Shown here: piece by piece, positions 1 through 64,000 of the stretch
How positions within the stretch are numbered: the stretch's first letter is position 1
How the letters are laid out: every line of letters starts with the position of its first letter
Notes under the pieces: model-generated
Told to the model about the DNA's origin: nothing
Database searches by the model: none
What the model saw: only the letters and a program-made list of their open reading frames with translations
DNA from: Sphingomonas sp. SORGH_AS_0879
Lineage (GTDB): Bacteria > Pseudomonadota > Alphaproteobacteria > Sphingomonadales > Sphingomonadaceae
Direction: 5' to 3'
Assembly (NCBI RefSeq): GCF_030819175.1
Contig: NZ_JAUTBJ010000002.1
Coordinates: 1,188,001-1,252,000 of the forward strand
DNA length: 64,000 nt
Made by a program: the position numbers and the translations under genes

Positions 1-699
1 CGCGGCGATATCCGGCTGGCGTTCCAGCCGATCGCCGATTGCGCCACCCGCACTGTCATCGGGCAGGAGGCGCTGGCGCGCTGGACGCACCCGGTGCTGG
101 GGCCGATCAGCCCCGATGTCTTCATCGCCATCGCCGAGGAAAACGGCCTGATCGTCGAGATCGGCCAGCGGCTGTTCCTGCAGGCCTTGGCCATCTTGCG
201 CCAATGGCCCGCGCACTGGATGATGGCGGTCAACCTGTCCCCGGTGCAGTTGCGCGATCCGGAACTCGCCACGCGGATGCTCGCCACGATCGTCGGGCAG
301 GGCGTCGACCCGCATCGGATCGAGGTGGAGGTGACCGAGGGCGTCCTGATCGACCACCGCGAAACCGCGACCGCCAATCTCAGCATGCTCAGGAGTGCGG
401 GCATGCGGATCGTCATGGACGATTTCGGTACCGGCTATTCCTCGCTCAGCAGCCTTCAGCAATTCCCCTTCGACAAGATCAAGATCGATCGCAGCTTCAT
501 CCGCGCAATGGGCGAGCATGGCCCGGCGCTGTCGATCGTCCGCGCCTCGATCGGACTGGGGCGAAGCCTGAACATCCCGATCGTCGCCGAAGGGGTGGAG
601 ACGGAGGCGCAACATGCGATGTTGTGCCAGTTGGGATGCGATCAGATTCAGGGATATCTGATCGGCCGCCCCATGGCTTTCCGATCCGAAGCGGCGTGA
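1..699 (+). CDS. EAL-domain cyclic-di-GMP phosphodiesterase, C-terminal part (start outside window)
   Basis: The frame is open from base 1, so the gene begins upstream of the window. The visible 232 residues are most of an EAL domain, which hydrolyses cyclic di-GMP to pGpG. The signature glutamate is present in GQEALARW near the left edge, followed by NLSPVQL, the metal-site motif DDFGTGYSSL, KIKIDRSFI, EGVETE and the closing QGYLIGRPM. All the usual catalytic blocks are intact, so activity is plausible. N-terminal sensor or GGDEF domains cannot be seen. Its 3' end overlaps the opposite-strand receiver gene by 52 bases. Confidence 0.92.
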   Translation, partial: RGDIRLAFQPIADCATRTVIGQEALARWTHPVLGPISPDVFIAIAEENGLIVEIGQRLFLQALAILRQWPAHWMMAVNLSPVQLRDPELATRMLATIVGQGVDPHRIEVEVTEGVLIDHRETATANLSMLRSAGMRIVMDDFGTGYSSLSSLQQFPFDKIKIDRSFIRAMGEHGPALSIVRASIGLGRSLNIPIVAEGVETEAQHAMLCQLGCDQIQGYLIGRPMAFRSEAA

Positions 700-1070
700 T
701 GACTCCAGGCGAGTTGCTGGGTCAGTAGCCGTATCACGTCATGCCCGGCATAGGGCTTGGGGACGAAGCGCACGCCTTCGGGCAGATCGTCGGGCAGGTA
801 GCTCTGCTCGCCGGATGTGACGAGGACGGCGACATGCGGATGCGTCCGGTGGATCCGTGCCGCCAGCGCCGCTCCGTCGAGGGAGCCGGGCATCGCCACA
901 TCGGTGAAGACCGCCTGTATCTCCGGATGCCGTTGCAGAGCGATCAACGCCTCGTCGGCGCTGGCCGCCTGGATCACGACATAGCCCGCATCCTCCAGCG
1001 CGAATTGCACATGGAGCAAGAGCAGCGGCTGGTCCTCGACGATCAGGATGGTGGGGGCGGCGGGCATCAT
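648..1070 (-). CDS. Single-domain response regulator (CheY/FixJ-type receiver)
   Basis: A receiver-only protein of about 140 residues. The acidic pocket is E12-D13 in ILIVEDQP, the phospho-acceptor is D57 in FTDVAMPG, a conserved S85 is in LVTSGEQ and the switch lysine K105 is in VPKPY. There is no output domain, so it probably relays phosphate or binds a partner. No histidine kinase lies next to it. I start at the ATG-ATG pair at 1070. A longer frame to 1169 exists but adds residues that do not belong to a receiver fold. It converges on, and overlaps, the EAL gene. Confidence 0.82.
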   Translation of the reverse strand: MMPAAPTILIVEDQPLLLLHVQFALEDAGYVVIQAASADEALIALQRHPEIQAVFTDVAMPGSLDGAALAARIHRTHPHVAVLVTSGEQSYLPDDLPEGVRFVPKPYAGHDVIRLLTQQLAWSHHAASDRKAMGRPIRYP

Positions 1071-1140
1071 AAGTGGGGTATAAATCTCCGCCGGGATGCC
1101 CGTTCCAGAACTTAATTTGAGATAATGCTTGGCGGCGGGG

Positions 1141-2097
1141 TCAAGCGCCGCTTTCGTCGAGTCGCCCAATCTGTTCCTTGGTTAGCGTCAGGGTCATGGC
1201 GGGCATCAGTTCGGACAATTGTTCGACACCGGTCGCACTGGCGATCGGTGCCGTCACACCGTCCTGCGCCATCAGCCAGGCTAGGGCCACCTGCGCCTGC
1301 GTCGCGCCGGTTTCCTCCGCCACCTGGTCCAGCGCGGCGAGGACCTCCGCGCCCTTGCCACGCAGCAACTCGCCCATCCTGCCGCCGCGCACGCTTTGCG
1401 ACAGGTCGGCCTCGTTGCGATATTTGCCGGTCAGGAAGCCGGCGGCGAGGCCATAATAGGGCACGACGCCGATATTCTCGGTGATGCAGTAATCCTGAAG
1501 CTCGCCTTCGAACTTGTGACGGCTGACCAGATTATATTCGGGTTGCAGGACGTGGAAGCGCGGCAGTCCGGCGTCGCGCGCGGCCTCGTTGGCGGATTTC
1601 AGCCGTGCGGCATGGAAGTTGGACGCACCGATGACGCGGACCTTGCCCGCCTCGACCAGTTTGGCGAAGGCTTCCATCACCGCCTCCTGCGGCTGATCCT
1701 CGTCATCCTGATGCGCGAAATACAGGTCGATCCGGTCGGTGCCGAGCCGCCGGAGCGACGCCTCCGCCGCCGCCGCGATCCGGGCGGGGGCCAGCTTCTC
1801 GCCGCCTTCGCCCGGCAGCATCCCGACCTTGGTGGCGATCAGCACCTGCTCGCGCTTGCCGCTGGTCTTCAACCATTCGCCGATCATCGTCTCGGACTCG
1901 CCGCCCTGATGGCCGTCCACCCAGGCGGAATAGACGTCCGCCGTGTCGATCATCGTGCCGCCCTGGTCGACGAACGCGTCGAGCACCGCGAAGCTGGCCG
2001 CCCGGTCGGCGGTCCAGCCGAACACATTGCCGCCCAGCACCAGCGGCGCGATCATCAGGTCGGTCGAGCCCAGGCGGCGAAGCGGCGTGTCGGTCAT
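1141..2097 (-). CDS. Aldo/keto reductase
   Basis: A 318-residue NADPH-dependent aldo/keto reductase of the YajO/YdjG type, with a cytosolic TIM barrel. The catalytic tetrad is visible: D51 and Y56 in DTADVY, K90 in IATKVGM and H129 in LYFAHQ. The C-terminal cofactor region includes PIASATGVEQL. Full length with no signal peptide. The substrate cannot be named from sequence; such enzymes reduce sugar aldehydes or other carbonyls. It is followed by a small lipoprotein on the same strand, with only a few bases between them. Confidence 0.92.
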   Translation of the reverse strand: MTDTPLRRLGSTDLMIAPLVLGGNVFGWTADRAASFAVLDAFVDQGGTMIDTADVYSAWVDGHQGGESETMIGEWLKTSGKREQVLIATKVGMLPGEGGEKLAPARIAAAAEASLRRLGTDRIDLYFAHQDDEDQPQEAVMEAFAKLVEAGKVRVIGASNFHAARLKSANEAARDAGLPRFHVLQPEYNLVSRHKFEGELQDYCITENIGVVPYYGLAAGFLTGKYRNEADLSQSVRGGRMGELLRGKGAEVLAALDQVAEETGATQAQVALAWLMAQDGVTAPIASATGVEQLSELMPAMTLTLTKEQIGRLDESGA

Positions 2098-2103
2098 GGA
2101 CGA

Positions 2104-2301
2104 TCAGCTTTCATTGTCGGTGGGATTTTCCGCCTCAACGTTCGAAGGGGCCATCGCGTTCAGATCGATCGCATTGGCGTCGAGCATCGCGGCGGCCTCG
2201 TTCAACTGGCGGTTCTCTTCGGCGCTCAGGCCGGTGGGCTGGTCGCCGGACGAACAGGCGGCGAGCGAGAGCAGCGCGGCGGTCAGGAGGATACGGGTCA
2301 T
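2104..2301 (-). CDS. Small putative lipoprotein
   Basis: 65 residues. The N-terminus MTRILLTAALLSLAACSS has a short hydrophobic segment ending in a lipobox (LAAC), so export and lipidation at the cysteine are likely. The rest is acidic and asparagine-rich, ending in a low-complexity stretch. I chose this ATG because it gives the signal peptide; the larger frame upstream is non-native sequence antisense to the gene at 2422. No known family recognised. Confidence 0.6.
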   Translation of the reverse strand: MTRILLTAALLSLAACSSGDQPTGLSAEENRQLNEAAAMLDANAIDLNAMAPSNVEAENPTDNES

Positions 2302-2421
2302 GCCGTCATCATGGCGCAGCCGGGGGTCGATGGGGAAGGGGCTTGCGAAACCCGAACGGAACCCTTCGCAGGCCGACGCGCGTTGTCGCGGCCTGCTTAT
2401 CCGTATCCGAGAGGTGACGTC

Positions 2422-2883
2422 ATGCTCGCATCGTTCAAAATGGGTCTGGTCGGCGGACAACGTGCGATGACGCCGCTGGCCGCCGTGTCGATCGCGGCGG
2501 CGCGGGGGCAATTGCCGCTGGGCAAGGGCGTGCTGCGCTGGTTGGGCAACCCCGTCGTCGCGGCGGGTACGCTCGCGCTCGCGATCGGTGAGATGGCGGG
2601 CGACAAGCAGAAGACCGCGCCCGACCGAATCGTGCCCATCGGGCTGGTCGCGCGCTTCACGACCTCCGCCATCGCGGGGGCGGCGCTGGCCGACCCGAAG
2701 CGTCGTTGGCTGGGCGCGGCGATCGGCGGGGTGACGGCGGTGGTCGCCTCCTATCCCGGCTGGCGCGGCCGGATGGCGGTGCTGGGCCGTTACGGTCAGA
2801 CCAAGACGGGCTTTGCCGAGGATGCCGCCGTACTGGCAGGCGCGCTGGGGATCGTGCACGGCCGGAGCGTCAAGGCGGCGTGA
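2422..2883 (+). CDS. DUF4126-like membrane protein
   Basis: 153 residues, mostly hydrophobic, with glycine- and alanine-rich segments (AGTLALAIGEMAGDK, AIAGAALADP) typical of DUF4126-family inner-membrane proteins of unknown function. The start is set by the Shine-Dalgarno-like GAGAGGTG seven bases upstream of the ATG. A much longer in-frame extension exists but is antisense to the reductase. It converges with the gene at 2935 over a stem-loop. Confidence 0.72.
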   Translation: MLASFKMGLVGGQRAMTPLAAVSIAAARGQLPLGKGVLRWLGNPVVAAGTLALAIGEMAGDKQKTAPDRIVPIGLVARFTTSAIAGAALADPKRRWLGAAIGGVTAVVASYPGWRGRMAVLGRYGQTKTGFAEDAAVLAGALGIVHGRSVKAA

Positions 2884-2893
2884 CTCATGACAC

Positions 2894-2923
2894 GACCGCC
2901 GAAGCCGTGAGGCTCCGGCGGTC
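2894..2923. terminator. Stem-loop between convergent genes
   Basis: A 13-base stem with one mismatch around a GTGA loop, starting 11 bases after the stop at 2883 and ending just before the stop of the opposite gene at 2935. There is no clear T tract on either side, so it may end both transcripts weakly. Confidence 0.6.
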
Positions 2924-2934
2924 GGCAGGCCGGT

Positions 2935-3180
2935 TCAGAGGAAAGGATTGCGGTGCGGCGCGGGCGTCTTGCCGTTCATCATGCGGAACAGCGTCCACTC
3001 CTCGACGATCTTATTGCCGGGCAGATAGCATAGCCCGACCGTCGCGCCGTCCGGCAGCTTGGCCATCACCGAACGGCCGCCCATCTTGCCGCAAAAAGCG
3101 GATGCGGGGTTGGGCATGGCCTGCGCGACGCCCGGCAGGGCCAGCGCGGCGCAAGCGACGATCGCGTACAGGGACTTCAT
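2935..3180 (-). CDS. DUF333-family secreted protein (putative hemolysin-like)
   Basis: 81 residues from the ATG at 3180, which has GGAGGTG six bases upstream. A Sec signal peptide (MKSLYAIVACAALALPGVAQA) is followed by MPNPASAFCGKMGG and later CYLPGNKIVEEWTLFR. This is the DUF333 pattern of a conserved NPA start, two cysteines and an EEW motif. The family's role is unknown; members are often labelled hemolysin-related without proof. A more distal ATG at 3195 would add five residues and spoil the spacing to the ribosome binding site. Confidence 0.8.
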   Translation of the reverse strand: MKSLYAIVACAALALPGVAQAMPNPASAFCGKMGGRSVMAKLPDGATVGLCYLPGNKIVEEWTLFRMMNGKTPAPHRNPFL

Positions 3181-3326
3181 GAGAAACACCTCCATGGTTG
3201 ATCCTCTGCAATCCTTATCATCGCGAAATGAATGCCCGATGACGGCCGACTAAAGCGGGATGACAGGAGAGCGTTCCAACCCCCCGGTCCGTCCGCTGAA
3301 AGGGATCTCTGCAAAACCCGCCAGAC

Positions 3327-3418
3327 CATCCCGGCGAAGGCCGGGATCCAGTTGGGAATACGCTGGTAAACCACTACCATCGCTACGTAACTGGACCCCG
3401 GCCTTCGCCGGGGTGATG
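3327..3418. repeat. Paired inverted repeat, family B (ccggcgaaggccggg)
   Basis: The left arm contains CCCGGCGAAGGCCGGGATCC and the right arm its near-complement CTGGACCCCGGCCTTCGCCG, about 40 bases apart. Each arm is also self-complementary. A second copy lies at 37234-37357. The surrounding 3181-3494 gap otherwise holds no gene I can support. Confidence 0.8.
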
Positions 3419-3494
3419 CGTGAGAGAAGGGGAGGTGAACTTTCGCAACGATCCCCGGAAGGGGAGGGGTGATGCAACGAGCTTTCCTCCCGAC

Positions 3495-4661
3495 CTAAAG
3501 CGATAGTAGCGTCCACTTCTCATCGGCCTGGGCATTGGCCAATACCGCCTCGACAAAGGCCATGGTGCGCAGGCCGGATTCCAGGCCGGGGAACCAGGTC
3601 GCCTCGCCCAATGCGCCGCCCTCCGCTGAGCCGCCATCGCGCAAGTTTCCCGCGACCGCGCGGTAGAGGTTGCCGAACGCCTCGATATAGCCCTCCGGAT
3701 GGCCCGAGGGGGTGCGCAGTCGTGGCAGGGTGGTCCCGGACAGGCCGGGGCCGCCCGCCCGCACGATCTCCGCGGGACGGTCGAGCCAGCGCAGAGTGAG
3801 CGTGTTGGGCTCCATCTGCGACCATTCCAATCCGCCCTTCTCGCCGTGAATGCGCAGGCGCAGGCCGTTCTCCTCGCCCGCCGCCACCTGCGTCGCGCGC
3901 AACGTGCCGCGCGCGCCCTCGGCAAAGCGGAGCAGGACGTTGACATCGTCGTCCAGCATTCGCCCCGGAACATGGGTGGTCACGTCCGCCGACAAGGCCT
4001 CGACCGTCAGGCCGGAGACATGCTCGGCAAGCTGGAAGGCGTGGGTGCCGATATCGCCCAACGCGCCGCCCAGCCCCGCGCGGGCGGGATCGGTGCGCCA
4101 TTCGGCCTGCTTGTTGCCCTCGCGGTCGAGCGGGCTGCTGAGCCAGCCCTGGACATATTCGACATGGACCAGCCGGATCGCCCCAAAGTCGCCGCGTGCG
4201 ATGCGGGCGCGGGCCTCCTCGACCATGGGATAGCCGCTATAGGTGAAGGCGAGGGCATAGAGTTGGCCGGATGCGCGTGCGGCATCCGCAATGGCCTTGG
4301 CTTCGGCGAGGTTCATCGCCATCGGCTTTTCGCTGAACACCGGAAAGCCCGCGTTCAGCGCGGCGATCGCCATCGGCGCGTGGAGGTGATTGGGGGTAAC
4401 GATCGCCACCGCGTCGATCCGCTCCCCCTCGGGTCGGGCGCGTTCGTCGGCGAGCAGCGCCTCGATCGAGGCGTGGACCCGGTCGGGGGAGAGGCCGAGC
4501 GATTCCCCGCTGCGTCGGTTGCGCTCCGCATCGCTGCTGAACGTCCCCGCGACCAGTTGCCAGTCGCCGTCCAGCGCCGCCGCCATCCGGTGCACGCCGC
4601 CGATAAACGCGCCTTCGCCACCGCCCGCCATCGCCAGTTTCAGCTTGCGTCCCGCCATCAT
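3495..4661 (-). CDS. Gfo/Idh/MocA-family oxidoreductase
   Basis: About 388 residues. The N-terminal Rossmann region has a glycine-rich turn (MAGGGEGAFIGG, residues 11-22), then the family motif EKP at 111-113 and a GDIGTHAF motif at 202-209 near the active site. These enzymes oxidise or reduce sugar hydroxyls with tightly bound NAD(P); some reshape 3-keto sugars. No signal peptide, so cytosolic. It is transcribed away from the cytochrome c operon, with a LacI-type palindrome between them, and is probably part of the same regulon. The second ATG (4658) is better spaced from GAGGAG. Confidence 0.9.
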   Translation of the reverse strand: MMAGRKLKLAMAGGGEGAFIGGVHRMAAALDGDWQLVAGTFSSDAERNRRSGESLGLSPDRVHASIEALLADERARPEGERIDAVAIVTPNHLHAPMAIAALNAGFPVFSEKPMAMNLAEAKAIADAARASGQLYALAFTYSGYPMVEEARARIARGDFGAIRLVHVEYVQGWLSSPLDREGNKQAEWRTDPARAGLGGALGDIGTHAFQLAEHVSGLTVEALSADVTTHVPGRMLDDDVNVLLRFAEGARGTLRATQVAAGEENGLRLRIHGEKGGLEWSQMEPNTLTLRWLDRPAEIVRAGGPGLSGTTLPRLRTPSGHPEGYIEAFGNLYRAVAGNLRDGGSAEGGALGEATWFPGLESGLRTMAFVEAVLANAQADEKWTLLSL

Positions 4662-4715
4662 CCACTCCTCTCGTCCGTCGCTCGATCGGCGACATTCCCT
4701 GCTTGCACCGAAGCG

Positions 4716-4729
4716 GTTTACCGGTAAAC
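4716..4729. promoter_or_regulatory. Perfect 14-bp palindrome, probable LacI-family operator
   Basis: GTTTACCGGTAAAC is fully self-complementary with a central CG, the shape typical of LacI/GalR-family operators. It lies 54 bases upstream of the divergent oxidoreductase start (4661) and 49 bases upstream of the cytochrome c start (4779). A LacI-type regulator closes the island at 12493. Binding is inferred, not shown. Confidence 0.65.
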
Positions 4730-4778
4730 TCGCCCGTGAACCAGCGAGTCTGGGAAAGAAAATGACAGGAGAGAGAGA

Positions 4779-5168
4779 ATGAGGCAGCTATTTTGGCTGG
4801 CCGCATTGCCGGGTGCCGTGGCGCTTGTCGTGGCCGCGAATGCGCCATCGACGGCCCAGTCCGCCCCCGCCGCCGGGGCGCAGGCCTTCGCCGCCTGTCG
4901 CGCCTGCCATACGCTCAACAAGGGTGGCCGCAACGGCGTCGGCCCCAATCTGAACGGCGTGTTCGGTCGGCAGGCCGGGACGGTTCCGGGCTTCAACTAT
5001 TCGCCCGCGATGAAGGCGTCCGGGTTGAAATGGGATGACAAGACGCTGGGTGAGTTCATCGCCGCGCCGATGAAGAAGGTGCCGGGCACGCGGATGCCGA
5101 TCGGCGTTGCCGACCCCGCCAAGCGCGCCGCGCTGATCGCATATCTCAAGGCCGAGACCGCCAAATGA
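4779..5168 (+). CDS. Periplasmic class I cytochrome c
   Basis: 129 residues with an N-terminal Sec signal (MRQLFWLAALPGAVALVVAA). One haem site, C40-R-A-C43-H44, is followed by the class I pattern GPNLNGVFGR and a likely methionine ligand M106 in GTRMPIGV. A single-haem electron carrier. Its position first in a sugar dehydrogenase operon suggests it accepts electrons from the GMC flavoprotein encoded downstream at 10782 and passes them to the respiratory chain. The stop overlaps the next start (ATGA at 5165). Confidence 0.93.
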   Translation: MRQLFWLAALPGAVALVVAANAPSTAQSAPAAGAQAFAACRACHTLNKGGRNGVGPNLNGVFGRQAGTVPGFNYSPAMKASGLKWDDKTLGEFIAAPMKKVPGTRMPIGVADPAKRAALIAYLKAETAK

Positions 5169-6220
5169 GCGCGGGCGCGATGCGCGGACCGAGCATTTTC
5201 CTGGCCCAGTTCATGGGCGACGCCGCGCCGTTCGACACGCTGGATTCGGCGGCGCGCTGGATGGCGGAGGCGGGCTATGAGGGCGTGCAGATCCCGACCT
5301 GGGACGCGCGCTGCATCGACCTGAAACTCGCCGCCGAGAGCCAGGATTATTGCGACGATCTGGCCGGGCGTTGCGCCGATGCCGGGGTGGCGATCACCGA
5401 ATTGTCGACCCATTTGCAGGGTCAGTTGGTCGCGGTCCATCCGGCCTATGACGCGGCGTTCGACGGCTTTGCGCCCGAAGCGGTGCGAGGCAAGCCCGCC
5501 GAGCGACAGCAATGGGCGGTCGGGCAACTCCTTTACGCCGCCAGGGCGAGTCGGCGGCTGGGGTTGAAGGCGCACGCGACCTTCTCCGGCGCGCTGCTCT
5601 GGCCTTTCGTCTATCCCTGGCCGCAGCGGCCCGGCGGTCTGGTCGCGGAAGGCTTCGCCGAACTCGGCAAGCGCTGGCGACCGATCCTTGATGCGTTCGA
5701 GGAAGAGGGCGTCGACCTTTGCTACGAACTCCATCCGGGGGAGGATCTGCACGACGGCACGACCTTCGAGCGGTTCCTGGACGCGGTCGGCGGCCATGCC
5801 CGCGCCAACATCCTCTACGACCCCAGCCATTTCGTGTTGCAGGCGATGGACTATCTCCAGTTCATCGATTTCTACCACGACCGCATCCGCATGTTCCACG
5901 TCAAGGATGCCGAGTTCAACCCGACCGGCCGCGCGGGTGTCTATGGCAGTTACAGTGAATGGATCGACCGGCCCGGACGATTCCGCTCGCTGGGCGACGG
6001 GCAGGTCGATTTCGGCGGCATCTTCTCGAAGCTGACCCAATATGGCTATGCCGGTTGGGCGGTGCTGGAATGGGAATGCTGCCTGAAGCACCCGGAGGAC
6101 GGCGCGCGCGAAGGGGCGCCCTTCATCGCCGCGCACATGATCCGCCGGGCGGAACGCGCCTTTGACGACTTCGCCGGTGGGGGCGATCCGGCCGCCAACA
6201 GGCACTGGCTGGGACTTTAA
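5165..6220 (+). CDS. Sugar phosphate isomerase/epimerase-like TIM-barrel protein (1 of 3)
   Basis: 351 residues of the AP-endonuclease-2-like TIM-barrel superfamily. Candidate metal ligands sit in CYELHPGEDL, YDPSHFV, FHVKDAEF and VLEWEC, the E-D-H-E spacing used by xylose-isomerase-like enzymes. No signal peptide, so cytosolic, unlike the two paralogues at 7590 and 9921. Substrate not determinable; the island points to a keto sugar or 3-keto glycoside. It is translationally coupled to the cytochrome by a 4-base overlap. Confidence 0.88.
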   Translation: MSAGAMRGPSIFLAQFMGDAAPFDTLDSAARWMAEAGYEGVQIPTWDARCIDLKLAAESQDYCDDLAGRCADAGVAITELSTHLQGQLVAVHPAYDAAFDGFAPEAVRGKPAERQQWAVGQLLYAARASRRLGLKAHATFSGALLWPFVYPWPQRPGGLVAEGFAELGKRWRPILDAFEEEGVDLCYELHPGEDLHDGTTFERFLDAVGGHARANILYDPSHFVLQAMDYLQFIDFYHDRIRMFHVKDAEFNPTGRAGVYGSYSEWIDRPGRFRSLGDGQVDFGGIFSKLTQYGYAGWAVLEWECCLKHPEDGAREGAPFIAAHMIRRAERAFDDFAGGGDPAANRHWLGL

Positions 6221-6288
6221 GATGGCATAGGCTTGACCATCCGCCCCGGAGAGTAAAGCCTGACAAAAAATACAGACGGGAGAGGGGC

Positions 6289-7593
6289 ATGGAAGCGATA
6301 CCGGGCAATCGGTCGCGGCTGTTCTGGCTGAGCGTGCTGGCGCTGTTTACGGCGGCGGCAAGCGCGGCCTTGCGCGCGGCGGTGGCGAGCAGCCTGAAGG
6401 TGGAGTGGATCGATCCCATCGCGCCGGTCGAAGCGGGCGAGTTGATCGGATCGGCGCTGGGTTCGGCCTTTCTGGGCTTTGCCGCGACCTTGTTCGTGGC
6501 GAGCGCGCTGCTCGACCGGATCGGTGCGCGGCGGATGCTGATCGGCTGCGGCCTGTGTTTCCTGATCGGAACGGCGGCGATCATCGGGGCAGGCCAGGTC
6601 GCCACCGGCATGGCGGTCTATCACATCGTCTGGGGCGGGATGCTCCTGAGCGGGATCGGCTGGGGGCTGGCGGAGGCGTCGATCAACCCGCTGACCGCGC
6701 GGCTTTACCCGGAAGAGACGACTCACCGACTGAACGTCCTCCATGCCTGGTATCCCGGCGGGCTGATCGTCGGCGGGCTGGCGGGCGTGTTGCTGGCCGA
6801 ACTCCTGTCATGGCAGGCGATCATGGCGCTGGTGCTGATCCCGGCGCTGGGCGTGCTGGTGATGGCGGCGACCACGCATTTCCCGCCGGTCCCGCGCGAA
6901 GTCCGTGACGTCGGTTTCGGCGGCATGATCGCGGAGGTGTTCAAGCGCCCCAGCTTCTTCGTATGGTTCGGCGCGATGTTCCTGACCGCCGCGTCCGAAC
7001 TGGCACCCGGCCAGTGGCTCGACGTGGCGCTCAGCAGCCGGGTGGGCATGCGCGGCATTCTCCTCCTCGTCTATGTCAGCGCGCTGATGTTCGTGTTCCG
7101 CCATTTCGCCGGGCGGATCGCGGGGCGGCTGTCCAATCCGGGGCTACTCTGGGTGTCGAGCCTGATGGCGGGGATCGGCCTGTTCCTGCTGTCGCGGGCA
7201 CAGTCGCCGGTGGCGGCGATCCTGGCTTCGACCGTCTGGGGGCTGGGCGTCTGCGCGATGTGGCCGACCATGCTCGCCTCGGTCGCCGAGCGTTATCCGC
7301 GCGGCGGGGCCTGGGCGCTGGGACTGGTCGGATCGGCGGGGGCGCTCGCCAGCTTCTTCGTGCTGCCCCGGCTGGGCGCGATGTTCGACGCCGCCAAGGT
7401 CGAACTGGCCGGTGGACCGGAGGCGTTCAAGCGGCTGACCGGTGAGGCGCTGCGTCAGGTCGAGGATGCGGCGGCGTCGCAGTCCTTCGCCCGGCTGGCG
7501 CTGGTGCCGGTGATCCTGTTGTTCGTCTTCGGCGGTATCTGGCTGGCCGAGCGCCGCCGTCCCCGTCCCCAAGTCGCGGAGACTGTCGCATGA
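6289..7593 (+). CDS. MFS transporter, probable sugar permease
   Basis: 434 residues with about 12 hydrophobic helices and the MFS pattern of two six-helix halves. The first half includes LLDRIGARRMLIGCG between helices 2 and 3, a basic loop resembling MFS motif A; the second half includes RHFAGRIAGRLSNPG. The start at 6289 has GGGAGAGGGG just upstream. The C-terminal tail is basic (ERRRPRP). From its place it probably imports the sugar or keto sugar handled by the island. It ends in ATGA, the start of the next gene. Confidence 0.88.
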   Translation: MEAIPGNRSRLFWLSVLALFTAAASAALRAAVASSLKVEWIDPIAPVEAGELIGSALGSAFLGFAATLFVASALLDRIGARRMLIGCGLCFLIGTAAIIGAGQVATGMAVYHIVWGGMLLSGIGWGLAEASINPLTARLYPEETTHRLNVLHAWYPGGLIVGGLAGVLLAELLSWQAIMALVLIPALGVLVMAATTHFPPVPREVRDVGFGGMIAEVFKRPSFFVWFGAMFLTAASELAPGQWLDVALSSRVGMRGILLLVYVSALMFVFRHFAGRIAGRLSNPGLLWVSSLMAGIGLFLLSRAQSPVAAILASTVWGLGVCAMWPTMLASVAERYPRGGAWALGLVGSAGALASFFVLPRLGAMFDAAKVELAGGPEAFKRLTGEALRQVEDAAASQSFARLALVPVILLFVFGGIWLAERRRPRPQVAETVA

Positions 7594-8510
7594 ACTGGTC
7601 GCGTCGCACCGTCATTGGCGGGCTCGCCGCCGCCGCACCCGTCGCGGCCTTGGCGGGGCAGAAGGCGGGCAGATCGTCCAACGCCGCGCGCTTTGCCCTG
7701 GGCTTCGCGCCGCATCTGGGCAGCTTCGCCAGCCGGGGGGAGAGTTCGGTCGAACAGATCGCCTATGCCGCGGATCAGGGTTTCTGGGCGTGGGAGGACA
7801 ATGAATATCGCCTCCGCCCCGTCGCGGAGCAGGAGGCGATCGCCAAGGCCTTGCGCGACCGGAAGATGACGATGGGCGTGTTCGTCGCCTCCATGCCCAA
7901 ATGGTCGGAATCGCGCCCCTTGCTCGGCGGCGATGACGATGCCGAGCGGCAGGCTTTTCTCGCCGATATCCGCAGCGCGGTCGATGTCGCCAAGCGGGTC
8001 GGGGCCAGGCATATGACCGTCGTCACCGGCTTCATGGACAAGAAGCTGCATCCCGCGATTCAGCAGGGGCGGATCATCGACCTGATGCGCCGCGCGGGCG
8101 ATATCGTCGCGCCGCACGGGATGACGCTGGTGATGGAGCCGCTCAACACCCGGACCAACCATCCGGGCGTGTTCATGCAGTCGATCGCGGAAGGCTATGC
8201 GGTGGCGCGCGGGGCGAACAGTCCGGGCGTGAAGGTGCTCGCCGACCTCTATCACGAGCAGATCCAGTCGGGGAATCTGATCCCGACGATGACGCTGTGC
8301 TGGGACGAGATCGGCTATATCCAGTTCGGCGACAATCCGGGCCGAAACGAGCCGGGCAGCGGCGAGGTCAACTATGCCAATGTCTGCCGCTTCCTGAAGG
8401 AGCGCCGCTATGCCGGGGTGATCGGCATGGAGCATGGCAATTCGGTCAAGGGCCGGGCGGGCGAAGAAAAGCTGATCGCGGCATACCGCGCGATCGATCC
8501 GACAGCATGA
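7590..8510 (+). CDS. Tat-exported TIM-barrel isomerase-like protein (2 of 3)
   Basis: 306 residues. The N-terminus NWSRRTVIGGLAAAAPVAAL is a twin-arginine type signal, so a folded, metal-loaded protein is probably exported to the periplasm. The body is a hydroxypyruvate-isomerase-like TIM barrel with candidate ligands in VMEPLNTR, ADLYHEQ, GDNPGRNEPG and GMEHGNS. Coupled to the transporter by a 4-base overlap. In this setting it may cleave or isomerise 3-keto glycosides; that is inference. Confidence 0.87.
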   Translation: MNWSRRTVIGGLAAAAPVAALAGQKAGRSSNAARFALGFAPHLGSFASRGESSVEQIAYAADQGFWAWEDNEYRLRPVAEQEAIAKALRDRKMTMGVFVASMPKWSESRPLLGGDDDAERQAFLADIRSAVDVAKRVGARHMTVVTGFMDKKLHPAIQQGRIIDLMRRAGDIVAPHGMTLVMEPLNTRTNHPGVFMQSIAEGYAVARGANSPGVKVLADLYHEQIQSGNLIPTMTLCWDEIGYIQFGDNPGRNEPGSGEVNYANVCRFLKERRYAGVIGMEHGNSVKGRAGEEKLIAAYRAIDPTA

Positions 8511-8521
8511 GGAGGGGAGCG

Positions 8522-9337
8522 ATGCGGGCATTTCCATTGATCGCGTTGGTCATGGCGAGTGGTGCCACGGCGCAGGACAAGCCGGGCCTGGGGTTCCGCG
8601 ACACGCCGATGCTGCCCGGCGGCCAATGGCATGTTCATGACCCAGACCGGCCCGCACCCAAGGTGGTGACTCCGTCCGCGCAACCCGGCGGTGCGCCGTC
8701 CGACGCGGTGGTGCTGTTCGACGGACGCTCGATGGATGCCTGGACGCCCAGCGGCAAGCCATGGCTGCTCCAGAACGGGGTGATGACCGTGCCGCCGCGC
8801 GACGGCAAGGGCGAGAGCCTGTTGGTCAGCAAGCAGAGCTTCGGCGATGTCCAGATGCATCTCGAATTCCGCTCGCCCAACCCGCCGCGGAAGAGTTCGC
8901 AGGATCGCGGTAATAGCGGCATCTGGTTCATGCAGCGCTATGAGGTGCAGATCCTCGACGGCTATGACAACCCGACCTATGCCGATGGGCAGGTGGGGGC
9001 GGTCTATGCCTGGAAGCCGCCGCTGGTGAATGCGGCGCGAAAGCCCGGCGAGTGGCAGAGCTATGACATCATCTTCGAGCGGCCCCGCTTCGTCGCCGAT
9101 GGCAAGCTGCTGCGGCCCGCTTATGTCACCGCTCTGCTGAACGGCGTGGTGGTGCAGAACCACCAGGCGATGCTCGGCACCACCATCTGGCGGCAGGTGG
9201 AGAAATACCAGGCGCATGGCGATGCCGCGCCGATCCAGCTTCAGGATCACGACTCGCCCGTTTCGTTCCGCAATATCTGGGTCCGCCCGCTGCCGCCCGA
9301 GGCGATCGCGCAGGACCTGCCGGAGGATGCCCGATGA
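8522..9337 (+). CDS. DUF1080 protein, 3-keto-disaccharide hydrolase family
   Basis: 271 residues from the ATG at 8522, which is preceded by AGGAGGGG. A Sec signal (MRAFPLIALVMASGATAQ) targets it to the periplasm. The body is the jelly-roll fold of DUF1080: VVLFDGRSMDAW, then FGDVQMHLEFRSP, RGNSGIWFMQRYEVQILD and DSPVSFRNIWVRPL. Relatives hydrolyse 3-keto glycosides and 3-keto disaccharides. This fits the adjacent dehydrogenase parts well. An ATG at 8507 would overlap the upstream stop but lacks the ribosome site. It overlaps the next gene by ATGA. Confidence 0.9.
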   Translation: MRAFPLIALVMASGATAQDKPGLGFRDTPMLPGGQWHVHDPDRPAPKVVTPSAQPGGAPSDAVVLFDGRSMDAWTPSGKPWLLQNGVMTVPPRDGKGESLLVSKQSFGDVQMHLEFRSPNPPRKSSQDRGNSGIWFMQRYEVQILDGYDNPTYADGQVGAVYAWKPPLVNAARKPGEWQSYDIIFERPRFVADGKLLRPAYVTALLNGVVVQNHQAMLGTTIWRQVEKYQAHGDAAPIQLQDHDSPVSFRNIWVRPLPPEAIAQDLPEDAR

Positions 9338-9924
9338 TCGCCCACCCCCATATCGACCGCAGACACGCCCTGGCGGGGATCACCGCCATGTTCGGCTCCG
9401 CGCTGTTCGCCCCCATCGCCCGTGCGGCGGGTGCGGTCGAGCAGACGCGAGGGAGCATCCCCGTCATCTCCGACGGCCCGCCCAGCGTCGCCGTCTTCAC
9501 CCCGACCCAGCGCGCGACGATGGTCGCCCTGTCGGAGCGGGTGATCCCGACCACCGACACGCCCGGCGCGATCGCGGCCAAGGTGCCCGAGTTCATCGAG
9601 AAAATGCTCGCCGACTGGTCGCTGCCCGAAGACCGGGTGCCGATCATCGCCGGGTTGAACGCGATCGAGGCGCGAAGCCAGAGCGTCAACCGCACCCCCG
9701 CCGCCAAGGCGACGCCCGCGCAACAGGACACGCTGCTGACCGAGGCGATGGAGGGCGTCCTGCCCGAAGGCCGCGCCTTTTTCGAGCCGTTCCGGCAACT
9801 GGTCATCACCGGCTATTACACGTCGGAGATCGGCATCACGCAGGAGCGCGAATATCTGCCCGTGCCCGGCGAATATAATGGTGCCTTCCCCTATTCTCAG
9901 GTCAACAAGGTGTATTCGGCATGA
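9334..9924 (+). CDS. Gluconate 2-dehydrogenase subunit 3-like small subunit, Tat signal
   Basis: 196 residues. DRRHALAGITAMFGSALFAPIARA is a twin-arginine signal. The mature part matches the small (gamma) subunit of membrane sugar dehydrogenases: FTPTQRATMVALSERVIPTTDTPGA and, at the end, YTSEIGITQERE and YLPVPGEYNGAFPY. Such subunits carry the signal-less GMC flavoprotein through the Tat pathway by piggy-back and stabilise it. The partner is very likely the GMC protein at 10782. Overlaps its neighbours by 4 bases on both sides. Confidence 0.9.
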   Translation: MIAHPHIDRRHALAGITAMFGSALFAPIARAAGAVEQTRGSIPVISDGPPSVAVFTPTQRATMVALSERVIPTTDTPGAIAAKVPEFIEKMLADWSLPEDRVPIIAGLNAIEARSQSVNRTPAAKATPAQQDTLLTEAMEGVLPEGRAFFEPFRQLVITGYYTSEIGITQEREYLPVPGEYNGAFPYSQVNKVYSA

Positions 9925-10757
9925 TCGATCGGCGTTCGCTCATGGGGGCTGGCCTTGGCCTTGGCGCGGCGGCGCTGGTGCCGGGTCGCGCACAGGCCGC
10001 GCAACTCGGGGCCATCGGGTTGCAACTCTATACGATCCGCGAGCTGTTCTCCGCCGATCCGGTCAAGACCTTGGAGGCGGTGGCGAAGATTGGTTACCGC
10101 GAGATCGAATATGGCGGTGGCGGCTATGATGCGATGGACCATGCCATGCTTCGCCGCACGCAGGACCGGCTGGGGCTGAAAGCGCCATCGGTTCATATCG
10201 GTTACGACGCGCTGCTTGGCGATTTCGACAAATGCGTGACGATGGCCAAGACGCTGGGCGCGGATACGGTCGTGCTGCCCTATATGACCGACGAGCATCG
10301 GACGGAGGCGGGCTGGAACGCGGCGCTGCCCAATTTCAACCGCTTCGCCGAGGGGCTGAAGAAGGCTGGTCTCGGCTTCGCCTATCACAATCACGATTTC
10401 GAGTTCACCAACAAGCCGGGCGGCGTCAGCCTCTATGAGCGGTTGCTCAAGGGCACCGACCCGGCGCTCGTGAAGCTGGAGATCGACCTCTATTGGGCGA
10501 TCCATGCGGGCGAGGATGCGGCGGCGCTGATCCGGCGGCTGGCCGGGCTGCGGATTTACGCTTACCACGTCAAGGATGCGCGCGCCGACGGCAGCATGAC
10601 CGCGGTGGGCGCGGGCCGGATCGACTTCGCCGCGCTCTTCAAGTTGAACAGGCTGGCGGGCGTGAAGCATTTCTATGTCGAGAATGATCAGGCGCCCGCG
10701 CCCTATCTGCCCGACATCACGACCAGTTTCCGGACGCTGCGCGCCTTGCGCTTTTAA
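9921..10757 (+). CDS. Tat-exported TIM-barrel isomerase-like protein (3 of 3)
   Basis: 278 residues. DRRSLMGAGLGLGAAALVPG is a twin-arginine signal ending near AQA. The barrel carries IGLQLYTIRELF, GYREIEYGGGGYD, YHNHDFEF, KLEIDLYWA, YHVKDAR and FYVEND, giving candidate E/D/H metal ligands. This is the sugar phosphate isomerase/epimerase family, but with a periplasmic location a phosphorylated substrate is unlikely, so a keto sugar or glycoside is more probable. Starts in the ATGA overlap with the small subunit gene. Confidence 0.88.
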   Translation: MIDRRSLMGAGLGLGAAALVPGRAQAAQLGAIGLQLYTIRELFSADPVKTLEAVAKIGYREIEYGGGGYDAMDHAMLRRTQDRLGLKAPSVHIGYDALLGDFDKCVTMAKTLGADTVVLPYMTDEHRTEAGWNAALPNFNRFAEGLKKAGLGFAYHNHDFEFTNKPGGVSLYERLLKGTDPALVKLEIDLYWAIHAGEDAAALIRRLAGLRIYAYHVKDARADGSMTAVGAGRIDFAALFKLNRLAGVKHFYVENDQAPAPYLPDITTSFRTLRALRF

Positions 10758-10781
10758 GAAAACGATAAAGGGAGGATAGCC

Positions 10782-12464
10782 ATGGCGGCGACGAACCGTT
10801 TCGACGCGATCGTGATCGGGTCGGGTATCAGCGGCGGTTTCGCCGCCAAGGAACTGACCGAAAAGGGCCTGCGTGTCCTGATGCTCGACCGGGGCGTCAT
10901 GGTGGAGCATGGCGAGGGCTATCCCTATGACGGCAAGCCGCCGTTCGAGGTGCCCGCGCGCAACATCATGCCCAAGCCTTTGGTGGAGAGCGACTATTTC
11001 ATCGCGAAATATGGCTATGTCGCGCCCAGCAACCAGAAATTCTACAATGACGACCGGCTGAACCCCTATGCCTATGACGAGGGGAGCAAATTCTACTGGA
11101 TCCGGCCCGGCGCGGTGGGCGGCAAGTCGCTGATCTGGGGCCGCTGGTCCTTCCGCTGGAGCCCGGACGATTTCGAGGCGAACAAGCGCGAGGGCGTCGC
11201 CGCCGACTGGCCGATCCGCTACGACGATGTCGCGCCCTGGTACTCGTACGTCGAGAAATATATCGGCGTGTCGGGCTCGCGCGAGAATCTGCCCTATCTG
11301 CCCGACAGCGAATTCCAGCCGCCGATCCCGATGAACGTGGCGGAGAAATGGTTGAAGGAACGGCTGGAGGGCCAGTTTCCGGGGCGCAAGCTGATCCACA
11401 CCCGCCTGTCCAACATGACCGAGGACAAGCCCGACCAGAACCGCACCAAATGCCAGTTCCGTAACCAGTGCGGCAATGGCTGTTCCTTCGGGGCCTATTT
11501 CTCGACCCAGGCGGTGACGCTGCCCGCCGCGCGCGCGACCGGGCGGCTGACGCTCCAGTCGGATGCGGTGGTGACGGGGATCGATTACGATCCTGCCAAG
11601 AAGAAGGTCACCGGCGTCCGCTATATCGACGCGAGGACGGGGCAGGCACAGACGGTGGCGGCGAACCTGGTCTTCGTCTGTGCCTCGGCCATGGCGTCGG
11701 TGCAGATCCTGATGAACTCGCGCGCGCCGGGCTCGGAGCGGAGCCATTTCGACTCGAGCGGAACATTGGGTCGTTACGTCATGGACCATATCTTCCGCGT
11801 CGGCGTGTCCGGCGAGATTCCGGGCATGGACGACCTGATCGAATATGGCCGCCGTCCGGGCGGGGTCTATGTGCCGCGCTTTCGCAATCTGAAGGGCGAC
11901 GAAGGGCTGGGGTTCAAGCGCGGCTATGGCTATCAGGGGTCTGCCTATCGCAACGCCGCCAAGCCGGTCGGCTTCGGCGCGGAGATGAAGCACGGGATGC
12001 GCCGCTATGGCCCATGGCAGTTCAGCATGGGCGCGTTCGGCGAGTGCCTGCCCTATGAAGACAATCGCATCTCACTCCACAGCAGCAAGGCCGATCGTTT
12101 CGGGGTGCCGTTGCTGAAGTTCGACGTCACCTTCCGCGACAATGAGCTGAAGATGATGGCCGATGCCCGGCGCGAGGGCGAGGCGATGCTGCGCGCGGCG
12201 GGGCTGAAGAACGTGACCAGCGGCGAGCAGGAGCATGTGCCCGGCGACGCGATCCATGAAATGGGCGGCGCGCGCATGGGCGCGGACCCGCGCCAGTCGG
12301 TGCTCAACAAATGGAGCCAGGCGCATGACGCCTCCAACCTCTATGTCACCGATGGCGCACAGATGGCGTCGGTGTCGTGCGTCAACCCGTCGCTGACCTT
12401 CATGGCGCTGACCGCGCGTGCGGCCGATCATGCGGTCAAGGGGTTGAAGGCGGGGGCGGTCTGA
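10782..12464 (+). CDS. GMC-family FAD sugar dehydrogenase, catalytic subunit
   Basis: 560 residues. The FAD-binding motif GSGISGG (13-19) opens the protein. Later come GRWSFRWSPDDFE, an iron-sulfur-like cysteine cluster region QFRNQCGNGC, HEMGGARMG with the active-site histidine region, and the C-terminal NPSLTFMALTARAA. This is the pattern of membrane gluconate or glucoside 3-dehydrogenase large subunits. No signal peptide, consistent with Tat piggy-back on the 9334 product. Preceded by AAGGGAGG. Electrons probably go to the cytochrome c at 4779. Glucoside C3 oxidation is inferred from the neighbouring DUF1080 protein. Confidence 0.92.
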   Translation: MAATNRFDAIVIGSGISGGFAAKELTEKGLRVLMLDRGVMVEHGEGYPYDGKPPFEVPARNIMPKPLVESDYFIAKYGYVAPSNQKFYNDDRLNPYAYDEGSKFYWIRPGAVGGKSLIWGRWSFRWSPDDFEANKREGVAADWPIRYDDVAPWYSYVEKYIGVSGSRENLPYLPDSEFQPPIPMNVAEKWLKERLEGQFPGRKLIHTRLSNMTEDKPDQNRTKCQFRNQCGNGCSFGAYFSTQAVTLPAARATGRLTLQSDAVVTGIDYDPAKKKVTGVRYIDARTGQAQTVAANLVFVCASAMASVQILMNSRAPGSERSHFDSSGTLGRYVMDHIFRVGVSGEIPGMDDLIEYGRRPGGVYVPRFRNLKGDEGLGFKRGYGYQGSAYRNAAKPVGFGAEMKHGMRRYGPWQFSMGAFGECLPYEDNRISLHSSKADRFGVPLLKFDVTFRDNELKMMADARREGEAMLRAAGLKNVTSGEQEHVPGDAIHEMGGARMGADPRQSVLNKWSQAHDASNLYVTDGAQMASVSCVNPSLTFMALTARAADHAVKGLKAGAV

Positions 12465-12492
12465 CGCGCGGTTCGACGGGTGGTGGCGGGTG

Positions 12493-13542
12493 ATGGAAAA
12501 GCCCGCTACCGCATCCCCCGCCATGACCATCCGCAAGCCCGAAGGCGTCACCATCCGCGCGGTCGCCGAGCGTGCGGGTGTGTCGGCGATGACCGTGTCC
12601 AACGTCATCAACGGCACGGGCAAGGTCGGTCCCGTGACCCGCGCGACGGTGCTCGCGGCGATCGAGGAACTGGGATACCGGCCCAATATCGCCGCGCGGC
12701 GACTGGCCAAGGCGCGGGCGACGACGCTGGGGCTGGTCTATAGCGACCGGCGGACGCCGTTCATCGACTCGGTGTTGCTCGGCGCATTGCGCGCGACCAA
12801 TGCGCGGGGCCTGCAATTCATCGCCCAGGCTGAGGAAGGGCTGACCCGCGAGGCGGCGGAAGCGGCGGTGCGCGCGCTGGTGCAGAGCGGCGCGGCGGCG
12901 GTGCTCCTCGTCCCGCCCTTTGCCGAATTGCTCAGCGGGTCGGGGCTGTTCGAAAAACTGGGCGTCGCGGCGGCGGCGATCGCGACGGGGCGGGGGCTGC
13001 CCGACATCTCGACCGTGCGGGTCGACAACCGCGTGGCGATGGCGGCGATGACAGCGCATGTCGTGGACCGGGGGCATCGCCGCATCGGCTTTCTGGCGGG
13101 GCCGACCAGCTTTTCCGTCGCGGACGAGCGGCTGGCCGGGTTTCGCGAGGGCATGGCGGCGAATGGATTGCCGGTCGATCCCGCGCTGGTCATTCGGGGC
13201 GGTTTCGACCCGGCTTCGGGCGCGGAGGCTGGGCGTGCCCTGTTGTCGCTCCCCGACCGGCCGACCGCGATTCTGTGCAGCAGCGACGACATGGCCGCCG
13301 GATTGATCGGCGAGGCGCATCGTATGGGGCTGCGACTGCCGCAGGATCTGGCGGTGACGGGGTTCGACGATACCGCGATCGCGGCGCGACTCTGGCCACC
13401 GCTGACGGTGATCCGCCAGCCGGTCGGCGACATGGCGTTTCGCGCGGTCGAGCAGGTGCTGGCCAGCCTGCGGTCGCGGCAAGTGGAGGACCGCGTGGTG
13501 GAATTTGAGCTGGTCACCCGGGAGTCCGTGGCGGGGGGGTAG
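12493..13542 (+). CDS. LacI-family transcriptional regulator
   Basis: 349 residues. The N-terminal helix-turn-helix VTIRAVAERAGVSAMTVSNV (about 17-36) and the hinge helix NIAARRLAKARA are clear. A periplasmic-binding-protein-like sugar sensor domain follows, with FDDTAIAARLWPPLT and RQP near the end. It probably represses the island until a sugar or derivative binds; its likely operator is the palindrome at 4716. The start is ambiguous: GTG at 12490, ATG at 12493 and a downstream ATG at 12523 are all in frame. Last gene of the run. Confidence 0.9.
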   Translation: MEKPATASPAMTIRKPEGVTIRAVAERAGVSAMTVSNVINGTGKVGPVTRATVLAAIEELGYRPNIAARRLAKARATTLGLVYSDRRTPFIDSVLLGALRATNARGLQFIAQAEEGLTREAAEAAVRALVQSGAAAVLLVPPFAELLSGSGLFEKLGVAAAAIATGRGLPDISTVRVDNRVAMAAMTAHVVDRGHRRIGFLAGPTSFSVADERLAGFREGMAANGLPVDPALVIRGGFDPASGAEAGRALLSLPDRPTAILCSSDDMAAGLIGEAHRMGLRLPQDLAVTGFDDTAIAARLWPPLTVIRQPVGDMAFRAVEQVLASLRSRQVEDRVVEFELVTRESVAGG

Positions 13543-13558
13543 TTTTGCGAATCCCGTG

Positions 13559-13646
13559 GCCTTCGACTTCGCTCAGGCTGAACGGAGGTTGGGATTGGGG
13601 TTCACGCCATCCAGCCCGTTCGCACTGAGCGAAGTCGAAGTGCACG
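13559..13646. repeat. Paired inverted repeat, family A
   Basis: The left arm CTTCGACTTCGCTCAGGCTG, followed by AACGG, pairs with the right arm CCGTTCGCACTGAGCGAAGT about 35 bases later. It fills the gap between the LacI gene and fructose bisphosphatase, which converge, so it may act as a terminator. Confidence 0.85.
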
Positions 13647-13678
13647 TGCCAGCATCGCCACAAACCCCCGCCTTTGCA

Positions 13679-14704
13679 TCACCCCATCCGCCCATATTCC
13701 GCGACCAGCGCCACCTGGTCCGCATCGCCCAACACCACGCCGACCCGCTGGTGCAGGCCGATCGCCTCCACGTCCATGATCCGGATCGCGCCATCGATCG
13801 ACGCGCCGCCCGCCTGTTCGATCAGGAAGCTCATCGGGTTCGCTTCGTACAACAGCCGCAACTTGGCCTTGCCCGGCTGGCGGTGGTCGCCGGGGTAGAG
13901 GAACACGCCGCCCCGCTTCAGGATACGGTGGATGTCCGCCACCATCGAGGCGGTCCAGCGCATATTGTAATCCTCGCCGCACGGACCCTCGGTCCCCAGA
14001 ATCCGCTCTTCGATATAGCGCGCGATGCCGGGCGACCATTGGCGGCGGCGGGCCATGTTGATCGCGAATTCGCGCGTCCCCGCCGGGATGCGCATCGGCC
14101 CGTCGGTCAGCCGCCACGATCCCAGTTCGCGGTCGAGGGTGAATTCATACACCCCCTCGCCGACGGTCAGTACCAGCAAGGTCTGCGGCCCATAGATCGC
14201 ATAGCCCGCCGCGACTTGCGCCCGACCGGGCTGGAGGAAGTCCGCCTCGGTCACCTCGCGGCCCGCGCAATCCTCCGGCGCGCGAAGCACCGAGAAGATC
14301 GTGCCGACCGACAGGTCGACATCGACATTGCTCGACCCGTCGATGGGATCGAACAGCAACAGATATTCGCCCCTGGGATAGCGGTTGGGGATGCGGTGGA
14401 TCGTCTCCATCTCCTCCGACGCCATCGCCGCCAAGTGTCCGCCCCATTCATTGGCGTCGAGCAGCAGGTCGTTGGCGATCACATCCAGCTTCTTCTGGAC
14501 CTCGCCCTGCACATTCTCGCTGCCCAGACTGCCCAGCACATCGCCCAGCGCGCCCTTGGAAATCGCCTGGTTCACCGCCTTGCACGCCCGCGCGACCGTC
14601 TCGATCAGCAGGCGGAGTTCGGGCGGGCAGGTTTCCGGCGATCGGCGTTGCTGCTCGATCAGGAAACGCGTCAAGGTCGTCTGGCGCGGGGTGATCATCG
14701 TCAT
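13679..14704 (-). CDS. fbp: Fructose-1,6-bisphosphatase class 1
   Basis: 341 residues, the normal length. It removes the 1-phosphate of fructose 1,6-bisphosphate in gluconeogenesis. The metal and substrate motif [20 protein letters not shown] is intact, as are ASEEMET near the N-terminus and the substrate loop GGVFLYPGD, then [23 protein letters not shown] at 14704 has CCGGAG upstream at good spacing. No signal peptide; cytosolic. Convergent with the LacI gene and divergent from the serine acetyltransferase. Confidence 0.97.
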
Positions 14705-14826
14705 ATCGCTCCGGAGGGTGGCGGGGCCGAGCCAGGATGGCGGCGCGGACCATGCCCCGGCCCCCGACCCCGTGCAACCGCCCGTTAAGGCAAGCGGGTG
14801 CTTTATGGCGGCGTAGCTTTTCTGTT

Positions 14827-14851
14827 ATATCCCATTGTCCAAGTGGGATAT
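14827..14851. promoter_or_regulatory. Inverted repeat ATATCCCA-N9-TGGGATAT upstream of serine acetyltransferase
   Basis: Perfect 8-base arms around a 9-base spacer, ending 21 bases before the ATG at 14873. The spacing of the arms, about two turns centre to centre, suits a dimeric repressor rather than a transcript hairpin. The regulator is unknown. Confidence 0.55.
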
Positions 14852-14872
14852 GATGAGGGTCGGAGGATCGTG

Positions 14873-15847
14873 ATGACGACCAGCAAGCTGACCGCCGCCC
14901 CCCGCAACGGGGAAGATGCCGCCACCGGGATCGACGGTATCGTCTCCGCGCTGCGCCTCGCCCGCCATGGCTGGCGTCAGCGGCAGGATGCGGGACGTGA
15001 TGTCGAGCGTTTCCCCTCGCGCGCCGGGGTGGAGGATGTCGTCGCGCTGGTCGCCGCCGCGCTCTATCCGCGCCGTCTGGGCCATTTCCGGGGAATGCCC
15101 GTCGAGGAGGACCGCTTCGTCACCGCCAAGCTGCTCGCCGCGCTGACCGCGCTGGAGCGGGAGGTCGGGGCCGAACTCGCTTACTGGCAGAAGGATGCTG
15201 ATACGGCCTTCCCGCCCGAACAGGCGGCGCTGATCGCCCGGCTGTTCGGCGCGACCCTGCCGCATGTGCGCGAGATGATCGACAGCGATGTCGAGGCGGC
15301 GTTCCTGGCCGATCCGGCGGCGCGCAGCGTCGATGAGATATTGCTCTGCTATCCGGGGGCCGTCGCCAGCCTGCATCACCGGATCGCGCATGAGCTGAAC
15401 GGGCTGGGGGCGCCGATCGTCGCGCGGATGATCTCCGAACTCGCCAATGAGCGGACCGGGATCGACATCCACCCGGCCGCGACCATCGGGCGGCATTTCT
15501 TCATCGACCATGGCACCGGCGTCGTCATCGGCGAGACCGCGATCGTGGGTGAGCGGGTGCGCGTCTATCAGCATGTGACGCTGGGCGCGCGCTCCGCGCT
15601 GGGCACCGCGCCGCGTTCGCCGCGCGACCGCTTCGCCCGGCATCCGATCGTCGAGGACGACGTCATCATCTATGCTGGCGCGACGGTGCTGGGTCGGGTT
15701 ACGATCGGCGCGCGCTCGGTGATCGGGGGCAATGTCTGGCTGCTGAGCGACGTCGCGCCGGATAGCGTCCTCGTCCAGCCCGAGGCGCGGGCCTTGCAGC
15801 GGGCGGAGGGGCGCGCGCTGCGACAGGAGCTGGAGGGTATGGCATGA
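14873..15847 (+). CDS. cysE: Serine O-acetyltransferase (EpsC/CysE type)
   Basis: 324 residues. Makes O-acetylserine from serine and acetyl-CoA, the first step of cysteine synthesis. The N-terminal helical part is followed by a left-handed beta-helix of hexapeptide repeats: GIDIHPAATIGRHFFIDHGT, then GVVIGETAIVGERVRVYQHV and TVLGRVTIGARSVIGGN, with the catalytic histidines in IDHGT and YQHVTLGA. The start follows CGGAGG; the longer frame to 14798 is rejected because the palindrome would lie inside it. Overlaps the next gene by ATGA. Confidence 0.92.
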   Translation: MTTSKLTAAPRNGEDAATGIDGIVSALRLARHGWRQRQDAGRDVERFPSRAGVEDVVALVAAALYPRRLGHFRGMPVEEDRFVTAKLLAALTALEREVGAELAYWQKDADTAFPPEQAALIARLFGATLPHVREMIDSDVEAAFLADPAARSVDEILLCYPGAVASLHHRIAHELNGLGAPIVARMISELANERTGIDIHPAATIGRHFFIDHGTGVVIGETAIVGERVRVYQHVTLGARSALGTAPRSPRDRFARHPIVEDDVIIYAGATVLGRVTIGARSVIGGNVWLLSDVAPDSVLVQPEARALQRAEGRALRQELEGMA

Positions 15848-16584
15848 CGCGAACACGCAAGCCCATCGTCGGACTGATGTGCGGGAACGAGGTCGCCGGT
15901 CGCTCCATCCAGGCGGTGGCCACCCGCTTCATCGAGCCGGTGGTGCGGCTGTGCGGGGCGAGCGTGGTGATGGTCCCCGCCGTGCGCGAGGCGGTCGATC
16001 CGGCGGCGATGGCGGACATGCTCGACGGCCTGTTGCTGACCGGCGGGCGATCGCATGTCGAGCCCGCGCAATATGACGATCGCGGCCGTCTCGCCCGCCA
16101 TCTCTGCGACCCGGAGCGGGACAGCGTCGCATTGTCGCTGGCCGGCCGGATGATCGAGCGGGGCAAGCCGGTCTATGGCATCTGCCGGGGGATGCAGGAG
16201 ATCAACGTGTTGTTCGGCGGCACCTTGACCTGTCTGGGCGGGTTGCCGCGCCACCATCGCGGATCGTGGGACGAGGATTACGAGGCGCTGTTCGGCCATC
16301 ATCATCCCGTCGATCTGGCGGCGGGTGGCGTGCTGGCGGGGCGCAGCGGGCATCGGCGGCTGGAGGTCAATTCGGTGCACCAGCAGGGCGTCGACCGGCT
16401 GGGCTATGGCCTGGTGGTCGAGGCGCGCGACAGCGAGGACGGGCTGATCGAGGCGTTTCGCGCGCCCGGCTGCGGCGCGGATGTGCTGGCGGTGCAGTGG
16501 CATCCCGAATGGGACGGCGCGCAGTGCAGCGTGGCGCACAGCTTCTTCACCTTGCTGGGCGAATCCATGCAGGGCCGCGCCTGA
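15844..16584 (+). CDS. Gamma-glutamyl-gamma-aminobutyrate hydrolase family (peptidase C26)
   Basis: 246 residues of class I glutamine-amidotransferase-like hydrolase. The nucleophile cysteine is in YGICRGMQEINV and the paired histidine in VQWHPEW, with LLTGGRSHVEP as the oxyanion side. Relatives such as PuuD cleave gamma-glutamyl amides. Overlap with cysE by ATGA suggests co-expression with sulfur or glutathione metabolism, but the substrate is not known. No signal peptide. Confidence 0.88.
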   Translation: MTRTRKPIVGLMCGNEVAGRSIQAVATRFIEPVVRLCGASVVMVPAVREAVDPAAMADMLDGLLLTGGRSHVEPAQYDDRGRLARHLCDPERDSVALSLAGRMIERGKPVYGICRGMQEINVLFGGTLTCLGGLPRHHRGSWDEDYEALFGHHHPVDLAAGGVLAGRSGHRRLEVNSVHQQGVDRLGYGLVVEARDSEDGLIEAFRAPGCGADVLAVQWHPEWDGAQCSVAHSFFTLLGESMQGRA

Positions 16585-16704
16585 TCCTCATGGGAAAAAT
16601 TGCACTATCATATTTGCAAGTGGAATCGCGCGGCGGCCATCGGTAAGGGGGGCGGAGCGAGGGAAGGGCGCGCGAGGCGACCCGTAGGAGAAGGAGCCCG
16701 ATCG

Positions 16705-17550
16705 ATGAAGCTGCTGCGTTATGGTGAACCGGGACGGGAACGCGCGGGACTTCTGGATGCCGATGGTCGCATTCGCGCGCTGCCCGAGGCACTGGGCGAC
16801 CTGGCCGCCGAACGGCTGAGCCCCGCCGGTCTCGCCGAGATCGCCGCGCTCGATCCCGCTTCGCTGCCGCTGGTCGAGGGTGAACCGCGCCTGGGCTCGT
16901 GCGTGGCACGGCCGGGCAAGTTCATCTGCATCGGTCTCAACTATCGCCTTCATGCCGCCGAGAGCAATCTGCCGATCCCGGCCGAGCCGGTGGTGTTCGG
17001 CAAATGGTCCAGCGCGGTCGTCGGCCCGAACGACGATGTGGAAATCCCGCGCGGCTCGGAAAAGACCGATTGGGAAGTCGAACTGGGCGTCGTGATCGGC
17101 ACCCGCGCGCGCTATGTCGACCGGGCATCGGCGCTGGACCATGTCGCGGGCTATTGCGTCATCAACGATGTCAGCGAGCGCGCCTATCAACTCGAACGCG
17201 GCGGCACCTGGGACAAGGGCAAGGGCTGCGACACCTTCGGCCCGACCGGCCCGTGGCTGGTGACGGCGGACGAGGTCGCCGATCCGCAGGCGCTTCATCT
17301 TTGGCTGGAGGTCGACGGCCATCGCTATCAGGACGGCAACACCAGCGACATGATCTTCACGGTCGCGGAGATCGTTTCCTATCTCAGCCAGTTCTGCACG
17401 CTGGAGCCGGGCGATATCATCTCGACCGGCACGCCCAAGGGCGTCGGCATGGGCCAGAAGCCGCAAACCTATCTGCGCGCGGGCCAGACGGTGCGGCTCG
17501 GCATCGAGGGCTTGGGCGAACAGACTCAGCGCTTCGTCGCGGCGGCCTGA
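16705..17550 (+). CDS. Fumarylacetoacetate hydrolase family protein
   Basis: 281 residues from the ATG at 16705 behind GGAGAAGGAG. The N-terminal lid KLLRYGEPGRERAGLLD precedes the FAH barrel: FICIGLNYRLHAAES, EVELGVVIG with acidic metal ligands, HVAGYCVINDVSERAYQ and DIISTGTPKGVGMG. The family hydrolyses or decarboxylates acylpyruvates and 2,4-diketo sugar acids (for example in L-fucose or 4-hydroxyphenylacetate breakdown). No other members of those pathways are adjacent. Confidence 0.9.
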   Translation: MKLLRYGEPGRERAGLLDADGRIRALPEALGDLAAERLSPAGLAEIAALDPASLPLVEGEPRLGSCVARPGKFICIGLNYRLHAAESNLPIPAEPVVFGKWSSAVVGPNDDVEIPRGSEKTDWEVELGVVIGTRARYVDRASALDHVAGYCVINDVSERAYQLERGGTWDKGKGCDTFGPTGPWLVTADEVADPQALHLWLEVDGHRYQDGNTSDMIFTVAEIVSYLSQFCTLEPGDIISTGTPKGVGMGQKPQTYLRAGQTVRLGIEGLGEQTQRFVAAA

Positions 17551-17568
17551 CGCGACTGCATTTGTTTT

Positions 17569-17592
17569 CCTCTCCCCGGTGCAGGGGAGAGG
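17569..17592. terminator. Stem-loop after the FAH gene
   Basis: CCTCTCCCC, a 6-base loop, then GGGGAGAGG, beginning 18 bases after the stop at 17550. No T tract. A similar stem follows the gene ending at 41874. Confidence 0.55.
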
Positions 17593-17700
17593 TCGGATCG
17601 GCATTCAAGCGGAATGCGTGAATGTCGACCGGTCACGACGAGCATCGGAAAGAGCCAAGCCCGCTTGACGGAACCAGCGGGTTGCGCGAACCCGCTGACC

Positions 17701-18495
17701 ATGGCCGATACACCTCAAAAATCGGAGACGAAGGACACGCTGCGCTTCTTCCTGAAGCTGGCGCTGTTCGTCTTCATCCTGCGCAGCTTCATCGTGACGT
17801 CGTTCGTCATCCCGTCGGAATCGATGCTGCCGCGTCTGCTGATCGGCGATTATCTGTTCGTGACCAAGTGGAATTACGGCTATTCGCGCTGGTCGCTGCC
17901 CTTCGGCCTGCCGCTGCTGCCCGGCCATATCCTGGCCCGTGCGCCCGTGCGCGGCGATGTGGTGGTGTTCCGCTCGCCGGGCCCGGACGATCATGACGTC
18001 ATCAAGCGAGTGATCGGCCTGCCGGGCGATACGATCCAGGTGACGAACGGCCAGGTCATCCTGAACGGTCGCCCGATCCCCAAGCAGCGGATCGCCGATT
18101 TCGTCCTGCCGCTCACTCCCAATTTCGATGCCGACAGATGCGGTCCCTTCCTCGACACGGTCGCCGGGAAACCCGTCTGCCGGTATCCGCGGTTCCGCGA
18201 GACGCTGCCCAACGGCAAGAGCTATGAAGTGCTCGACCAGGGCAATCTGCCCGACCGCGACGACACGGTGGTCTACACGGTTCCGGCAGACAATGTCTTC
18301 CTGATGGGGGACAATCGCGACGATTCGGCGGATAGCCGTTTCGCGCCGCCCATGGGCATGGGCTATATTCCGATGAACCGGCTGGAGGGCCGCGCGGCGG
18401 TGACCTTCTTCTCGACCGACGGCACGGCGGAGTGGATCAAGCCCTGGACCTGGGTGACGGCGGCCCGCTGGAATCGGATCGGAGAAGGGTTTTGA
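17701..18495 (+). CDS. lepB: Signal peptidase I
   Basis: 264 residues. Cuts signal peptides from exported proteins at the outer face of the inner membrane. One N-terminal membrane helix (FFLKLALFVFILRSFIV) is followed by the catalytic serine S41 in IPSESMLPRL and lysine K102 in VIKRVIGLPGD; the later box GDNRDDSADSR completes the family signature. Upstream in-frame ATG 17614 exists, but 17701 gives the usual N-terminus. No strong ribosome site is seen. The stop overlaps the rnc start (TTGA). Confidence 0.95.
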   Translation: MADTPQKSETKDTLRFFLKLALFVFILRSFIVTSFVIPSESMLPRLLIGDYLFVTKWNYGYSRWSLPFGLPLLPGHILARAPVRGDVVVFRSPGPDDHDVIKRVIGLPGDTIQVTNGQVILNGRPIPKQRIADFVLPLTPNFDADRCGPFLDTVAGKPVCRYPRFRETLPNGKSYEVLDQGNLPDRDDTVVYTVPADNVFLMGDNRDDSADSRFAPPMGMGYIPMNRLEGRAAVTFFSTDGTAEWIKPWTWVTAARWNRIGEGF

Positions 18496-19157
18496 GCGCT
18501 CTTGAACCCTGGCTGGCCGAGATATTCGGTCGCGCACCCGCCGACACCGCGCCCTTCCAGCGCGCGCTGACCCATGGCAGCCAGGCGGCGGAGAATTACG
18601 AGCGGCTGGAATTCCTGGGCGACCGGGTGCTGGGCCTCATCATGGCCGAATGGCTGTGGGAACAGTTCCCGAACGAGCCCGAGGGGCAATTGTCGCGGCG
18701 TTTGAATACGTTGGTGACGGGAGCGGTCTGTGCCGATGTCGCGCGCGACCTGGGCGTGCGCGATCATCTGCGGCTGGGCAAGCAGGCGCGCGACGATGGC
18801 GCGTCGGACAGCGACAATGTGCTGGGCGATGTGATGGAGGCGCTGATCGGCGCCTGGTATCGCGAGGCGGGGCTGGAGGCGGCGCGGGGCTTCGTCCGCA
18901 AGGCCTGGGGCGACCGGGTGCATTCGCAGGGGAAGGCGCCGCAGCATCCCAAGTCGGCGCTTCAGGAATGGGCCGCCGCGCATAACCGCAAGGCCCCGGA
19001 ATATGTGGTGACGGACCGCTCGGGTCCGCATCATGCGCCGCGCTTCACCGTGACGGTGCGGATCAACCGGTCGGGCGAGGCGACGGCCACGGGGGCCAAC
19101 AAGCAGGAGGCGGAAACCGCTGCGGCGAAGGCGTTGCTGGTGAAGTTGAAGGAATAA
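18492..19157 (+). CDS. rnc: Ribonuclease III
   Basis: 221 residues. Cleaves double-stranded RNA in rRNA and mRNA processing. The endonuclease signature ERLEFLGDRVL is intact, with the second acidic site in DVMEALIGAWY. A C-terminal double-stranded-RNA-binding domain follows (HPKSALQEWAAAHN, GANKQEAETAAAKALL). I take the start as TTG at 18492 because it overlaps the lepB stop as TTGA and has GGAGAAGGG just upstream; the longer ATG frame would overlap lepB by 60 bases. lepB-rnc-era is a common order. Confidence 0.93.
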   Translation: MSALEPWLAEIFGRAPADTAPFQRALTHGSQAAENYERLEFLGDRVLGLIMAEWLWEQFPNEPEGQLSRRLNTLVTGAVCADVARDLGVRDHLRLGKQARDDGASDSDNVLGDVMEALIGAWYREAGLEAARGFVRKAWGDRVHSQGKAPQHPKSALQEWAAAHNRKAPEYVVTDRSGPHHAPRFTVTVRINRSGEATATGANKQEAETAAAKALLVKLKE

Positions 19158-19163
19158 GGACAG

Positions 19164-19247
19164 GCTTCGACTTCACTCAGCCCGAACGGGGGGTGTACGG
19201 GAGGTCCGTTCCCAACCTCCGTTCAGCCTGAGCGAAGTCGAAGGCCA
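19164..19247. repeat. Paired inverted repeat, family A
   Basis: GCTTCGACTTCACTCAGCCC on the left pairs with CCGTTCAGCCTGAGCGAAGT on the right. Located between rnc and the convergent small gene at 19278. Confidence 0.85.
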
Positions 19248-19277
19248 CGCAACCCCGCTCGAACCGATCCCCGCGCC

Positions 19278-19493
19278 TCAGTGCTTGGCCGCCGCGTCCT
19301 TCTTCGCCTGAACCTTCGCCCGGTGATGCCCGATCGCGCAGCCCGCCGCCGCGCCCAGCACGGCATGGCCCTTGCCGACGAAATGCCCGCCGACTCCGCC
19401 GACCGCCGCGCCCTTCAGGCAACCCTTGGCCGAGGCGGGGCCCGCGACGGTCAGCAGCGCGGCGGCCGACAAGGCGGTGAGAAGGGTCTTCAT
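19278..19493 (-). CDS. Small secreted glycine-zipper-like protein
   Basis: 71 residues from the ATG at 19493, with GGAGAG upstream. Sec signal MKTLLTALSAAALLTVAGPASA, then a glycine/alanine-spaced segment (GAAVGGVGGHFVGKGHAVLG) that could form a packed membrane hairpin, and a lysine/alanine tail. No specific family beyond glycine-zipper types. Confidence 0.65.
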   Translation of the reverse strand: MKTLLTALSAAALLTVAGPASAKGCLKGAAVGGVGGHFVGKGHAVLGAAAGCAIGHHRAKVQAKKDAAAKH

Positions 19494-19631
19494 GGCGTCT
19501 CTCCTGACTCTCAAATCGAGGCGCGAAGAATGCGCGCGTCGCCGTGGCCGTTCCGTGATGGGCCCATTACATCGCGTCCATGCGGGCTTTCCCTTGCCGG
19601 GAAGGGGGCTTGGCCTGTACCGCTGCTAGCC

Positions 19632-20528
19632 ATGACTGAACAACGTTGCGGCCTTGTCGCCGTCGTCGGCGCGCCCAATGCCGGCAAATCCACCCTCGTC
19701 AACGCGCTGGTCGGCCAGAAGGTCGCCATCGTCAGCCCCAAGGCGCAGACGACCCGTGCCAAGCTGCTGGGCGTCGCGATCGAGGGGGATGCGCAGATCC
19801 TGCTGGTCGATACCCCCGGCATCTTCGAGCCCAAGCGCCGCTTGGACCGCGCGATGGTGGCCGCCGCCTGGGAAGGGGCGGAGGGCGCCGATATCCTGGC
19901 GCTCGTCGTCGACGGAAAGGGCGGCATCGGCCCCAAGGTCACCGCCATCGCCGAGGCGATCGCCCACCGGCCCGAGCCCAAGCACCTGATCCTCAACAAG
20001 GTCGATATCGCCGACAAGGCGCGGTTGCTCGGCCATGCCGAAAAGCTGAACGAGGTCGTCAAGTTCGACGAAATCTGGTTCGTCTCGGCCCAGACCGGCG
20101 ACGGCCTGCCCGAACTCAAGGCGCATTTCGCCAGGCTGATGCCCGAGGGGCCGTGGCATTACCCCGAGGACCAGGTGTCCGACGCCACCGAACGCGCGCT
20201 GGCGGCCGAGGTGACGCGCGAGCAGATCTATCTGCAACTCCACGCCGAACTCCCCTATGCCAGTGCGGTCGAGACCGAGGCGTATAAGGAGCGCGAGGAC
20301 GGATCGGTCGAGATCCACCAGCAGATCCTGGTCGAACGCCCGACCCAGCGCGCCATCGTGCTGGGCAAGAACGGGGTGCGGATCAAGGAGATCGGGGCCA
20401 AGGCCCGCGAGGAACTGGCGCGGATCCTGGGACATAAGGTGCATCTCTATCTGCACGTCAAGGTGAAGCCGGGTTGGGATGAAGACCGGTCGGTGTACCG
20501 GGATATCGGGTTGGACTGGGTGGATTGA
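19632..20528 (+). CDS. era: GTPase Era
   Basis: 298 residues. Ribosome-associated GTPase for 16S rRNA maturation and 30S assembly. The G1 loop GAPNAGKST, G3 DTPG and G4 NKVD are present, followed by a C-terminal KH domain (IVLGKNGVRIKEIGAKAREE). Upstream in-frame sequence to 19281 is antisense to the small gene and excluded. A short spacer carries no strong ribosome site. Downstream of lepB-rnc across an inserted small gene and a repeat. Confidence 0.96.
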   Translation: MTEQRCGLVAVVGAPNAGKSTLVNALVGQKVAIVSPKAQTTRAKLLGVAIEGDAQILLVDTPGIFEPKRRLDRAMVAAAWEGAEGADILALVVDGKGGIGPKVTAIAEAIAHRPEPKHLILNKVDIADKARLLGHAEKLNEVVKFDEIWFVSAQTGDGLPELKAHFARLMPEGPWHYPEDQVSDATERALAAEVTREQIYLQLHAELPYASAVETEAYKEREDGSVEIHQQILVERPTQRAIVLGKNGVRIKEIGAKAREELARILGHKVHLYLHVKVKPGWDEDRSVYRDIGLDWVD

Positions 20529-20560
20529 TTTCTTGGGGTGGGGGCTCGGTGAGACACTTT

Positions 20561-20706
20561 TGCCCTCCCCCATCCCCTCCCGCCTGCGGGAGGGGTGCGC
20601 TGCCTGGCGAATGTCGCGCATAAGCCAAAGACGTTTCGCTCGCTGAAGCGCTTACGGGAGCCGCTTGGCACGCCCCTCCCGCAGGCGGGAGGGGATGGGG
20701 GAGGGT
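20561..20706. repeat. Paired inverted repeat, family C
   Basis: CCCTCCCGCCTGCGGGAGGG is self-complementary and recurs in inverted form about 110 bases later as CCCTCCCGCAGGCGGGAGGG. It sits between the converging era and queG genes. A second pair is at 32446-32548. Confidence 0.85.
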
Positions 20707-20712
20707 TGGTGG

Positions 20713-21762
20713 CTAGGCGACCGACTCGCCCAGCCGCCCCAATGCCCACTCCGCCGCCTCCACCACCACCGGATCGTCATCCCCCAGCAACCCCCGCAGC
20801 ACCGGCACCAACTCCGCCGCCCCGCTATTCCCCGCCGCGATCGCCGCGTTGCGTATCATCCGGTTGCGCCCGATCCGCTTGATCGGCGAGCCCGAGAAGA
20901 CCTGCCGGAACCCGGCATCGTCCAGCGACAGCAAATCCCCCAATTCCGGCGCGGTCAGTTCCGCGCGGGGGTGAAAGGCCATGTTCGCCTGCGCCGCCGC
21001 CGCGAACTTGTTCCACGGGCACACCGCCAGGCAATCGTCGCAGCCATAGATGCGGTTGCCGATCGCCGCCCGGAATTCCTCCGGGATCGGCCCGGCATGT
21101 TCGATCGTCAGATAGGAGATGCACCGCCGCGCATCGATTTGATAGGGGGCGGGAAAGGCATCGGTCGGGCAGGCTCGCTGGCACGCGTCGCACCGCCCGC
21201 ACGTATCGCGCGCCACCGCATCGGGCTCCAGTTCCAGCGTGGTGTAGATCGCCCCCAGGAACAGCCAGCTACCATGATCGCGGCTGACCAGATTGGTGTG
21301 CTTGCCCTGCCAGCCGAGTCCCGCCGCTTCGGCCAGCGGCTTTTCCATCACCGGCGCGGTGTCGACGAAGACCTTGAGGTCGCAACCCGCTTCCTGCGCC
21401 AGCCAGCGGCCCAGCGCCTTCAACTGGCGCTTCACCACGTCATGATAGTCGGCCCCCTGCGCATAGACCGAGATGCGCCCGATCCGCCCCTGATCCGCCA
21501 GCCGCATCGGGTCTTCGGCGGGGGCATAGCTGACGCCCAATGAGATAACCGACTTCACCTCCGGCCATAGGCTGGCCGGGCTTTGGCGCTGGTGCGCGCG
21601 GTCCGCCATCCAGATCATCGATCCGTGCCGCCCCTCGGCCAGCCATTGGTGGAGGCGCTCGACCGTCTTCGGCGCGGCATCGGCATGGGTGATGCCGATC
21701 GCGGCAAAGCCCAGTTCCGCCGCCTTCGCCTTGATCCGGGTTTCCAGCTTGTCTTGCGCCAC
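20713..21762 (-). CDS. queG: Epoxyqueuosine reductase
   Basis: 349 residues. Last step of queuosine synthesis in tRNA: reduces epoxyqueuosine with cobalamin and two 4Fe-4S clusters. Two ferredoxin-like sites are seen, CGRCDACQRACP and CDDCLAVCPWN, after the vitamin-binding half with LGVSYAPAEDP and the distinctive YGRGxDYH-like segment ISVYAQGADYHD. The C-terminal HEAT-type repeat ends in WALGRLGESV. Divergent from the ABC transporter genes. Confidence 0.96.
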   Translation of the reverse strand: MAQDKLETRIKAKAAELGFAAIGITHADAAPKTVERLHQWLAEGRHGSMIWMADRAHQRQSPASLWPEVKSVISLGVSYAPAEDPMRLADQGRIGRISVYAQGADYHDVVKRQLKALGRWLAQEAGCDLKVFVDTAPVMEKPLAEAAGLGWQGKHTNLVSRDHGSWLFLGAIYTTLELEPDAVARDTCGRCDACQRACPTDAFPAPYQIDARRCISYLTIEHAGPIPEEFRAAIGNRIYGCDDCLAVCPWNKFAAAAQANMAFHPRAELTAPELGDLLSLDDAGFRQVFSGSPIKRIGRNRMIRNAAIAAGNSGAAELVPVLRGLLGDDDPVVVEAAEWALGRLGESVA

Positions 21763-21802
21763 GTCCGCCCGCTACCACAGCCGTTCAGGGAGGAACAGTT
21801 GC

Positions 21803-22720
21803 GTGGATAATCAGTGGGCGGTCAGCGCCTCGGGCCTCGCCAAGCGATTTGGCGACCGGCGTGTGGTGGACGGCGTCGACATCGCGGTTCCGACCGGCGC
21901 GGTTTACGGTGTTCTGGGCCCCAACGGCGCGGGCAAGACGACGACGCTGCGGATGCTGCTGGGCATTATCGAGCCCGACGAGGGCCGGCGCACGTTGCTT
22001 GGCCATGACCATCCGCGCGAGGCCAGCGATCTGGTCGGCTATCTGCCCGAGGAGCGAGGGCTCTATCCCGCGATGAAGGCGCGCGAGGCGATCGCCTTCA
22101 TGGGGGCGCTGCGCGGACTCGATTGGGCGACCGGACGGGCACGCGCGGTCGAACTGCTCGACCAGGCCGGGCTGGGCCATGCCGCCGATACCAAGATCCG
22201 CAAATTGTCCAAGGGCATGGCGCAGTTGGTGCAGTTGCTCGGCTCGGTCGTCCACCGGCCCCGGCTGCTCGTGTTGGACGAACCCTTTTCGGGGCTCGAT
22301 CCGGTCAATCAGGAACGGCTGGAGGCGTTGATCCTGGGCGAGCGGGACCGGGGCGCGACCATCCTGTTCTCCACCCATGTCATGGCCCATGCCGAGCGAC
22401 TGTGCGATCGCCTCGCCATCATCGCGGGCGGGCAGCGGCGGTTCGAGGGGACGGTGGACGAGGCGCGCGGCACGCTGCGTTCGCGGGTCCGCTATCGCCC
22501 GCGCGACCCGGAGCGGGCGTCCCCCGACCTGCTTCCCGCCGACGCGGTGCGGGAAGGGGAGGATTGGCGCTTCGTCCTGCCCGATGAGGGGATCGAACCG
22601 GTGCTGGGGCGGCTGCTGGCGGCGGGAGCGGGGATTATGAACCTGTCGATCGAGCGGCCCAGCCTGCACGAGGCCTTTGTCCGCATCGTCGGCGAGCCGG
22701 TCGAGGAGAAGGCGGCATGA
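21803..22720 (+). CDS. ABC transporter ATP-binding protein (NatA-like)
   Basis: 305 residues. Walker A is GPNGAGKTT (39-47), the signature LSKGMAQLVQLL is the non-standard form seen in NatA-type exporters, and Walker B is LLVLDEPFSGLDP with H-loop STHVM. I start at GTG 21803, which has GGGAGGAAC upstream; the longer ATG frame overlaps queG. The C-terminal 70 residues resemble the DUF4162 tail of this class. Forms a unit with the permease at 22717 (ATGA overlap). Confidence 0.92.
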   Translation: MDNQWAVSASGLAKRFGDRRVVDGVDIAVPTGAVYGVLGPNGAGKTTTLRMLLGIIEPDEGRRTLLGHDHPREASDLVGYLPEERGLYPAMKAREAIAFMGALRGLDWATGRARAVELLDQAGLGHAADTKIRKLSKGMAQLVQLLGSVVHRPRLLVLDEPFSGLDPVNQERLEALILGERDRGATILFSTHVMAHAERLCDRLAIIAGGQRRFEGTVDEARGTLRSRVRYRPRDPERASPDLLPADAVREGEDWRFVLPDEGIEPVLGRLLAAGAGIMNLSIERPSLHEAFVRIVGEPVEEKAA

Positions 22721-23943
22721 GCCGGACACGTCGATTGCTCCGCCAGACCATGACGATCGCACGCCGCGATTTCGTCGCGACCGTCTTCACGCCGATCTTC
22801 CTGCTGTTCCTGTTCGCACCGCTGATCATGGTGGCGTTCAGCACCATCGGCGCGATGGGCGCGGCGCAGGCGGCGGATCACGGTGCCGACCATGTGCGCA
22901 TCGTCGCGATCGTGCCCAACGCGGTGGCGGGCGCCTTTGTCGAGGCGGACAAGCGCGCGCGCATCGTCTTCCGCCGCGACGAGGAACCGCCCGCGCTGGC
23001 GATCCTAACCCCCTCGGGCGAGCCTGGGGTCCAGGCGCGCAAGGCGTTCGAATCCGGCGACTATGACGCGACGGCCATACTCTATGGTCCGCTCAACCGG
23101 CCGACCATCCTGTATGGCCCGCGCGGCACGCGGGCGGCGGACTATCTGACGGTGCTGGCGAGCAGCGCGCTGTCGGCCGAGCGGCTGGGCGGCGAACTAC
23201 CCCGGGTCGAGGCCACCAAGGTGCCGTTCAGCCGCCAGCGCGCGACGCTGGGCGGCCAGAACCAGACCGCCTTTTTGGCGGTGTTCGGCGTCTTCTTCCT
23301 GACCCTGTTCCTTGCGGGGCAGGTCGTCGGCACCATGGCGGAGGAGCGGTCGAACAAGGTGATCGAGGTGCTGGCCGCCGCCGTGCCGCTGGAGGCGGTG
23401 TTCCTGGGCAAGCTGCTGGGCATGTTCGGGGTGGCGGTGCTGTTCATCGGCTTCTGGGGCACGGTGCTGGGCCAGGTGACCAGCCTGCTGCCGCCTGCGT
23501 TCGGCGGCATGGTGGGCGAACTGTCCCCGGCGGTCGGCCTGCCGATGTTCACCCTGTTGTTCGTGACCTATTTCACCATGGCCTATCTGCTGCTCGGATC
23601 GGTGTTCCTGACGATCGGGGCGCAGGCCTCGACCATGCGCGAGATCCAGATGCTGTCGCTGCCGATCACCATCGTGCAGGTGGGTATGTTCACCCTGACG
23701 CTTAGCGGCCTGTCCAGCCCCGATAGCTGGCTGGCGGTGATCGCCGAAGTGTTCCCGCTTTCCTCGCCCTTCGCCATGGCGGGGATGGCGGCGGCGAGCG
23801 ACTCGCTTTGGCCGCATGCGGTGGCGTTGGCCTGGCAGGCGCTGTGGGTGGCGATCTTCGTGACGCTGGGCGCGCGGCTGTTCCGGCGGGGCGTGTTGCA
23901 GTCGGGCAGCGTGCGGCCGTTCTGGCGGCGCAAGGGGGCGTGA
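22717..23943 (+). CDS. ABC-2 type permease (NatB-like)
   Basis: 408 residues. An N-terminal helix at about 25-50 and a large soluble domain precede five to six C-terminal helices, with the motif EERSNKVIEVLAAAVPLEAV that marks NatB/ABC-2 permeases. Partner of the ATPase gene it overlaps. Exported substrate unknown; Na+ export or drug export are the usual guesses for the family. Confidence 0.9.
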   Translation: MSRTRRLLRQTMTIARRDFVATVFTPIFLLFLFAPLIMVAFSTIGAMGAAQAADHGADHVRIVAIVPNAVAGAFVEADKRARIVFRRDEEPPALAILTPSGEPGVQARKAFESGDYDATAILYGPLNRPTILYGPRGTRAADYLTVLASSALSAERLGGELPRVEATKVPFSRQRATLGGQNQTAFLAVFGVFFLTLFLAGQVVGTMAEERSNKVIEVLAAAVPLEAVFLGKLLGMFGVAVLFIGFWGTVLGQVTSLLPPAFGGMVGELSPAVGLPMFTLLFVTYFTMAYLLLGSVFLTIGAQASTMREIQMLSLPITIVQVGMFTLTLSGLSSPDSWLAVIAEVFPLSSPFAMAGMAAASDSLWPHAVALAWQALWVAIFVTLGARLFRRGVLQSGSVRPFWRRKGA

Positions 23944-24016
23944 TCCGGCCCTCTTGATCTTCGATGGGGGATTAGGGGCCCTTATCCCGAGCGGAGCCCC
24001 TTCCTATCTTGGGTTC

Positions 24017-24511
24017 ATGACCGCATCTCCTTCCGATCGCCGCGCTTTTCTGTCGCTGATGGGGCTGGGTGCCCTGGGTGCGGGCCTGTCCGCCTGCGGG
24101 CGGGAAGCCGAGGCGGCGGAGCGCTTTCCGGTTGCGATGAGCGACGCGGCCTGGCGGCAGAAGCTGGGCCCGGCGGCCTATAATGTGCTGCGTCGGGAGG
24201 GAACCGAGCGTCCCTATTCCAGTCCGCTCAATGACGAGCATCGCAGCGGCGTCTTCGCCTGCAAGGGATGCGCGCAGCCGGTCTTTTCGTCCAAGACCAA
24301 GTTCGAGAGCGGCACCGGCTGGCCGAGCTTCTGGGCGCCATTGCCCCGGGCCGTGGGGACGCGCAGTGATCGATCGCTGATGATGGCGCGGGTGGAGGTG
24401 CATTGCAGCCGCTGTGGCGGGCATCTCGGCCATGTCTTCGACGATGGGCCGAAGCCGACGGGGAAGCGCTATTGCATGAACGGCGTGGCGATGACGTTCC
24501 GGGCGGCTTGA
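24017..24511 (+). CDS. msrB: Peptide methionine-R-sulfoxide reductase MsrB, Tat lipoprotein
   Basis: 164 residues. Repairs methionine-R-sulfoxide. The zinc pairs C82/C85 (ACKGCAQ) and C130/C133 (CSRCGGHLGHVF) and the catalytic C153 in RYCMNG are present. The N-terminus is unusual: SDRRAFLSLMGLGALGAGLS has a twin-arginine motif and a lipobox ending at C27 (LSAC), so the enzyme is probably a membrane-anchored periplasmic form. Frame extends upstream to 23954 but this ATG gives the signal. Confidence 0.92.
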   Translation: MTASPSDRRAFLSLMGLGALGAGLSACGREAEAAERFPVAMSDAAWRQKLGPAAYNVLRREGTERPYSSPLNDEHRSGVFACKGCAQPVFSSKTKFESGTGWPSFWAPLPRAVGTRSDRSLMMARVEVHCSRCGGHLGHVFDDGPKPTGKRYCMNGVAMTFRAA

Positions 24512-24532
24512 TTCGCGCGGGGATTCCCCGTG

Positions 24533-24560
24533 GCCTTCGACTTCGCTCAGGCTGAACGGG
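24533..24560. repeat. Single family A repeat arm
   Basis: CCTTCGACTTCGCTCAGGCT, then GAACGG, a lone copy of the family A arm between msrB and the CHAP gene. I see no matching opposite arm, so the element may be half lost. Confidence 0.75.
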
Positions 24561-24657
24561 TGTCAGGAGTGTTGAACCGGCCCCTTGCCGGAATACGAAA
24601 CCCACAGCCGTTCGCGCTTGCGGCTGGGCGGGGCCATCTGCCCCAAAAGCAGGAAGT

Positions 24658-25206
24658 TTACTCGACCGGAGCGGCGAAGGTCAGGATGCCGCTGACACGG
24701 CCATTGTCGCGCGAGGCGATCTGGGTGGCGGGGAGGTCGGCGACGTTGCTCTTGTGGCCGGAATAGATGAAGCCCTTGGTCGGATAGGCGGAGGTGCCCA
24801 GGTCGCCATTGGGGCCGTACCAGACCTTGACCATCGACCAGTCGTTGTTCGGCGAGACGTCGATCGCGCGGACGTCGCGCTCGATGCCGCCGCGGCGCGA
24901 CCAGTTGGCATGGGTGAGGAGGACTTCGCGGTCGCTGACGACCTTGCTGACCATCGCGACATGGCCGACGCGCATCCGGCGGGTGGCGTCGAAGGCGAGG
25001 ACCGAGCCCGGCTGCGGGGTGTGGCCACGCTCGTAGCGGCCCTCGGCCTGGCCCCACCAGGTGTTGGCGTTGCCGTGAAGATCGATGCCTGAAATCTCGC
25101 GGGCATAGGGTGCACACTGCCAGAACTGCGCGGCAGCAGGGGTGGCCATCATCAGGCCGCACGATGCCATCAGCGCGAATCGCACTGCAAATGCCTTGAA
25201 CTTCAC
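24658..25206 (-). CDS. Secreted CHAP-domain protein (probable peptidoglycan amidase)
   Basis: 182 residues. Sec signal (VRFALMASCGLMMATPAAA) then a CHAP domain: C31 in QCAPYARE and H82 in RVGHVAMV form the catalytic pair, with AFDATRRM and the later NWSRRGGI. CHAP proteins cleave amide bonds in peptidoglycan peptides. The domain is near minimal, without a binding repeat. Acts in the periplasm or outside the cell. Monocistronic. Confidence 0.85.
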   Translation of the reverse strand: MKFKAFAVRFALMASCGLMMATPAAAQFWQCAPYAREISGIDLHGNANTWWGQAEGRYERGHTPQPGSVLAFDATRRMRVGHVAMVSKVVSDREVLLTHANWSRRGGIERDVRAIDVSPNNDWSMVKVWYGPNGDLGTSAYPTKGFIYSGHKSNVADLPATQIASRDNGRVSGILTFAAPVE

Positions 25207-25327
25207 AGGACCCCCCGGTCGGAATGTCGGTGTGAGTGTCGATTAACCGGGGCCAAACGGCTTGGAAAGGCGGGCTGGAACCATATCCGGTGAACGGTGT
25301 TTCGGCGGCGGTGACCTGAAAATCCGG

Positions 25328-25361
25328 CGGCGAAACGAAAATTTCGTTCCTCGTTTCGCCG
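25328..25361 (-). terminator. Stem-loop downstream of the M1 peptidase
   Basis: CGGCGAAACGA and TCGTTTCGCCG form an 11-base stem around a 12-base loop, starting 16 bases beyond the stop of the minus-strand gene at 25377. No T run follows. Confidence 0.55.
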
Positions 25362-25376
25362 TCAAAGATACTCGGT

Positions 25377-27245
25377 TCATCGTCCGAGCAGGCGATCCAC
25401 GGTAACCTGTGTGACCGAATGATAACCGGGACGCGCCTTGTCGTAGATTCGCTTGGCGAGCGCCTGTCCCCATTCGCCCTGTCCCTGAAGCTGCTGGAAC
25501 AGCGGCGCGACGAACTTGCGGCGGCCCTGCGAGGTCAGGAACTGCTCGGCGGACGCCTCGGCGGGCGCGTAGCGATTGGCGAGCGCCAGCCGCAGCCAGG
25601 CGAAGCGGATCTCGCTATTGCCCGTCTCGTTCCAATGAAAGCGTCCATCCAGCGCGGCGAGCCGGTCGGCGGAAAGCTGGCGCGGCAACTGGTCGAGGAA
25701 GCGGACATATTCCTGAGTCGTGACCTTGTCGGGCAGCGCCGCCACCGGACCGCCCGCCGCAAAGGCCTTCGCCGCCGCATCGATCGCGGGGAAGGCGTCG
25801 GAGCGGACATGGACCGCATTGGCGGGAATGCCGGGCTGATAGACCCAGGCATCGACGCCGATCCTCTCCGCCTCACCGGGCTTGAGCAGGTTCGCCTTCA
25901 GGTCGGCGAGGAAGCCCGCGCTGGTCTGCGGCTGAAAGGCGTGGCGATCGAAATAGCCGCGCAAGTAAGTGTCCCAGCGTGCACGGCCGACTACCGACTC
26001 GATGGTGCGCAGGAAGGTCGCGCCCTTGTCATAGGCGATCTGGGTCATGCCGTCGTCGGGATCGCGCTTCGCATCGAGATCAAGATGCAGCTTGGTATCG
26101 GGCGAGGCGGGCCCACCGGCTTCCTTCACCGCATTCTGCATGTCGGTCCAGGCCAGGTCCGCCTCCATCGCGGCACGGCGCTTGCCGTACATCGACTCCA
26201 TGATCCGGTTCTCGAAATAGCTGGTGAAGCCCTCGTTCAGCCAGAAATCGTCCCAGGTCGCATTGGTCACGAGGTTGCCCGACCAGCTATGCGCCAGTTC
26301 ATGCGCGATCAGGCTGACCAGGCTCCGGTCGCCCGCCAGCACGGTCGGCGTGGCGAAGGTGAGCATGGGGTTCTCCATGCCGCCGAACGGGAAGCTGGGC
26401 GGCAGGACCAGCACGTCGTAGCGGCCCCAGCGATACGGACCGTAAAGCCCCTCGGCAGCGGTCACGAACGTGTCGAGACCGGCGAATTCCCACGCCGCCT
26501 TGTCGAGCATCGCGGGTTCGGTCCAGATGCCGGTATTGCGGCTGAGCGGGCGGAATTGCAGGTCGCCGATCGCCAGCGCGATCAGATAGGGGGCGACCGG
26601 CTTGTCCATGCGATAGCTGGCGGTGTGGCGGCCATCCTCGCACGGGGATTTGGCGACCCGCTCACCGCTCATCACCACGGTCAGGTCGCAGGGCGCATTG
26701 ACGGTGGCGTCCCAGGTCTGGCGGATGCCGGGCGAATCCTGCGTCGGGATCCAGCTGCGGTTGAGGATCGCCTCGCCCTGGCTGAACAGATAGGGGTGTT
26801 TCTTGCCCGCCGTCTGTTCGGGCGACAGCCATTGCAGCGCCTTGGCGCCCGGCGCGGAGGCATAGGCGATCCGCACAATGCGCTGCCCGTTCAGCGTGAT
26901 GGTCAGCGGCGCGCCGTGCACCGCATCGCCCTTGCCGATGCTATAGGGCAGGGGGCGGTTCTGCGCATCGGTGACGGTGACGATGCGCAGGCCGTTGTCG
27001 TCGACGACCAGCGTCTTGGCATTCGGCTTGGCATCGACCGACAGGGTCGCGATGCCGCGCATCACATGGCTGTCGAAATCGGCATAGAGGTTGAGCGAGA
27101 CATGGGTGACCCGCGCCTCCAGCGGGCGGGCGAAGCTGTGCACGTCACGCGCGTCGGCGCTGGTCAGTACGGGCGCGGTCTGCGGGGCGGCGGCGGGAGT
27201 TTGAACGGCGAGCAACATCGCCAGGGCGGCCAGGGACATGGGCAC
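25377..27245 (-). CDS. M1-family metallopeptidase (leukotriene A4 hydrolase-like aminopeptidase)
   Basis: 622 residues. Zinc ligands H315, H319 and E338 occur in HELAHSW and NEGFTSYFE; the N-terminus exopeptidase motif GGMEN is at 288-292. A signal peptide-like N-terminus (MPMSLAALAMLLAVQTPAAA) suggests a periplasmic enzyme. The C-terminal alpha-helical domain includes the LTA4H-like half. Removes N-terminal residues from peptides. Divergent from the HIRAN gene at 27339. Confidence 0.95.
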   Translation of the reverse strand: MPMSLAALAMLLAVQTPAAAPQTAPVLTSADARDVHSFARPLEARVTHVSLNLYADFDSHVMRGIATLSVDAKPNAKTLVVDDNGLRIVTVTDAQNRPLPYSIGKGDAVHGAPLTITLNGQRIVRIAYASAPGAKALQWLSPEQTAGKKHPYLFSQGEAILNRSWIPTQDSPGIRQTWDATVNAPCDLTVVMSGERVAKSPCEDGRHTASYRMDKPVAPYLIALAIGDLQFRPLSRNTGIWTEPAMLDKAAWEFAGLDTFVTAAEGLYGPYRWGRYDVLVLPPSFPFGGMENPMLTFATPTVLAGDRSLVSLIAHELAHSWSGNLVTNATWDDFWLNEGFTSYFENRIMESMYGKRRAAMEADLAWTDMQNAVKEAGGPASPDTKLHLDLDAKRDPDDGMTQIAYDKGATFLRTIESVVGRARWDTYLRGYFDRHAFQPQTSAGFLADLKANLLKPGEAERIGVDAWVYQPGIPANAVHVRSDAFPAIDAAAKAFAAGGPVAALPDKVTTQEYVRFLDQLPRQLSADRLAALDGRFHWNETGNSEIRFAWLRLALANRYAPAEASAEQFLTSQGRRKFVAPLFQQLQGQGEWGQALAKRIYDKARPGYHSVTQVTVDRLLGR

Positions 27246-27338
27246 TCCGAATGGGACAGGATGATTGCACCATAGCCGGATTGTCCGGGAATGTTAGAGC
27301 TCTGGACGGATGGACTTCGGCGCACCAGCTAAAGGCGC

Positions 27339-27749
27339 ATGGACGAGATGACGCTGGCGGTGGTGGGGATCGACTTTCCCAATGAGGACAAGGCACGGAG
27401 CAACCGGCGTTTCGAATGGCTGGCATCCGCGATCGGCGATCCGGTGACGCTGCGCCCCGAGCCGCGCAACCGGCATGATCCCCATGCGGTGGCGGTGTTC
27501 AGCCAGCGCGAGGTGCAGCTCGGCTATCTCTCCGCCGAACGCGCGCCGCTGATCGGGGCGCGATTGCGGCGCGGGGAAGAGGTGAGCGCCATCTATCAGG
27601 GGCTGAGGGGATCGGTCGCCTATATCCGCGTCCGTTTCGGCGGCGGCGCGCCTACCTTGCCGTCGGAGCGTGAACCAGTCGATCCCGTCGCGCCGCTCGG
27701 GGACGATGGCTTCTATCCCGATCCGGACGGTCCCGAATGGGGGGCGTGA
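27339..27749 (+). CDS. Stand-alone HIRAN-domain protein
   Basis: 136 residues. A HIRAN domain occupies most of it: VVGIDFPNEDKA at the start, RPEPRNRHDPHAVAVF and LGYLSAERAPLI. In larger proteins such as HLTF this domain binds DNA 3' ends; here no helicase or ligase domain is attached, so any role in damaged-DNA sensing is inference. The acidic tail after residue 110 is low in structure. The start at 27339 lacks a strong ribosome site. Confidence 0.82.
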   Translation: MDEMTLAVVGIDFPNEDKARSNRRFEWLASAIGDPVTLRPEPRNRHDPHAVAVFSQREVQLGYLSAERAPLIGARLRRGEEVSAIYQGLRGSVAYIRVRFGGGAPTLPSEREPVDPVAPLGDDGFYPDPDGPEWGA

Positions 27750-27773
27750 TCCGCGTTCCGGCGATCGCCCAAC

Positions 27774-27800
27774 GAAAAAGGGAGCCGAAAACGGCTCCCT
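27774..27800 (-). terminator. Strong rho-independent terminator
   Basis: AGGGAGCCG-AAAA-CGGCTCCCT hairpin with five A's on its left side, which read as TTTTT after the stem on the minus strand. It lies 61 bases past the stop of the minus-strand gene at 27861 and 30 bases past the HIRAN stop, and serves the former best. Confidence 0.85.
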
Positions 27801-27860
27801 TCCACCGCATGGTTCCCCATGCGCCAATGGTCCGGGCGGGGTTTCCGCCGCCCGCGACGA

Positions 27861-28097
27861 TCAGTTGCTGTCCGCGTCGTCGTCCTTGACGATCGCGACA
27901 ACGCCGATGGCAACGACGCCAGCAGCGATGATCGCAGCCAGGATGCCCGCACCGGCCAGCTTGTTGTTCTTGGCGGTCGGAGCCGACGCGCGGACCGACT
28001 TCGAAACCGACAGGCTGGCGGCCGGGTTCGTCGGAGCAGCAGCAACCGGAGCAGCGACCAGAGCGGTGGCGGCAACAGCAGACAGGAACTTCATCAT
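27861..28097 (-). CDS. Small membrane-anchored secreted protein
   Basis: 78 residues. GGGAG lies seven bases before the ATG-ATG pair. Signal peptide MMKFLSAVAATALVAAPVAA, a serine/lysine-rich middle, then a hydrophobic helix (LAGAGILAAIIAAGVVAIGV) and an aspartate-rich end. Orientation suggests a small envelope protein. No family recognised. A good terminator lies downstream, so it is probably a highly expressed single gene. Confidence 0.75.
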   Translation of the reverse strand: MMKFLSAVAATALVAAPVAAAPTNPAASLSVSKSVRASAPTAKNNKLAGAGILAAIIAAGVVAIGVVAIVKDDDADSN

Positions 28098-28158
28098 ACT
28101 CAATCTCCCATGGCGAACTACCGCCAAGACGCGGTGGTGTTCATCGTCCCGATAGCGC

Positions 28159-28185
28159 ATACGCGCGCCACAGTAAATTTGTTCC
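28159..28185 (-). promoter_or_regulatory. Possible EcfG-type promoter for the 27861 gene
   Basis: On the minus strand GGAAC, 17 bases, then CGTAT. The alphaproteobacterial general-stress sigma EcfG prefers GGAAC-N16-17-CGTT, so this is one base off at the -10. The gap 28098-28343 is otherwise AT-rich and gene-free. Weak call. Confidence 0.3.
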
Positions 28186-28343
28186 TGCACCGCACCAATT
28201 TTTTTGCAACTGCGGGGAACATTTTCGAAGTCTGAAATCCTGTTAACTATAGTGTCAGGAAAAATTGTTCCATTACGGATGGATCGCCGCTCCGCTGATT
28301 GCCGAGGTCGTGGGGGCGAAGGCGATTCACAGGTCGGGCGGCA

Positions 28344-28724
28344 TCAGCGTCCGCCGTCGCGCCGGGTCAGCGCCGCGACGCAACTCGCCCGGTCGATAGC
28401 GCTGCCATCGGGCTCGCGCGCGTCGAGATAGGTGACGCGCGGCTCCGACCCGTCCTTGGGATAGAGATAGGCGTCGAGCACGCAGAAGCTGCCCTGGAAC
28501 TGCAACTTGCGCGCGGCCCCTTCGCGGACATCGGCATCGGGATTGCCGAACAGCTTGGTCAGCCCGGCGGCGTCCTGGCCCAGCACGCGCTCCAGCCCGA
28601 CGCTGGTATAGGGCACCGCCACCGGGGCCATGCCGGTGCTGCGAACCGGGGCGGCGGTTTGCGGCACGGTACAGCCGGCTAGCAGGATCAGGGGGAGCAG
28701 CAGCGGCGCGGGGAACCGGATCAT
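28344..28724 (-). CDS. Putative lipoprotein
   Basis: 126 residues. Signal MIRFPAPLLLPLILLAGC with a lipobox cysteine at position 18. The body has GLERVLGQDAAGLTKLFGNP, DVREGAARKLQFQG and two cysteines (C81, C115) that could pair. Reminiscent of small outer-membrane assembly-like lipoproteins but no family assigned. The start overlaps the EI24 stop by four bases, so the pair is translationally coupled. Confidence 0.75.
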   Translation of the reverse strand: MIRFPAPLLLPLILLAGCTVPQTAAPVRSTGMAPVAVPYTSVGLERVLGQDAAGLTKLFGNPDADVREGAARKLQFQGSFCVLDAYLYPKDGSEPRVTYLDAREPDGSAIDRASCVAALTRRDGGR

Positions 28725-29398
28725 GGCTGTCGTCTCTTGTGAAAGAAATGGGTCGCCATGCTCGCCCCCAGGACGGGCGCGAGCAGGTTCAGCCCCGGAA
28801 CCACGAACAGGGCGGCGGCGGCAAGTCCCAACAGGAAGCGGGCAGGCCCGGTCGCCTTGCGCCAGCGACGCATGGCGGGGCCGTCCATATGCCGCGCCGC
28901 CACCATGTCGCCCAGGTCGCGCGACAACAGCCAGGCATTGACCAGCAGGAACGCCGCCGCCGTCCCCACGCCGGTCGCGAGCAGCACGATGTAGAGCGGC
29001 AGGAGCAACAGGTTGATCGCAATCACCCGGAGCGCCGATCCCAGGCCCATGGCCATGCCCCGCGCCAGCGCCACCGGCCGCGCGCTCGCCAGCGCCTGGG
29101 GATAGTGCCTGGCCTCCACCGCCGCGACGATGTCGTCGGCGAAGATACCGACGACCGCCACCGCGACCGCGCGAAAGGCGAGCCATAGGGCCAGCAGCTC
29201 GACCACCAGGGTCAGCGCCGCCGACCATCCGCCCGCCTGCGCGCCCAGCCACCCGGTCAGGGCCGCACGGACGCCCCACCACATCGCCACCCCGGCGGCG
29301 GCGAACAGCGCGAAGGTGACCGCCAGCGAACGGACCAGCACCCGGCGGATGGCCGGATCGCCCAATTGGGCCAGCGACAGGAAAAAGGCGCGGAACAT
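28721..29398 (-). CDS. EI24-domain integral membrane protein (CysZ-like)
   Basis: 225 residues with about four membrane helices. The EI24 pattern is visible: LARSLAVTFALFAAAGVAMW-type N-terminal helix, then FADDIVAAVEARHYP, LNLLAPVLGASMATHFFH near the end. CysZ relatives move sulfate; others have unknown cargo. It precedes a lipoprotein gene in an overlapping pair. Monocistronic with that gene only. Confidence 0.82.
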   Translation of the reverse strand: MFRAFFLSLAQLGDPAIRRVLVRSLAVTFALFAAAGVAMWWGVRAALTGWLGAQAGGWSAALTLVVELLALWLAFRAVAVAVVGIFADDIVAAVEARHYPQALASARPVALARGMAMGLGSALRVIAINLLLLPLYIVLLATGVGTAAAFLLVNAWLLSRDLGDMVAARHMDGPAMRRWRKATGPARFLLGLAAAALFVVPGLNLLAPVLGASMATHFFHKRRQP

Positions 29399-29539
29399 GC
29401 CGCCGGGATGGCGCGGCGTGGGCCCTCAAGTCAATGCGGCGCCGGGATGGTCGCCACGGTGCGGCGCCGTGGCTTGCGCGGGGGGTAGGCCCTGACTAGG
29501 GCGGCTCCATCCAACTGCTTTATCTCCGGAGTCCGTTAC

Positions 29540-30532
29540 TTGACCAAGCCCACTTACGACGTGGTGGCGATCGGCAATGCCATCGTCGACATCCTCGCCT
29601 CCGCCGAGGATGAGTTCATCGCCGAGCAGGGCATGACCAAGGGCGCAATGCAACTGGTCTTCTCGACCGAGGAAGCCGATGCGCTCTATGCCAAGATGGG
29701 GCCGGGACGCGAGATTTCGGGCGGATCGGCGGCGAACACGCTGGCGGGCATCGCGGCCCTGGGCGGCAAGACCGCGTTCATCGGCCAGGTCGCCGACGAT
29801 CAGCTTGGCGAGGTCTTCGCGCACGATATCCGCGCCGCCGGTGTCCGCTACGACACGCCGGTCCGCGCGGGGCAGCCGACCACGGGTCGCTGCATGATCT
29901 TCGTCAGCCCCGATGGGCAGCGGACGATGAACACCTTCCTGGGGGCCTCGCACTATCTGCCCGCCAGCGCGCTGGACCGCTCGCTGATCGAGGATGCGGC
30001 CTATCTCTATATCGAGGGCTATCTCTGGGATCCGGAAGAACCGCGCGCCGCGATGCGCGCCGCGATCGACGTCGCGCGGGCGGCGGGCCGCAAGGTCGCC
30101 TTCACCGCCTCGGCCGAGTTCGTGATCGACCGCCACCGTGCCGATTTCCATGCGCTGATCGATGGCGGCATGATCGACGTGATCTTTGCCAACGAGACCG
30201 AGATCGTCGCGCTGACCGAGGCCGCCGATGTCGAGGCGGCGATCGCGTCGCTGAAGGACAAGGTCGAAACTCTGGTCGTGACGCTGGCCGAAAAGGGTGC
30301 GCTGGCGCAGCGTGGGCCCGAGCGGGTGACGGTGCCAGCCCATCCGGTCGACAAGGTGATCGATACGACGGGCGCGGGCGATCTGTTCGCGGCGGGCTTC
30401 CTCCATGCCCAGACGCAGGGGCAGGACCTGAAGGCCTCGCTGACCCTGGGCGCGGCCTGTGCCGCCGAGATCATCAGCCATTTCGGCGCGCGGCCCCAGG
30501 TCGACCTGAAGGCCCTGGCCGCCGGTCTGTAA
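29540..30532 (+). CDS. PfkB-family adenosine kinase
   Basis: 330 residues. The N-terminal signature GGSAANTLAGIAALG and the C-terminal PfkB motif DTTGAGDLFAAGFL with the catalytic aspartate are intact; the overall pattern (AIGNAIVDIL, FANETEI) matches alphaproteobacterial adenosine kinases. It phosphorylates adenosine or a related nucleoside or sugar with ATP. The start is TTG at 29540, with CCGGAG eight bases upstream. A terminator follows. Confidence 0.9.
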   Translation: MTKPTYDVVAIGNAIVDILASAEDEFIAEQGMTKGAMQLVFSTEEADALYAKMGPGREISGGSAANTLAGIAALGGKTAFIGQVADDQLGEVFAHDIRAAGVRYDTPVRAGQPTTGRCMIFVSPDGQRTMNTFLGASHYLPASALDRSLIEDAAYLYIEGYLWDPEEPRAAMRAAIDVARAAGRKVAFTASAEFVIDRHRADFHALIDGGMIDVIFANETEIVALTEAADVEAAIASLKDKVETLVVTLAEKGALAQRGPERVTVPAHPVDKVIDTTGAGDLFAAGFLHAQTQGQDLKASLTLGAACAAEIISHFGARPQVDLKALAAGL

Positions 30533-30537
30533 CCCAA

Positions 30538-30592
30538 TCCTCCCCAAGCTGTGCTTGGGGAGGGGGACCATCCGAAGGATGGTGGAGGGGCA
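30538..30592. repeat. Half-copy of repeat family D
   Basis: TCCTCCCCAAGCTGTGCTTG, then GGGAGGGGGACCATCCGAAG. The paired copy of a full family D element is missing here. It lies between the adenosine kinase stop and the terminator. Confidence 0.75.
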
Positions 30593-30606
30593 ACGGCCCC
30601 CAAAGC

Positions 30607-30642
30607 AAAGGGCCCGGAGGATCGCTCCTCCGGGCCCTTTTT
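30607..30642. terminator. Rho-independent terminator, bidirectional
   Basis: A 15-base perfect stem AAAGGGCCCGGAGGA around TCGC, followed by TTTTT on the plus strand and T's on the minus strand. It ends the adenosine kinase gene and, on the other strand, the permease ending at 30661. Confidence 0.9.
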
Positions 30643-30660
30643 AATGCCTGCCGAAACCGA

Positions 30661-32283
30661 TCAGCGATCGAGCGGCTTGGCGATTTCCGGCTGCATCGCG
30701 GGATCGTCCACGACATCGACGATGCCACGACCGACATGGCTGCGGCTGCGGCTGTAGAGGAAGTAGATGACCAGCCCGATCGCGCCCCAGATCGGCAGGA
30801 CCAGCTTGGCGGTCAGCGGCAGCGACAGATACAGGACGACGCAGCCGATGATCGCCATCGGCGCGACGATATAGACGGCGGGCGTGCGGAACGGCCGATG
30901 ACGTGACGGATCGGTCCGACGCAGCACCATCACCGACGTCGCCACCATGAAGAAGGCGAACAACGTGCCCGCGTTCGAATAGTCGGCCAGCTTGCCCACC
31001 GGCAGGATCGCCGCGGCGATCCCGGCGGCAAGCCCGGTCAGCAGCGTGACGACGTGCGGCGTGTGGAACCGCGGATGGACCGAGGCCAGCTTGGCGGGCA
31101 GCAGCCCGTCGCGCGCCATGGTGAAGAAGATGCGCGTCTGGCCGAACATCATCATCAGGACGACCGAGGGCAGCGCCAGGACGGCGGCCAGGCCGACCAG
31201 GCGACCGATCATCGGCCAGTTGATGGTGTCGAGCACATGGACCAGCGCTTCCTTCGAGCAGACCAGCGGCTCGATGGCTCCCGAGGCCACGATCGCGGCG
31301 CAGCGGCCCGCGATCTCGGGGGTGCCCGGCGACAGCACCCGCCCCGCCAGCGACGCGACCGGCTGTGCCCCGATCGCCCCGATCGCGCCCCCGGCGACCA
31401 TCAGATAGAAGATGGTGCAGATCGTCAGGCTGGCGATCAGGCCGATCGGCACGTTGCGTTGCGGATTCTTGGTTTCCTCCGCCGCCGTCGACACGGCGTC
31501 GAACCCGACATAGGCGAAGAAGATCGACGCCGCCGCGCCCAGCACGCCGAGCCCCGACGAGCTGAACGGGTTGCCGATGCCGGTCGGCAGGAACGGGTTG
31601 AAATTGTCCGCGTTGATGACAGGAATGGTGAGCGCGACAAAGGCGGTCAGCGCGGTGATCTTGATCGCGACCAGAATCGCGTTGACACGTGCGCTCTCGG
31701 TGGTGCCGATGATGAGCAGCCACGTCACGAACGACACGACGATCACGGCGGGCACGTTGACCCAGCCGCCAACCGCCATCGCCTGGGTCAGGTCCGCGCT
31801 GGGGGGCGCACCAAAGGCGATATACATATGCGCCATCAGCGCATCGGCGTTGCTGATCGCGGCGGGGACATGGACCCCGATGCCGTTGAGCAGCCCGACG
31901 GCATGGTTGGACCAGCCCACGGCGACCGCGCTCGCGCCGACCGCATATTCGAGGATCAGCGCCCAGCCGACCATCCAGGCCAATATCTCGCCCGTCACGG
32001 CATAGGTGTAGGTATAGGCCGACCCGGCGACCGGCACCATCGATGCCAGTTCCGAATAGCAGAGCGCCGCGACGGCACAGATGAAGCCTGCGACGATGAA
32101 GCTGAGCATCATCCCCGGCCCCGCCTTTTGCGCGGCTTCGGAGGTCAGAACGAAGATGCCCGTGCCGATGACGGCGCCGATACCCAGCATGGTGAGCTGG
32201 AACGCGCCTAGCGATCGTTGCAGCCCCTTCTTCTCGGCGGTCGCCAATATGGCGTCCAGAGGCTTAACGCGCCCGAAAATCAT
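30661..32283 (-). CDS. APC-family amino acid permease
   Basis: 540 residues, 12 or more hydrophobic helices. The start at 32283 has AGGA six bases upstream; the frame's extension to 32382 is a repeat-like tail. Family motifs include GIGAVIGTGIFVLTSE near the N-terminus, with GTGIF in the substrate helix, and EETKNPQRNVP in the middle. Most similar in plan to cationic amino acid transporters with an extra C-terminal segment. Substrate unknown. Confidence 0.9.
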   Translation of the reverse strand: MIFGRVKPLDAILATAEKKGLQRSLGAFQLTMLGIGAVIGTGIFVLTSEAAQKAGPGMMLSFIVAGFICAVAALCYSELASMVPVAGSAYTYTYAVTGEILAWMVGWALILEYAVGASAVAVGWSNHAVGLLNGIGVHVPAAISNADALMAHMYIAFGAPPSADLTQAMAVGGWVNVPAVIVVSFVTWLLIIGTTESARVNAILVAIKITALTAFVALTIPVINADNFNPFLPTGIGNPFSSSGLGVLGAAASIFFAYVGFDAVSTAAEETKNPQRNVPIGLIASLTICTIFYLMVAGGAIGAIGAQPVASLAGRVLSPGTPEIAGRCAAIVASGAIEPLVCSKEALVHVLDTINWPMIGRLVGLAAVLALPSVVLMMMFGQTRIFFTMARDGLLPAKLASVHPRFHTPHVVTLLTGLAAGIAAAILPVGKLADYSNAGTLFAFFMVATSVMVLRRTDPSRHRPFRTPAVYIVAPMAIIGCVVLYLSLPLTAKLVLPIWGAIGLVIYFLYSRSRSHVGRGIVDVVDDPAMQPEIAKPLDR

Positions 32284-32445
32284 GAATGTCCTATCCCCCC
32301 AAGGGAAGGGCGGCCCCATTCGGAACGCCCCCGGTGTTTGGTGAATGATCCGGAAGGTTAGCTGCAATTTTATTGCGTGCAATCCCTAAGACGCTGGGGA
32401 TGCGGCCAGGGGAGGGGAAAGGGGGTGTTGCCAGCCCATCTTTAA

Positions 32446-32548
32446 GCCCCTCCCGCAGGCGGGAGGGGTTTGGGGAGGGCAGGGGTCTCACCGAGAATAA
32501 CGCCCGTGGCTTGCCCTCCCCCATCCCCTCCCGCCTGCGGGAGGGGCG
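32446..32548. repeat. Paired inverted repeat, family C
   Basis: CCCCTCCCGCAGGCGGGAGG at left and CCCTCCCGCCTGCGGGAGGG at right, around 60 bases apart. Occupies part of the gap 32284-32563 between the permease start and the HIT gene. Confidence 0.85.
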
Positions 32549-32563
32549 TGGCGAGCCGGTCTG

Positions 32564-32941
32564 TCAGCGCGCGAGCATCGGGCCGAGCGGCCTGCCCGCC
32601 AGGATGTGGACATGGAGATGCGGCACTTCCTGTCCCGCATCCGGCCCGATATTGGCGAGCAACCGGTATCCCGGCCCGACCGCCCCGGCTTCCCGCGCGA
32701 CATGGCCGACCGCCCGGACGAAGCCGGCGATCTCCGCCTCGCTGGCGCGCGCCGAGAAATCGTCCCACGACACATAGGGGCCGCGTGGGATCACCAGGAT
32801 ATGGGTCGGCGCGTGCGGTGCGATATCATGGAAAGCGATCGCCCATTCGTCCTCATAGACCCGCTTGGAAGGAATTTCGTCGCGCAGGATCCTGGCGAAG
32901 ATATTCTGGTCGTCATAGGGCAGGGTGGCGTCGATCGGCAT
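32564..32941 (-). CDS. HIT-family protein (HINT-type nucleotide hydrolase)
   Basis: 125 residues. The histidine triad H108-L-H110-V-H112 (PHLHVHIL) is intact, and the protein is the usual length for HINT/HinT purine nucleoside phosphoramidase. N-terminal DDQNIFARILRDEIPSKRVYE is typical. Downstream of hisE on the same strand with a short gap, so probably the last gene of the his operon transcript. Confidence 0.93.
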   Translation of the reverse strand: MPIDATLPYDDQNIFARILRDEIPSKRVYEDEWAIAFHDIAPHAPTHILVIPRGPYVSWDDFSARASEAEIAGFVRAVGHVAREAGAVGPGYRLLANIGPDAGQEVPHLHVHILAGRPLGPMLAR

Positions 32942-32959
32942 CGAAATTCTCCGTCAGAT

Positions 32960-33274
32960 TCAGCGCGGCCGCGCGGCCTTTTCGTCATGCCCCGACACGC
33001 CCTCGCGCCGCGCCAGTTCGGCCCTGACATCGTCCAGCGAATGGCCGGTATCGGTCAGCAGCACGATCAGGTGGAACATCAGGTCGGCGGCTTCGGACAC
33101 GATCTTGTCGGGCTGCGCCATCGCCGCGATGACGGTTTCCACCGCCTCCTCGCCCAGCTTCTGCGCGATCTTGGGTCGCCCCTTGGCGAACAGGCTGGCG
33201 GCATAGGAGGTGGCGGCGTCGCCCGCATCGCGGCGCGCGCGGATCGTGGCTTCGAGGCGGTCGAACATGTCCAT
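32960..33274 (-). CDS. hisE: Phosphoribosyl-ATP diphosphatase
   Basis: 104 residues from the ATG at 33274. Second step of histidine synthesis: hydrolyses PR-ATP to PR-AMP. The EEAVE core (KLGEEAVETVIAA) and the EAADLMFHLIVLL helix are the MazG-like signature. HisE stands alone here; the HisI cyclohydrolase is not in the window. Separated from hisF by about 560 bases with a nested repeat. Confidence 0.94.
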   Translation of the reverse strand: MDMFDRLEATIRARRDAGDAATSYAASLFAKGRPKIAQKLGEEAVETVIAAMAQPDKIVSEAADLMFHLIVLLTDTGHSLDDVRAELARREGVSGHDEKAARPR

Positions 33275-33305
33275 GACGGCTGGGTGGCGTGGGGAGCGGC
33301 CCGCG

Positions 33306-33461
33306 TCAATCCTTGCGGTTGCGGCGGCGCATGGCGCGGCGCAGGAACCAGATCGCGCCGATCGCGAAGACGAACAGCGCGATGTCCGACCATTCGGGGT
33401 GGGTGCGGACGTTGATGACATCGCTGTGGCTGTTAGCGGCGGTCATGATGGTGAGGGGCAT
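33306..33461 (-). CDS. Possible small single-helix membrane protein
   Basis: 51 codons, upstream of hisE on the same strand. The product has an acidic/polar start, then a hydrophobic helix (IALFVFAIGAIWFL) and a strongly basic end (RRAMRRRNRKD), a plausible positive-inside single-pass topology. No clear ribosome site, and the second ATG at 33446 is equally possible. Could be spurious. Confidence 0.42.
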   Translation of the reverse strand: MPLTIMTAANSHSDVINVRTHPEWSDIALFVFAIGAIWFLRRAMRRRNRKD

Positions 33462-33515
33462 GGGGGGAGTTTAGCAGCGTGTTCGGCGGCGGTCATCGGG
33501 GGGATTTGGTTCACG

Positions 33516-33838
33516 CGAAGACGCGAAGGTTTTTTGGTTCGCGCGGAGGCGCGGAGGCGCGGAGAGTTTGGTTTCGGGGCGAGTGTACGGAAAAATCCAG
33601 ATGCGCTTTCGTCTACCGATCGCTGGCTTCATCCCAACCTCCGTTCGCGCTGAGCGACGTCGAAGCGCACGCCCCGTCATCCGTCGCGTGGGATGTCCAT
33701 GGCCCTCGACTTCGCTCAGGCCGAACGGGGTTAAGGGGCAACCGCTATCGATCGGCAGACCTTCCCATCCCCGCGAGGCGGGAAAAGCGCTACCCCGAAA
33801 CCAAAGTCTCCGCGCCTCCGCGTCTCCGCGCGAACCTC
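33516..33838. repeat. Nested inverted repeats, family E enclosing family A
   Basis: The outer pair (GGTTCGCGCGGAGGCGCGGA at left; CCGCGTCTCCGCGCGAACCT at right, 33790-33837) includes the shared GGTTTCGGGG/CCCCGAAACC. Inside it, a family A pair: CCGTTCGCGCTGAGCGACGT (33649) and CCCTCGACTTCGCTCAGGCC (33708). The right arm reaches the hisF stop. This explains the gap 33462-33836. Confidence 0.8.
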
Positions 33839-34598
33839 AATGCGCCCGAACCGGTATCCCTGCCGCCGCCAGTGCGCGATGCGCATCCGCGATCGACGCA
33901 TCGCCGAAATGGAAGATCGACGCCGCCAGCACCGCCGAGGCATGGCCGTCACGCACCCCCGCGACCAGATCGTCCAGCCCGCCGACCCCGCCCGACGCCA
34001 CCACCGGCACGCTGGTCCGGTCGGCGATGGTGCGGATCAATTCCAGGTCATAGCCGCCTCGCGTACCGTCCCGGTCCATCGAGGTGACCAGCAACTCGCC
34101 CGCACCGAGTTCGGCCAGTCGCAGCGCGTGTGCGACCGCGTCGATCCCGGTCGCGCGCCGCCCGCCATGGGTGAACACCTCCCAGCCATTGGCTGTCCGG
34201 CGCGCATCCACGCTGGCGACGCAGCACTGGCTGCCGAATCGCTCGGCGATGTCGGAGACGACTTCGGGGCGGCTGACGGCGGCGGAGTTGACCGCGACCT
34301 TGTCCGCGCCCGCCAGCAGCAGCGCGCGGGCATCCTCCGCCGTGCGCACCCCGCCGCCGACGGTCAGCGGCATGAAGCACACCGCCGCCGTTCGCCGCAC
34401 CACGTCCAATATGGTGCCGCGCGCCTCATGGCTGGCGGTGATGTCGAGGAAACAGAGTTCGTCCGCCCCCGCCGCGTCATAGGCGCGCGCCTGTTCGACC
34501 GGATCGCCCGCATCGATCAGGTCGACGAAGTTGACGCCCTTGACCACGCGCCCATTGGCGACGTCCAGGCAGGGGATGACGCGCGCCCGGACGGTCAT
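33837..34598 (-). CDS. hisF: Imidazole glycerol phosphate synthase, cyclase subunit
   Basis: 253 residues. Forms IGP synthase with HisH, closing the imidazole ring with ammonia passed from HisH. The barrel shows [18 protein letters not shown] with catalytic D11, [17 protein letters not shown] and [15 protein letters not shown] with the second catalytic aspartate. Full length. Start at 34598 overlaps the end of hisA by four bases. Confidence 0.97.
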
Positions 34599-35329
34599 GC
34601 GGCCGCCGCCACCGACAGCGCCGCCGCCAGATCGAGCCGCCCGTCATAGAGCGCGCGGCCGGTGATGACGCCCTCGACCCCGTCCTGATGGTGGAGCGCC
34701 AGCATATGGATGTCGCCGATCCCCGCCACGCCGCCGCTGGCGATCACCGGGATGCGCACCGCGCGGGCCAGATCGACGGTCGCGGGCACGTTGCAGCCCT
34801 TGAGCAGACCGTCGCGGCCCACATCCGTAAACAGCAGCGACGCGACGCCCGCATCCTCGAACCGCCGCGCCAGATCCTCGACCGACACGTCCGACACGTC
34901 CGCCCAGCCGCGCGTGGCGACCATGCCGTCCTTGGCGTCGACCGCGACGACGATGCCGCCCGGATAGGTCTTGGCCATGTCGCGCACGAAGTCAGGATTC
35001 TCCAGCGCCGCAGTGCCGATCACCACGCGCGAGACGCCCAGGTCGAACCAGCGCTCGACATTCTCGGCTTTGCGGATGCCGCCACCCAGCTGGACGTGAC
35101 CGGGAAAGGCTTTGACGATGGCCTGCACCGCCTCGCCATTGACCGACTCGCCCGCAAAGGCGCCGTCGAGATCGACGACGTGCAGATGCTGCGCGCCCGC
35201 TTCGGCGAACAGCATCGCCTGATGGGTGGGATCGTCGCCATAGACGGTCGCGCGGTCCATATCGCCCTCGGCCAGACGCACCACTTGGCCGCCCTTCAGG
35301 TCGATGGCGGGGAAGACGATCAGGCTCAC
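34595..35329 (-). CDS. hisA: Phosphoribosylformimino-ribotide (ProFAR) isomerase
   Basis: 244 residues. Isomerises ProFAR to PRFAR, the substrate of HisFH. Catalytic D8 in [14 protein letters not shown] and D131 in [10 protein letters not shown]. The start is GTG at 35329, in a GTGA overlap with the hisH stop and behind GGAG. An upstream long frame that fuses hisA to hisH is only an artefact of overlapping frames. Confidence 0.97.
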
Positions 35330-35931
35330 GGATGCCACTCCAGGAAACGGGTGAGGAAGGAGAGGCCATAACGCTGGCTCTTCTCGGGGTGGAATTGCGC
35401 GCCGACCACCGTGTCGCGACCGATCGCGGCGGTGACGGGGCCTGCGTGGTCGGTGGTCGCCAGCACATGCTCGCCGGTAAAGGCAAAACTGTGGAGGAAA
35501 TAGGCCTCGCCCGGCATGATCAGCGGGTGGTCGCGCGTCGGGCGGACATCGTTCCAGCCCATATGCGGGACCTTCGTCGCCGGGTCGGGGGGGGTGAGTC
35601 GCGCGACCCGGCCGGGAATCCAGCCCAGGCCGCGATGCTCGCCCATCTCCTCGCCGGTGTCGGCGAGCAGCTGCATGCCCACGCAAATGCCCAGAAAGGG
35701 GCGGGCACGGGTGAGGGCCGCCTCGCGCAGCGCCTCTTCCAGCCCGTCGACGGCGCGCAGATTGGCCGCGCACGCGCCGAATGCGCCGACGCCCGGCAAC
35801 ACGATCCGGTTGGCCTTGGCGATCACATCGGGGTCGGCGGTAATGACGACATCGCTCGCCCCCGCCGCGCGCAGGGCATTGTCGACCGAGTGGAGATTGC
35901 CCGACTCGATGTCGATCAGCGCCAACGTCAC
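35326..35931 (-). CDS. hisH: Imidazole glycerol phosphate synthase, glutaminase subunit
   Basis: 201 residues. Class I amidotransferase giving ammonia to HisF. Nucleophile cysteine in GICVGMQLL, plus [12 protein letters not shown] with the histidine and glutamate of the triad. The start is GTG at 35931, which overlaps the hisB stop as GTGA. The oxyanion PGVGAF loop is present. Confidence 0.95.
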
Positions 35932-36515
35932 AGCATGCCCTTGGTCGAGGGGATGGCGTCGGCCTTGCGCGGGTCGATCTCGACCGCCATCCGCAGGGCG
36001 CGCGCCAGGCCCTTGAAGACGCTCTCGGCGATGTGATGATTGTTGTGGCCGTGGAGCAGTTCGACGTGCAGCGTGATCCCGGCTTCTTGCGCGAAACTGT
36101 GGAACCAGTGCTCGATCATCTCGGTCTGGAGCGTGCCCAGCATGGGGTTGGTGAACGGCACCTTCCACACCAGCCAGGGCCGCCCCGAAATGTCGAGCGC
36201 GGTGCGTGTCAGCACCTCGTCCATCGGCGACAGCGCCTCGCCGTAACGGCGGATGCCGCGCTTGTCGCCCAGCGCCTTGGCCAAGGCCTGTCCGATCGCC
36301 AGCGCGCTGTCCTCGGTCGTGTGGTGCCCGTCGATATGCAGGTCGCCCTCGACCTTGACCGACAGGTCGATCAGCGAATGCCGTGACAACTGGTCCAGCA
36401 TATGGTCGAGAAACCCGATGCCGGTGGCGTTCTGATAGACGCCGGTGCCGTCGAGATTGACGGTGACGTCGATGACGGTTTCCGCGGTGGCGCGGTGGAC
36501 GGAGGCGGTGCGCAT
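35928..36515 (-). CDS. hisB: Imidazoleglycerol-phosphate dehydratase
   Basis: 195 residues. Dehydrates IGP to imidazole acetol phosphate with two Mn2+. Histidine-rich metal motifs [16 protein letters not shown] and [20 protein letters not shown] with [12 protein letters not shown] are intact. I start at 36515 because [13 protein letters not shown] matches the family N-terminus; ATGs at 36545 and 36566 extend it. First gene of the his operon, so the promoter is probably upstream of 36515. Confidence 0.96.
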
Positions 36516-36586
36516 GGCCTTCCCATAAACACCTATCCGTCCCATGCAATCTTGACCCGCGATCAAAGGCCGCTAGTCCAAGGGAT

Positions 36587-37072
36587 ATGACCGAAGGATT
36601 GCCCGACAGCCTCATCCCCTATGACGAAATCGTGCAGGAGGCCCTGCGCACGGTGGTGGGGCGTGTGCTCGGCCCGGTGGCGGAGACGGGGCACCTGCCC
36701 GGCACGCACCATTTCTATATCACTTTCAAGACCCAGGCGCCCGGCGTGGACATTCCGCAGCGGCTGATCGAGCGATTCCCGGACGAGATGACCATCGTCC
36801 TGCAGAATCGATTCTGGGACCTGACGGTGGATGAAAATCGCTTTTCGGTCGGCCTCAGCTTCAACCAGGTGCCGTCGAAGCTGGTCATTCCCTATTCGGC
36901 GATCACCCGCTTCCACGACCCGGAAGTGCAGTTCGAACTGGGCTTCCAGGTCGCCGACGATCCCGAAGGCGAACCCGATCCGCATGATTCGGCCGAAAAT
37001 GACGAACCCGTCGGCAAGCCCGTCGAAGACGGCAGCAACGTCGTCGCGGTGGATTTCAAGCGGAAGAAGTAA
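36587..37072 (+). CDS. SspB-type ClpXP adaptor
   Basis: 161 residues. SspB delivers ssrA-tagged and other proteins to ClpXP. The N-terminal dimer fold, LIPYDEIVQEALRTVVGRVL and FYITFKTQAPGV, then FWDLTVDENRFSVGLSFN and PYSAITRFHDPEVQF, are family blocks. The C-terminal tail is a flexible acidic stretch ending in VVAVDFKRKK, the ClpX-binding motif. Divergent from hisB. Confidence 0.93.
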   Translation: MTEGLPDSLIPYDEIVQEALRTVVGRVLGPVAETGHLPGTHHFYITFKTQAPGVDIPQRLIERFPDEMTIVLQNRFWDLTVDENRFSVGLSFNQVPSKLVIPYSAITRFHDPEVQFELGFQVADDPEGEPDPHDSAENDEPVGKPVEDGSNVVAVDFKRKK

Positions 37073-37081
37073 CGAAGATTG

Positions 37082-37220
37082 GGTTCGCGCGAAGGCGCGG
37101 AGAACGCGGAGAAGATGCGCTTCGTGGCGTCTATGGATCTGCTCCAATAGACCTGGGTGGGGCAGGATGCGGTGGCCAAATGCCAGACACCTCCGCGTTC
37201 TCCGCGCCTCCGCGCGAACC
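37082..37220. repeat. Paired inverted repeat, family E
   Basis: GGTTCGCGCGAAGGCGCGGA, then GAACGCGGAG, pairs with CTCCGCGTTCTCCGCGCCTC about 85 bases later. Starts 10 bases after the sspB stop. Confidence 0.85.
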
Positions 37221-37233
37221 AAAAATTCCTTGT

Positions 37234-37357
37234 TCCCCGGCGAAGGCCGGGGCCCGGTTCTTCTGACGCGGATGGCAAAGAACGTCATCGCGTGAGAGGC
37301 GAACGCCAAGCGCTATCGATGGTTTGCAGCGACTGGACCCCGGCCTTCGCCGGGGTA
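37234..37357. repeat. Paired inverted repeat, family B
   Basis: TCCCCGGCGAAGGCCGGGGC and GACCCCGGCCTTCGCCGGGG, 75 bases apart, with the same B arms as at 3327. Together with the preceding E pair it fills the gap 37073-37428, in which I see no gene. Confidence 0.85.
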
Positions 37358-37428
37358 GGACCTTTATATGCCGGGACCAGCATGATTAGATGGGGAACCC
37401 AATCCCCATGCGGTGAGTCCCTGTTGCC

Positions 37429-38820
37429 ATGACCCAGACCCGTACCGAAACCGACTCGATCGGCCCGATCGAAGTCCCCGGAGACGCCTATTGGGGCGCG
37501 CAGACCGAGCGGAGCCTCGAAAACTTCCCCTTCGGCGCGCGCGAGCAGATGCCCATCGGCATCGTCCATGCGCTGGCCATCGTCAAAAAGGCCGCCGCGC
37601 GAATCAATCGTGGCCATGGCCTTGCCCCCGAAAAGGCCGACGCCATCGAATCGGCGGCGCAGGAGGTGATCGACGGGCGGCATGACGACCAGTTCCCGCT
37701 GGTGATCTGGCAGACCGGCTCTGGCACCCAATCCAATATGAACGCCAATGAGGTGATCGCGGGCCGCGCCAACGAAATCCTCACCGGCACACGCGGCGGT
37801 AAGTCGCCTGTCCACCCCAATGACGATGTGAATCGCGGCCAGTCGTCCAACGACACCTTCCCGACCGCACTCCACGTCGCCGCCGCGCTGGCGGTGACGA
37901 AGCAGCTTTTTCCTGCTCTCGACCGGCTTCATGCCGCGCTGGATGCCAAGGCGAAGGAATGGGATACGATCGTCAAGATCGGCCGCACCCATTTGCAGGA
38001 TGCGACCCCGTTGACGCTGGGTCAGGAATTTTCGGGTTACGTCCAGCAACTCGCCAATGCCCGCGACCGGATCGAGGGGACGCTCCACCGCAATATCCTG
38101 CCGCTCGCACAGGGCGGGACGGCGGTCGGCACCGGCCTCAACGCGCCCAACGGCTTTGCCGAGGCGATCGCGGCGGAGATCGCGGAGGCGACCGGGCTCG
38201 ATTTCGTCACCGCGCCCAACAAGTTCGAGGCGCTGGCCAGCAATGACGGGCTGGTCGACCTGCACGGCACGCTCAACGTCCTGGCGGTGGCGCTGACCAA
38301 GATCGCCAACGACATCCGTTTGCTCGGCTCCGGCCCGCGTTCGGGGCTAGGCGAGTTGGAACTGCCCGCCAATGAACCGGGCAGCTCGATCATGCCGGGC
38401 AAGGTCAACCCGACCCAGTGCGAGATGCTGACCATGGTGGCCGCACAGGTGATCGGCAACAATGCCGCCGTCACGGTGGGCGGGTTGCAGGGGCATCTGG
38501 AACTCAACGTGTTCAAGCCGTTGATCGGTGCGAATGTGCTGCGGTCGATCCATCTGCTGGCGGTCGGGATGGAAAGCTTCGCGGAACGCACGGTCGAGGG
38601 GATGACGGTCAATCGCGACCGGATCACCGAATTGCTCGACCGCTCGCTGATGCTGGTGACCGCGCTGGCACCCGAGATCGGTTATGACAATGCCGCGAAG
38701 ATCGCCAAACACGCGCATCACAAGGGGCAGACGCTGAAGGAGGCCGGGCTGGAACTGGGGCTGGTCGACGAGGCGACCTTCGACCGGGTGGTGCGGCCGG
38801 AGTTGATGCTGGGGCGGTGA
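37429..38820 (+). CDS. fumC: Fumarate hydratase class II
   Basis: 463 residues. Iron-free TCA-cycle fumarase converting fumarate to malate. The signature [12 protein letters not shown] is intact, with [14 protein letters not shown] and [15 protein letters not shown] around the active site. Full length. No signal peptide. Followed by a family A repeat pair and the convergent TRIC-type gene. Confidence 0.97.
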
Positions 38821-38847
38821 TCGCCGGGGTTTGGTGAACCAGATATC

Positions 38848-38941
38848 CGTTCAGCCTGAGCGAAGTCGAAGGCCAAGGGACTCCGCCGGCCAAGCCGCTA
38901 TGGCAAAGCGTGCGCTTCGACTTCGCTCAGCGCGAACGGAA
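38848..38941. repeat. Paired inverted repeat, family A
   Basis: CCGTTCAGCCTGAGCGAAGT at left, CTTCGACTTCGCTCAGCGCG at right, between the converging fumC and TRIC-like genes. Confidence 0.85.
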
Positions 38942-38961
38942 GGTGGGGTATCCCGGCGGGC

Positions 38962-39600
38962 TTACTCCCGATCCCATCCTTTGGCCGGATAGGCGGGCAG
39001 GGCGATTCGATAATGGATCGCCGCCCCGCGCAGCACGAACCCGGCCAGCGCCGCGATCGGCCCGGCCAGCGGCACGCCCAAGAACGTCAGGATGACATAA
39101 CTGGTCGACGCCAGCGCGGCGGCGGTGACGTAGAGTTCGGGACGCATCAGGATGGACGGCTCGCCCGCGATCACGTCGCGGATGATCCCGCCGACACAGG
39201 CCGACACCACCCCCAGCATCGCCGCCGGGATGGGCGAGATCCCATAGCCGCTCGCCTTGGCCGCGCCGTACACGGCATAGGCCGCCAAGCCCACCGCATC
39301 GAACCAGTCGAGCGCGCTCCCCCGCCACCAGCGCTCGGGCGTCGCCCACACCGCGATCGCCGCCATCAGGCAGACCAGCGGCACGCGCGGATCATGCACC
39401 CAGAAGACCGGCGCATCGATCAACAGGTCGCGCAACGTCCCCCCGCCGACCCCGGTGATCAGCGCGAAGAAGACCAGCGTCACCATCGTCTGGCGATGCT
39501 TGGCGGCGACCAGCGCGCCCGAAACGGCGAACACCGCCAGCCCGGCAAGGTCGAGCCAGGGCATCACGGCGGGCAGCATGGCGGTCGGTTCGGGCAGCAT
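38962..39600 (-). CDS. UPF0126/TRIC-like membrane channel protein
   Basis: 212 residues from 39600. Two repeats with the family's glycine-arginine-aspartate motif: GVGGGTLRDLLIDA and ACVGGIIRDVIAGE, each followed by two or three helices. Bacterial TRIC-like proteins conduct K+ and Na+; YadS and YicG are glycine exporters in E. coli. No export signal other than the first helix. The upstream frame to 39681 is extra sequence. Confidence 0.85.
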   Translation of the reverse strand: MLPEPTAMLPAVMPWLDLAGLAVFAVSGALVAAKHRQTMVTLVFFALITGVGGGTLRDLLIDAPVFWVHDPRVPLVCLMAAIAVWATPERWWRGSALDWFDAVGLAAYAVYGAAKASGYGISPIPAAMLGVVSACVGGIIRDVIAGEPSILMRPELYVTAAALASTSYVILTFLGVPLAGPIAALAGFVLRGAAIHYRIALPAYPAKGWDRE

Positions 39601-39736
39601 CGCCACCGACCCTATAGCCCCTGTCCCGCACCGGAAAGGCCGTCCGCAAGATGAATGCGACGTTATCTCGCGTTCATGCAACGGACAGTAGAATATGGAC
39701 GTTACGGCGTCAGATCATTTTGAAAGGAACAATGTC

Positions 39737-40045
39737 ATGCGGAAATTGATGCTCGCCCTGGGTTGTACCGCGATGGTCGTCCCCTCGCTGGTGCTGCCGG
39801 CTACTGCCGCCGATGCGCAGCGTCGCTACAAGTATCGCGAATGGCGCGACGATCGCGGTCGCGTCCGCTGCCGCAAGCCCGATGGCACGACCGGTCTGGT
39901 CGTCGGCGGCGTCGCGGGTGCGCTGCTGGGGCGCACGATCGATACGCGCGGCGACCGGACGCTGGGCACGCTGGGCGGTGCCGCCGTCGGCGCGCTGGCG
40001 GGTCGCGAAGTCGAGCGCGGCACCAGCAACCGTCGCTGCCGCTAA
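39737..40045 (+). CDS. Glycine-zipper 2TM-domain protein
   Basis: 102 residues. AAGGAAC upstream. Signal MRKLMLALGCTAMVVPSLVLPATA, a basic linker (YKYREWRDDRGRVRC) and then the glycine-zipper hairpin TTGLVVGGVAGALLGRTIDT with RGDRTLGTLGGAAVGALAG, ending in RRCR. This is the Rickettsia 17-kDa antigen-like fold, usually outer-membrane lipoprotein-like though no lipobox is seen. Near-identical zipper to the one at 44644. Confidence 0.85.
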   Translation: MRKLMLALGCTAMVVPSLVLPATAADAQRRYKYREWRDDRGRVRCRKPDGTTGLVVGGVAGALLGRTIDTRGDRTLGTLGGAAVGALAGREVERGTSNRRCR

Positions 40046-40073
40046 ATATCCACAGGCCGGTTTGACGGAAGAC

Positions 40074-40111
40074 AAAAAGGACGTCGCCTTCGGGTGGCGT
40101 CCTTTTCTTTT
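40074..40111 (+). terminator. Rho-independent terminator
   Basis: AAAAGGACG with a GC-rich inner stem around TTCG and CGTCCTTTT, then TCTTTT. Begins 28 bases after the stop at 40045. Confidence 0.9.
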
Positions 40112-40225
40112 GAAGGGAAGCAACTGTTGACGCTGTCCCGATCGTGAACGGCACGTAGTTTTCGGTTCACGCAACAGGCCGACAAAGATGCGCGTTTCAT
40201 CCGCATCATCATCGGGAGTCCAGTC

Positions 40226-40729
40226 ATGCATATCGCTCTCTTGTCGGCGACGATTGCCGCCACTGCCTTTGCCGCCATGCCCGTCGCTGCCCAGCGCAAC
40301 GGATGGGAAGCACGCCAGGAATATCGCGAGGACGTTCGCGATGCCCGCCGCGAATATCGTGAAGATATCCGCGACGCGCGCAAGGATTATCGTCGCGATA
40401 CGCGCAATGCCCGCTGGCGCAATTACGACTATAACCGGTTCGAGCCGGGCCAGCGCGGCTATGACCCCCAACGCTATTATCGTGATGGCCGTTTCTATCA
40501 GCCCCGCACACTGGGACGGAACGACCGCATCTATCGCGGGATGAACGGTCGCTATTATTGCCGCCGCAACGACGGCACCACGGGGCTGGTGATCGGCGGT
40601 CTGGCGGGCGGTGCGCTGGGCAACATCATCGCGGGCGGCGGTTCGCGCCTTCTGGGTACGGTGATCGGCGCGGGCGGCGGCGCGCTACTGGGCCAGCAGG
40701 TCGATCGCGGTCAGGTGCGCTGCCGCTGA
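40226..40729 (+). CDS. Glycine-zipper 2TM-domain protein with charged repeats
   Basis: 167 residues. GGGAG precedes the ATG. Signal MHIALLSATIAATAFAAMPVAAQ, then tandem R/D/E/Y repeats (YREDVRDARREYREDIRDAR, KDYRRDTRNAR), a tyrosine-rich stretch and the zipper GTTGLVIGGLAGGALGNIIA with LGTVIGAGGGALLGQ. The same RCxxxxGTTG arrangement as the 39737 protein, so a paralogue with an added charged domain. Probably envelope located. Confidence 0.85.
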   Translation: MHIALLSATIAATAFAAMPVAAQRNGWEARQEYREDVRDARREYREDIRDARKDYRRDTRNARWRNYDYNRFEPGQRGYDPQRYYRDGRFYQPRTLGRNDRIYRGMNGRYYCRRNDGTTGLVIGGLAGGALGNIIAGGGSRLLGTVIGAGGGALLGQQVDRGQVRCR

Positions 40730-40751
40730 TCCGGCAGGCCGGACGATCGGG

Positions 40752-40781
40752 ACGGCCCGGCGGGGAGACTCGCCGGGCCGT
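40752..40781. terminator. Stem-loop between convergent genes
   Basis: ACGGCCCGGCG and CGCCGGGCCGT around GGGAGACT. It lies 22 bases after the stop at 40729 and 8 bases before the stop of the minus-strand gene ending at 40789. Confidence 0.75.
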
Positions 40782-40788
40782 TGCTCGT

Positions 40789-41010
40789 TCAGATCAGGCC
40801 GCCACCCAGCATCAGGCGAAGGCCGAAGATCAGGATCAGGATCAGGTTGAGATTGCGCCCGCTGTTCCGCGACGACAGCGCGCCCACCGCCGCGCCGACG
40901 ATCGCGATGGGGATGACGAACCAATAGCCCCAGGCGAAAAAGGGCAGGAACGGCACGATGCCGAGCATAAGCGCGACAAAGCCGATAAGGATCGAGAACA
41001 GGTTCAGCAT
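40789..41010 (-). CDS. Small integral membrane protein
   Basis: 73 residues, mostly hydrophobic: MLNLFSILIGFVALMLGIVP, PFFAWGYWFVIPIAIVGAAV and NLILILIFGLRLMLGG give about three helices. I start at the ATG at 41010; a GTG 11 codons upstream is possible. No family assigned. Confidence 0.62.
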   Translation of the reverse strand: MLNLFSILIGFVALMLGIVPFLPFFAWGYWFVIPIAIVGAAVGALSSRNSGRNLNLILILIFGLRLMLGGGLI

Positions 41011-41139
41011 GGCGGCAAGATGGCGTCGCTCTCGCCGATGCACAAGCGGCGGGCGGACGATCCCGCACCGGGACGCCGGGTTGGCAATGGGCGATTCGCC
41101 GTTAGGGATCGCGTGCCGACCTCATGCTAGGGAGAGGGG

Positions 41140-41874
41140 ATGATGGCCATGTCGCGACGAGTCCTTGTTCCCCTGGGGTGTCTCCTGCTCGCGGGTTGCG
41201 GAAGCGGGCAGGATGACGATGCGCAACTCAACGCGCTCGACAAGGAACTGGCTGCGATGAACGACGGCAGTCCGATGCGCGACCCGCAACTGCGCGAGGC
41301 GCTGGCGGGGCAGATCATGGTCGATCCGGGCCTGACCCAAAGCGCCAACGCCAATGCGGTGCGCCCGCCGAACCAGCCCGTCAGCGACATGCTGCCCTCG
41401 CTGCCGCTGCCCGCCGATCCGGTCGATGCCAAGACGCTGAAATCCGCGCCGCTGGCCGCGCGCGACTGCCCCGAATGTCGCGCGTCCGCCGGAGCCTTCA
41501 CGCTCGCCGCGAAGGCGGGACAGCAGGCGGGCAATGCCGCTTGCGTGGGCGGCCTGCGCTATTCGGCGGGCTGGGCGGGGCGTCTGCCCGCCGCGTTCGC
41601 CGTCTATCCGGGCGGTCAGGTGGCGGAGGCGGCGGGCAATGACGCACAGGGCTGTGCCTTGCGGATCGTCAGCATCCGCACCTCCGCCCCGGCGGCCAAG
41701 GTCATCGACTATTATTACACCCGCGCCTCGGGTGCGGGCTATTCCGCCGAGCACAAGATGGACGGCGCGCAGCATGTGCTGGGCGGCACGCGGGGGGATG
41801 CGGCCTATATGATCTACGCCATCGCGCGCACCGGGGGCGGCACCGATGTCGATCTGGTGGTGAAGGGCGGGTAG
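41140..41874 (+). CDS. Putative lipoprotein
   Basis: 244 residues. Three ATGs open it (41140, 41143, 41149) behind AGGGAGAGGGG; I keep the first. Lipobox VPLGCLLLAGC then an acidic start. Later two cysteine pairs, one a CxxC (RDCPEC), and a C-terminal domain with IDYYYTRASGAGYSAEHKMD. The function is unknown; it does not resemble a named family to me. A stem-loop follows. Confidence 0.8.
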   Translation: MMAMSRRVLVPLGCLLLAGCGSGQDDDAQLNALDKELAAMNDGSPMRDPQLREALAGQIMVDPGLTQSANANAVRPPNQPVSDMLPSLPLPADPVDAKTLKSAPLAARDCPECRASAGAFTLAAKAGQQAGNAACVGGLRYSAGWAGRLPAAFAVYPGGQVAEAAGNDAQGCALRIVSIRTSAPAAKVIDYYYTRASGAGYSAEHKMDGAQHVLGGTRGDAAYMIYAIARTGGGTDVDLVVKGG

Positions 41875-41886
41875 GGCACGACCTTG

Positions 41887-41909
41887 TTCCTCCCCTTGCA
41901 GGGGAGGAA
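41887..41909. terminator. Stem-loop after the lipoprotein gene
   Basis: TTCCTCCCC and GGGGAGGAA around TTGCA, 12 bases after the stop at 41874. No T tract. Confidence 0.6.
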
Positions 41910-41990
41910 AGAGGGGCCGTCGACGGCCGCTACGGCCCAAAACGCTTGTCCTTTGCGCCGAACGCGCGGTTGCGCTAGGGGAGCGGGATT

Positions 41991-42365
41991 ATGTCACCGC
42001 TTCTACTCGTGATGCTGGGCGGCGCGCTGGGCTCGGGGGGACGGTATTGGACGGGGCGGGTGCTGACCGATGCACTCGGCGCCGGCTTTCCGTTCGGTAC
42101 GCTGGCGGTCAACTGGATCGGCTGTCTCGCCATGGGCCTGCTCGCAGGCACGCTGGCGCGGATCGGTGGGCATGAGGGGTGGCGGCTGTTCATCGGCGTC
42201 GGGGTGCTGGGGGGCTATACGACCTTCTCCGCCTTTTCGCTGGACACCATCACGCTGATCGAGCGGGGGCAGGGGGCGGTGGCGCTCGCTTACGTCGCGC
42301 TGTCTGTATTGGGTTCGCTGGCCGCTTTGTGGGCCGGGCTTTCGTTGACGAGGATTTTCGCATGA
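41991..42365 (+). CDS. crcB: Fluoride exporter CrcB/Fluc
   Basis: 124 residues, four helices. N41 in TLAVNWIGC and the pore phenylalanine segment GGYTTFSAFS (74-83) are the Fluc channel hallmarks; it acts as a dual-topology dimer. The preceding leader shows no fluoride riboswitch that I recognise. Its TGA overlaps the next ATG (ATGA), so it is coupled to the pseudouridine synthase. Confidence 0.94.
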   Translation: MSPLLLVMLGGALGSGGRYWTGRVLTDALGAGFPFGTLAVNWIGCLAMGLLAGTLARIGGHEGWRLFIGVGVLGGYTTFSAFSLDTITLIERGQGAVALAYVALSVLGSLAALWAGLSLTRIFA

Positions 42366-43456
42366 CGGACTCTGTCCGCCAATTCACGGTCGGCTATGAC
42401 GATGACGGCATTCGGCTGGATCGCTGGTTCAAGCGGCATCTGCCCGAAACCAGCTTCACGACGGTCGCCAAATGGGCCCGCACCGGGCAGTTGCGCGTCG
42501 ACGGCGCGCGCGCGACGCCGGGCGACCGCATCATCGCGGGCCAGGTGCTGCGCGTGCCCCCCGCCGAGCCCGCCCTGGTCGAGAACAGCAAGCCGACGAT
42601 GCGCCCGCGCAACATCCTGTCCGAGGATGAAGAGGCGTTCGCGCGCGAGATGGTGATCCACAAGGATCGCGACGCGCTGGTCCTCAACAAGCCGCCGGGC
42701 CTGGCGACGCAGGGGGGGACCAAGACGACCACCCATGTCGACGGGCTGCTCGACGCGCTGCAATTCGAGGCGGAGGGGCGGCCCAAGCTGGTCCATCGGC
42801 TTGACAAGGACACCTCGGGCGCGCTGCTCGTCGCGCGCAATGCGCGGGCGGCGGCGTTCTTCGCCAAGGCCTTTTCGGGGCGCACCGCCAAGAAGATCTA
42901 CTGGGCGCTGGTCGTCGGCGTCCCCTCGATCGAGGACGGCACGATCGAACTGCCGATCGGCAAGCAGCCGGGCACCGGCGGCGAGAAGATGCATGTCGAC
43001 GAGGAGAACGGCCAGGCGGCGCGCTCGCGCTACCGGGTGATCGAGCGGGCGGGCAATCGCTGCTGCTGGGTCGAGTTGCAGCCCTTCACGGGCCGCACCC
43101 ATCAGTTGCGCGTGCACATGGCGGCGATCGGCCATCCGATCGTCGGCGACGGCAAATATGGCGGGGCGGCGGCGTTCCTGACCGGCGGGATCAGCCGCAA
43201 GATGCACCTGCATGCGCGCCGCATCCGGGTCGATCACCCGGATGGCGGGCGGATCGACCAGACCGCCGAACTGCCCAGCCACTTCGCCGAGTCGATGAAC
43301 CAGCTCGGCTTCGACGAGATTCGCGGCGATGTCCTGCCCCATGACGAGGATCGCGGTCCGCCGCCCAAGGATGTGCTGAAGCAGCGGGCCAAGGCGCATG
43401 CCAAACAATATCGCAAGGAACGCCGCGGCGAACGGCGGGGCCGGGGCGCGCGCTGA
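42362..43456 (+). CDS. RluC/RluD-family 23S rRNA pseudouridine synthase
   Basis: 364 residues. An N-terminal S4-like RNA-binding domain (DRWFKRHLPETSFTTVAKW) precedes the synthase: HRLDKDTSGALLVA holds the catalytic aspartate, with QPFTGRTHQLRVHMAAIGHP and GDGKYGG. The tail from 340 is very basic (KQYRKERRGERRGRGAR). RluC versus RluD cannot be separated by eye. Coupled to crcB. Confidence 0.92.
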   Translation: MTDSVRQFTVGYDDDGIRLDRWFKRHLPETSFTTVAKWARTGQLRVDGARATPGDRIIAGQVLRVPPAEPALVENSKPTMRPRNILSEDEEAFAREMVIHKDRDALVLNKPPGLATQGGTKTTTHVDGLLDALQFEAEGRPKLVHRLDKDTSGALLVARNARAAAFFAKAFSGRTAKKIYWALVVGVPSIEDGTIELPIGKQPGTGGEKMHVDEENGQAARSRYRVIERAGNRCCWVELQPFTGRTHQLRVHMAAIGHPIVGDGKYGGAAAFLTGGISRKMHLHARRIRVDHPDGGRIDQTAELPSHFAESMNQLGFDEIRGDVLPHDEDRGPPPKDVLKQRAKAHAKQYRKERRGERRGRGAR

Positions 43457-43461
43457 TTCAA

Positions 43462-43587
43462 TACTCCCCGGTACGGGGAGGGGACCATGCGAAGCATGGT
43501 GGAGGGGGCGAGCCGCAAGGGGACGCCCTGTGTGGAATCCCCCTCCGTCAGGGCTTCGCCCTGCCACCTCCCCGTGCCGGGGAGGAT
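43462..43587. repeat. Full paired inverted repeat, family D
   Basis: The left arm TACTCCCCGGTACGGGGAGG with GGACCATGCGAAGCATGGTG pairs with CACCTCCCCGTGCCGGGGAG at right; the inside GGACGCCCTG region is not conserved. Three full copies exist in this window (also 48138, 54949). It fills the gap between the converging RluC/D gene and the HAAS gene. Confidence 0.88.
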
Positions 43588-43589
43588 CG

Positions 43590-44156
43590 TCAGGCGGCCC
43601 GCCCCAACAGATGCCGCCCGGTGCCGCGCAGCACCAGCGTCGCCAGCGCATAGCAACCCAGCGCCCCGGCCAACGCGACCGGCAGGATCCACAGGCCCAT
43701 GACGTCCGGTGCGGCGGGCGGGTCGGTCAGGATGCCGAAGGCTCTGCCCTGGGGTAGCGACCACAGTCCGACATGGGCGGGGAATAGCGGCTTCGTCACC
43801 GCGACGGCGGCGAAGCAGAAGGCGAACAGATACAGCAGCATCGCCGCCAGCACCGCACCGAATGCCGCCACGCTGCGCCCCGACCGGACCAGCATCGCGC
43901 GGAGCAGGGGCGCGGGGCGATCCTCCGCCAAAGCACCCGCCAGCCGATATTCCTGAACGAACCGCGCCGCCAGCGCGTGCGGCGATCCCAACGCCGACAG
44001 GCTTGTCTCCAGCCTCTCCGGTCCGGCGGCAAGGCTGTCGGTCAGATGGCTCTCGATCTCGCGGACGATACCGGTCCGATCCTCGGCGGGGATCGCCTGG
44101 AGCGACCAGCGGAGACGGCGCACATAGTCGGCGATGGTTCGGGCGGGCTCGGTCAT
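43590..44156 (-). CDS. HAAS/DUF1700-like membrane protein, PadR partner
   Basis: 188 residues. The N-terminal helical 'HAAS' motif (YVRRLRWSLQAIPAEDRTGI, then VREIESHLTD) precedes three or four membrane helices. Such proteins are usually encoded with a PadR regulator, as here, where its start overlaps the regulator's stop by four bases. Role in membrane-stress or antibiotic sensing is inferred from family context. Confidence 0.85.
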   Translation of the reverse strand: MTEPARTIADYVRRLRWSLQAIPAEDRTGIVREIESHLTDSLAAGPERLETSLSALGSPHALAARFVQEYRLAGALAEDRPAPLLRAMLVRSGRSVAAFGAVLAAMLLYLFAFCFAAVAVTKPLFPAHVGLWSLPQGRAFGILTDPPAAPDVMGLWILPVALAGALGCYALATLVLRGTGRHLLGRAA

Positions 44157-44488
44157 GGCTGATCCTCCACTAGGGTCGTGATGGTGGTGCGAAAGTCGAT
44201 CCAGGCGGCGCGCATCGCAGTGGCGAGCGCGGCCCCTTCCGCGGTCAGGCGATAATATTTGCGCGGATTGCCGCCCTCGGCGGGCAATTCCCAGCGCGCG
44301 GCGATGCGGCCCGATTTCTCCAACCGGCTGAGCAGCGGATAGAGGGTGCCCTCGCTCACCAGGTCACCGCCTTCGCGGATACGTGCGAGGATTTCGACGC
44401 CATACGCCTCTCCACGTGCGAGCACGCAGAGCAGTACCAGCTCGGCCGCCCCTTTGCGCAATTGTGACTGCCAACCCGCGATATCCAT
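44153..44488 (-). CDS. PadR-family transcriptional regulator
   Basis: 111 residues from the ATG at 44488. The winged helix is evident: GAAELVLLCVLARGEAYGVE, then EGTLYPLLSRLEKSGRIAAR and NPRKYYRLTAEG. PadR repressors bind inverted repeats in their own promoter. A 17-base palindrome lies 22 bases upstream of the start. Coupled to the HAAS gene. Confidence 0.92.
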   Translation of the reverse strand: MDIAGWQSQLRKGAAELVLLCVLARGEAYGVEILARIREGGDLVSEGTLYPLLSRLEKSGRIAARWELPAEGGNPRKYYRLTAEGAALATAMRAAWIDFRTTITTLVEDQP

Positions 44489-44510
44489 GCGCCATGATAT
44501 AATGCCATAC

Positions 44511-44527
44511 ACCTTGCTATGCAAGGT
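44511..44527. promoter_or_regulatory. Perfect 17-bp palindrome, probable PadR operator
   Basis: ACCTTGC-TAT-GCAAGGT, perfect on both arms, upstream of the PadR start and next to an AT-rich GCATTATAT stretch that could be a -10. Autoregulation is the simplest reading. Confidence 0.65.
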
Positions 44528-44568
44528 TGGGTATTGCTAATGGGTCTTCGTAGGTAACGGACACGGAA

Positions 44569-44598
44569 AGCCCCGCCGACCAGAAGGTCGACGGGGCT
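44569..44598 (-). terminator. Stem-loop downstream of the 44644 gene
   Basis: AGCCCCGCCGACC-AGAA-GGTCGACGGGGCT with one mismatch; 45 bases past the stop at 44644 on the minus strand, followed by TTTCC. Confidence 0.75.
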
Positions 44599-44643
44599 CC
44601 GACGAAACCGGGGGGAGGGGGCCAACCCCCTGAAATCAGGGTG

Positions 44644-45033
44644 TTAGCGGCAATAGCCGGGGTTGTTCGACTTTTCGATCGCATGACCGGCCAGCGCACC
44701 GGCGCCACCGCCCAGGATCGTGCCGAGGGTGCGGTCACCCCGGGTGTCGATGGTGCGGCCGAGCAGGCCACCGGCGATCGCGCCGACGATGGTGCCCGTG
44801 GTGCCGCTGTTGCAGCGCTGCGGGCCGCGATTGTAATAGCCGCGATCATAACCGCCGCGACGGTCATAATAGCCACGATCATAGCCCGGGCCACGGTTGT
44901 AACCGTCCGAATAGGCCCCGCCATAGGCGCGGTCATAGCGGTCGTAATAACGCTGCGCCGAAGCGGCGGTGGGAACCATGGCCGTGGCGCCGACGGCAAG
45001 GGCGGCAGCAGCGAGCGAGAGCTTCTTGAACAT
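44644..45033 (-). CDS. Glycine-zipper 2TM-domain protein
   Basis: 129 residues from the ATG at 45033 (a GTG at 45036 is also in frame; GGGAG is upstream). Signal MFKKLSLAAAALAVGATAMV, a tyrosine/arginine/glycine repeat (YDRGYYDRRGGYDRGYYNRG), a lone cysteine and the zipper GTTGTIVGAIAGGLLGRTID, then TRGDRTLGTILGGGAGALAG. Shares the RTIDTRGDRTLGT block with the 39737 protein. Ends in a cysteine-arginine. Confidence 0.85.
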   Translation of the reverse strand: MFKKLSLAAAALAVGATAMVPTAASAQRYYDRYDRAYGGAYSDGYNRGPGYDRGYYDRRGGYDRGYYNRGPQRCNSGTTGTIVGAIAGGLLGRTIDTRGDRTLGTILGGGAGALAGHAIEKSNNPGYCR

Positions 45034-45197
45034 CACAATCTCCCTTGATCTTCGATCCGGCGGCGGCGGGGCTTCCCGTCGTCGTTGATGCTCTTCTGCC
45101 CGATTCGCGGTGATGGGATGCTGAATGCGTTTGTTAGCATTCGTTCATCGAACGTGGGCGCTTCCCCCGCACCCGGCTTGCCGATAGGAGAGGGCGG

Positions 45198-45863
45198 ATG
45201 ACGCGACCGCGCCTTGCCCTGTTCGATTGCGACGGCACCCTTGTCGATAGCCAGGCCAATATCTGCCTCGCCGCCGTGGAGGCGTTCACCCTGTCCGGCC
45301 TGACTCCGCCGCCCCCCCCGGCGATCCGCCGCATCGTCGGCCTGAGCCTGGTCGAGGCGATGCGCGTGCTCGCCCCCGACCAGCCGGAGGCGGCGCACCA
45401 TCGCCTCGCCGCCGACTATAAGGCCGCCTTTTTCCGGCTGCGGACCGAGGGCGCGATGGAGCCCGAGCCCTTGTTCGAGGGGATCGTGGCGCTGCTCGAC
45501 CATCTGGCCGAACAGGGCTGGCTGATGGGCGTGGCGACCGGCAAGTCCGATCGCGGGCTGGCGCGGGTGCTGGCCGAACATGGGCTGGCGCATCATTTCG
45601 TCACGTTGCAGACTGCCGACCGTCACCCGTCCAAGCCCGACCCGTCGATGGTCCTTGCCGCCATGGCCGAAACCGGGGTGGCCGCCGAAGACGTGGCGAT
45701 GATCGGGGATACGAGCTTCGACATGGCGATGGGCAAGGCGGCGGGCGCCTTCGCGGTCGGTGTCGCCTGGGGCTATCATGACGTGCACGAACTGGTGAAG
45801 GCAGGGGCCGAGGTCGTCGCGCAAGAGGTGGCCGACCTGCCAGCCCTGCTGGTGCGGCCATGA
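45198..45863 (+). CDS. HAD-superfamily phosphatase (phosphoglycolate phosphatase-like)
   Basis: 221 residues. Motif I LFDCDGTLVDS with the nucleophile aspartate, motif II GVATGKSD, motif III lysine in HPSKPDPSMV and motif IV MIGDTSFDMAMGKAAG. This is the Gph/beta-phosphoglucomutase class with a helical cap. Substrate likely a small sugar or glycolate phosphate. First of an overlapping three-gene run with 45860 and 46075. Confidence 0.92.
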   Translation: MTRPRLALFDCDGTLVDSQANICLAAVEAFTLSGLTPPPPPAIRRIVGLSLVEAMRVLAPDQPEAAHHRLAADYKAAFFRLRTEGAMEPEPLFEGIVALLDHLAEQGWLMGVATGKSDRGLARVLAEHGLAHHFVTLQTADRHPSKPDPSMVLAAMAETGVAAEDVAMIGDTSFDMAMGKAAGAFAVGVAWGYHDVHELVKAGAEVVAQEVADLPALLVRP

Positions 45864-46078
45864 GCGAGGATATCGCACGCGCCCGGCGGCGCTGGCTGGT
45901 CATCGTCGCGGTACGACTGATCGGCGTGGCGGGTGCGGTGTTCGGCATCGTCCTGGCCTCGCGCGGGGTGGCCTGGCCGCACAAGGTGCTGGGCGTGGCG
46001 ATCGTCCTGTCGGCACTGGCGATGATCGCGATCGTGCCCGCCGGGCTGGCGCATCGCTGGCGGAGTGGTGGCGAGTGA
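45860..46078 (+). CDS. Small two-helix membrane protein
   Basis: 72 residues. Two hydrophobic helices (IVAVRLIGVAGAVFGIVLAS and VLGVAIVLSALAMIAIVPAG) around a basic N-terminus (RARRRW). Overlaps the HAD gene by four bases and the ATP12 gene likewise. No named family. Confidence 0.8.
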   Translation: MSEDIARARRRWLVIVAVRLIGVAGAVFGIVLASRGVAWPHKVLGVAIVLSALAMIAIVPAGLAHRWRSGGE

Positions 46079-46761
46079 AGCGTTTCTGGAAGCAGGTCGA
46101 CGTCGATGCCGATCGCGTCGTGCGGCTGGACGATCGCCCGGTGCGGACGCCGGGCCGTACCCCGCTGGCCCTGCCCACGTCGGCGCTGGCCGAGGCGGTG
46201 GCCGGGGAGTGGCGCTCGGTCGGCGAGACGGTCGATCCGCGGGCGATGCCGCTGACCGGGCTGGCCAATGCCGCGATCGACCGGATCGCGGTCGATCCGG
46301 CCCCCTTCGCCGCCGGGCTGGCGCGCTATGCCGAAAGCGATCTGCTCTGTTACCGCGCGGATTCGCCGCCGGAGCTGATCGTGCGGCAGGATGCGGTGTG
46401 GAACCCGCTGCTCGACTGGGCGCGCGACCGCTATGACGTTCAATTCACGCTGGTGACGGGAATCATGCACCAGCCGCAGCCCGAGGCGACCGTCGCGCGG
46501 CTGTCGCAGGCGGTGGCGGCGCTGGGGGCGTTTCAACTGGCCGCGCTGTCACCGGTGGTGACGATCAGCGGGTCATTGATCCTGGCGTTGGCGTTGCTGG
46601 AGGGGGCGGCGGACGCCGATACCGTGTGGACGGCGGCGCATGTCGACGAGGATTTCCAGGCCGAGCAATGGGGTGAGGATTATCTCGCGGTCGAAGCGCG
46701 GGAGGCGAAGCGTCGGGAGTTCGATGCGGCGGTCGGATTCTTGAAGGCGCTCGGGGGGTGA
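46075..46761 (+). CDS. ATP12-family F1-ATPase assembly chaperone
   Basis: 228 residues. ATP12 helps assemble the F1 alpha subunit; alphaproteobacteria share it with mitochondria. Opening FWKQVDVDADRVVRLDDRPV with RTPGRTPLALPT, then YAESDLLCYRADSP and AAHVDEDFQAEQWGED are the family blocks. Last gene of the HAD run. Confidence 0.93.
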   Translation: MKRFWKQVDVDADRVVRLDDRPVRTPGRTPLALPTSALAEAVAGEWRSVGETVDPRAMPLTGLANAAIDRIAVDPAPFAAGLARYAESDLLCYRADSPPELIVRQDAVWNPLLDWARDRYDVQFTLVTGIMHQPQPEATVARLSQAVAALGAFQLAALSPVVTISGSLILALALLEGAADADTVWTAAHVDEDFQAEQWGEDYLAVEAREAKRREFDAAVGFLKALGG

Positions 46762-46854
46762 TCTGCCTGCACGGAGCGTGCCGGGCTTTTGATCGATCCC
46801 GCCCTCCGTTCGCGTTCTGCAACTCCGGTCGGAACGTCTCGACCCGCCCACTCC

Positions 46855-46885
46855 TCCGTTCGCGCTGAGCGAAGTCGAAGTGCAC
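46855..46885. repeat. Single family A repeat arm
   Basis: CTCCGTTCGCGCTGAGCGAA, then GTCGAAGTG, between ATP12 and gmk, which converge. The opposite arm appears degraded (a trace near 46800). Confidence 0.7.
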
Positions 46886-46916
46886 GCGACACCGCCGCCC
46901 CGAAGCGACGAACCCC

Positions 46917-47576
46917 TTACTTCGTCGTCAGCTTCCGGATGAATCCGATCAGCCCGGTCTGGCGCGAACGCTTCAGCCGTTCGGCCTGGAGGATGGTCTT
47001 CACCCCCTGGAAGCATTGCTCCACATCGTCGTTGACCAGAACATAGTCGTACCCGTCCCAGTGACTGACCTCGTTCGCGGCGCGGGCCATGCGGGCGTCG
47101 ATCACCTCGACCGAATCGGTCGCACGGCGCTCCAGCCGCTGGCGGAGTTCCTCCATCGAGGGGGGGAAGATGAACACGCGCACCACGTCGCCGCCCGCGA
47201 TCTGGAAAAGCTGCTGCGCACCCTGCCAGTCGATGTCGAACAGAACGTCCTTGCCCGCCGCCAGCATCGCCTCGACCTGTGCGCGCGGGGTGCCATAGCG
47301 ATTGTCGAAGACATGCGCCCATTCGAGGAATTCGTCATTCGCCACCATCCGGCGAAACTCTTCCAGATCGACGAAGTGATAGTCCTTCCCATCGACCTCG
47401 CCGGGCCGCATTTCGCGCGTCGTCGCCGACACCGACATTTGCAGGCCGTCATCATCGGCCAGCAGCTTGCGCGCGATGGTCGACTTGCCCGCGCCCGAGG
47501 GAGAGGACAGCACGAACAGCATGCCGCGGCGCTTCAGCTTGTGGGGATCGTCGGGATGGGCAGGCGAATTGGACAT
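46917..47576 (-). CDS. gmk: Guanylate kinase
   Basis: 219 residues. Phosphorylates GMP to GDP. Walker-type P-loop SSPSGAGKST, nucleobase and lid motifs ATTREMRPGEVDGKDYHFV and NDEFLEWAHVFDNRYGT. Full length. Preceded by a strong stem-loop at 47597. Confidence 0.96.
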   Translation of the reverse strand: MSNSPAHPDDPHKLKRRGMLFVLSSPSGAGKSTIARKLLADDDGLQMSVSATTREMRPGEVDGKDYHFVDLEEFRRMVANDEFLEWAHVFDNRYGTPRAQVEAMLAAGKDVLFDIDWQGAQQLFQIAGGDVVRVFIFPPSMEELRQRLERRATDSVEVIDARMARAANEVSHWDGYDYVLVNDDVEQCFQGVKTILQAERLKRSRQTGLIGFIRKLTTK

Positions 47577-47596
47577 GCCTGCCTTTGACGCACGCG

Positions 47597-47633
47597 GTCG
47601 CAGCGCGTCAAGACATGCTTGACGCGCTGCGAC
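47597..47633. terminator. Perfect 16-bp stem-loop between the 47658 gene and gmk
   Basis: GTCGCAGCGCGTCAAG, a 5-base ACATG loop and its exact complement. It lies 25 bases past the stop of the upstream minus gene and 21 bases before the gmk ATG. No T tract. It may terminate the upstream transcript, or fold in the gmk leader. Confidence 0.6.
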
Positions 47634-47657
47634 AAGTGGAGCGGGACGAAACCGCCC

Positions 47658-47867
47658 TTAGTAGCGGTCGCCCGCGATTTTGCTGGCTTTGTGCCGGTCA
47701 TAGGCCTTCTTGGCCGCATAGCCGCCGCCGAGCAGCAGGCCGAGCGGACCCAGGCGCCGCATTCCGCCGACCGCCAGCGCGCCCAGCGCCGCGCCCTTCA
47801 GGCCGCTATTGCCGTCGCGGCGGCTGACTTCGCGCCCGACCAGCGCTCCCACGATCCGTCCGATCAT
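47658..47867 (-). CDS. Small glycine-rich hypothetical protein
   Basis: 69 residues. GRIVGALVGREVSRRDGNSG, then LKGAALGALAVGGMRRLGPLGLLLGGGY: alternating small and basic residues, possibly two short membrane-embedded helices. It overlaps the 47864 gene by four bases (ATGA), so they are co-translated. No signal peptide. Confidence 0.7.
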   Translation of the reverse strand: MIGRIVGALVGREVSRRDGNSGLKGAALGALAVGGMRRLGPLGLLLGGGYAAKKAYDRHKASKIAGDRY

Positions 47868-48073
47868 TGCACCTCTCCGAAAACACGGTCCTTGAGTTCA
47901 CCCGCGCCGCGCAGCACCGCCCATCCCACCGCATAGGTGATGGCGAGCGGCAGCACGATCTTCAGGACATTGGCGGTCACCGCGCCGATGATCGCGCCAT
48001 CGGCGACGCCATCGTCACCCGACATGCCATCGATCGCGGAGCCGACCAGCGCTCCGATTGTCGTTGCACCCAT
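47864..48073 (-). CDS. Small membrane protein, partner of 47658
   Basis: 69 residues from the ATG at 48073 (an ATG two codons upstream, 48079, also works; GAAGGG lies closer to that). Glycine- and alanine-rich: TTIGALVGSAIDGMSGDDGV, then IIGAVTANVLKIVLPLAITY, suggesting two helices and an acidic loop. Coupled to the next gene. Function unknown. Confidence 0.68.
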   Translation of the reverse strand: MGATTIGALVGSAIDGMSGDDGVADGAIIGAVTANVLKIVLPLAITYAVGWAVLRGAGELKDRVFGEVQ

Positions 48074-48137
48074 GCTCATGCCCTTCGTTGCTTGGGACAG
48101 GAAAAGCATGGGACGGGGGATGGGTTCCGTGGGGGCT

Positions 48138-48267
48138 AATCCTCCCCGGTACGGGGAGGTGGCAGGCCGAAGGCCTGACGGAGGGGGGCTTCCACACAAG
48201 ACGTCCCTGGCGGCGAGCCCCCTCCACCATGCTTCGCATGGTCCCCCTCCCCGTGCCGGGGAGGATT
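48138..48267. repeat. Full paired inverted repeat, family D
   Basis: CCTCCCCGGTACGGGGAGGT at left, CCCTCCCCGTGCCGGGGAGG at right, with the inner GCAGGCCGAAGGCCTGACGG and CCACCATGCTTCGCATGG. Upstream of the 47864 gene and past the end of gshB, which runs in the same direction. Confidence 0.88.
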
Positions 48268-48274
48268 GATGGGA

Positions 48275-49237
48275 TTAACCCTTCGCCGCGACCTTGGCCT
48301 CGATCGCGTCCCAGATCAGCGCGGCGACATCGGTGCCGTCGAATTTCTCGATCGCGACGATGCCCGTGGGGGAGGTGACGTTGATCTCGGTCAGCCATTC
48401 GCCGCCGATCACGTCGATCCCGACGAACAGCAGCCCGCGCCGCTTGAGTTCCGGCCCGAGCACCGCGCAGATCTCGCGCTCGCGCTCCGTCAGCTCGGTC
48501 TTCTGCGCCGAACCGCCGACCGCCAGGTTGGAGCGAATCTCGCCTTCGCCCGGCAGGCGGTTGATCGCGCCCGCCACTTCGCCGTCGATCAGGACGATGC
48601 GCTTGTCGCCCTTGGCCACGGCGGGGAGGAACGCCTGGACCATGTGCGGCTCGCGATAGGCGGTGTTGAACACCTCGATCAGCGCGGACAGGTTCGCGCC
48701 GTCGCGCCCGACCTTGAAGATCGCCTTGCCGCCATTGCCGTGGAGAGGCTTGATGACGATCTCGCCATGCTGGGCCAGGAACGCACGCGCTTCGTCGAGC
48801 GAGCGGGTGACCAGCGTCGGCGGCATGAACTGCGGATAGTCGAGGACGAAGACCTTTTCCGGCGCGTTGCGCACGCTGCGCGGATTGTTGACCACCAGCG
48901 TCTTCTCGGCGACCCGCTCCAGCAAATGGGTCGCGGTGATATAGCCCAGGTCGAAGGGCGGGTCCTGCCGCATCAGCACGACATCGGCCTCATCGCCCAG
49001 ATCGAGTTTTACGGGATCGCCGAAGTCGTAATGGTCGCCCGCGACCCGCTGGACGGTGACGGGGTGAGCCCTGGTCCAGAGATGCCCGTCCGACCAGTTG
49101 AGGTCGCCCGCATCGTAATGAAACAGCCTGTGCCCACGCGTCTGGGCGGAGAGCATCAGCGCGAAGGTCGAATCGCCCGCGATGTTGATCTGGTCCATCG
49201 GGTCCATCTGGACGGCGACGGTCAGTGGCTTGGACAT
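48275..49237 (-). CDS. gshB: Glutathione synthase
   Basis: 320 residues. ATP-grasp enzyme joining gamma-glutamylcysteine and glycine. VAVQMDPMDQINIAGDSTFA, RQDPPFDLGYITATHLLE and KPLHGNGGKAIFKV with acidic EINVTSPTG are typical. Full length. In the same direction as yraN and rsmI upstream, an order often seen in alphaproteobacteria. Confidence 0.96.
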   Translation of the reverse strand: MSKPLTVAVQMDPMDQINIAGDSTFALMLSAQTRGHRLFHYDAGDLNWSDGHLWTRAHPVTVQRVAGDHYDFGDPVKLDLGDEADVVLMRQDPPFDLGYITATHLLERVAEKTLVVNNPRSVRNAPEKVFVLDYPQFMPPTLVTRSLDEARAFLAQHGEIVIKPLHGNGGKAIFKVGRDGANLSALIEVFNTAYREPHMVQAFLPAVAKGDKRIVLIDGEVAGAINRLPGEGEIRSNLAVGGSAQKTELTEREREICAVLGPELKRRGLLFVGIDVIGGEWLTEINVTSPTGIVAIEKFDGTDVAALIWDAIEAKVAAKG

Positions 49238-49300
49238 GGGGACGTTCCTTCGTTCGGGCGGGTCTTTCGGGAGGGGAGGTAATCCTTCGCTCGTCCGCTG

Positions 49301-49738
49301 TCACCCGCACCAGGCATTTTCGATGTGACGCGGCCGGGTGCCCGGCGCGAGCAGGATCACGTCGACCCGGATATCGTCGCCTGGCCCGGCGTAAGTCGGC
49401 ATCAGCACCTCGGCGGCGGCGGCCACCCGCGCGAGCCGCCGCTCGTCGATCGCGAAGTCCAGTTCTGCGGCGGTCTTGCGCGTCTTCACCTCCACGAACG
49501 CGACCAGCGACCCGCGCCGCGCGATCAGGTCGACCTCGCCCGCAGGCGTGCGAACGCGGCGGGCGAGGATGGTCCAGCCCTTCAGGCGCAACCACCAGGC
49601 GGCGAGGCGTTCACCGCGTCGGCCTGCTGCTTCGGCACGCTGGCGTTCGGGTGTCGGTCCTTTGGAGATGGAACGCCCGCCCTCGCTCGCTGTCAGAGAA
49701 CGGATACGGGGTCGTATGCGGACATGATCGGATGCCAT
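49301..49738 (-). CDS. YraN/UPF0102-family endonuclease-like protein
   Basis: 145 residues. Endonuclease-like fold of UPF0102: AEAAGRRGERLAAWWLRLKG, then GEVDLIARRGSLVAFVEVKT with the putative active-site acids. The start is uncertain; the first 30 residues are not family-like and no ribosome site is evident. Usually next to rsmI; here one gene separates them. Confidence 0.88.
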   Translation of the reverse strand: MASDHVRIRPRIRSLTASEGGRSISKGPTPERQRAEAAGRRGERLAAWWLRLKGWTILARRVRTPAGEVDLIARRGSLVAFVEVKTRKTAAELDFAIDERRLARVAAAAEVLMPTYAGPGDDIRVDVILLAPGTRPRHIENAWCG

Positions 49739-49802
49739 GCCATATGGTGCGAAGCGGAATCGATGGGCGCAAGCCCGTATCGATCCGGTTTCGTTTCGGC
49801 CC

Positions 49803-50171
49803 TCAAGCCGCCACTTCCTCCGGCCCGGTCAGCCACGCCAAGCTGTCCTCGGTGGGATCGAACACCCGGAGATAGGGCTGGGTCATCAGTCGCCGGATCT
49901 GCTGGCGCCCGATCGCGCTGCCGTTGATCATCGCGATCCGGCTGGCACGGGGGAAGTCGCGCAGCGCTTCGTGCACCGTCATGATCGCATCCTTGGGCTG
50001 GACGTTGATCGCCGACATGTCGATGCGCAGCCGATAGCCGGGGCGGAAACCGCTGCGCCGGAAGGCGTCCAGCAATTCCCGGGCATAGCGCATGGCGATC
50101 TCGGGCGTGAAATGCCCGGTCCACTGGATGTCGAGCAGGTTGAGGTCGTGACGAAATTGGAAGGCGTACAT
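49803..50171 (-). CDS. STAS-like (SpoIIAA-type) protein
   Basis: 122 residues, no signal peptide. MYAFQFRHDLNLLDIQWTGH, then a middle part with LRIDMSAINVQPKDAIMTVH and NGSAIGRQQIRRLMTQ. The plan is like a small STAS or SpoIIAA-fold protein, but the match is by shape and not certain. CAGGAG upstream. Sits between rsmI and yraN. Confidence 0.6.
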   Translation of the reverse strand: MYAFQFRHDLNLLDIQWTGHFTPEIAMRYARELLDAFRRSGFRPGYRLRIDMSAINVQPKDAIMTVHEALRDFPRASRIAMINGSAIGRQQIRRLMTQPYLRVFDPTEDSLAWLTGPEEVAA

Positions 50172-50233
50172 GGGGAGCGGCTCCTGATCTCTCCCTGCGC
50201 GACCGATCCTTGCCGAATCGCTAATGCCGGACC

Positions 50234-51103
50234 CTAATCGCCTGAATTGTCGTCCTTCATCGCCAGTGCGCGGGCATAGAGCGTCTTGCGGTCGAGCCCC
50301 AGCGCCTTGGCCACCTCGCTTGCCGCGCGACCGACGGGCAGGCGGGTCAGCGCTTCTGCCAGCGCGGCGTCGGCGTCCTGTTCGGTGGCGGGGGGCGCTT
50401 CGCCCGGCGGTGCGACGACGATCGCGATCTCGCCCTTGGGGCCCCCTTCGGCATAGCGGGCGGCGAGGGTGGAGAGGGTGCCGGTCACCGCCTCCTCGAA
50501 CTTCTTGGTGATCTCGCGCGTCACCGCCGCCTCGCGGTCGCCCAATCCTTCCGCCAGCGCGGTCAGCGTCGCGGCGAGGCGGGGCCCCGATTCGTAGAGG
50601 ACCAGCGTCGCCCGGATGCCCGCGATCTCGGCAATGGCGTCGGCGCGCGCCTTTTCCTTGGGCGGCAGGAAGCCCGCGAACAGGAACCGGTCGGTCGGCA
50701 GGCCCGCCAGCGTCAGCGCGGCGATGGCGGCGCAGGGGCCGGGGATCGTCACGACCATGTGGCCCGCCGCGCGCGCATCGCGGACCAGCTTGTAGCCGGG
50801 GTCGGAGATCAGCGGCGTGCCCGCGTCGGAAACCAGCGCCACCGCCTGGGTCGCCATGCGGGCGATCAGGCCGGGGCGGACATGCTCGGCATTATGGTCA
50901 TGATAGGGCTGCATGGGCCGTTTGATGCCGATATGGCGGAGCAGCCCGGCGGTCACGCGGCTGTCCTCCACCGCGATGACATCGGCCTTTGTCAATATGT
51001 TGGCCGCGCGGGGGGACAGATCGCCGAGATTGCCGATAGGGGTCGCGACGATGTACAGGCCGGGTTCGAGAATAGGTTCGGATTGGGTCACGGGGATCGT
51101 CAT
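50234..51103 (-). CDS. rsmI: 16S rRNA 2'-O-ribose methyltransferase RsmI
   Basis: 289 residues. Methylates C1402 ribose of 16S rRNA. TGLYIVATPIGNLGDLS-like start, VSDAGTPLISDPGYKLV and ERFLFAGFLPPK-like block are family marks, with a C-terminal helix-turn-helix-like tail. I use the ATG at 51103; the upstream ATG at 51142 overlaps the divergent gene. Confidence 0.95.
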   Translation of the reverse strand: MTIPVTQSEPILEPGLYIVATPIGNLGDLSPRAANILTKADVIAVEDSRVTAGLLRHIGIKRPMQPYHDHNAEHVRPGLIARMATQAVALVSDAGTPLISDPGYKLVRDARAAGHMVVTIPGPCAAIAALTLAGLPTDRFLFAGFLPPKEKARADAIAEIAGIRATLVLYESGPRLAATLTALAEGLGDREAAVTREITKKFEEAVTGTLSTLAARYAEGGPKGEIAIVVAPPGEAPPATEQDADAALAEALTRLPVGRAASEVAKALGLDRKTLYARALAMKDDNSGD

Positions 51104-51158
51104 GACAGAGGCAGGGCTGTTCGTACAACCGGGGGCCGTCATTCCGCGCTCCGGAAAA

Positions 51159-52334
51159 ATGGGGGCGGGGCGGCTGGGCCGCGCGGTGGCGCTGGCCGCG
51201 ACGCTGTTTCTGGCGGCATGTCAGACGATCGTGCCGCGCGGGCCGGTCGAACAACCCCCGGCGCGCCCCGAACAGACCAGCCCGCGCCCCTCGACCGAGG
51301 TCGAGCCCGGCCTGCCGCGCGATACGGCGCGGCACCGCATCGCGCTGCTCGTACCGTTATCGGGCAGCAATGCCGGGGTGGGCCAGTCGATCGCCAATGC
51401 GACGATGATGGCGCTGCTCGACGCGCAGGCCGACACGATCCGAATCACCAATTACGACACCACGCCCGGCGCGGCGGCGGCGGCGCAAAAGGCGATCGCG
51501 GAGGGCGCGCAACTGATCCTGGGGCCTTTGCTGTCCGAGGATGTCCGCGCGGTCGCCCCCGTCGCGCGGGCGGCGAAGGTGCCGGTCATCAGCTTCTCCA
51601 ACGATGCGGGCGTGGCCGGGAACGGCACCTATCTGATGGGCTATACCCCCGCCCAGTCGATCGACCGGGTGGTCGATTATGCGCGCGGGCGGGGCGTCAC
51701 CAGCTTTGCGGGGCTGGTGCCCAACGGCCTTTATGGCGAGCGCGCCTCGACCGCCTTTCTTCGCGCGGTCGAAGGGGCGGGGGGACAGGTCGTCTCGCTC
51801 CAGCCCTATGGCCGGGTCGCGGGCGGCATCGCGGGGGCGGCGCAGCGGCTGAGCGCCAAGGCGCCCTATGACGCGGTGCTGATCGCCGATGGCGGCGCGG
51901 CGGCGGCGGCGGCGGCGCCGATCCTGAAGCGTGGGTCGGGCGCGACGACGCGGCTGCTGGGCACCGAATTGTGGAATTCCGAATCGGGTATCGCCGCGCG
52001 CGCGCCGCTGAACGGGGCATGGTTCGCCAGCGTGTCGAACAACCTCTACCGCCAATATGCCGCCAAATATCGCGCCCGGTTCAAGGCCGCGCCCTATCGC
52101 CTGTCGAGCCTGGGCTATGACGCGGTGCTGCTGACCGTGCGGATCGCGCGCGACTGGAAGGTCAACGCGGCCTTCCCCGAAGCCAGGCTGCGCGCGGCGG
52201 ATGGTTTTTCCGGGATCGACGGCGCCTTCCGCTTCGGCCGCGACGGCGTGGCCGAGCGCGCGCTGGAGGTGCAGGAGATCCGCGGCGGCACGGCGGTGAC
52301 GGTGTCGCCCGCGCCGACCGGGTTCGGGGATTGA
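51159..52334 (+). CDS. Penicillin-binding protein activator (LpoA/LppC-like) lipoprotein
   Basis: 391 residues. Signal and lipobox (AVALAATLFLAAC) then an ANP/LIVBP-type periplasmic-binding fold: IALLVPLSGSNAGVGQSIAN, TTPGAAAAAQKAIAEGAQLI, PVISFSNDAGVAG. LpoA activates PBP1a in peptidoglycan synthesis. I start at 51159 behind CCGGAAAA. An in-frame ATG at 51102 overlaps the rsmI start. Divergent from rsmI, as in many relatives. The stop overlaps cutA as TTGA. Confidence 0.9.
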   Translation: MGAGRLGRAVALAATLFLAACQTIVPRGPVEQPPARPEQTSPRPSTEVEPGLPRDTARHRIALLVPLSGSNAGVGQSIANATMMALLDAQADTIRITNYDTTPGAAAAAQKAIAEGAQLILGPLLSEDVRAVAPVARAAKVPVISFSNDAGVAGNGTYLMGYTPAQSIDRVVDYARGRGVTSFAGLVPNGLYGERASTAFLRAVEGAGGQVVSLQPYGRVAGGIAGAAQRLSAKAPYDAVLIADGGAAAAAAAPILKRGSGATTRLLGTELWNSESGIAARAPLNGAWFASVSNNLYRQYAAKYRARFKAAPYRLSSLGYDAVLLTVRIARDWKVNAAFPEARLRAADGFSGIDGAFRFGRDGVAERALEVQEIRGGTAVTVSPAPTGFGD

Positions 52335-52651
52335 GCGACGACGCCATCGTCGTGATGTGCGCGGCGGCCTCCCGCGAAGAGGCCGCCGTCATCGCCCAGG
52401 CGCTGGTGGAAGGGCGGCTGGCCGCCTGTGTTCAGATGATGCCGATTGAAAGCTGGTATCGCTGGAACGGCGCGGTGCAGCACGAGCCGGAGGTGATGCT
52501 GCACATCAAGACGCTTCGGAGCCGCTTCGCCCCATTGTGCGAGGCGATCGAGGCGCTGCACAGCTATGACGTGCCGGAGATCGTCGCCGTGCCGATCACC
52601 GACGCCTCGCCGCGCTATCTGGCGTGGTTGCGGGATGAAACGCGGCCCTGA
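52331..52651 (+). CDS. cutA: CutA divalent-cation tolerance protein
   Basis: 106 residues. CutA1 trimer fold: VVMCAAASREEAAVIAQALV, LAACVQMMPIESWYRWNGAV and HSYDVPEIVAVPI. The start is TTG at 52331 inside the stop of the lipoprotein gene. No metal-export domain, so it is a regulator-like copper tolerance protein. Confidence 0.93.
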   Translation: MSDDAIVVMCAAASREEAAVIAQALVEGRLAACVQMMPIESWYRWNGAVQHEPEVMLHIKTLRSRFAPLCEAIEALHSYDVPEIVAVPITDASPRYLAWLRDETRP

Positions 52652-52709
52652 GCTTTCCCCTGCAATTAGAGGAATGGACTGAGGATCGATCCGAACCGGT
52701 CGCCACGGA

Positions 52710-53891
52710 TCACGAAACCGATTCGGTCACCACCACTTCGCGCAGGATCGCATCGAGCAGCAACGCGCCCGCATCGGTGACGATCAGCCGCTCGGCCTCC
52801 ATCCGCACCAGCCCTTGCCGCGACAGCAGGGCCACCGCATCCCGGTCCACCATATAGCGTCCCCCGGCCAGCGTCGTCACGCGCGCCAGGTCCACGCCCT
52901 CGGTCAGGCGTAGCCCCATGACCAGCGCCTCGGTCGCGCGGGTGATGGGGGGGAGGGTTTCCTCCACCTCGATGCCATGGCCGTTGCGCTCAACCGCCGT
53001 CATCCAGTTTTCGGGTTTCTTGCGGCGCACCGTCGCCACGCCCTCGCGTCGGCCATGTGCGCCGGGGCCGATCCCGGCATAGTCGCCATAGCGCCAATAG
53101 GTCAGGTTATGGCGGCTCTCCGCCCCGATCCGGGCATGATTGGAGGTTTCATAGGCGGGCAACCCGGCGGCGGCGGTGATCGCGCGCGTCGTCTCGAACA
53201 GGTCGGCGGCGGCATCGCCGTCGGGGATGGTCAGCCGCCCCGCCGCCGCCTCGGTATGGAAGCGAGTGCCGGGCTCGATCGTCAGTTGGTACAGCGACAG
53301 ATGCTCGGTGCCATAGCCGATCGCACGGGTCAGCTCGGCCTCCCAGTCGGGCAAAGGCTGGCCGGGGCGGGCATAGATCAGGTCGAAGCTGACCCGACCG
53401 AACAATCCTTGTGCCGTCTGGAGTGCGCGCAGCGCCTCGTCCACGCCGTGTGCGCGGCCTAGGAAATGCAGCGCCTCGTCATCCAGCGCCTGCACGCCCA
53501 GCGAGGCGCGGTTCACCCCGGCGGCGGCGAGATCGGCGAAGCGGGCCGCCTCGACCGAAGAGGGATTGGCCTCCAGCGTGATCTCGATCCCCTCGGCAAA
53601 GCCCCAATGGCGCTCGGCGGCGTCCAGGATCGCGGCGACGGTGGCGGGCGGCATCAGCGAGGGGGTGCCACCGCCGAAGAAGATCGACGTCAACCGCCGC
53701 CCCGGCAACGCCGCCGCCTCATGCGCCAGGTCGGCGAGCAGCGCCTTGGCCCACGCCGCCTGGTCCACCGATTCGCGGACATGGCTGTTGAAGTCGCAAT
53801 AGGGGCATTTGGAGACGCAGAAGGGCCAATGGACATAAAGCGCCAGCGGGGCGGGGGCCAAAGGCGAAACGGTCGATATTGCGGAGGACAT
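52710..53891 (-). CDS. hemW: HemW-type radical SAM protein (haem chaperone)
   Basis: 393 residues. Radical SAM cluster motif CxxxCxxC in YVHWPFCVSKCPYCDFN, then GGGTPSLM, NPSSVEAARFADLAAAGVNR and GYGTEHLSLYQLTIEPGTRF. HemW binds haem and hands it to respiratory proteins; it lacks the extra CxxC of HemN. I start at 53891, which overlaps the divergent CAP start by a base or two. Confidence 0.93.
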   Translation of the reverse strand: MSSAISTVSPLAPAPLALYVHWPFCVSKCPYCDFNSHVRESVDQAAWAKALLADLAHEAAALPGRRLTSIFFGGGTPSLMPPATVAAILDAAERHWGFAEGIEITLEANPSSVEAARFADLAAAGVNRASLGVQALDDEALHFLGRAHGVDEALRALQTAQGLFGRVSFDLIYARPGQPLPDWEAELTRAIGYGTEHLSLYQLTIEPGTRFHTEAAAGRLTIPDGDAAADLFETTRAITAAAGLPAYETSNHARIGAESRHNLTYWRYGDYAGIGPGAHGRREGVATVRRKKPENWMTAVERNGHGIEVEETLPPITRATEALVMGLRLTEGVDLARVTTLAGGRYMVDRDAVALLSRQGLVRMEAERLIVTDAGALLLDAILREVVVTESVS

Positions 53892-53892
53892 G

Positions 53893-54525
53893 ATGCGCCC
53901 CGATATGGCGGCGATGGTCGCACTTCGCCATCTCTTATCGCTGCCCGTCCTTGCCGCCTTGCTGGCGGGATGCGGGCCCATGGTGTCCGCGCCCAAGATG
54001 TCCGCTCAGGGCGGCTCGACCGAGCGCGCCCCGGCGCGGGTAGTCGAGCAACGCCCCTCCGACACACCCGCCGCACGCGGGGCGGGTCTGCTCCGTCAGG
54101 CGATGCTGGACGGCCACCGCGCGGCGCGGGCCGAGGTCGGGCTGCCACCGCTGGTCTGGGACGACCGGCTGGCGGCGAGTGCCTTGGCCTATGCGCAGGA
54201 GATGGCGCGGACCGGGCGCTTCCAGCATGCCGAGCAGCCGATGGGGCCGACCCGACAGGGCGAGAATCTGTGGACCGGCACGCGCGGCGCCTATCGCTAT
54301 GACGAGATGATGGGGCATTGGGTGGCGGAGAAGCGCGATTTCGTGAACCTGCCCATCCCCCAGGCCAGCCGCACCGGTCAGTTCGGCGACGTGGCGCATT
54401 ACACCCAGATCGTCTGGGCCCGATCCACGGCGGTCGGTTGCGCGATGGCGAGCAACAGGCGCGACGACTTCCTCGTTTGCCGCTATAGCCCCACCGGTAA
54501 CGTCGTCGGCGAGCGGAGCTTCTGA
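53893..54525 (+). CDS. CAP-domain (SCP/PR1-like) lipoprotein
   Basis: 210 residues. Behind GCGGAGG (ATGs at 53890 and 53893 are both possible). Lipobox region LPVLAALLAGCG. The CAP domain shows ALAYAQEMARTGRFQH, GPTRQGENLW, HYTQIVWARSTAVGCA and LVCRYSPTGNVVGE. Envelope-located, function unknown. Starts opposite hemW. Confidence 0.87.
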   Translation: MRPDMAAMVALRHLLSLPVLAALLAGCGPMVSAPKMSAQGGSTERAPARVVEQRPSDTPAARGAGLLRQAMLDGHRAARAEVGLPPLVWDDRLAASALAYAQEMARTGRFQHAEQPMGPTRQGENLWTGTRGAYRYDEMMGHWVAEKRDFVNLPIPQASRTGQFGDVAHYTQIVWARSTAVGCAMASNRRDDFLVCRYSPTGNVVGERSF

Positions 54526-54556
54526 CTCGCGCGGAACGGCGGGAAGGCAATATGCA

Positions 54557-54943
54557 ATGGCGAATCCCTATGATCCGATGGCCTGGCTGACCTTCTGGAC
54601 CGCGCCCGCACGCTTCGCGGTAATGGCGGGCGAATCGATGCTGAGCGCGCAGAGCGTGATGGCGACCCGTATGGGCGCGATGGCGACCGGCACATCCTCG
54701 GCGGCGGAAATGACCCTGATGGTCAGTGAGAAGGCGAAGGCCTTCGACCAGTCGGCCAAGGTCTGGAACCGCGATCAGGCGGCCCTGTCGCGGCTGTCCC
54801 GACACGACCCGCGCGGCGGGATGCTGGATGCCTGGGAAACGATGGCGCGCGCCATGCTGATCGGCGCGTCGATGCCGGTCCAGGCGATGGCGCCGGTGCA
54901 CCGCGCGGTGACCGCCAACCAGAAGCGGCTGGCCAAGGGTTAA
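54557..54943 (+). CDS. Hypothetical protein, possibly phasin-like
   Basis: 128 residues, alanine- and methionine-rich, predicted helical: PMAWLTFWTAPARFAVMAGE, then a run of SAAEMTLMVSEKAKAF, and MLIGASMPVQAMAPVHRAVT with a basic tail. It follows GGGAAGG. Amphipathic helices resemble phasins only loosely. Role unknown. Ends before a family D repeat. Confidence 0.7.
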   Translation: MANPYDPMAWLTFWTAPARFAVMAGESMLSAQSVMATRMGAMATGTSSAAEMTLMVSEKAKAFDQSAKVWNRDQAALSRLSRHDPRGGMLDAWETMARAMLIGASMPVQAMAPVHRAVTANQKRLAKG

Positions 54944-54948
54944 CTTCA

Positions 54949-55076
54949 TCCTCCCCGGCACGGGGAGGGGGACCATCCGAAGGATGGTGGAGGGGGGATC
55001 GCCGTAAAGGGCATCCTTTGCGGAAGCCCCCCTCCGTCAGGCCTTCGGCCTGCCACCTCCCCGTGCCGGGGAGGAT
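54949..55076. repeat. Full paired inverted repeat, family D
   Basis: TCCTCCCCGGCACGGGGAGG with GGACCATCCGAAGGATGG at left, and CCACCTCCCCGTGCCGGGGA at right with CCCCTCCGTCAGGCCTTCGG. Between the converging 54557 gene and rdgB. Confidence 0.88.
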
Positions 55077-55079
55077 TGT

Positions 55080-55706
55080 TTAGAATACCGCCTTCACCAA
55101 CTGGCCGAACGCATCGGCGCGGTGGCTGATGCGGTTCTTTTCGTCCTGGTCCATCTCGGCGAAGGTTTCGGTATAGCCGATCGGCTGGAAAATCGGGTCA
55201 TAGCCATGGCCCTTGTCGCCGCGCGGTGGCCACACGATCGTGCCGTCGACGCGCCCCTCGAACCATTCGACATGGCCGTCGGGCCAGCCAACCGCCAGCG
55301 CGCAGACGAAATGCGCCGCGCGGCTCATGTCCGGTTCCTCGTTCAGCCGATCCTCGACCGCGCGCATGGCCATCGCGAAATCCTTGGTCGGCCCCGCCCA
55401 GCGCGCCGAGAACAGGCCCGGATCGCCGCCCAGCGCATCGACGCACAAGCCGCTGTCGTCGGACAGCGCGGGAAGCCCCGACAGGTCCGCCGCCGCCAGC
55501 GCCTTCAATTCGGCATTGGCGACGAAGGTGGTGCCGGTCTCCTCCGGTTCGGGCAGGTCCAGATCGCCCGCCGCGATCACCTCGACGCCGTAAGGGGCGA
55601 GCAGTTCGCGAAATTCGACGATCTTGCCCTTGTTGTGGCTGGCCAGCACCAGCTTGCCGGGTTCGAGCTTGCGGATCGCCTGACGGCCGTTTCCTTCGCC
55701 GCTCAT
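55080..55706 (-). CDS. rdgB: dITP/XTP pyrophosphatase (RdgB/HAM1)
   Basis: 208 residues. Removes non-standard purine nucleotides from the pool. [34 protein letters not shown] and [20 protein letters not shown] with [17 protein letters not shown], and [16 protein letters not shown] are the family motifs. Full length. Starts in an overlap with the rph stop. Confidence 0.96.
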
Positions 55707-56419
55707 GCGCGGATCGCCCGGTCCTGCGCGGCGAAGATCTCGGTACAGCCCATGCGCGCCAGGCGGAGCAGACGGAGCAGCGCCTCTTCGTCATAGGTGG
55801 CGTGTTCGGCGGTCGCCTGGACCTCGGCGATATGGCCGTTCTCGATCAGCACGAAGTTCGCGTCGGCATCGGCACCCGAATCCTCGATATAGTCGAGGTC
55901 GAGCACGGGCGTGCCCTGATGGATGCCGCAGGACACGGCGGCGACCTTGTGGCGGATCGGATCGCTGGTCAGCTTGCCCTCGGCGAGGAGCTTGTTGACC
56001 GCCATGCGCAGTGCGACCCATGCGCCCGAAATGGCGGCGGTGCGGGTGCCGCCATCGGCCTGGATCACGTCGCAGTCGAGCGTGATCTGCCGCTCGCCCA
56101 GCGCCTTCAGGTCGCAGACGGCGCGCAAGGATCGGCCGATCAGCCGCTGGATTTCCTGGGTGCGGCCCGACTGCTTGCCCTTGGCCGCCTCGCGACTGCC
56201 GCGCGTGTGGGTGGCGCGGGGGAGCATGCCATATTCGGCCGTGACCCAGCCTTCGCCCTTGCCGCGCAGGAAGGGGGGGACGCGCTCCTCGACGCTGGCG
56301 GTGACGAGCACCTTGGTATCGCCGAACCCGATCAGCACCGATCCTTCGGCGTGGCGGGTGAAATTCGGCTCGATGGTGATGGGACGCATCTGGTCGGGCA
56401 TCCGGCCGGACGGGCGCAT
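55703..56419 (-). CDS. rph: Ribonuclease PH
   Basis: 238 residues from the ATG at 56419 behind AAGGAGAAG. Phosphate-dependent 3'-end trimming of t[43 protein letters not shown] with the arginine site and [20 protein letters not shown] are intact. Longer frame to 56539 runs into the inverted repeat. rdgB overlaps downstream. Confidence 0.96.
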
Positions 56420-56487
56420 AGTCTTCTCCTTGTTCCTTGACCCCAGCCCTAACCGCCCCCCGCGAATAGCGCCAGAGAGGACGGCGG

Positions 56488-56674
56488 CGATCGGAAGACA
56501 CTCTATCTTCTCTGCGCCCTCTGCGCCTCTGCGCGACAAAATGGTTCACGCGAAGCCGCGAAGGCGCGAAGAGGGGACTGAAAATCTTCGTGCCTTCGCG
56601 GCTTCGCGTGAACACTCTCTTTTTTGCGCGCAGAGGCGCAGAGGGCGCAGAGAAGATAGAGTGTCTTCCGATCG
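56488..56674. repeat. Long 48-bp perfect inverted repeat, family E type
   Basis: The left arm 56488-56535 and right arm 56627-56674 are exact complements over 48 bases; a second, inner pair (56543-56570 and 56586-56613) is complementary with one mismatch. It lies between divergent rph and hrcA, so both promoters must be in or near it. Explains the gap 56420-56712. Confidence 0.92.
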
Positions 56675-56712
56675 CGGTTGAGTGGCGCGCCGCGCGTGCC
56701 TACATTTCCGTC

Positions 56713-57754
56713 ATGGTCACCCTACCGATCACCGAGCTGACCGACCGGGCGCGCGATATTTTCCGCGTGGTGGTCGACAGCTATCTGACCAGCGGCCAGC
56801 CCGTGGGGTCGAAGACGATCGCGCTGTCGGGGATCAACCTGTCGCCTGCCTCGATCCGCAACGTGTTGCAGGAACTGGAGGAGCGCGGGCTGCTCGCCGC
56901 GCCGCATACCAGTGCGGGGCGGATGCCGACCGATATGGGACTGCGGCTGTTCGTCGACGGCATGATGCACGCGATGGAGCCCAGTATCGAGGAGCGTACC
57001 GCGATCGAGGCGCGCGCCGCGCGCTCCGGCCCGGTCGAGGAAGCACTGGCCGCCACGACGGCGGTTCTGTCCGGGCTGTCGGCCTGTGCGGGCCTCGTCA
57101 TGGTGCCCAAGCGAGAGATGAAGTTGCGTTCGATCGGCTTCGTCCCGCTTTCGCCGACCCAGGCGCTGGCCGTGCTGGTGGCGGAGGATGGCGCGGTCGA
57201 GAACCGGGTTCTCGAACTGCCGCCCGGCATGACAGGGTCTGCACTGATCGAGGCGGGCAACTACCTGTCCGCCACCCTCGCCGGGCTGACGCTGGGCCAG
57301 GCGCGTGAGCGGCTGGAGCGGGAACTGGCGGCTGGCCGCGCGGCGCTGGACGGCGCGGCGCGGGCGCTGGTCGAACAGGGGCTGGCCGTCTGGAGCGAGG
57401 ATGGCGAACGCCGTCCCATCCTGATCGTGCGCGGGCAGGGGCGGCTGATCGATGCCGCCGCCGCCGCCGATCTGGAACGGGTGCGCGACCTGCTCGACGA
57501 TCTGGAAGGCAAGCAGGAGATCGCGCATCTGCTCGATTCCGCGCGCGGCCGGGGATTCGACACGGATCTTCATCGGCGCGGAGAACAAATTGTTCGCGCT
57601 GTCGGGATCGTCGGTGATCGCGCGGCCGTTTCGCGGGCTGGACGGCCAGGTGGTCGGTGTGGTCGGCGTAATTGGCCCCACGCGGTTGAACTATGCCCGC
57701 GTCGTGCCCATGGTGGATTTCACGGCGGCAACGCTTGCCCGGATGATGGGCTGA
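56713..57754 (+). pseudogene. hrcA: Heat-shock repressor HrcA, frameshifted
   Basis: HrcA represses groE/dnaK-type operons at CIRCE sites. The N-terminal part from 56713 (VTLPITELTDRARDIFRVVV, SKTIALSGINLSPASIRNVL) stays in frame for about 280 residues; the C-terminal part with [30 protein letters not shown] and [14 protein letters not shown] is in the next frame. A single extra G in the run at 57551-57554 (CCGGGGATTC) restores one 346-residue protein, the usual length, if removed. As written, the first frame reads through to 57813 into grpE with a wrong tail. Confidence 0.88.
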
Positions 57755-57763
57755 ACAGGGATT

Positions 57764-58312
57764 ATGATGAGCGACAACAAGACGAACGAAACCCAGACCG
57801 ATCTTCGCGATGAAACGGCGGAGGCCGCGCCCGAAGTGGCGGGGCAGGACCGTCTGGCCGAGCTGGAGAACCAGTTGGCCGAGGCCAAGCAGCAATATCT
57901 CTATGCCCAGGCTGAGATTCAGAATGTCCGCCGCCGCGCCGAAAAGGAATCGGCGGACGCGCGCAACTATGCCGCGACGTCCTTCGCGCGCGACATCCTG
58001 TCGGTTGCCGACAACCTCCAGCGCGCCCTGGCGACCATCCCCGCCGACCTGCGCGAGGATGACAAGTGGAAGGGGCTGGTGACCGGCCTCGATGCGACGG
58101 GCCGCGAGATGGACAGCGTGCTGGGCCGCCACGGCATCACCAAGATCGACGCGATGGGCCAGCCTCTGGACCCCAACAGGCATCAGGCGATGATCGAAAT
58201 GCCCTCCGACCAGGAGCCGGGCACGATCGTGCAGGAGATGCAGTCGGGCTACATGATCAAGGACCGCCTGCTGCGCCCCGCGTTGGTGGCGGTGGCGAAG
58301 AAGCCGGACTGA
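57764..58312 (+). CDS. grpE: Nucleotide exchange factor GrpE
   Basis: 182 residues. Exchange factor for DnaK. Acidic N-terminal tail, a coiled-coil region (LAELENQLAEAKQQYLYAQA, EIQNVRRRAEKESA) and the DNLQRALATIP hinge, then the beta domain IDAMGQPLDPNRHQAM and VQEMQSGYMIKDRLLRPALV. Ten bases after the hrcA end. An alternative ATG at 57767 exists. Confidence 0.95.
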   Translation: MMSDNKTNETQTDLRDETAEAAPEVAGQDRLAELENQLAEAKQQYLYAQAEIQNVRRRAEKESADARNYAATSFARDILSVADNLQRALATIPADLREDDKWKGLVTGLDATGREMDSVLGRHGITKIDAMGQPLDPNRHQAMIEMPSDQEPGTIVQEMQSGYMIKDRLLRPALVAVAKKPD

Positions 58313-58338
58313 TCCGGTCCTTGCGTGATGCGTGATGG

Positions 58339-58369
58339 AAGGGCGGGCCTGTGGGTCCGCCCTTTTTTG
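58339..58369 (+). terminator. Rho-independent terminator after grpE
   Basis: AAGGGCGGGCC-TGTG-GGTCCGCCCTT with TTTTTT downstream, 26 bases after the grpE stop. Confidence 0.92.
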
Positions 58370-58397
58370 TATCGGAGTGCGGGGCTTTCCCTCCTCG

Positions 58398-58856
58398 CTA
58401 AGCCCCCCGAAACGGCACCAGCGTCTCATACTGAGCCACCGGCGGCGCGCCCGCCACCACCGCGCCCCGCCGCAACAGAAAGGCATGGCGCACGATCTCC
58501 GCCTGCTGCTCGATGCCATAGCGGGTGAACGCCTGCCCCGGCTTCAGCGCATAGTCGTACCGGCAGAAGGGATGGCGCTTCAGCGGCAGGAAGATGCCCC
58601 GCTGATGCTGCCAGATATGCACCATCTCATGCACGAACAGCCCCTGTTCATGCAGCGGGCAGGCGCCGAAATCCTCGCGCCACAGTCCGCCCTCGGGGTG
58701 GAAATGGATGCAGCCGGTCGGCGCCATCACCGTGTTGCGCGGTTGGAAGAACGCCCATTTGGTCGGGGACAGCCGCACCCGGTCATAATCGATCGCGTCG
58801 CCGAAGACGCTTCGCGCCAGCGCTTCCTCCGCGGGAGTGAGGGGACGTTTCGTCAC
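58398..58856 (-). CDS. 'Vgr-related' protein with HExxH motif
   Basis: 152 residues from GTG 58856, in a GTGA overlap with the stop of the copper-chaperone gene. H76-E77-M-V-H80 in LFVHEMVHIWQHQRG is a zinc-protease-like motif, and RHPFCRYDYALKPGQAFTRY with the GIEQQAEIVRHAF end is conserved in the sphingomonad group called Vgr-related. Despite the name, no type VI spike fold is seen. Proteolytic activity is unproven. Confidence 0.8.
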   Translation of the reverse strand: MTKRPLTPAEEALARSVFGDAIDYDRVRLSPTKWAFFQPRNTVMAPTGCIHFHPEGGLWREDFGACPLHEQGLFVHEMVHIWQHQRGIFLPLKRHPFCRYDYALKPGQAFTRYGIEQQAEIVRHAFLLRRGAVVAGAPPVAQYETLVPFRGA

Positions 58857-59293
58857 GAACCCTGCGGTGCCGGATCGGCCGCGCCGATCACCCGTGCCCC
58901 CTGGCGCAGCCGGGTGCCGTCCGAAAAGGTCAGGAGCAGCGACAGGATGCGCCCCGGCTTCACACCCGGATTCATGTCGTACAACATCACATGCCGCCCG
59001 CCCGGCTGAAAGGCGACCGTGCCGCCCGCCGGGATCGACACCTTGTCGACCTTCTTCATCGCCATTCCACCTTCGTGCATCTCGGACGTGATGGCGACAT
59101 CGCTGCTGACCGAGATGAGGTCGAGGGGCTTCGGCCCGCCATGGACGATGAAATAGGCCGCCGCCGGGCGGCCCGGCACGGCGGCGAGGCGGACCCAGCC
59201 CTCCTCGGCATAAAGCTCGGGCTTTTGCGAGCATCCGGTCAGCGCCGCCGTCCCGACCAGTGCCGAAAGCCCCAGAAAAATGGCGCGACGCAT
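58853..59293 (-). CDS. PCuAC-family copper chaperone-like lipoprotein
   Basis: 146 residues from the ATG at 59293 (GGGAGGG upstream). Lipobox LVGTAALTGC. The PCuAC fold has AAAYFIVHGGPKPLDLISVS, MHEGGMAMKKVDKV with the copper-binding M/H pattern, and GGRHVMLYDMNPGVKPG. It may carry Cu(I) to cytochrome oxidase. The longer frame reaches 59368 over the dnaK promoter. Confidence 0.9.
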   Translation of the reverse strand: MRRAIFLGLSALVGTAALTGCSQKPELYAEEGWVRLAAVPGRPAAAYFIVHGGPKPLDLISVSSDVAITSEMHEGGMAMKKVDKVSIPAGGTVAFQPGGRHVMLYDMNPGVKPGRILSLLLTFSDGTRLRQGARVIGAADPAPQGS

Positions 59294-59346
59294 GACAAAC
59301 CCTCCCGTTTCGGCAAATCCTGACGCGACCCTAGGTTCCATCCAAT

Positions 59347-59372
59347 CTTGCGGCAACGGATCGCCCACCTAT
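59347..59372 (+). promoter_or_regulatory. Probable RpoH (sigma-32) promoter of dnaK
   Basis: CTTGCG, an 11-base spacer, then CCCACCTAT; alphaproteobacterial RpoH sites are like CTTGAA or CTTGCG with CCCATNT about 11-13 bases on. It is 101 bases before the dnaK ATG. No CIRCE site is seen. Moderate call. Confidence 0.5.
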
Positions 59373-59472
59373 ATCCGCCCAGTGAACGGGGTTTTCGGGT
59401 TGCCGCGATCGGGACCGGACGACCCCGGCATCGAACTTTCAGACTATGTTCTCGAGGGGCATTTAGAGACTT

Positions 59473-61371
<1,899 letters not shown>

Positions 61372-61378
61372 GGCCGTC

Positions 61379-61408
61379 GGCCCGGCCTGCCTACGGGTGG
61401 GTCGGGCC
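61379..61408 (+). terminator. Stem-loop between dnaK and dnaJ
   Basis: GGCCCGGCCTGCC-TACG-GGTGGGTCGGGCC with a few G-T pairs; 7 bases after the dnaK stop, followed by TTCGGTTCC. Partial termination could lower dnaJ relative to dnaK. Confidence 0.55.
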
Positions 61409-61537
61409 TTCGGTTCCGATGTGAGAATACCGCCTTTCGGGGCATGAAGTGGCGAAGCGCTTGGGCGATCGCTCCGTCCGGCCTGACGGCATGGTCGGTC
61501 GGCGGGCCACGCACAGGCGGACGGGGCGAGACCGGGC

Positions 61538-62668
61538 ATGAGCACGACGATCGACTATTATGAACTGCTCGAATGCGAGCGCACGGCGGACGATGCGACG
61601 ATCAAGTCGCGTTACCGCAAGCTGGCCATGCAATATCACCCGGATCGCAATGCGGGCTGCAAGGAATCCGAGGCCAAGTTCAAGGCGATCAGCGAAGCCT
61701 ATGACTGTCTGAAAGACCCCCAGAAGCGGGCGGCTTATGACCGTTATGGCCATGCCGCGTTCCAGCAGGGCATGGGCGGCGGCGGTGGCGGCGGCGCGCA
61801 GGATTTCGGCGCCTTTTCCGACATTTTCGAAAGCGTCTTCGGTGAGTTCATGGGCGGGGGACGCGGCGGCGGGCGGCAAAGCCCCCGGCGTGGCGCGGAC
61901 CTGCGCTACGATATGGAGATCACGCTCGAGGAAGCGTTCCACGGCAAGCAGACCGAGATCACGGTCGATGTCTCGGCCACGTGCGACACATGCGACGGCT
62001 CTGGCGCGAAGGCCGGGACCAGTGCCAAGACCTGTCAGCAATGCGGCGGGCACGGCAAGGTGCGCGCGCAGCAGGGCTTCTTCGTGGTCGAGCGGACCTG
62101 CCCGGTCTGTCAGGGCGCGGGCCAGATCATCGCCGATCCCTGTCCCGATTGTCGCGGCGATGGCCGTGTGGAAAAGACCAAGACGCTGGCGGTGAATATC
62201 CCGGCGGGCGTGGACGAAGGCACCCGCATCCGCCTGTCCGGCGAGGGCGAGGCGGGTGCGCGCGGTGCGCCGGCGGGCGACCTCTACATCTTCCTCCATG
62301 TGAAGCGGCACGCGATCTTTGAGCGCGAGGGCACCACCCTGTTCGCGCGCGCGCCGATCAGCTTCACCACGGCGGCGCTGGGCGGCTCGCTGTCCATCCC
62401 CGGCCTCGACGGCCGCACGCACGAGATCAAGATCCCGGCGGGCATCCAGTCGGGCAAGCAACTCCGCCAGCGCGGCGCGGGTATGCCCGTCTTGCAGGGA
62501 CGCGGCACCGGCGATCTGGTCATTCAGATCGAGGTGGAGACCCCGACCCGGTTGTCGACCCGCCAGCGCGAATTGCTCGAACTCTTCCGCGAAACCGAGA
62601 CGGGCGACGAATGCCCCGAGAGCCAGGGCTTCTTCGCCAAGTTGAAGAGTGTCTTCGCGGGGGAGTAA
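61538..62668 (+). CDS. dnaJ: Chaperone DnaJ (Hsp40)
   Basis: 376 residues. J domain with H34-P35-D36, then a glycine/phenylalanine linker ([20 protein letters not shown]), four zinc CxxCxGxG repeats ([32 protein letters not shown]), and the C-terminal substrate domain [20 protein letters not shown]. All motifs intact. Cooperates with DnaK and GrpE. Separate start 166 bases downstream of dnaK. Confidence 0.97.
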
Positions 62669-62778
62669 TGTCCCCAAAGCGGGACAGGTCCGTCAAGACT
62701 GGTTCTCGACTCTCCAGCCGTCTGCGTTAGTCAGGACATGACCGTACTCCCTCCGGCGTTCTTAAACTGGGGGGAATC

Positions 62779-63762
62779 ATGTCCGATATTGTTGAGGCAA
62801 TACCGCCTGCGTCGCGGTTCGCGACCACGCTGGACCGTATCGAACGCTTATATCTGTTGTTGTTGAGAACCGCGATCCTGGTCATCGCCACGGGCGTCCT
62901 GATTTGGGCGGCGTGGCTGGCGGTATCGGCGACGGTCCGGATCATGCGGTCGCCCGAATCCGTCGTCGAGCAGCCGGTGTCGGTCGCGGCATCGGAATTG
63001 CCGTCGGCCATCGCACCGGAAGCGGTGAAGGCCGCCGCCAAGCGGAACGACGGCCCGTCGCTCAAAGCGGAACGGCAATTCTACAGCCGCTTCGTCGACC
63101 AATATCATTCGCTCTACCAGACCCGGTTCGAGCCGTTTCGCCGGGCCGAGGACAAGCGCCTCAATCGCGACGAGTTCGACGACAATTTCGTAAAGTCGGG
63201 CGAGCGGCTGGCGGCGCTGGCGCGCGGCGACGGCGATTTCGCGAAGGATCGCGCCGATCTCGAGGAATTGCTCCAGGCCATGACCCAGGCGTCGACGCTG
63301 CCCGAAACGATGGCGCGGCTGAAGCAATATAAGGAGGCCGTCAAAAAGCCTGTCCGACGCCAGGTCGAGCGTTTCCGGATCGAGTCCCGGCGGGGTTGGG
63401 ACAGCCTGAGCACCAATTGCGAAAGCTGGTACGAGGCGCCCATTGGCTGTGCGGTCACGCGGCAGGTCAGCGTGCCCTATACGCAGACGGTCACGTCCAT
63501 GGCGCTGCCCGACGGATTACTGTCCCATACGCAGATTTTCCGGGGGATGCAGGACCGCTATTTCACGTTGCTGACTGAACGACGCGAGCGGGAAGCGGCG
63601 TCCGTCACCGCCAAGCGCGCCGATATTGCAGAGGGCCAAAGTATCGGTTGGGGCTCGCTGCACCTCATGTTGTACGTGCTGGCGGGATTCCTGATCCTGA
63701 TGTTCTTCTTCCTGTTGATTGCCATCGAGCGGCATCAGCGCCGCGTCAACGCCCGCGTCTGA
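62779..63762 (+). CDS. Hypothetical two-helix membrane protein
   Basis: 327 residues. One N-terminal helix (about 26-52, LYLLLLRTAILVIATGVLIW) and one near the C-terminus (about 298-318, LYVLAGFLILMFFFLLIAIE) flank a charged, helical, coiled-coil-like middle rich in R, E and K. Two cysteines (C204, C213-like region, STNCESWYEAPIGC) may pair. No family recognised. It follows dnaJ at a 110-base gap and may be unrelated to it. Confidence 0.75.
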   Translation: MSDIVEAIPPASRFATTLDRIERLYLLLLRTAILVIATGVLIWAAWLAVSATVRIMRSPESVVEQPVSVAASELPSAIAPEAVKAAAKRNDGPSLKAERQFYSRFVDQYHSLYQTRFEPFRRAEDKRLNRDEFDDNFVKSGERLAALARGDGDFAKDRADLEELLQAMTQASTLPETMARLKQYKEAVKKPVRRQVERFRIESRRGWDSLSTNCESWYEAPIGCAVTRQVSVPYTQTVTSMALPDGLLSHTQIFRGMQDRYFTLLTERREREAASVTAKRADIAEGQSIGWGSLHLMLYVLAGFLILMFFFLLIAIERHQRRVNARV

Positions 63763-63833
63763 GGCCGGGGGAGGGGCGCTTGCCAGTAAGGGCTGCGCTC
63801 CTCCATGATGGCGGTAAGATAAGGAGATTGCCG

Positions 63834-64000
63834 ATGCGTAGAGTGATGACGTGCGTGGCCATGATGACGGCCGCGATGATGCTTCCCGCTGCGGCGCCCG
63901 TATCGGCTCCGCGCGTCGGGATCGCCAGTTTCGAGGCGTTGGCCAAGCCCTTGCCGCTTCCCTATCATGCCGGGGATGCCAAGGCGGAGATCGCCGCTGC
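63834..64000 (+). CDS. Secreted protein, N-terminal part only
   Basis: The visible 55 residues begin behind AAGGAG with a long hydrophobic signal (MRRVMTCVAMMTAAMMLPAA, then APVSA) and continue with VGIASFEALAKPLPLPYHAG. The gene leaves the window at the right edge, so its family cannot be assigned. Confidence 0.65.
   Translation, partial: MRRVMTCVAMMTAAMMLPAAAPVSAPRVGIASFEALAKPLPLPYHAGDAKAEIAA

Follow-up and report, generated by a model that had tools for sequence, protein, structure and literature searches.

Kastner 2024 reportedly concerns the GlycDH/AtOGE/AtHYD/Gfo operon of Agrobacterium tumefaciens. The available part of Bitter 2023 (PMC10628242) shows an Agrobacterium eliminase and gives preliminary evidence for hydration and for reduction to glucose. 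In Caulobacter crescentus, fitness data in Price 2022 (PMC9007349) link lactose growth to lacABC, a DUF1080 gene, a transporter gene, two sugar epimerase genes, and a reductase gene. The levoglucosan LgdA-B1-B2-C pathway, in the accessible portions of its descriptions (Kuritani 2020, PMC7676230; Kaur 2023, PMC10066097), likewise proceeds by oxidation, elimination, hydration, and reduction and uses sugar-isomerase-like barrels, but it relies on an NAD-dependent dehydrogenase and ABC import, whereas a periplasmic GMC complex is predicted here.

The island described here lies in a window of 64,000 nucleotides from Sphingomonas sp. SORGH_AS_0879. Most of its predicted steps resemble described enzymes, and the systems of Price 2022 and Bitter 2023 cover most of the set. 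We regard the island as a real, conserved variant of a known pathway whose catalytic activities are predicted.

Gene content and distribution of the island

The ten genes at 3495–13542 are intact open frames (Table 1). Nine lie on the plus strand and form one packed operon from 4779 to 13542, from which the Gfo gene diverges. Neighboring operon genes overlap by 4 bases at 5165/5168, 7590/7593, 9334/9337, and 9921/9924; the intergenic gaps are 68 bases (hydratase to MFS), 11 bases (to the probable DUF1080 start, an ATG at 8522), 24 bases, and 25 bases. All ten products exceed Pfam cut-offs, for GFO_IDH_MocA, Cytochrom_C, AP_endonuc_2 (three times), MFS_1, 3keto-disac_hyd, Gluconate_2-dh3, GMC_oxred N and C, and LacI plus Peripla_BP_3. 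A crude frame picker based on GC content by codon position selected nine of the ten, passing over the DUF1080 frame.

Table 1. Features of the predicted glycoside degradation island (positions in the window)
Position	Strand	Feature and proposed role	Evidence
3495..4661	-	Gfo/Idh/MocA oxidoreductase, no signal; proposed cytoplasmic 3-keto-glucose reductase	PF01408/PF22725
4716..4729	.	Perfect 14-base palindrome; proposed LacI operator between divergent genes	Conservation and regulator correlation
4779..5168	+	Monohaem cytochrome c, signal-like N-terminus; proposed electron acceptor of GMC complex	PF00034, 39.4 bits
5165..6220	+	Barrel 1; proposed cytoplasmic 2-hydroxy-3-keto-glucal hydratase	604 bits to PDB 8ro4
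6289..7593	+	MFS permease; proposed importer of keto-glucal or 3-keto sugar	PF07690, 82.4 bits
7590..8510	+	Barrel 2, Tat motif, hydroxypyruvate-isomerase-like; proposed 2-keto/3-keto-glycoside isomerase or 3-keto epimerase	
8522..9337	+	DUF1080/PF06439 3-keto-disaccharide hydrolase family, signal-like N-terminus	PF06439, 138.4 bits
9334..9924	+	Small subunit Gluconate_2-dh3, Tat signal; proposed partner that exports and completes the GMC dehydrogenase	PF13618, 116 bits
9921..10757	+	Barrel 3, Tat motif; proposed 3-keto-glycoside beta-eliminase (AtOGE-like)	87.7 bits to 8bvk
10782..12464	+	GMC flavoprotein large subunit, no own signal; proposed glycoside 3-dehydrogenase	PF00732/PF05199
12490..13542	+	LacI-family regulator	PF00356 and PF13377

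The ten families named in the initial annotation are thus borne out, and the set is not unique to this genome: complete or partial versions of the island are present in 25 further sphingomonad loci. Together with the palindrome described below, this recurrence speaks against a chance arrangement. The hydratase or Gfo gene is missing or fragmentary in two of the 26 sphingomonad islands, and at a locus outside the 26 (L139) the hydratase, Gfo, MFS, and cytochrome queries found no match. Three Mucilaginibacter loci and two alteromonads have comparable sets, DUF1080 and three barrels included, so this combination can no longer be taken as the new part of the operon, as had been suggested.

The Agrobacterium locus L015, which carries relatives of the hydratase, Gfo, eliminase, GMC, small subunit, and cytochrome genes in a row, resembles the operon of Bitter 2023. 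Common to the A. tumefaciens operon and the Sphingomonas island are a GMC protein with a Tat small subunit, a Gfo reductase, an eliminase barrel with a signal-like N-terminus, and a hydratase barrel without one; a LacI-family gene is also near L015, as it is here. The gene order is different, the hydratases are 74–75% identical, and the eliminases match at 87–92 bits. Unlike the island, L015 and a second Agrobacterium locus, L016, gave no match to the barrel 2, DUF1080, or MFS queries. In an uncultured Caulobacterales contig, relatives of the Gfo, hydratase, MFS, eliminase, small subunit, and GMC genes follow one another. As described, the Caulobacter lactose cluster has the same functional set; a third, exported barrel, present here, is not mentioned in the available part of the PMC9007349 account.

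Taken as a whole, the island probably encodes a LacI-controlled pathway of glycoside degradation split over periplasm and cytoplasm. In the periplasm, the complex of GMC protein, Tat subunit, and cytochrome c would oxidize C3 of a glucosyl-type residue. Tat-exported barrel 3 would then split off the aglycone or the partner sugar in a metal-dependent beta-elimination that gives 2-hydroxy-3-keto-glucal, with DUF1080 cleaving in parallel, probably at different linkages or anomers. Uptake of the enone or keto sugar would fall to the MFS permease, barrel 1 would hydrate the imported keto-glucal to 3-keto-glucose in the cytoplasm, and the Gfo enzyme would reduce 3-keto-glucose to glucose. Barrel 2, exported alongside the dehydrogenase, most likely shifts carbonyl or stereocentre positions, and the keto-glycoside would thereby stay a substrate.

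Export motifs and predicted C3 oxidation

The predicted enzymes are clearly split between periplasm and cytoplasm, judging from their N-termini. In the sphingomonad loci, an RR motif is present in the small subunit (26/26), barrel 2 (24/24), and all usable copies of barrel 3 (24/24) and is absent from barrel 1 (0/25 copies with a start assigned) and from the GMC protein (0/26). Stray RR motifs also turned up in some rows of the Gfo protein (1/24), the cytochrome (1/23), and DUF1080 (2/22); both DUF1080 flags stem from wrongly framed starts, and the flagged Gfo protein (L005) has no hydrophobic stretch behind the motif. The signals assigned initially, Tat on the small subunit and none on the GMC protein, hold, and to them we add a Tat motif on two of the three barrels, barrel 1 being without one. 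The accompanying idea that cleavage occurs outside the cytoplasm and that the keto sugar returns to metabolism is supported at the level of sequence.

Among barrel 3 relatives outside the sphingomonads, 21 of 24 are apparently exported when N-termini are judged by eye, the exceptions being L026, L037, and L060; in L038 and L053 the chosen start falls within the signal. Because the Agrobacterium eliminase copies also have a signal-like N-terminus, an exported eliminase is not specific to sphingomonads, and we dropped the notion that it is their speciality.

Predicted glycoside C3 oxidation by a LacABC-like periplasmic GMC complex, as proposed initially, is well supported. The LacABC-type gene set is complete, with a signal-less GMC large subunit, a Tat Gluconate_2-dh3 small subunit, and a c-type cytochrome together. 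GMC protein and small subunit are found in 26/26 sphingomonad loci, and a cytochrome match above 100 bits in 24/26. The GMC protein is FDH-like and retains the catalytic His/Asn positions and a three-cysteine motif: Cys224, Cys230, Cys234, and His492 are present in 50/50 rows and Asn535 in 49/50, and His492 and Asn535 align with the FDH residues changed in the variants 8k6j and 8xcn. The closest solved relatives are fructose and glucose dehydrogenase large subunits (133–145 bits), as would be expected if the complex acted on gluconate, fructose, or alcohols and the island served periplasmic sugar oxidation in general. We consider that explanation very unlikely, since barrel, DUF1080, and Gfo relatives recur with this GMC protein and no pathway of C1 or C5 oxidation known to us would require a 2-hydroxy-3-keto-glucal hydratase. 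GMC families oxidize other sugar carbons too, so the C3 regiochemistry predicted for this complex rests on context.

Proposed cleavage, hydration, and reduction

Residues 6–351 of barrel 1 align, near full length, with residues 4–349 of 8ro4 at 604 bits. This match places barrel 1 close to the solved 2-hydroxy-3-keto-glucal hydratase, and hydration is its proposed reaction. Barrel 3 is distantly related to AtOGE (87.7 bits), whose His66, His132, His134, Glu161, Asp163, His189, and Glu233 align with His92, His156, His158, Glu187, Asp189, His216, and Glu254, respectively. The available part of PMC10628242 assigns His132, Asp163, and His189 of AtOGE as metal ligands, His134 as catalytic, and Glu233 as a weak ligand. 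In barrel 3, His92, His156, His158, Asp189, and His216 occur in 49/49 rows. Glu254 aligns with the weak ligand, yet it is outside the positions kept in at least 97% of rows, and AtOGE Glu39 is outside the aligned stretch. We propose that barrel 3 is an AtOGE-like 3-keto-O-glycoside beta-eliminase with metal and catalytic residues kept. Of the three genes annotated as isomerase-like, one would then probably encode an eliminase and one a hydratase, and the initial description of the barrels as undefined isomerases is superseded.

The DUF1080 protein, the sole PF06439 match in the Sphingomonas genome, scores well above the gathering cut-off of 26.8 bits (on frame 8504–9337) and matches 4qhz at 199.7 bits. 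A DUF1080 enzyme can itself carry out elimination and hydration. A Bacteroides lyase mentioned in PMC13273386 is not termed DUF1080 in the available part of that source. If DUF1080 hydrolyzed the 3-keto-glycoside in the periplasm, the keto sugar so released could be recycled by the barrels acting as ordinary epimerases. Such a route would agree with the family match, with the PF06439 matches in 8/8 genomes checked, and with the strong lactose defect of the Caulobacter DUF1080 mutant (PMC9007349, available part), but it leaves barrel 1 as the relative of a hydratase that needs an elimination-made keto-glucal, does not call for the eliminase residues retained in every barrel 3 row, and fits poorly with islands in which DUF1080 is missing (4/26) and barrel 3 is kept (26/26). 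We judge it quite unlikely. The hydratase match of barrel 1 and the eliminase residues of barrel 3 indicate that cleavage is probably at least partly beta-elimination. The initial assignment of 3-keto-glycoside cleavage to DUF1080 therefore stands as to family, not as to sole route, although DUF1080 could account for most cleavage. The four islands without DUF1080 might imply that it is dispensable; this argument is weakened by the PF06439 matches elsewhere in those four genomes, which were among the eight checked and each have five matches outside the island, two of the five in one long frame. With beta-elimination, both published routes of 3-keto-glycoside cleavage are predicted in one operon.

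The Gfo protein matches 3v5n at 346 bits and misses the NCBIfam equivalog cut-off for the levoglucosan dehydrogenase LgdA (123.8 vs 650 bits). In 63 of 69 non-sphingomonad hydratase loci, the hydratase gene has a same-strand Gfo relative no more than 400 bases away.

Barrel 2, a Hyi-like protein with a Tat motif

Barrel 2 is present in 11/11 sphingomonad islands located via the hydratase. Barrel 2, the hydratase, and a close GMC relative occur in 15, 22, and 16 of 61 genomes, and all 15 have both others. The best NCBIfam models are hydroxypyruvate isomerase and 2-oxo-tetronate isomerase, with scores below both equivalog cut-offs (123.1 vs 353.45 and 113.8 vs 325 bits). In a fold comparison the predicted model fits 3ngf and 1k77 best, both presumably proteins of the Hyi/OtnI kind; this suggests a Hyi-like TIM barrel and cannot pick its reaction. 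Glu183, Asp219, and Glu281 are invariant among 59 sequences and Gln245 is kept in at least 90%; we take these four to be metal-site positions. Fold and metal-site residues are shared with Hyi, OtnI, and the 3-keto-glucoside 4-epimerase YcjR. Barrel 2 is unlike Hyi and OtnI in its Tat motif, its tie to a glycoside dehydrogenase, and its sub-threshold scores.

Barrel 2 is most likely a 2-keto/3-keto-glycoside isomerase or a 3-keto epimerase. It might instead be another eliminase, or a hydratase acting in the periplasm, with a different anomer or linkage as its target: in the available parts of the levoglucosan papers, extra PF01261 barrels beside the eliminase are proposed as intermediate processors (PMC10066097), and LgdB2 is suggested for both elimination and hydration (PMC7676230). 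We hold this to be rather unlikely, given the isomerase models and folds that barrel 2 resembles best, and given that its conserved positions do not include the His-Asn-His motif of the eliminase.

In the 59-sequence tree, the Hyi-type barrels of Bacteroidota and alteromonads make up a clade of their own (100/100), well away from barrel 2; long branches meet there, and the deep placement of this clade is therefore unsure. With 19–21% identity to barrel 2, they are unsupported as its orthologues; we take this as the recurrence of a kind of protein, not as orthology. Other alphaproteobacterial barrel 2 relatives (L136–L138, 36–37% identity) had no GMC, eliminase, or hydratase match in the surrounding stretch.

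Within the isomerase reading of barrel 2, we tentatively entertain a more specific scheme. An isomerase of a kind that we did not find described in the literature searched would restore spontaneously formed 2-keto glycosides (or C4-epimerize galactosides into the gluco route), the MFS permease would carry a 1,2-unsaturated 3-keto sugar inward, and the sphingomonad and Bacteroidota/alteromonad clades would have been recruited independently. If this holds, each of the two Tat-exported Hyi-type clades, both of them next to GMC genes, would have been recruited separately for the same repair step. As for the 2-keto forms themselves, the eliminase may not use them. An assayable hypothesis is now available for exported barrel 2.

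Predicted transport and regulation

The operon predicts a transporter for 2-hydroxy-3-keto-glucal or 3-keto-glucose. MFS relatives occur in 20 of the 69 non-sphingomonad hydratase loci, within 50 bases of the hydratase gene in 7, and are missing from 8 of the 26 sphingomonad islands. Any inducer of the LacI regulator would, like the transported species, be a prediction.

Genome-wide, the palindrome between the divergent genes has one perfect copy and one 2-mismatch site, the latter in an unrelated reading frame near its start. A control in which the pattern was read backwards gave equally many 2-mismatch matches. A wider LacI regulon was rejected on these grounds, and the regulator is treated as local. 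In the window, the palindrome is the one match at up to two mismatches, against 0.01 expected, and we propose it as a candidate LacI operator. The LacI control foreseen in the initial annotation gains support from its distribution: with 0–2 mismatches, the palindrome lies between the divergent genes in 10/10 loci with a LacI orthologue and in 0/16 without.

Gene Content of the Island

Ten genes lie at 3495–13542 of the window, which is on contig 2 of a 4.3-Mb genome, and their family assignments by Pfam and NCBIfam confirm that the gene set claimed in the initial annotation is real. Nine of them form an operon on the + strand in the order cytochrome c, barrel 1, MFS permease, barrel 2, DUF1080 protein, Tat small subunit, barrel 3, GMC flavoprotein, and LacI regulator, and the Gfo/Idh/MocA (Gfo) gene diverges from this operon. 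Overall, the gene set is genuine and conserved, its functions fit together, and the island represents a combination of known steps. Three points may be new: the joint presence of both predicted cleavage routes with a clear predicted split between compartments, a regulator–operator correlation, and barrel 2, a third barrel, of the Hyi (hydroxypyruvate isomerase) type, that is predicted to be exported by Tat and carries no functional assignment. A literature search that had most subscription journals outside its reach turned up nothing published about this Sphingomonas island or about an exported Hyi-type barrel.

Features of the window in and around the island
Feature	Position	Strand	Remark
Aldo/keto reductase gene	1141–2097	−	about 1.4 kb from the Gfo gene
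Gfo gene	3495–4661	−	proposed reductase
Candidate operator	4716–4729		perfect palindrome between the divergent genes
Barrel 1	5165–6220	+	predicted hydratase
Barrel 2	7590–8510	+	Hyi-type
Barrel 3	9921–10757	+	predicted eliminase
Fructose-1,6-bisphosphatase gene	13679–14704	−	directly downstream of the LacI gene, opposite strand
Hsp70 and DnaJ family genes, adjacent	59473–62668	+	near the window end; ordinary

Conservation across Genomes

The gene set recurs, whole or in part, across 26 sphingomonad loci (the window, L004–L014, and L102–L115), some of which possibly come from the same or sister species. GMC, the small subunit, barrel 2, and barrel 3 are each present in all 26, the hydratase (barrel 1) in 25, one of them a fragment, Gfo and a cytochrome above 100 bits in 24 each, DUF1080 in 22 (in L115 set apart from the rest, 197 bits), and MFS in 18. 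The closest named loci by hydratase, among the matches listed, are those of Sphingomonas zeae (95%) and S. pseudosanguinis (94%). The island copy of L113 (genome G026; L113:7257–8085 and 11942–12052) looks broken or misassembled, as its eliminase gene matches in two overlapping pieces and its hydratase as a 102-bit fragment. Outside the 26, locus L139 has barrel 2, DUF1080, the small subunit, barrel 3, and GMC, with no match for the hydratase, Gfo, MFS, cytochrome, or other remaining island genes.

Among the best 80 of at least 594 hydratase relatives, 69 loci belong to other groups (six span less than 12 kb), and co-occurrence was counted at bit thresholds of our choosing. GMC is found in 19 of these 69. 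A barrel 2-type protein accompanies 12 of the 19 loci with GMC versus none of the 50 without, a barrel 3-type protein 13 versus 7, and DUF1080 5 versus 2. The initial annotation had singled out three barrels with DUF1080 in one operon as the possibly new part; other genomes share this combination, as three Mucilaginibacter loci hold it together with GMC, the small subunit, and Gfo, and Paraglaciecola and Marisediminitalea hold the same seven-part set plus a LacI-family gene. In a tree, the Hyi-type barrels of these loci form a clade separate from barrel 2.

Predicted Oxidation and Cleavage

The closest solved structures to the GMC subunit are the large subunits of fructose and glucose dehydrogenases. 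The catalytic pair of fructose dehydrogenase has its counterparts in His492 and Asn535, and three cysteines of that enzyme line up with Cys224, Cys230, and Cys234, which are kept in 50 of 50 rows; in the solved enzymes, the cysteines at these positions bind a 3Fe-4S cluster. A Tat motif is found in none of the 26 sphingomonad GMC copies versus all 26 small subunits, which fits export of the two together. Elsewhere, the same genome carries another gene pair for a GMC (561 bits) and a small subunit (L116:8951–11292, from C2:3368000–3387900); distant relatives of the barrels lie no more than 10 kb away.

Barrel 3 resembles an eliminase: it is distantly related (87.7 bits) to AtOGE, the Agrobacterium 3-keto-O-glycoside β-eliminase (PDB 8bvk). 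Bitter 2023 (PMC10628242) gives His132, Asp163, His189, and, weakly, Glu233 as AtOGE metal ligands, His134 as the catalytic residue (H134A is inactive), and an alternative site ringed by His132, His66, Glu39, and Glu161. Identical residues in barrel 3 stand opposite His66, His132, His134, Glu161, Asp163, His189, and Glu233, and Glu39 falls beyond the aligned stretch. All 49 aligned rows retain the barrel 3 residues Glu63, His92, His156, His158, Asp189, and His216; Glu254, which aligns with AtOGE Glu233, is absent from the list of positions kept at 97%. The Tat motif occurs in all 24 usable sphingomonad copies, a count that leaves out L113 (out of frame) and L115 (start unassigned). Two loci without a GMC match, L037 and L060, have eliminase-type barrels without a visible signal near a hydratase–Gfo pair, a possible cytoplasmic form of the pathway.

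Price 2022 (PMC9007349) proposes that DUF1080 hydrolyzes 3-ketolactose in the Caulobacter periplasm and describes genes upstream of lacB, for a transporter, two epimerases, and a reductase, as important for lactose.

Barrel 1 aligns almost end to end (604 bits) with PDB 8ro4, deposited as a 2-hydroxy-3-keto-glucal hydratase, and by sequence looks like a hydratase. We infer that 8ro4 is AtHYD, the hydratase of the AtOGE operon; among the matches listed, two Agrobacterium loci encode proteins 74–75% identical to barrel 1. A start could be assigned in 25 of the sphingomonad copies, none of which has an RR motif, and in the 69 loci of other groups the start lies close to the barrel core, except in L041, L068, and L071, whose longer N termini possibly reflect wrong starts (leaving aside a stray 25-bit row of L078). 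Barrel 1 is thus most likely cytoplasmic.

Regulation

The palindrome between the divergent genes recurs with 0–2 mismatches in 10 of 10 sphingomonad loci with a LacI orthologue (at least 377 bits) and in 0 of 16 without one; these 26 loci are related and thus are not independent cases. The genome itself has one perfect site and one 2-mismatch site, the latter in an unrelated frame, and a control pattern gave as many matches genome-wide.

Predicted Reduction and Uptake

Bitter 2023 (PMC10628242) reports preliminary evidence for keto-glucal hydration by AtHYD and for reduction of the hydration product to glucose by the operon's Gfo enzyme; its main text contains no word beginning with "periplasm." Among the best 80 of at least 594 relatives, 63 of the 69 loci outside the sphingomonads have a Gfo relative on the same strand as the hydratase gene and no more than 400 bases from it, and holders of the pair include Agrobacterium, Bacteroidota, Gemmatimonadota, one acidobacterial assembly, and Pelagibacteraceae. 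MFS relatives occur in 20 of the same 69 and in 7 of these lie no more than 50 bases from the hydratase gene, which points to the permease as the probable route of product uptake; MFS is missing from 8 of the 26 sphingomonad islands. Two Pelagibacteraceae single-cell genomes (L076 and L078) place the hydratase–Gfo pair in SAR11, and in L076 (9992–12198) the neighbors of the pair are a sugar ABC transporter and a solute-binding protein. This arrangement suggests that marine bacteria have a version of the pathway in which import comes first.
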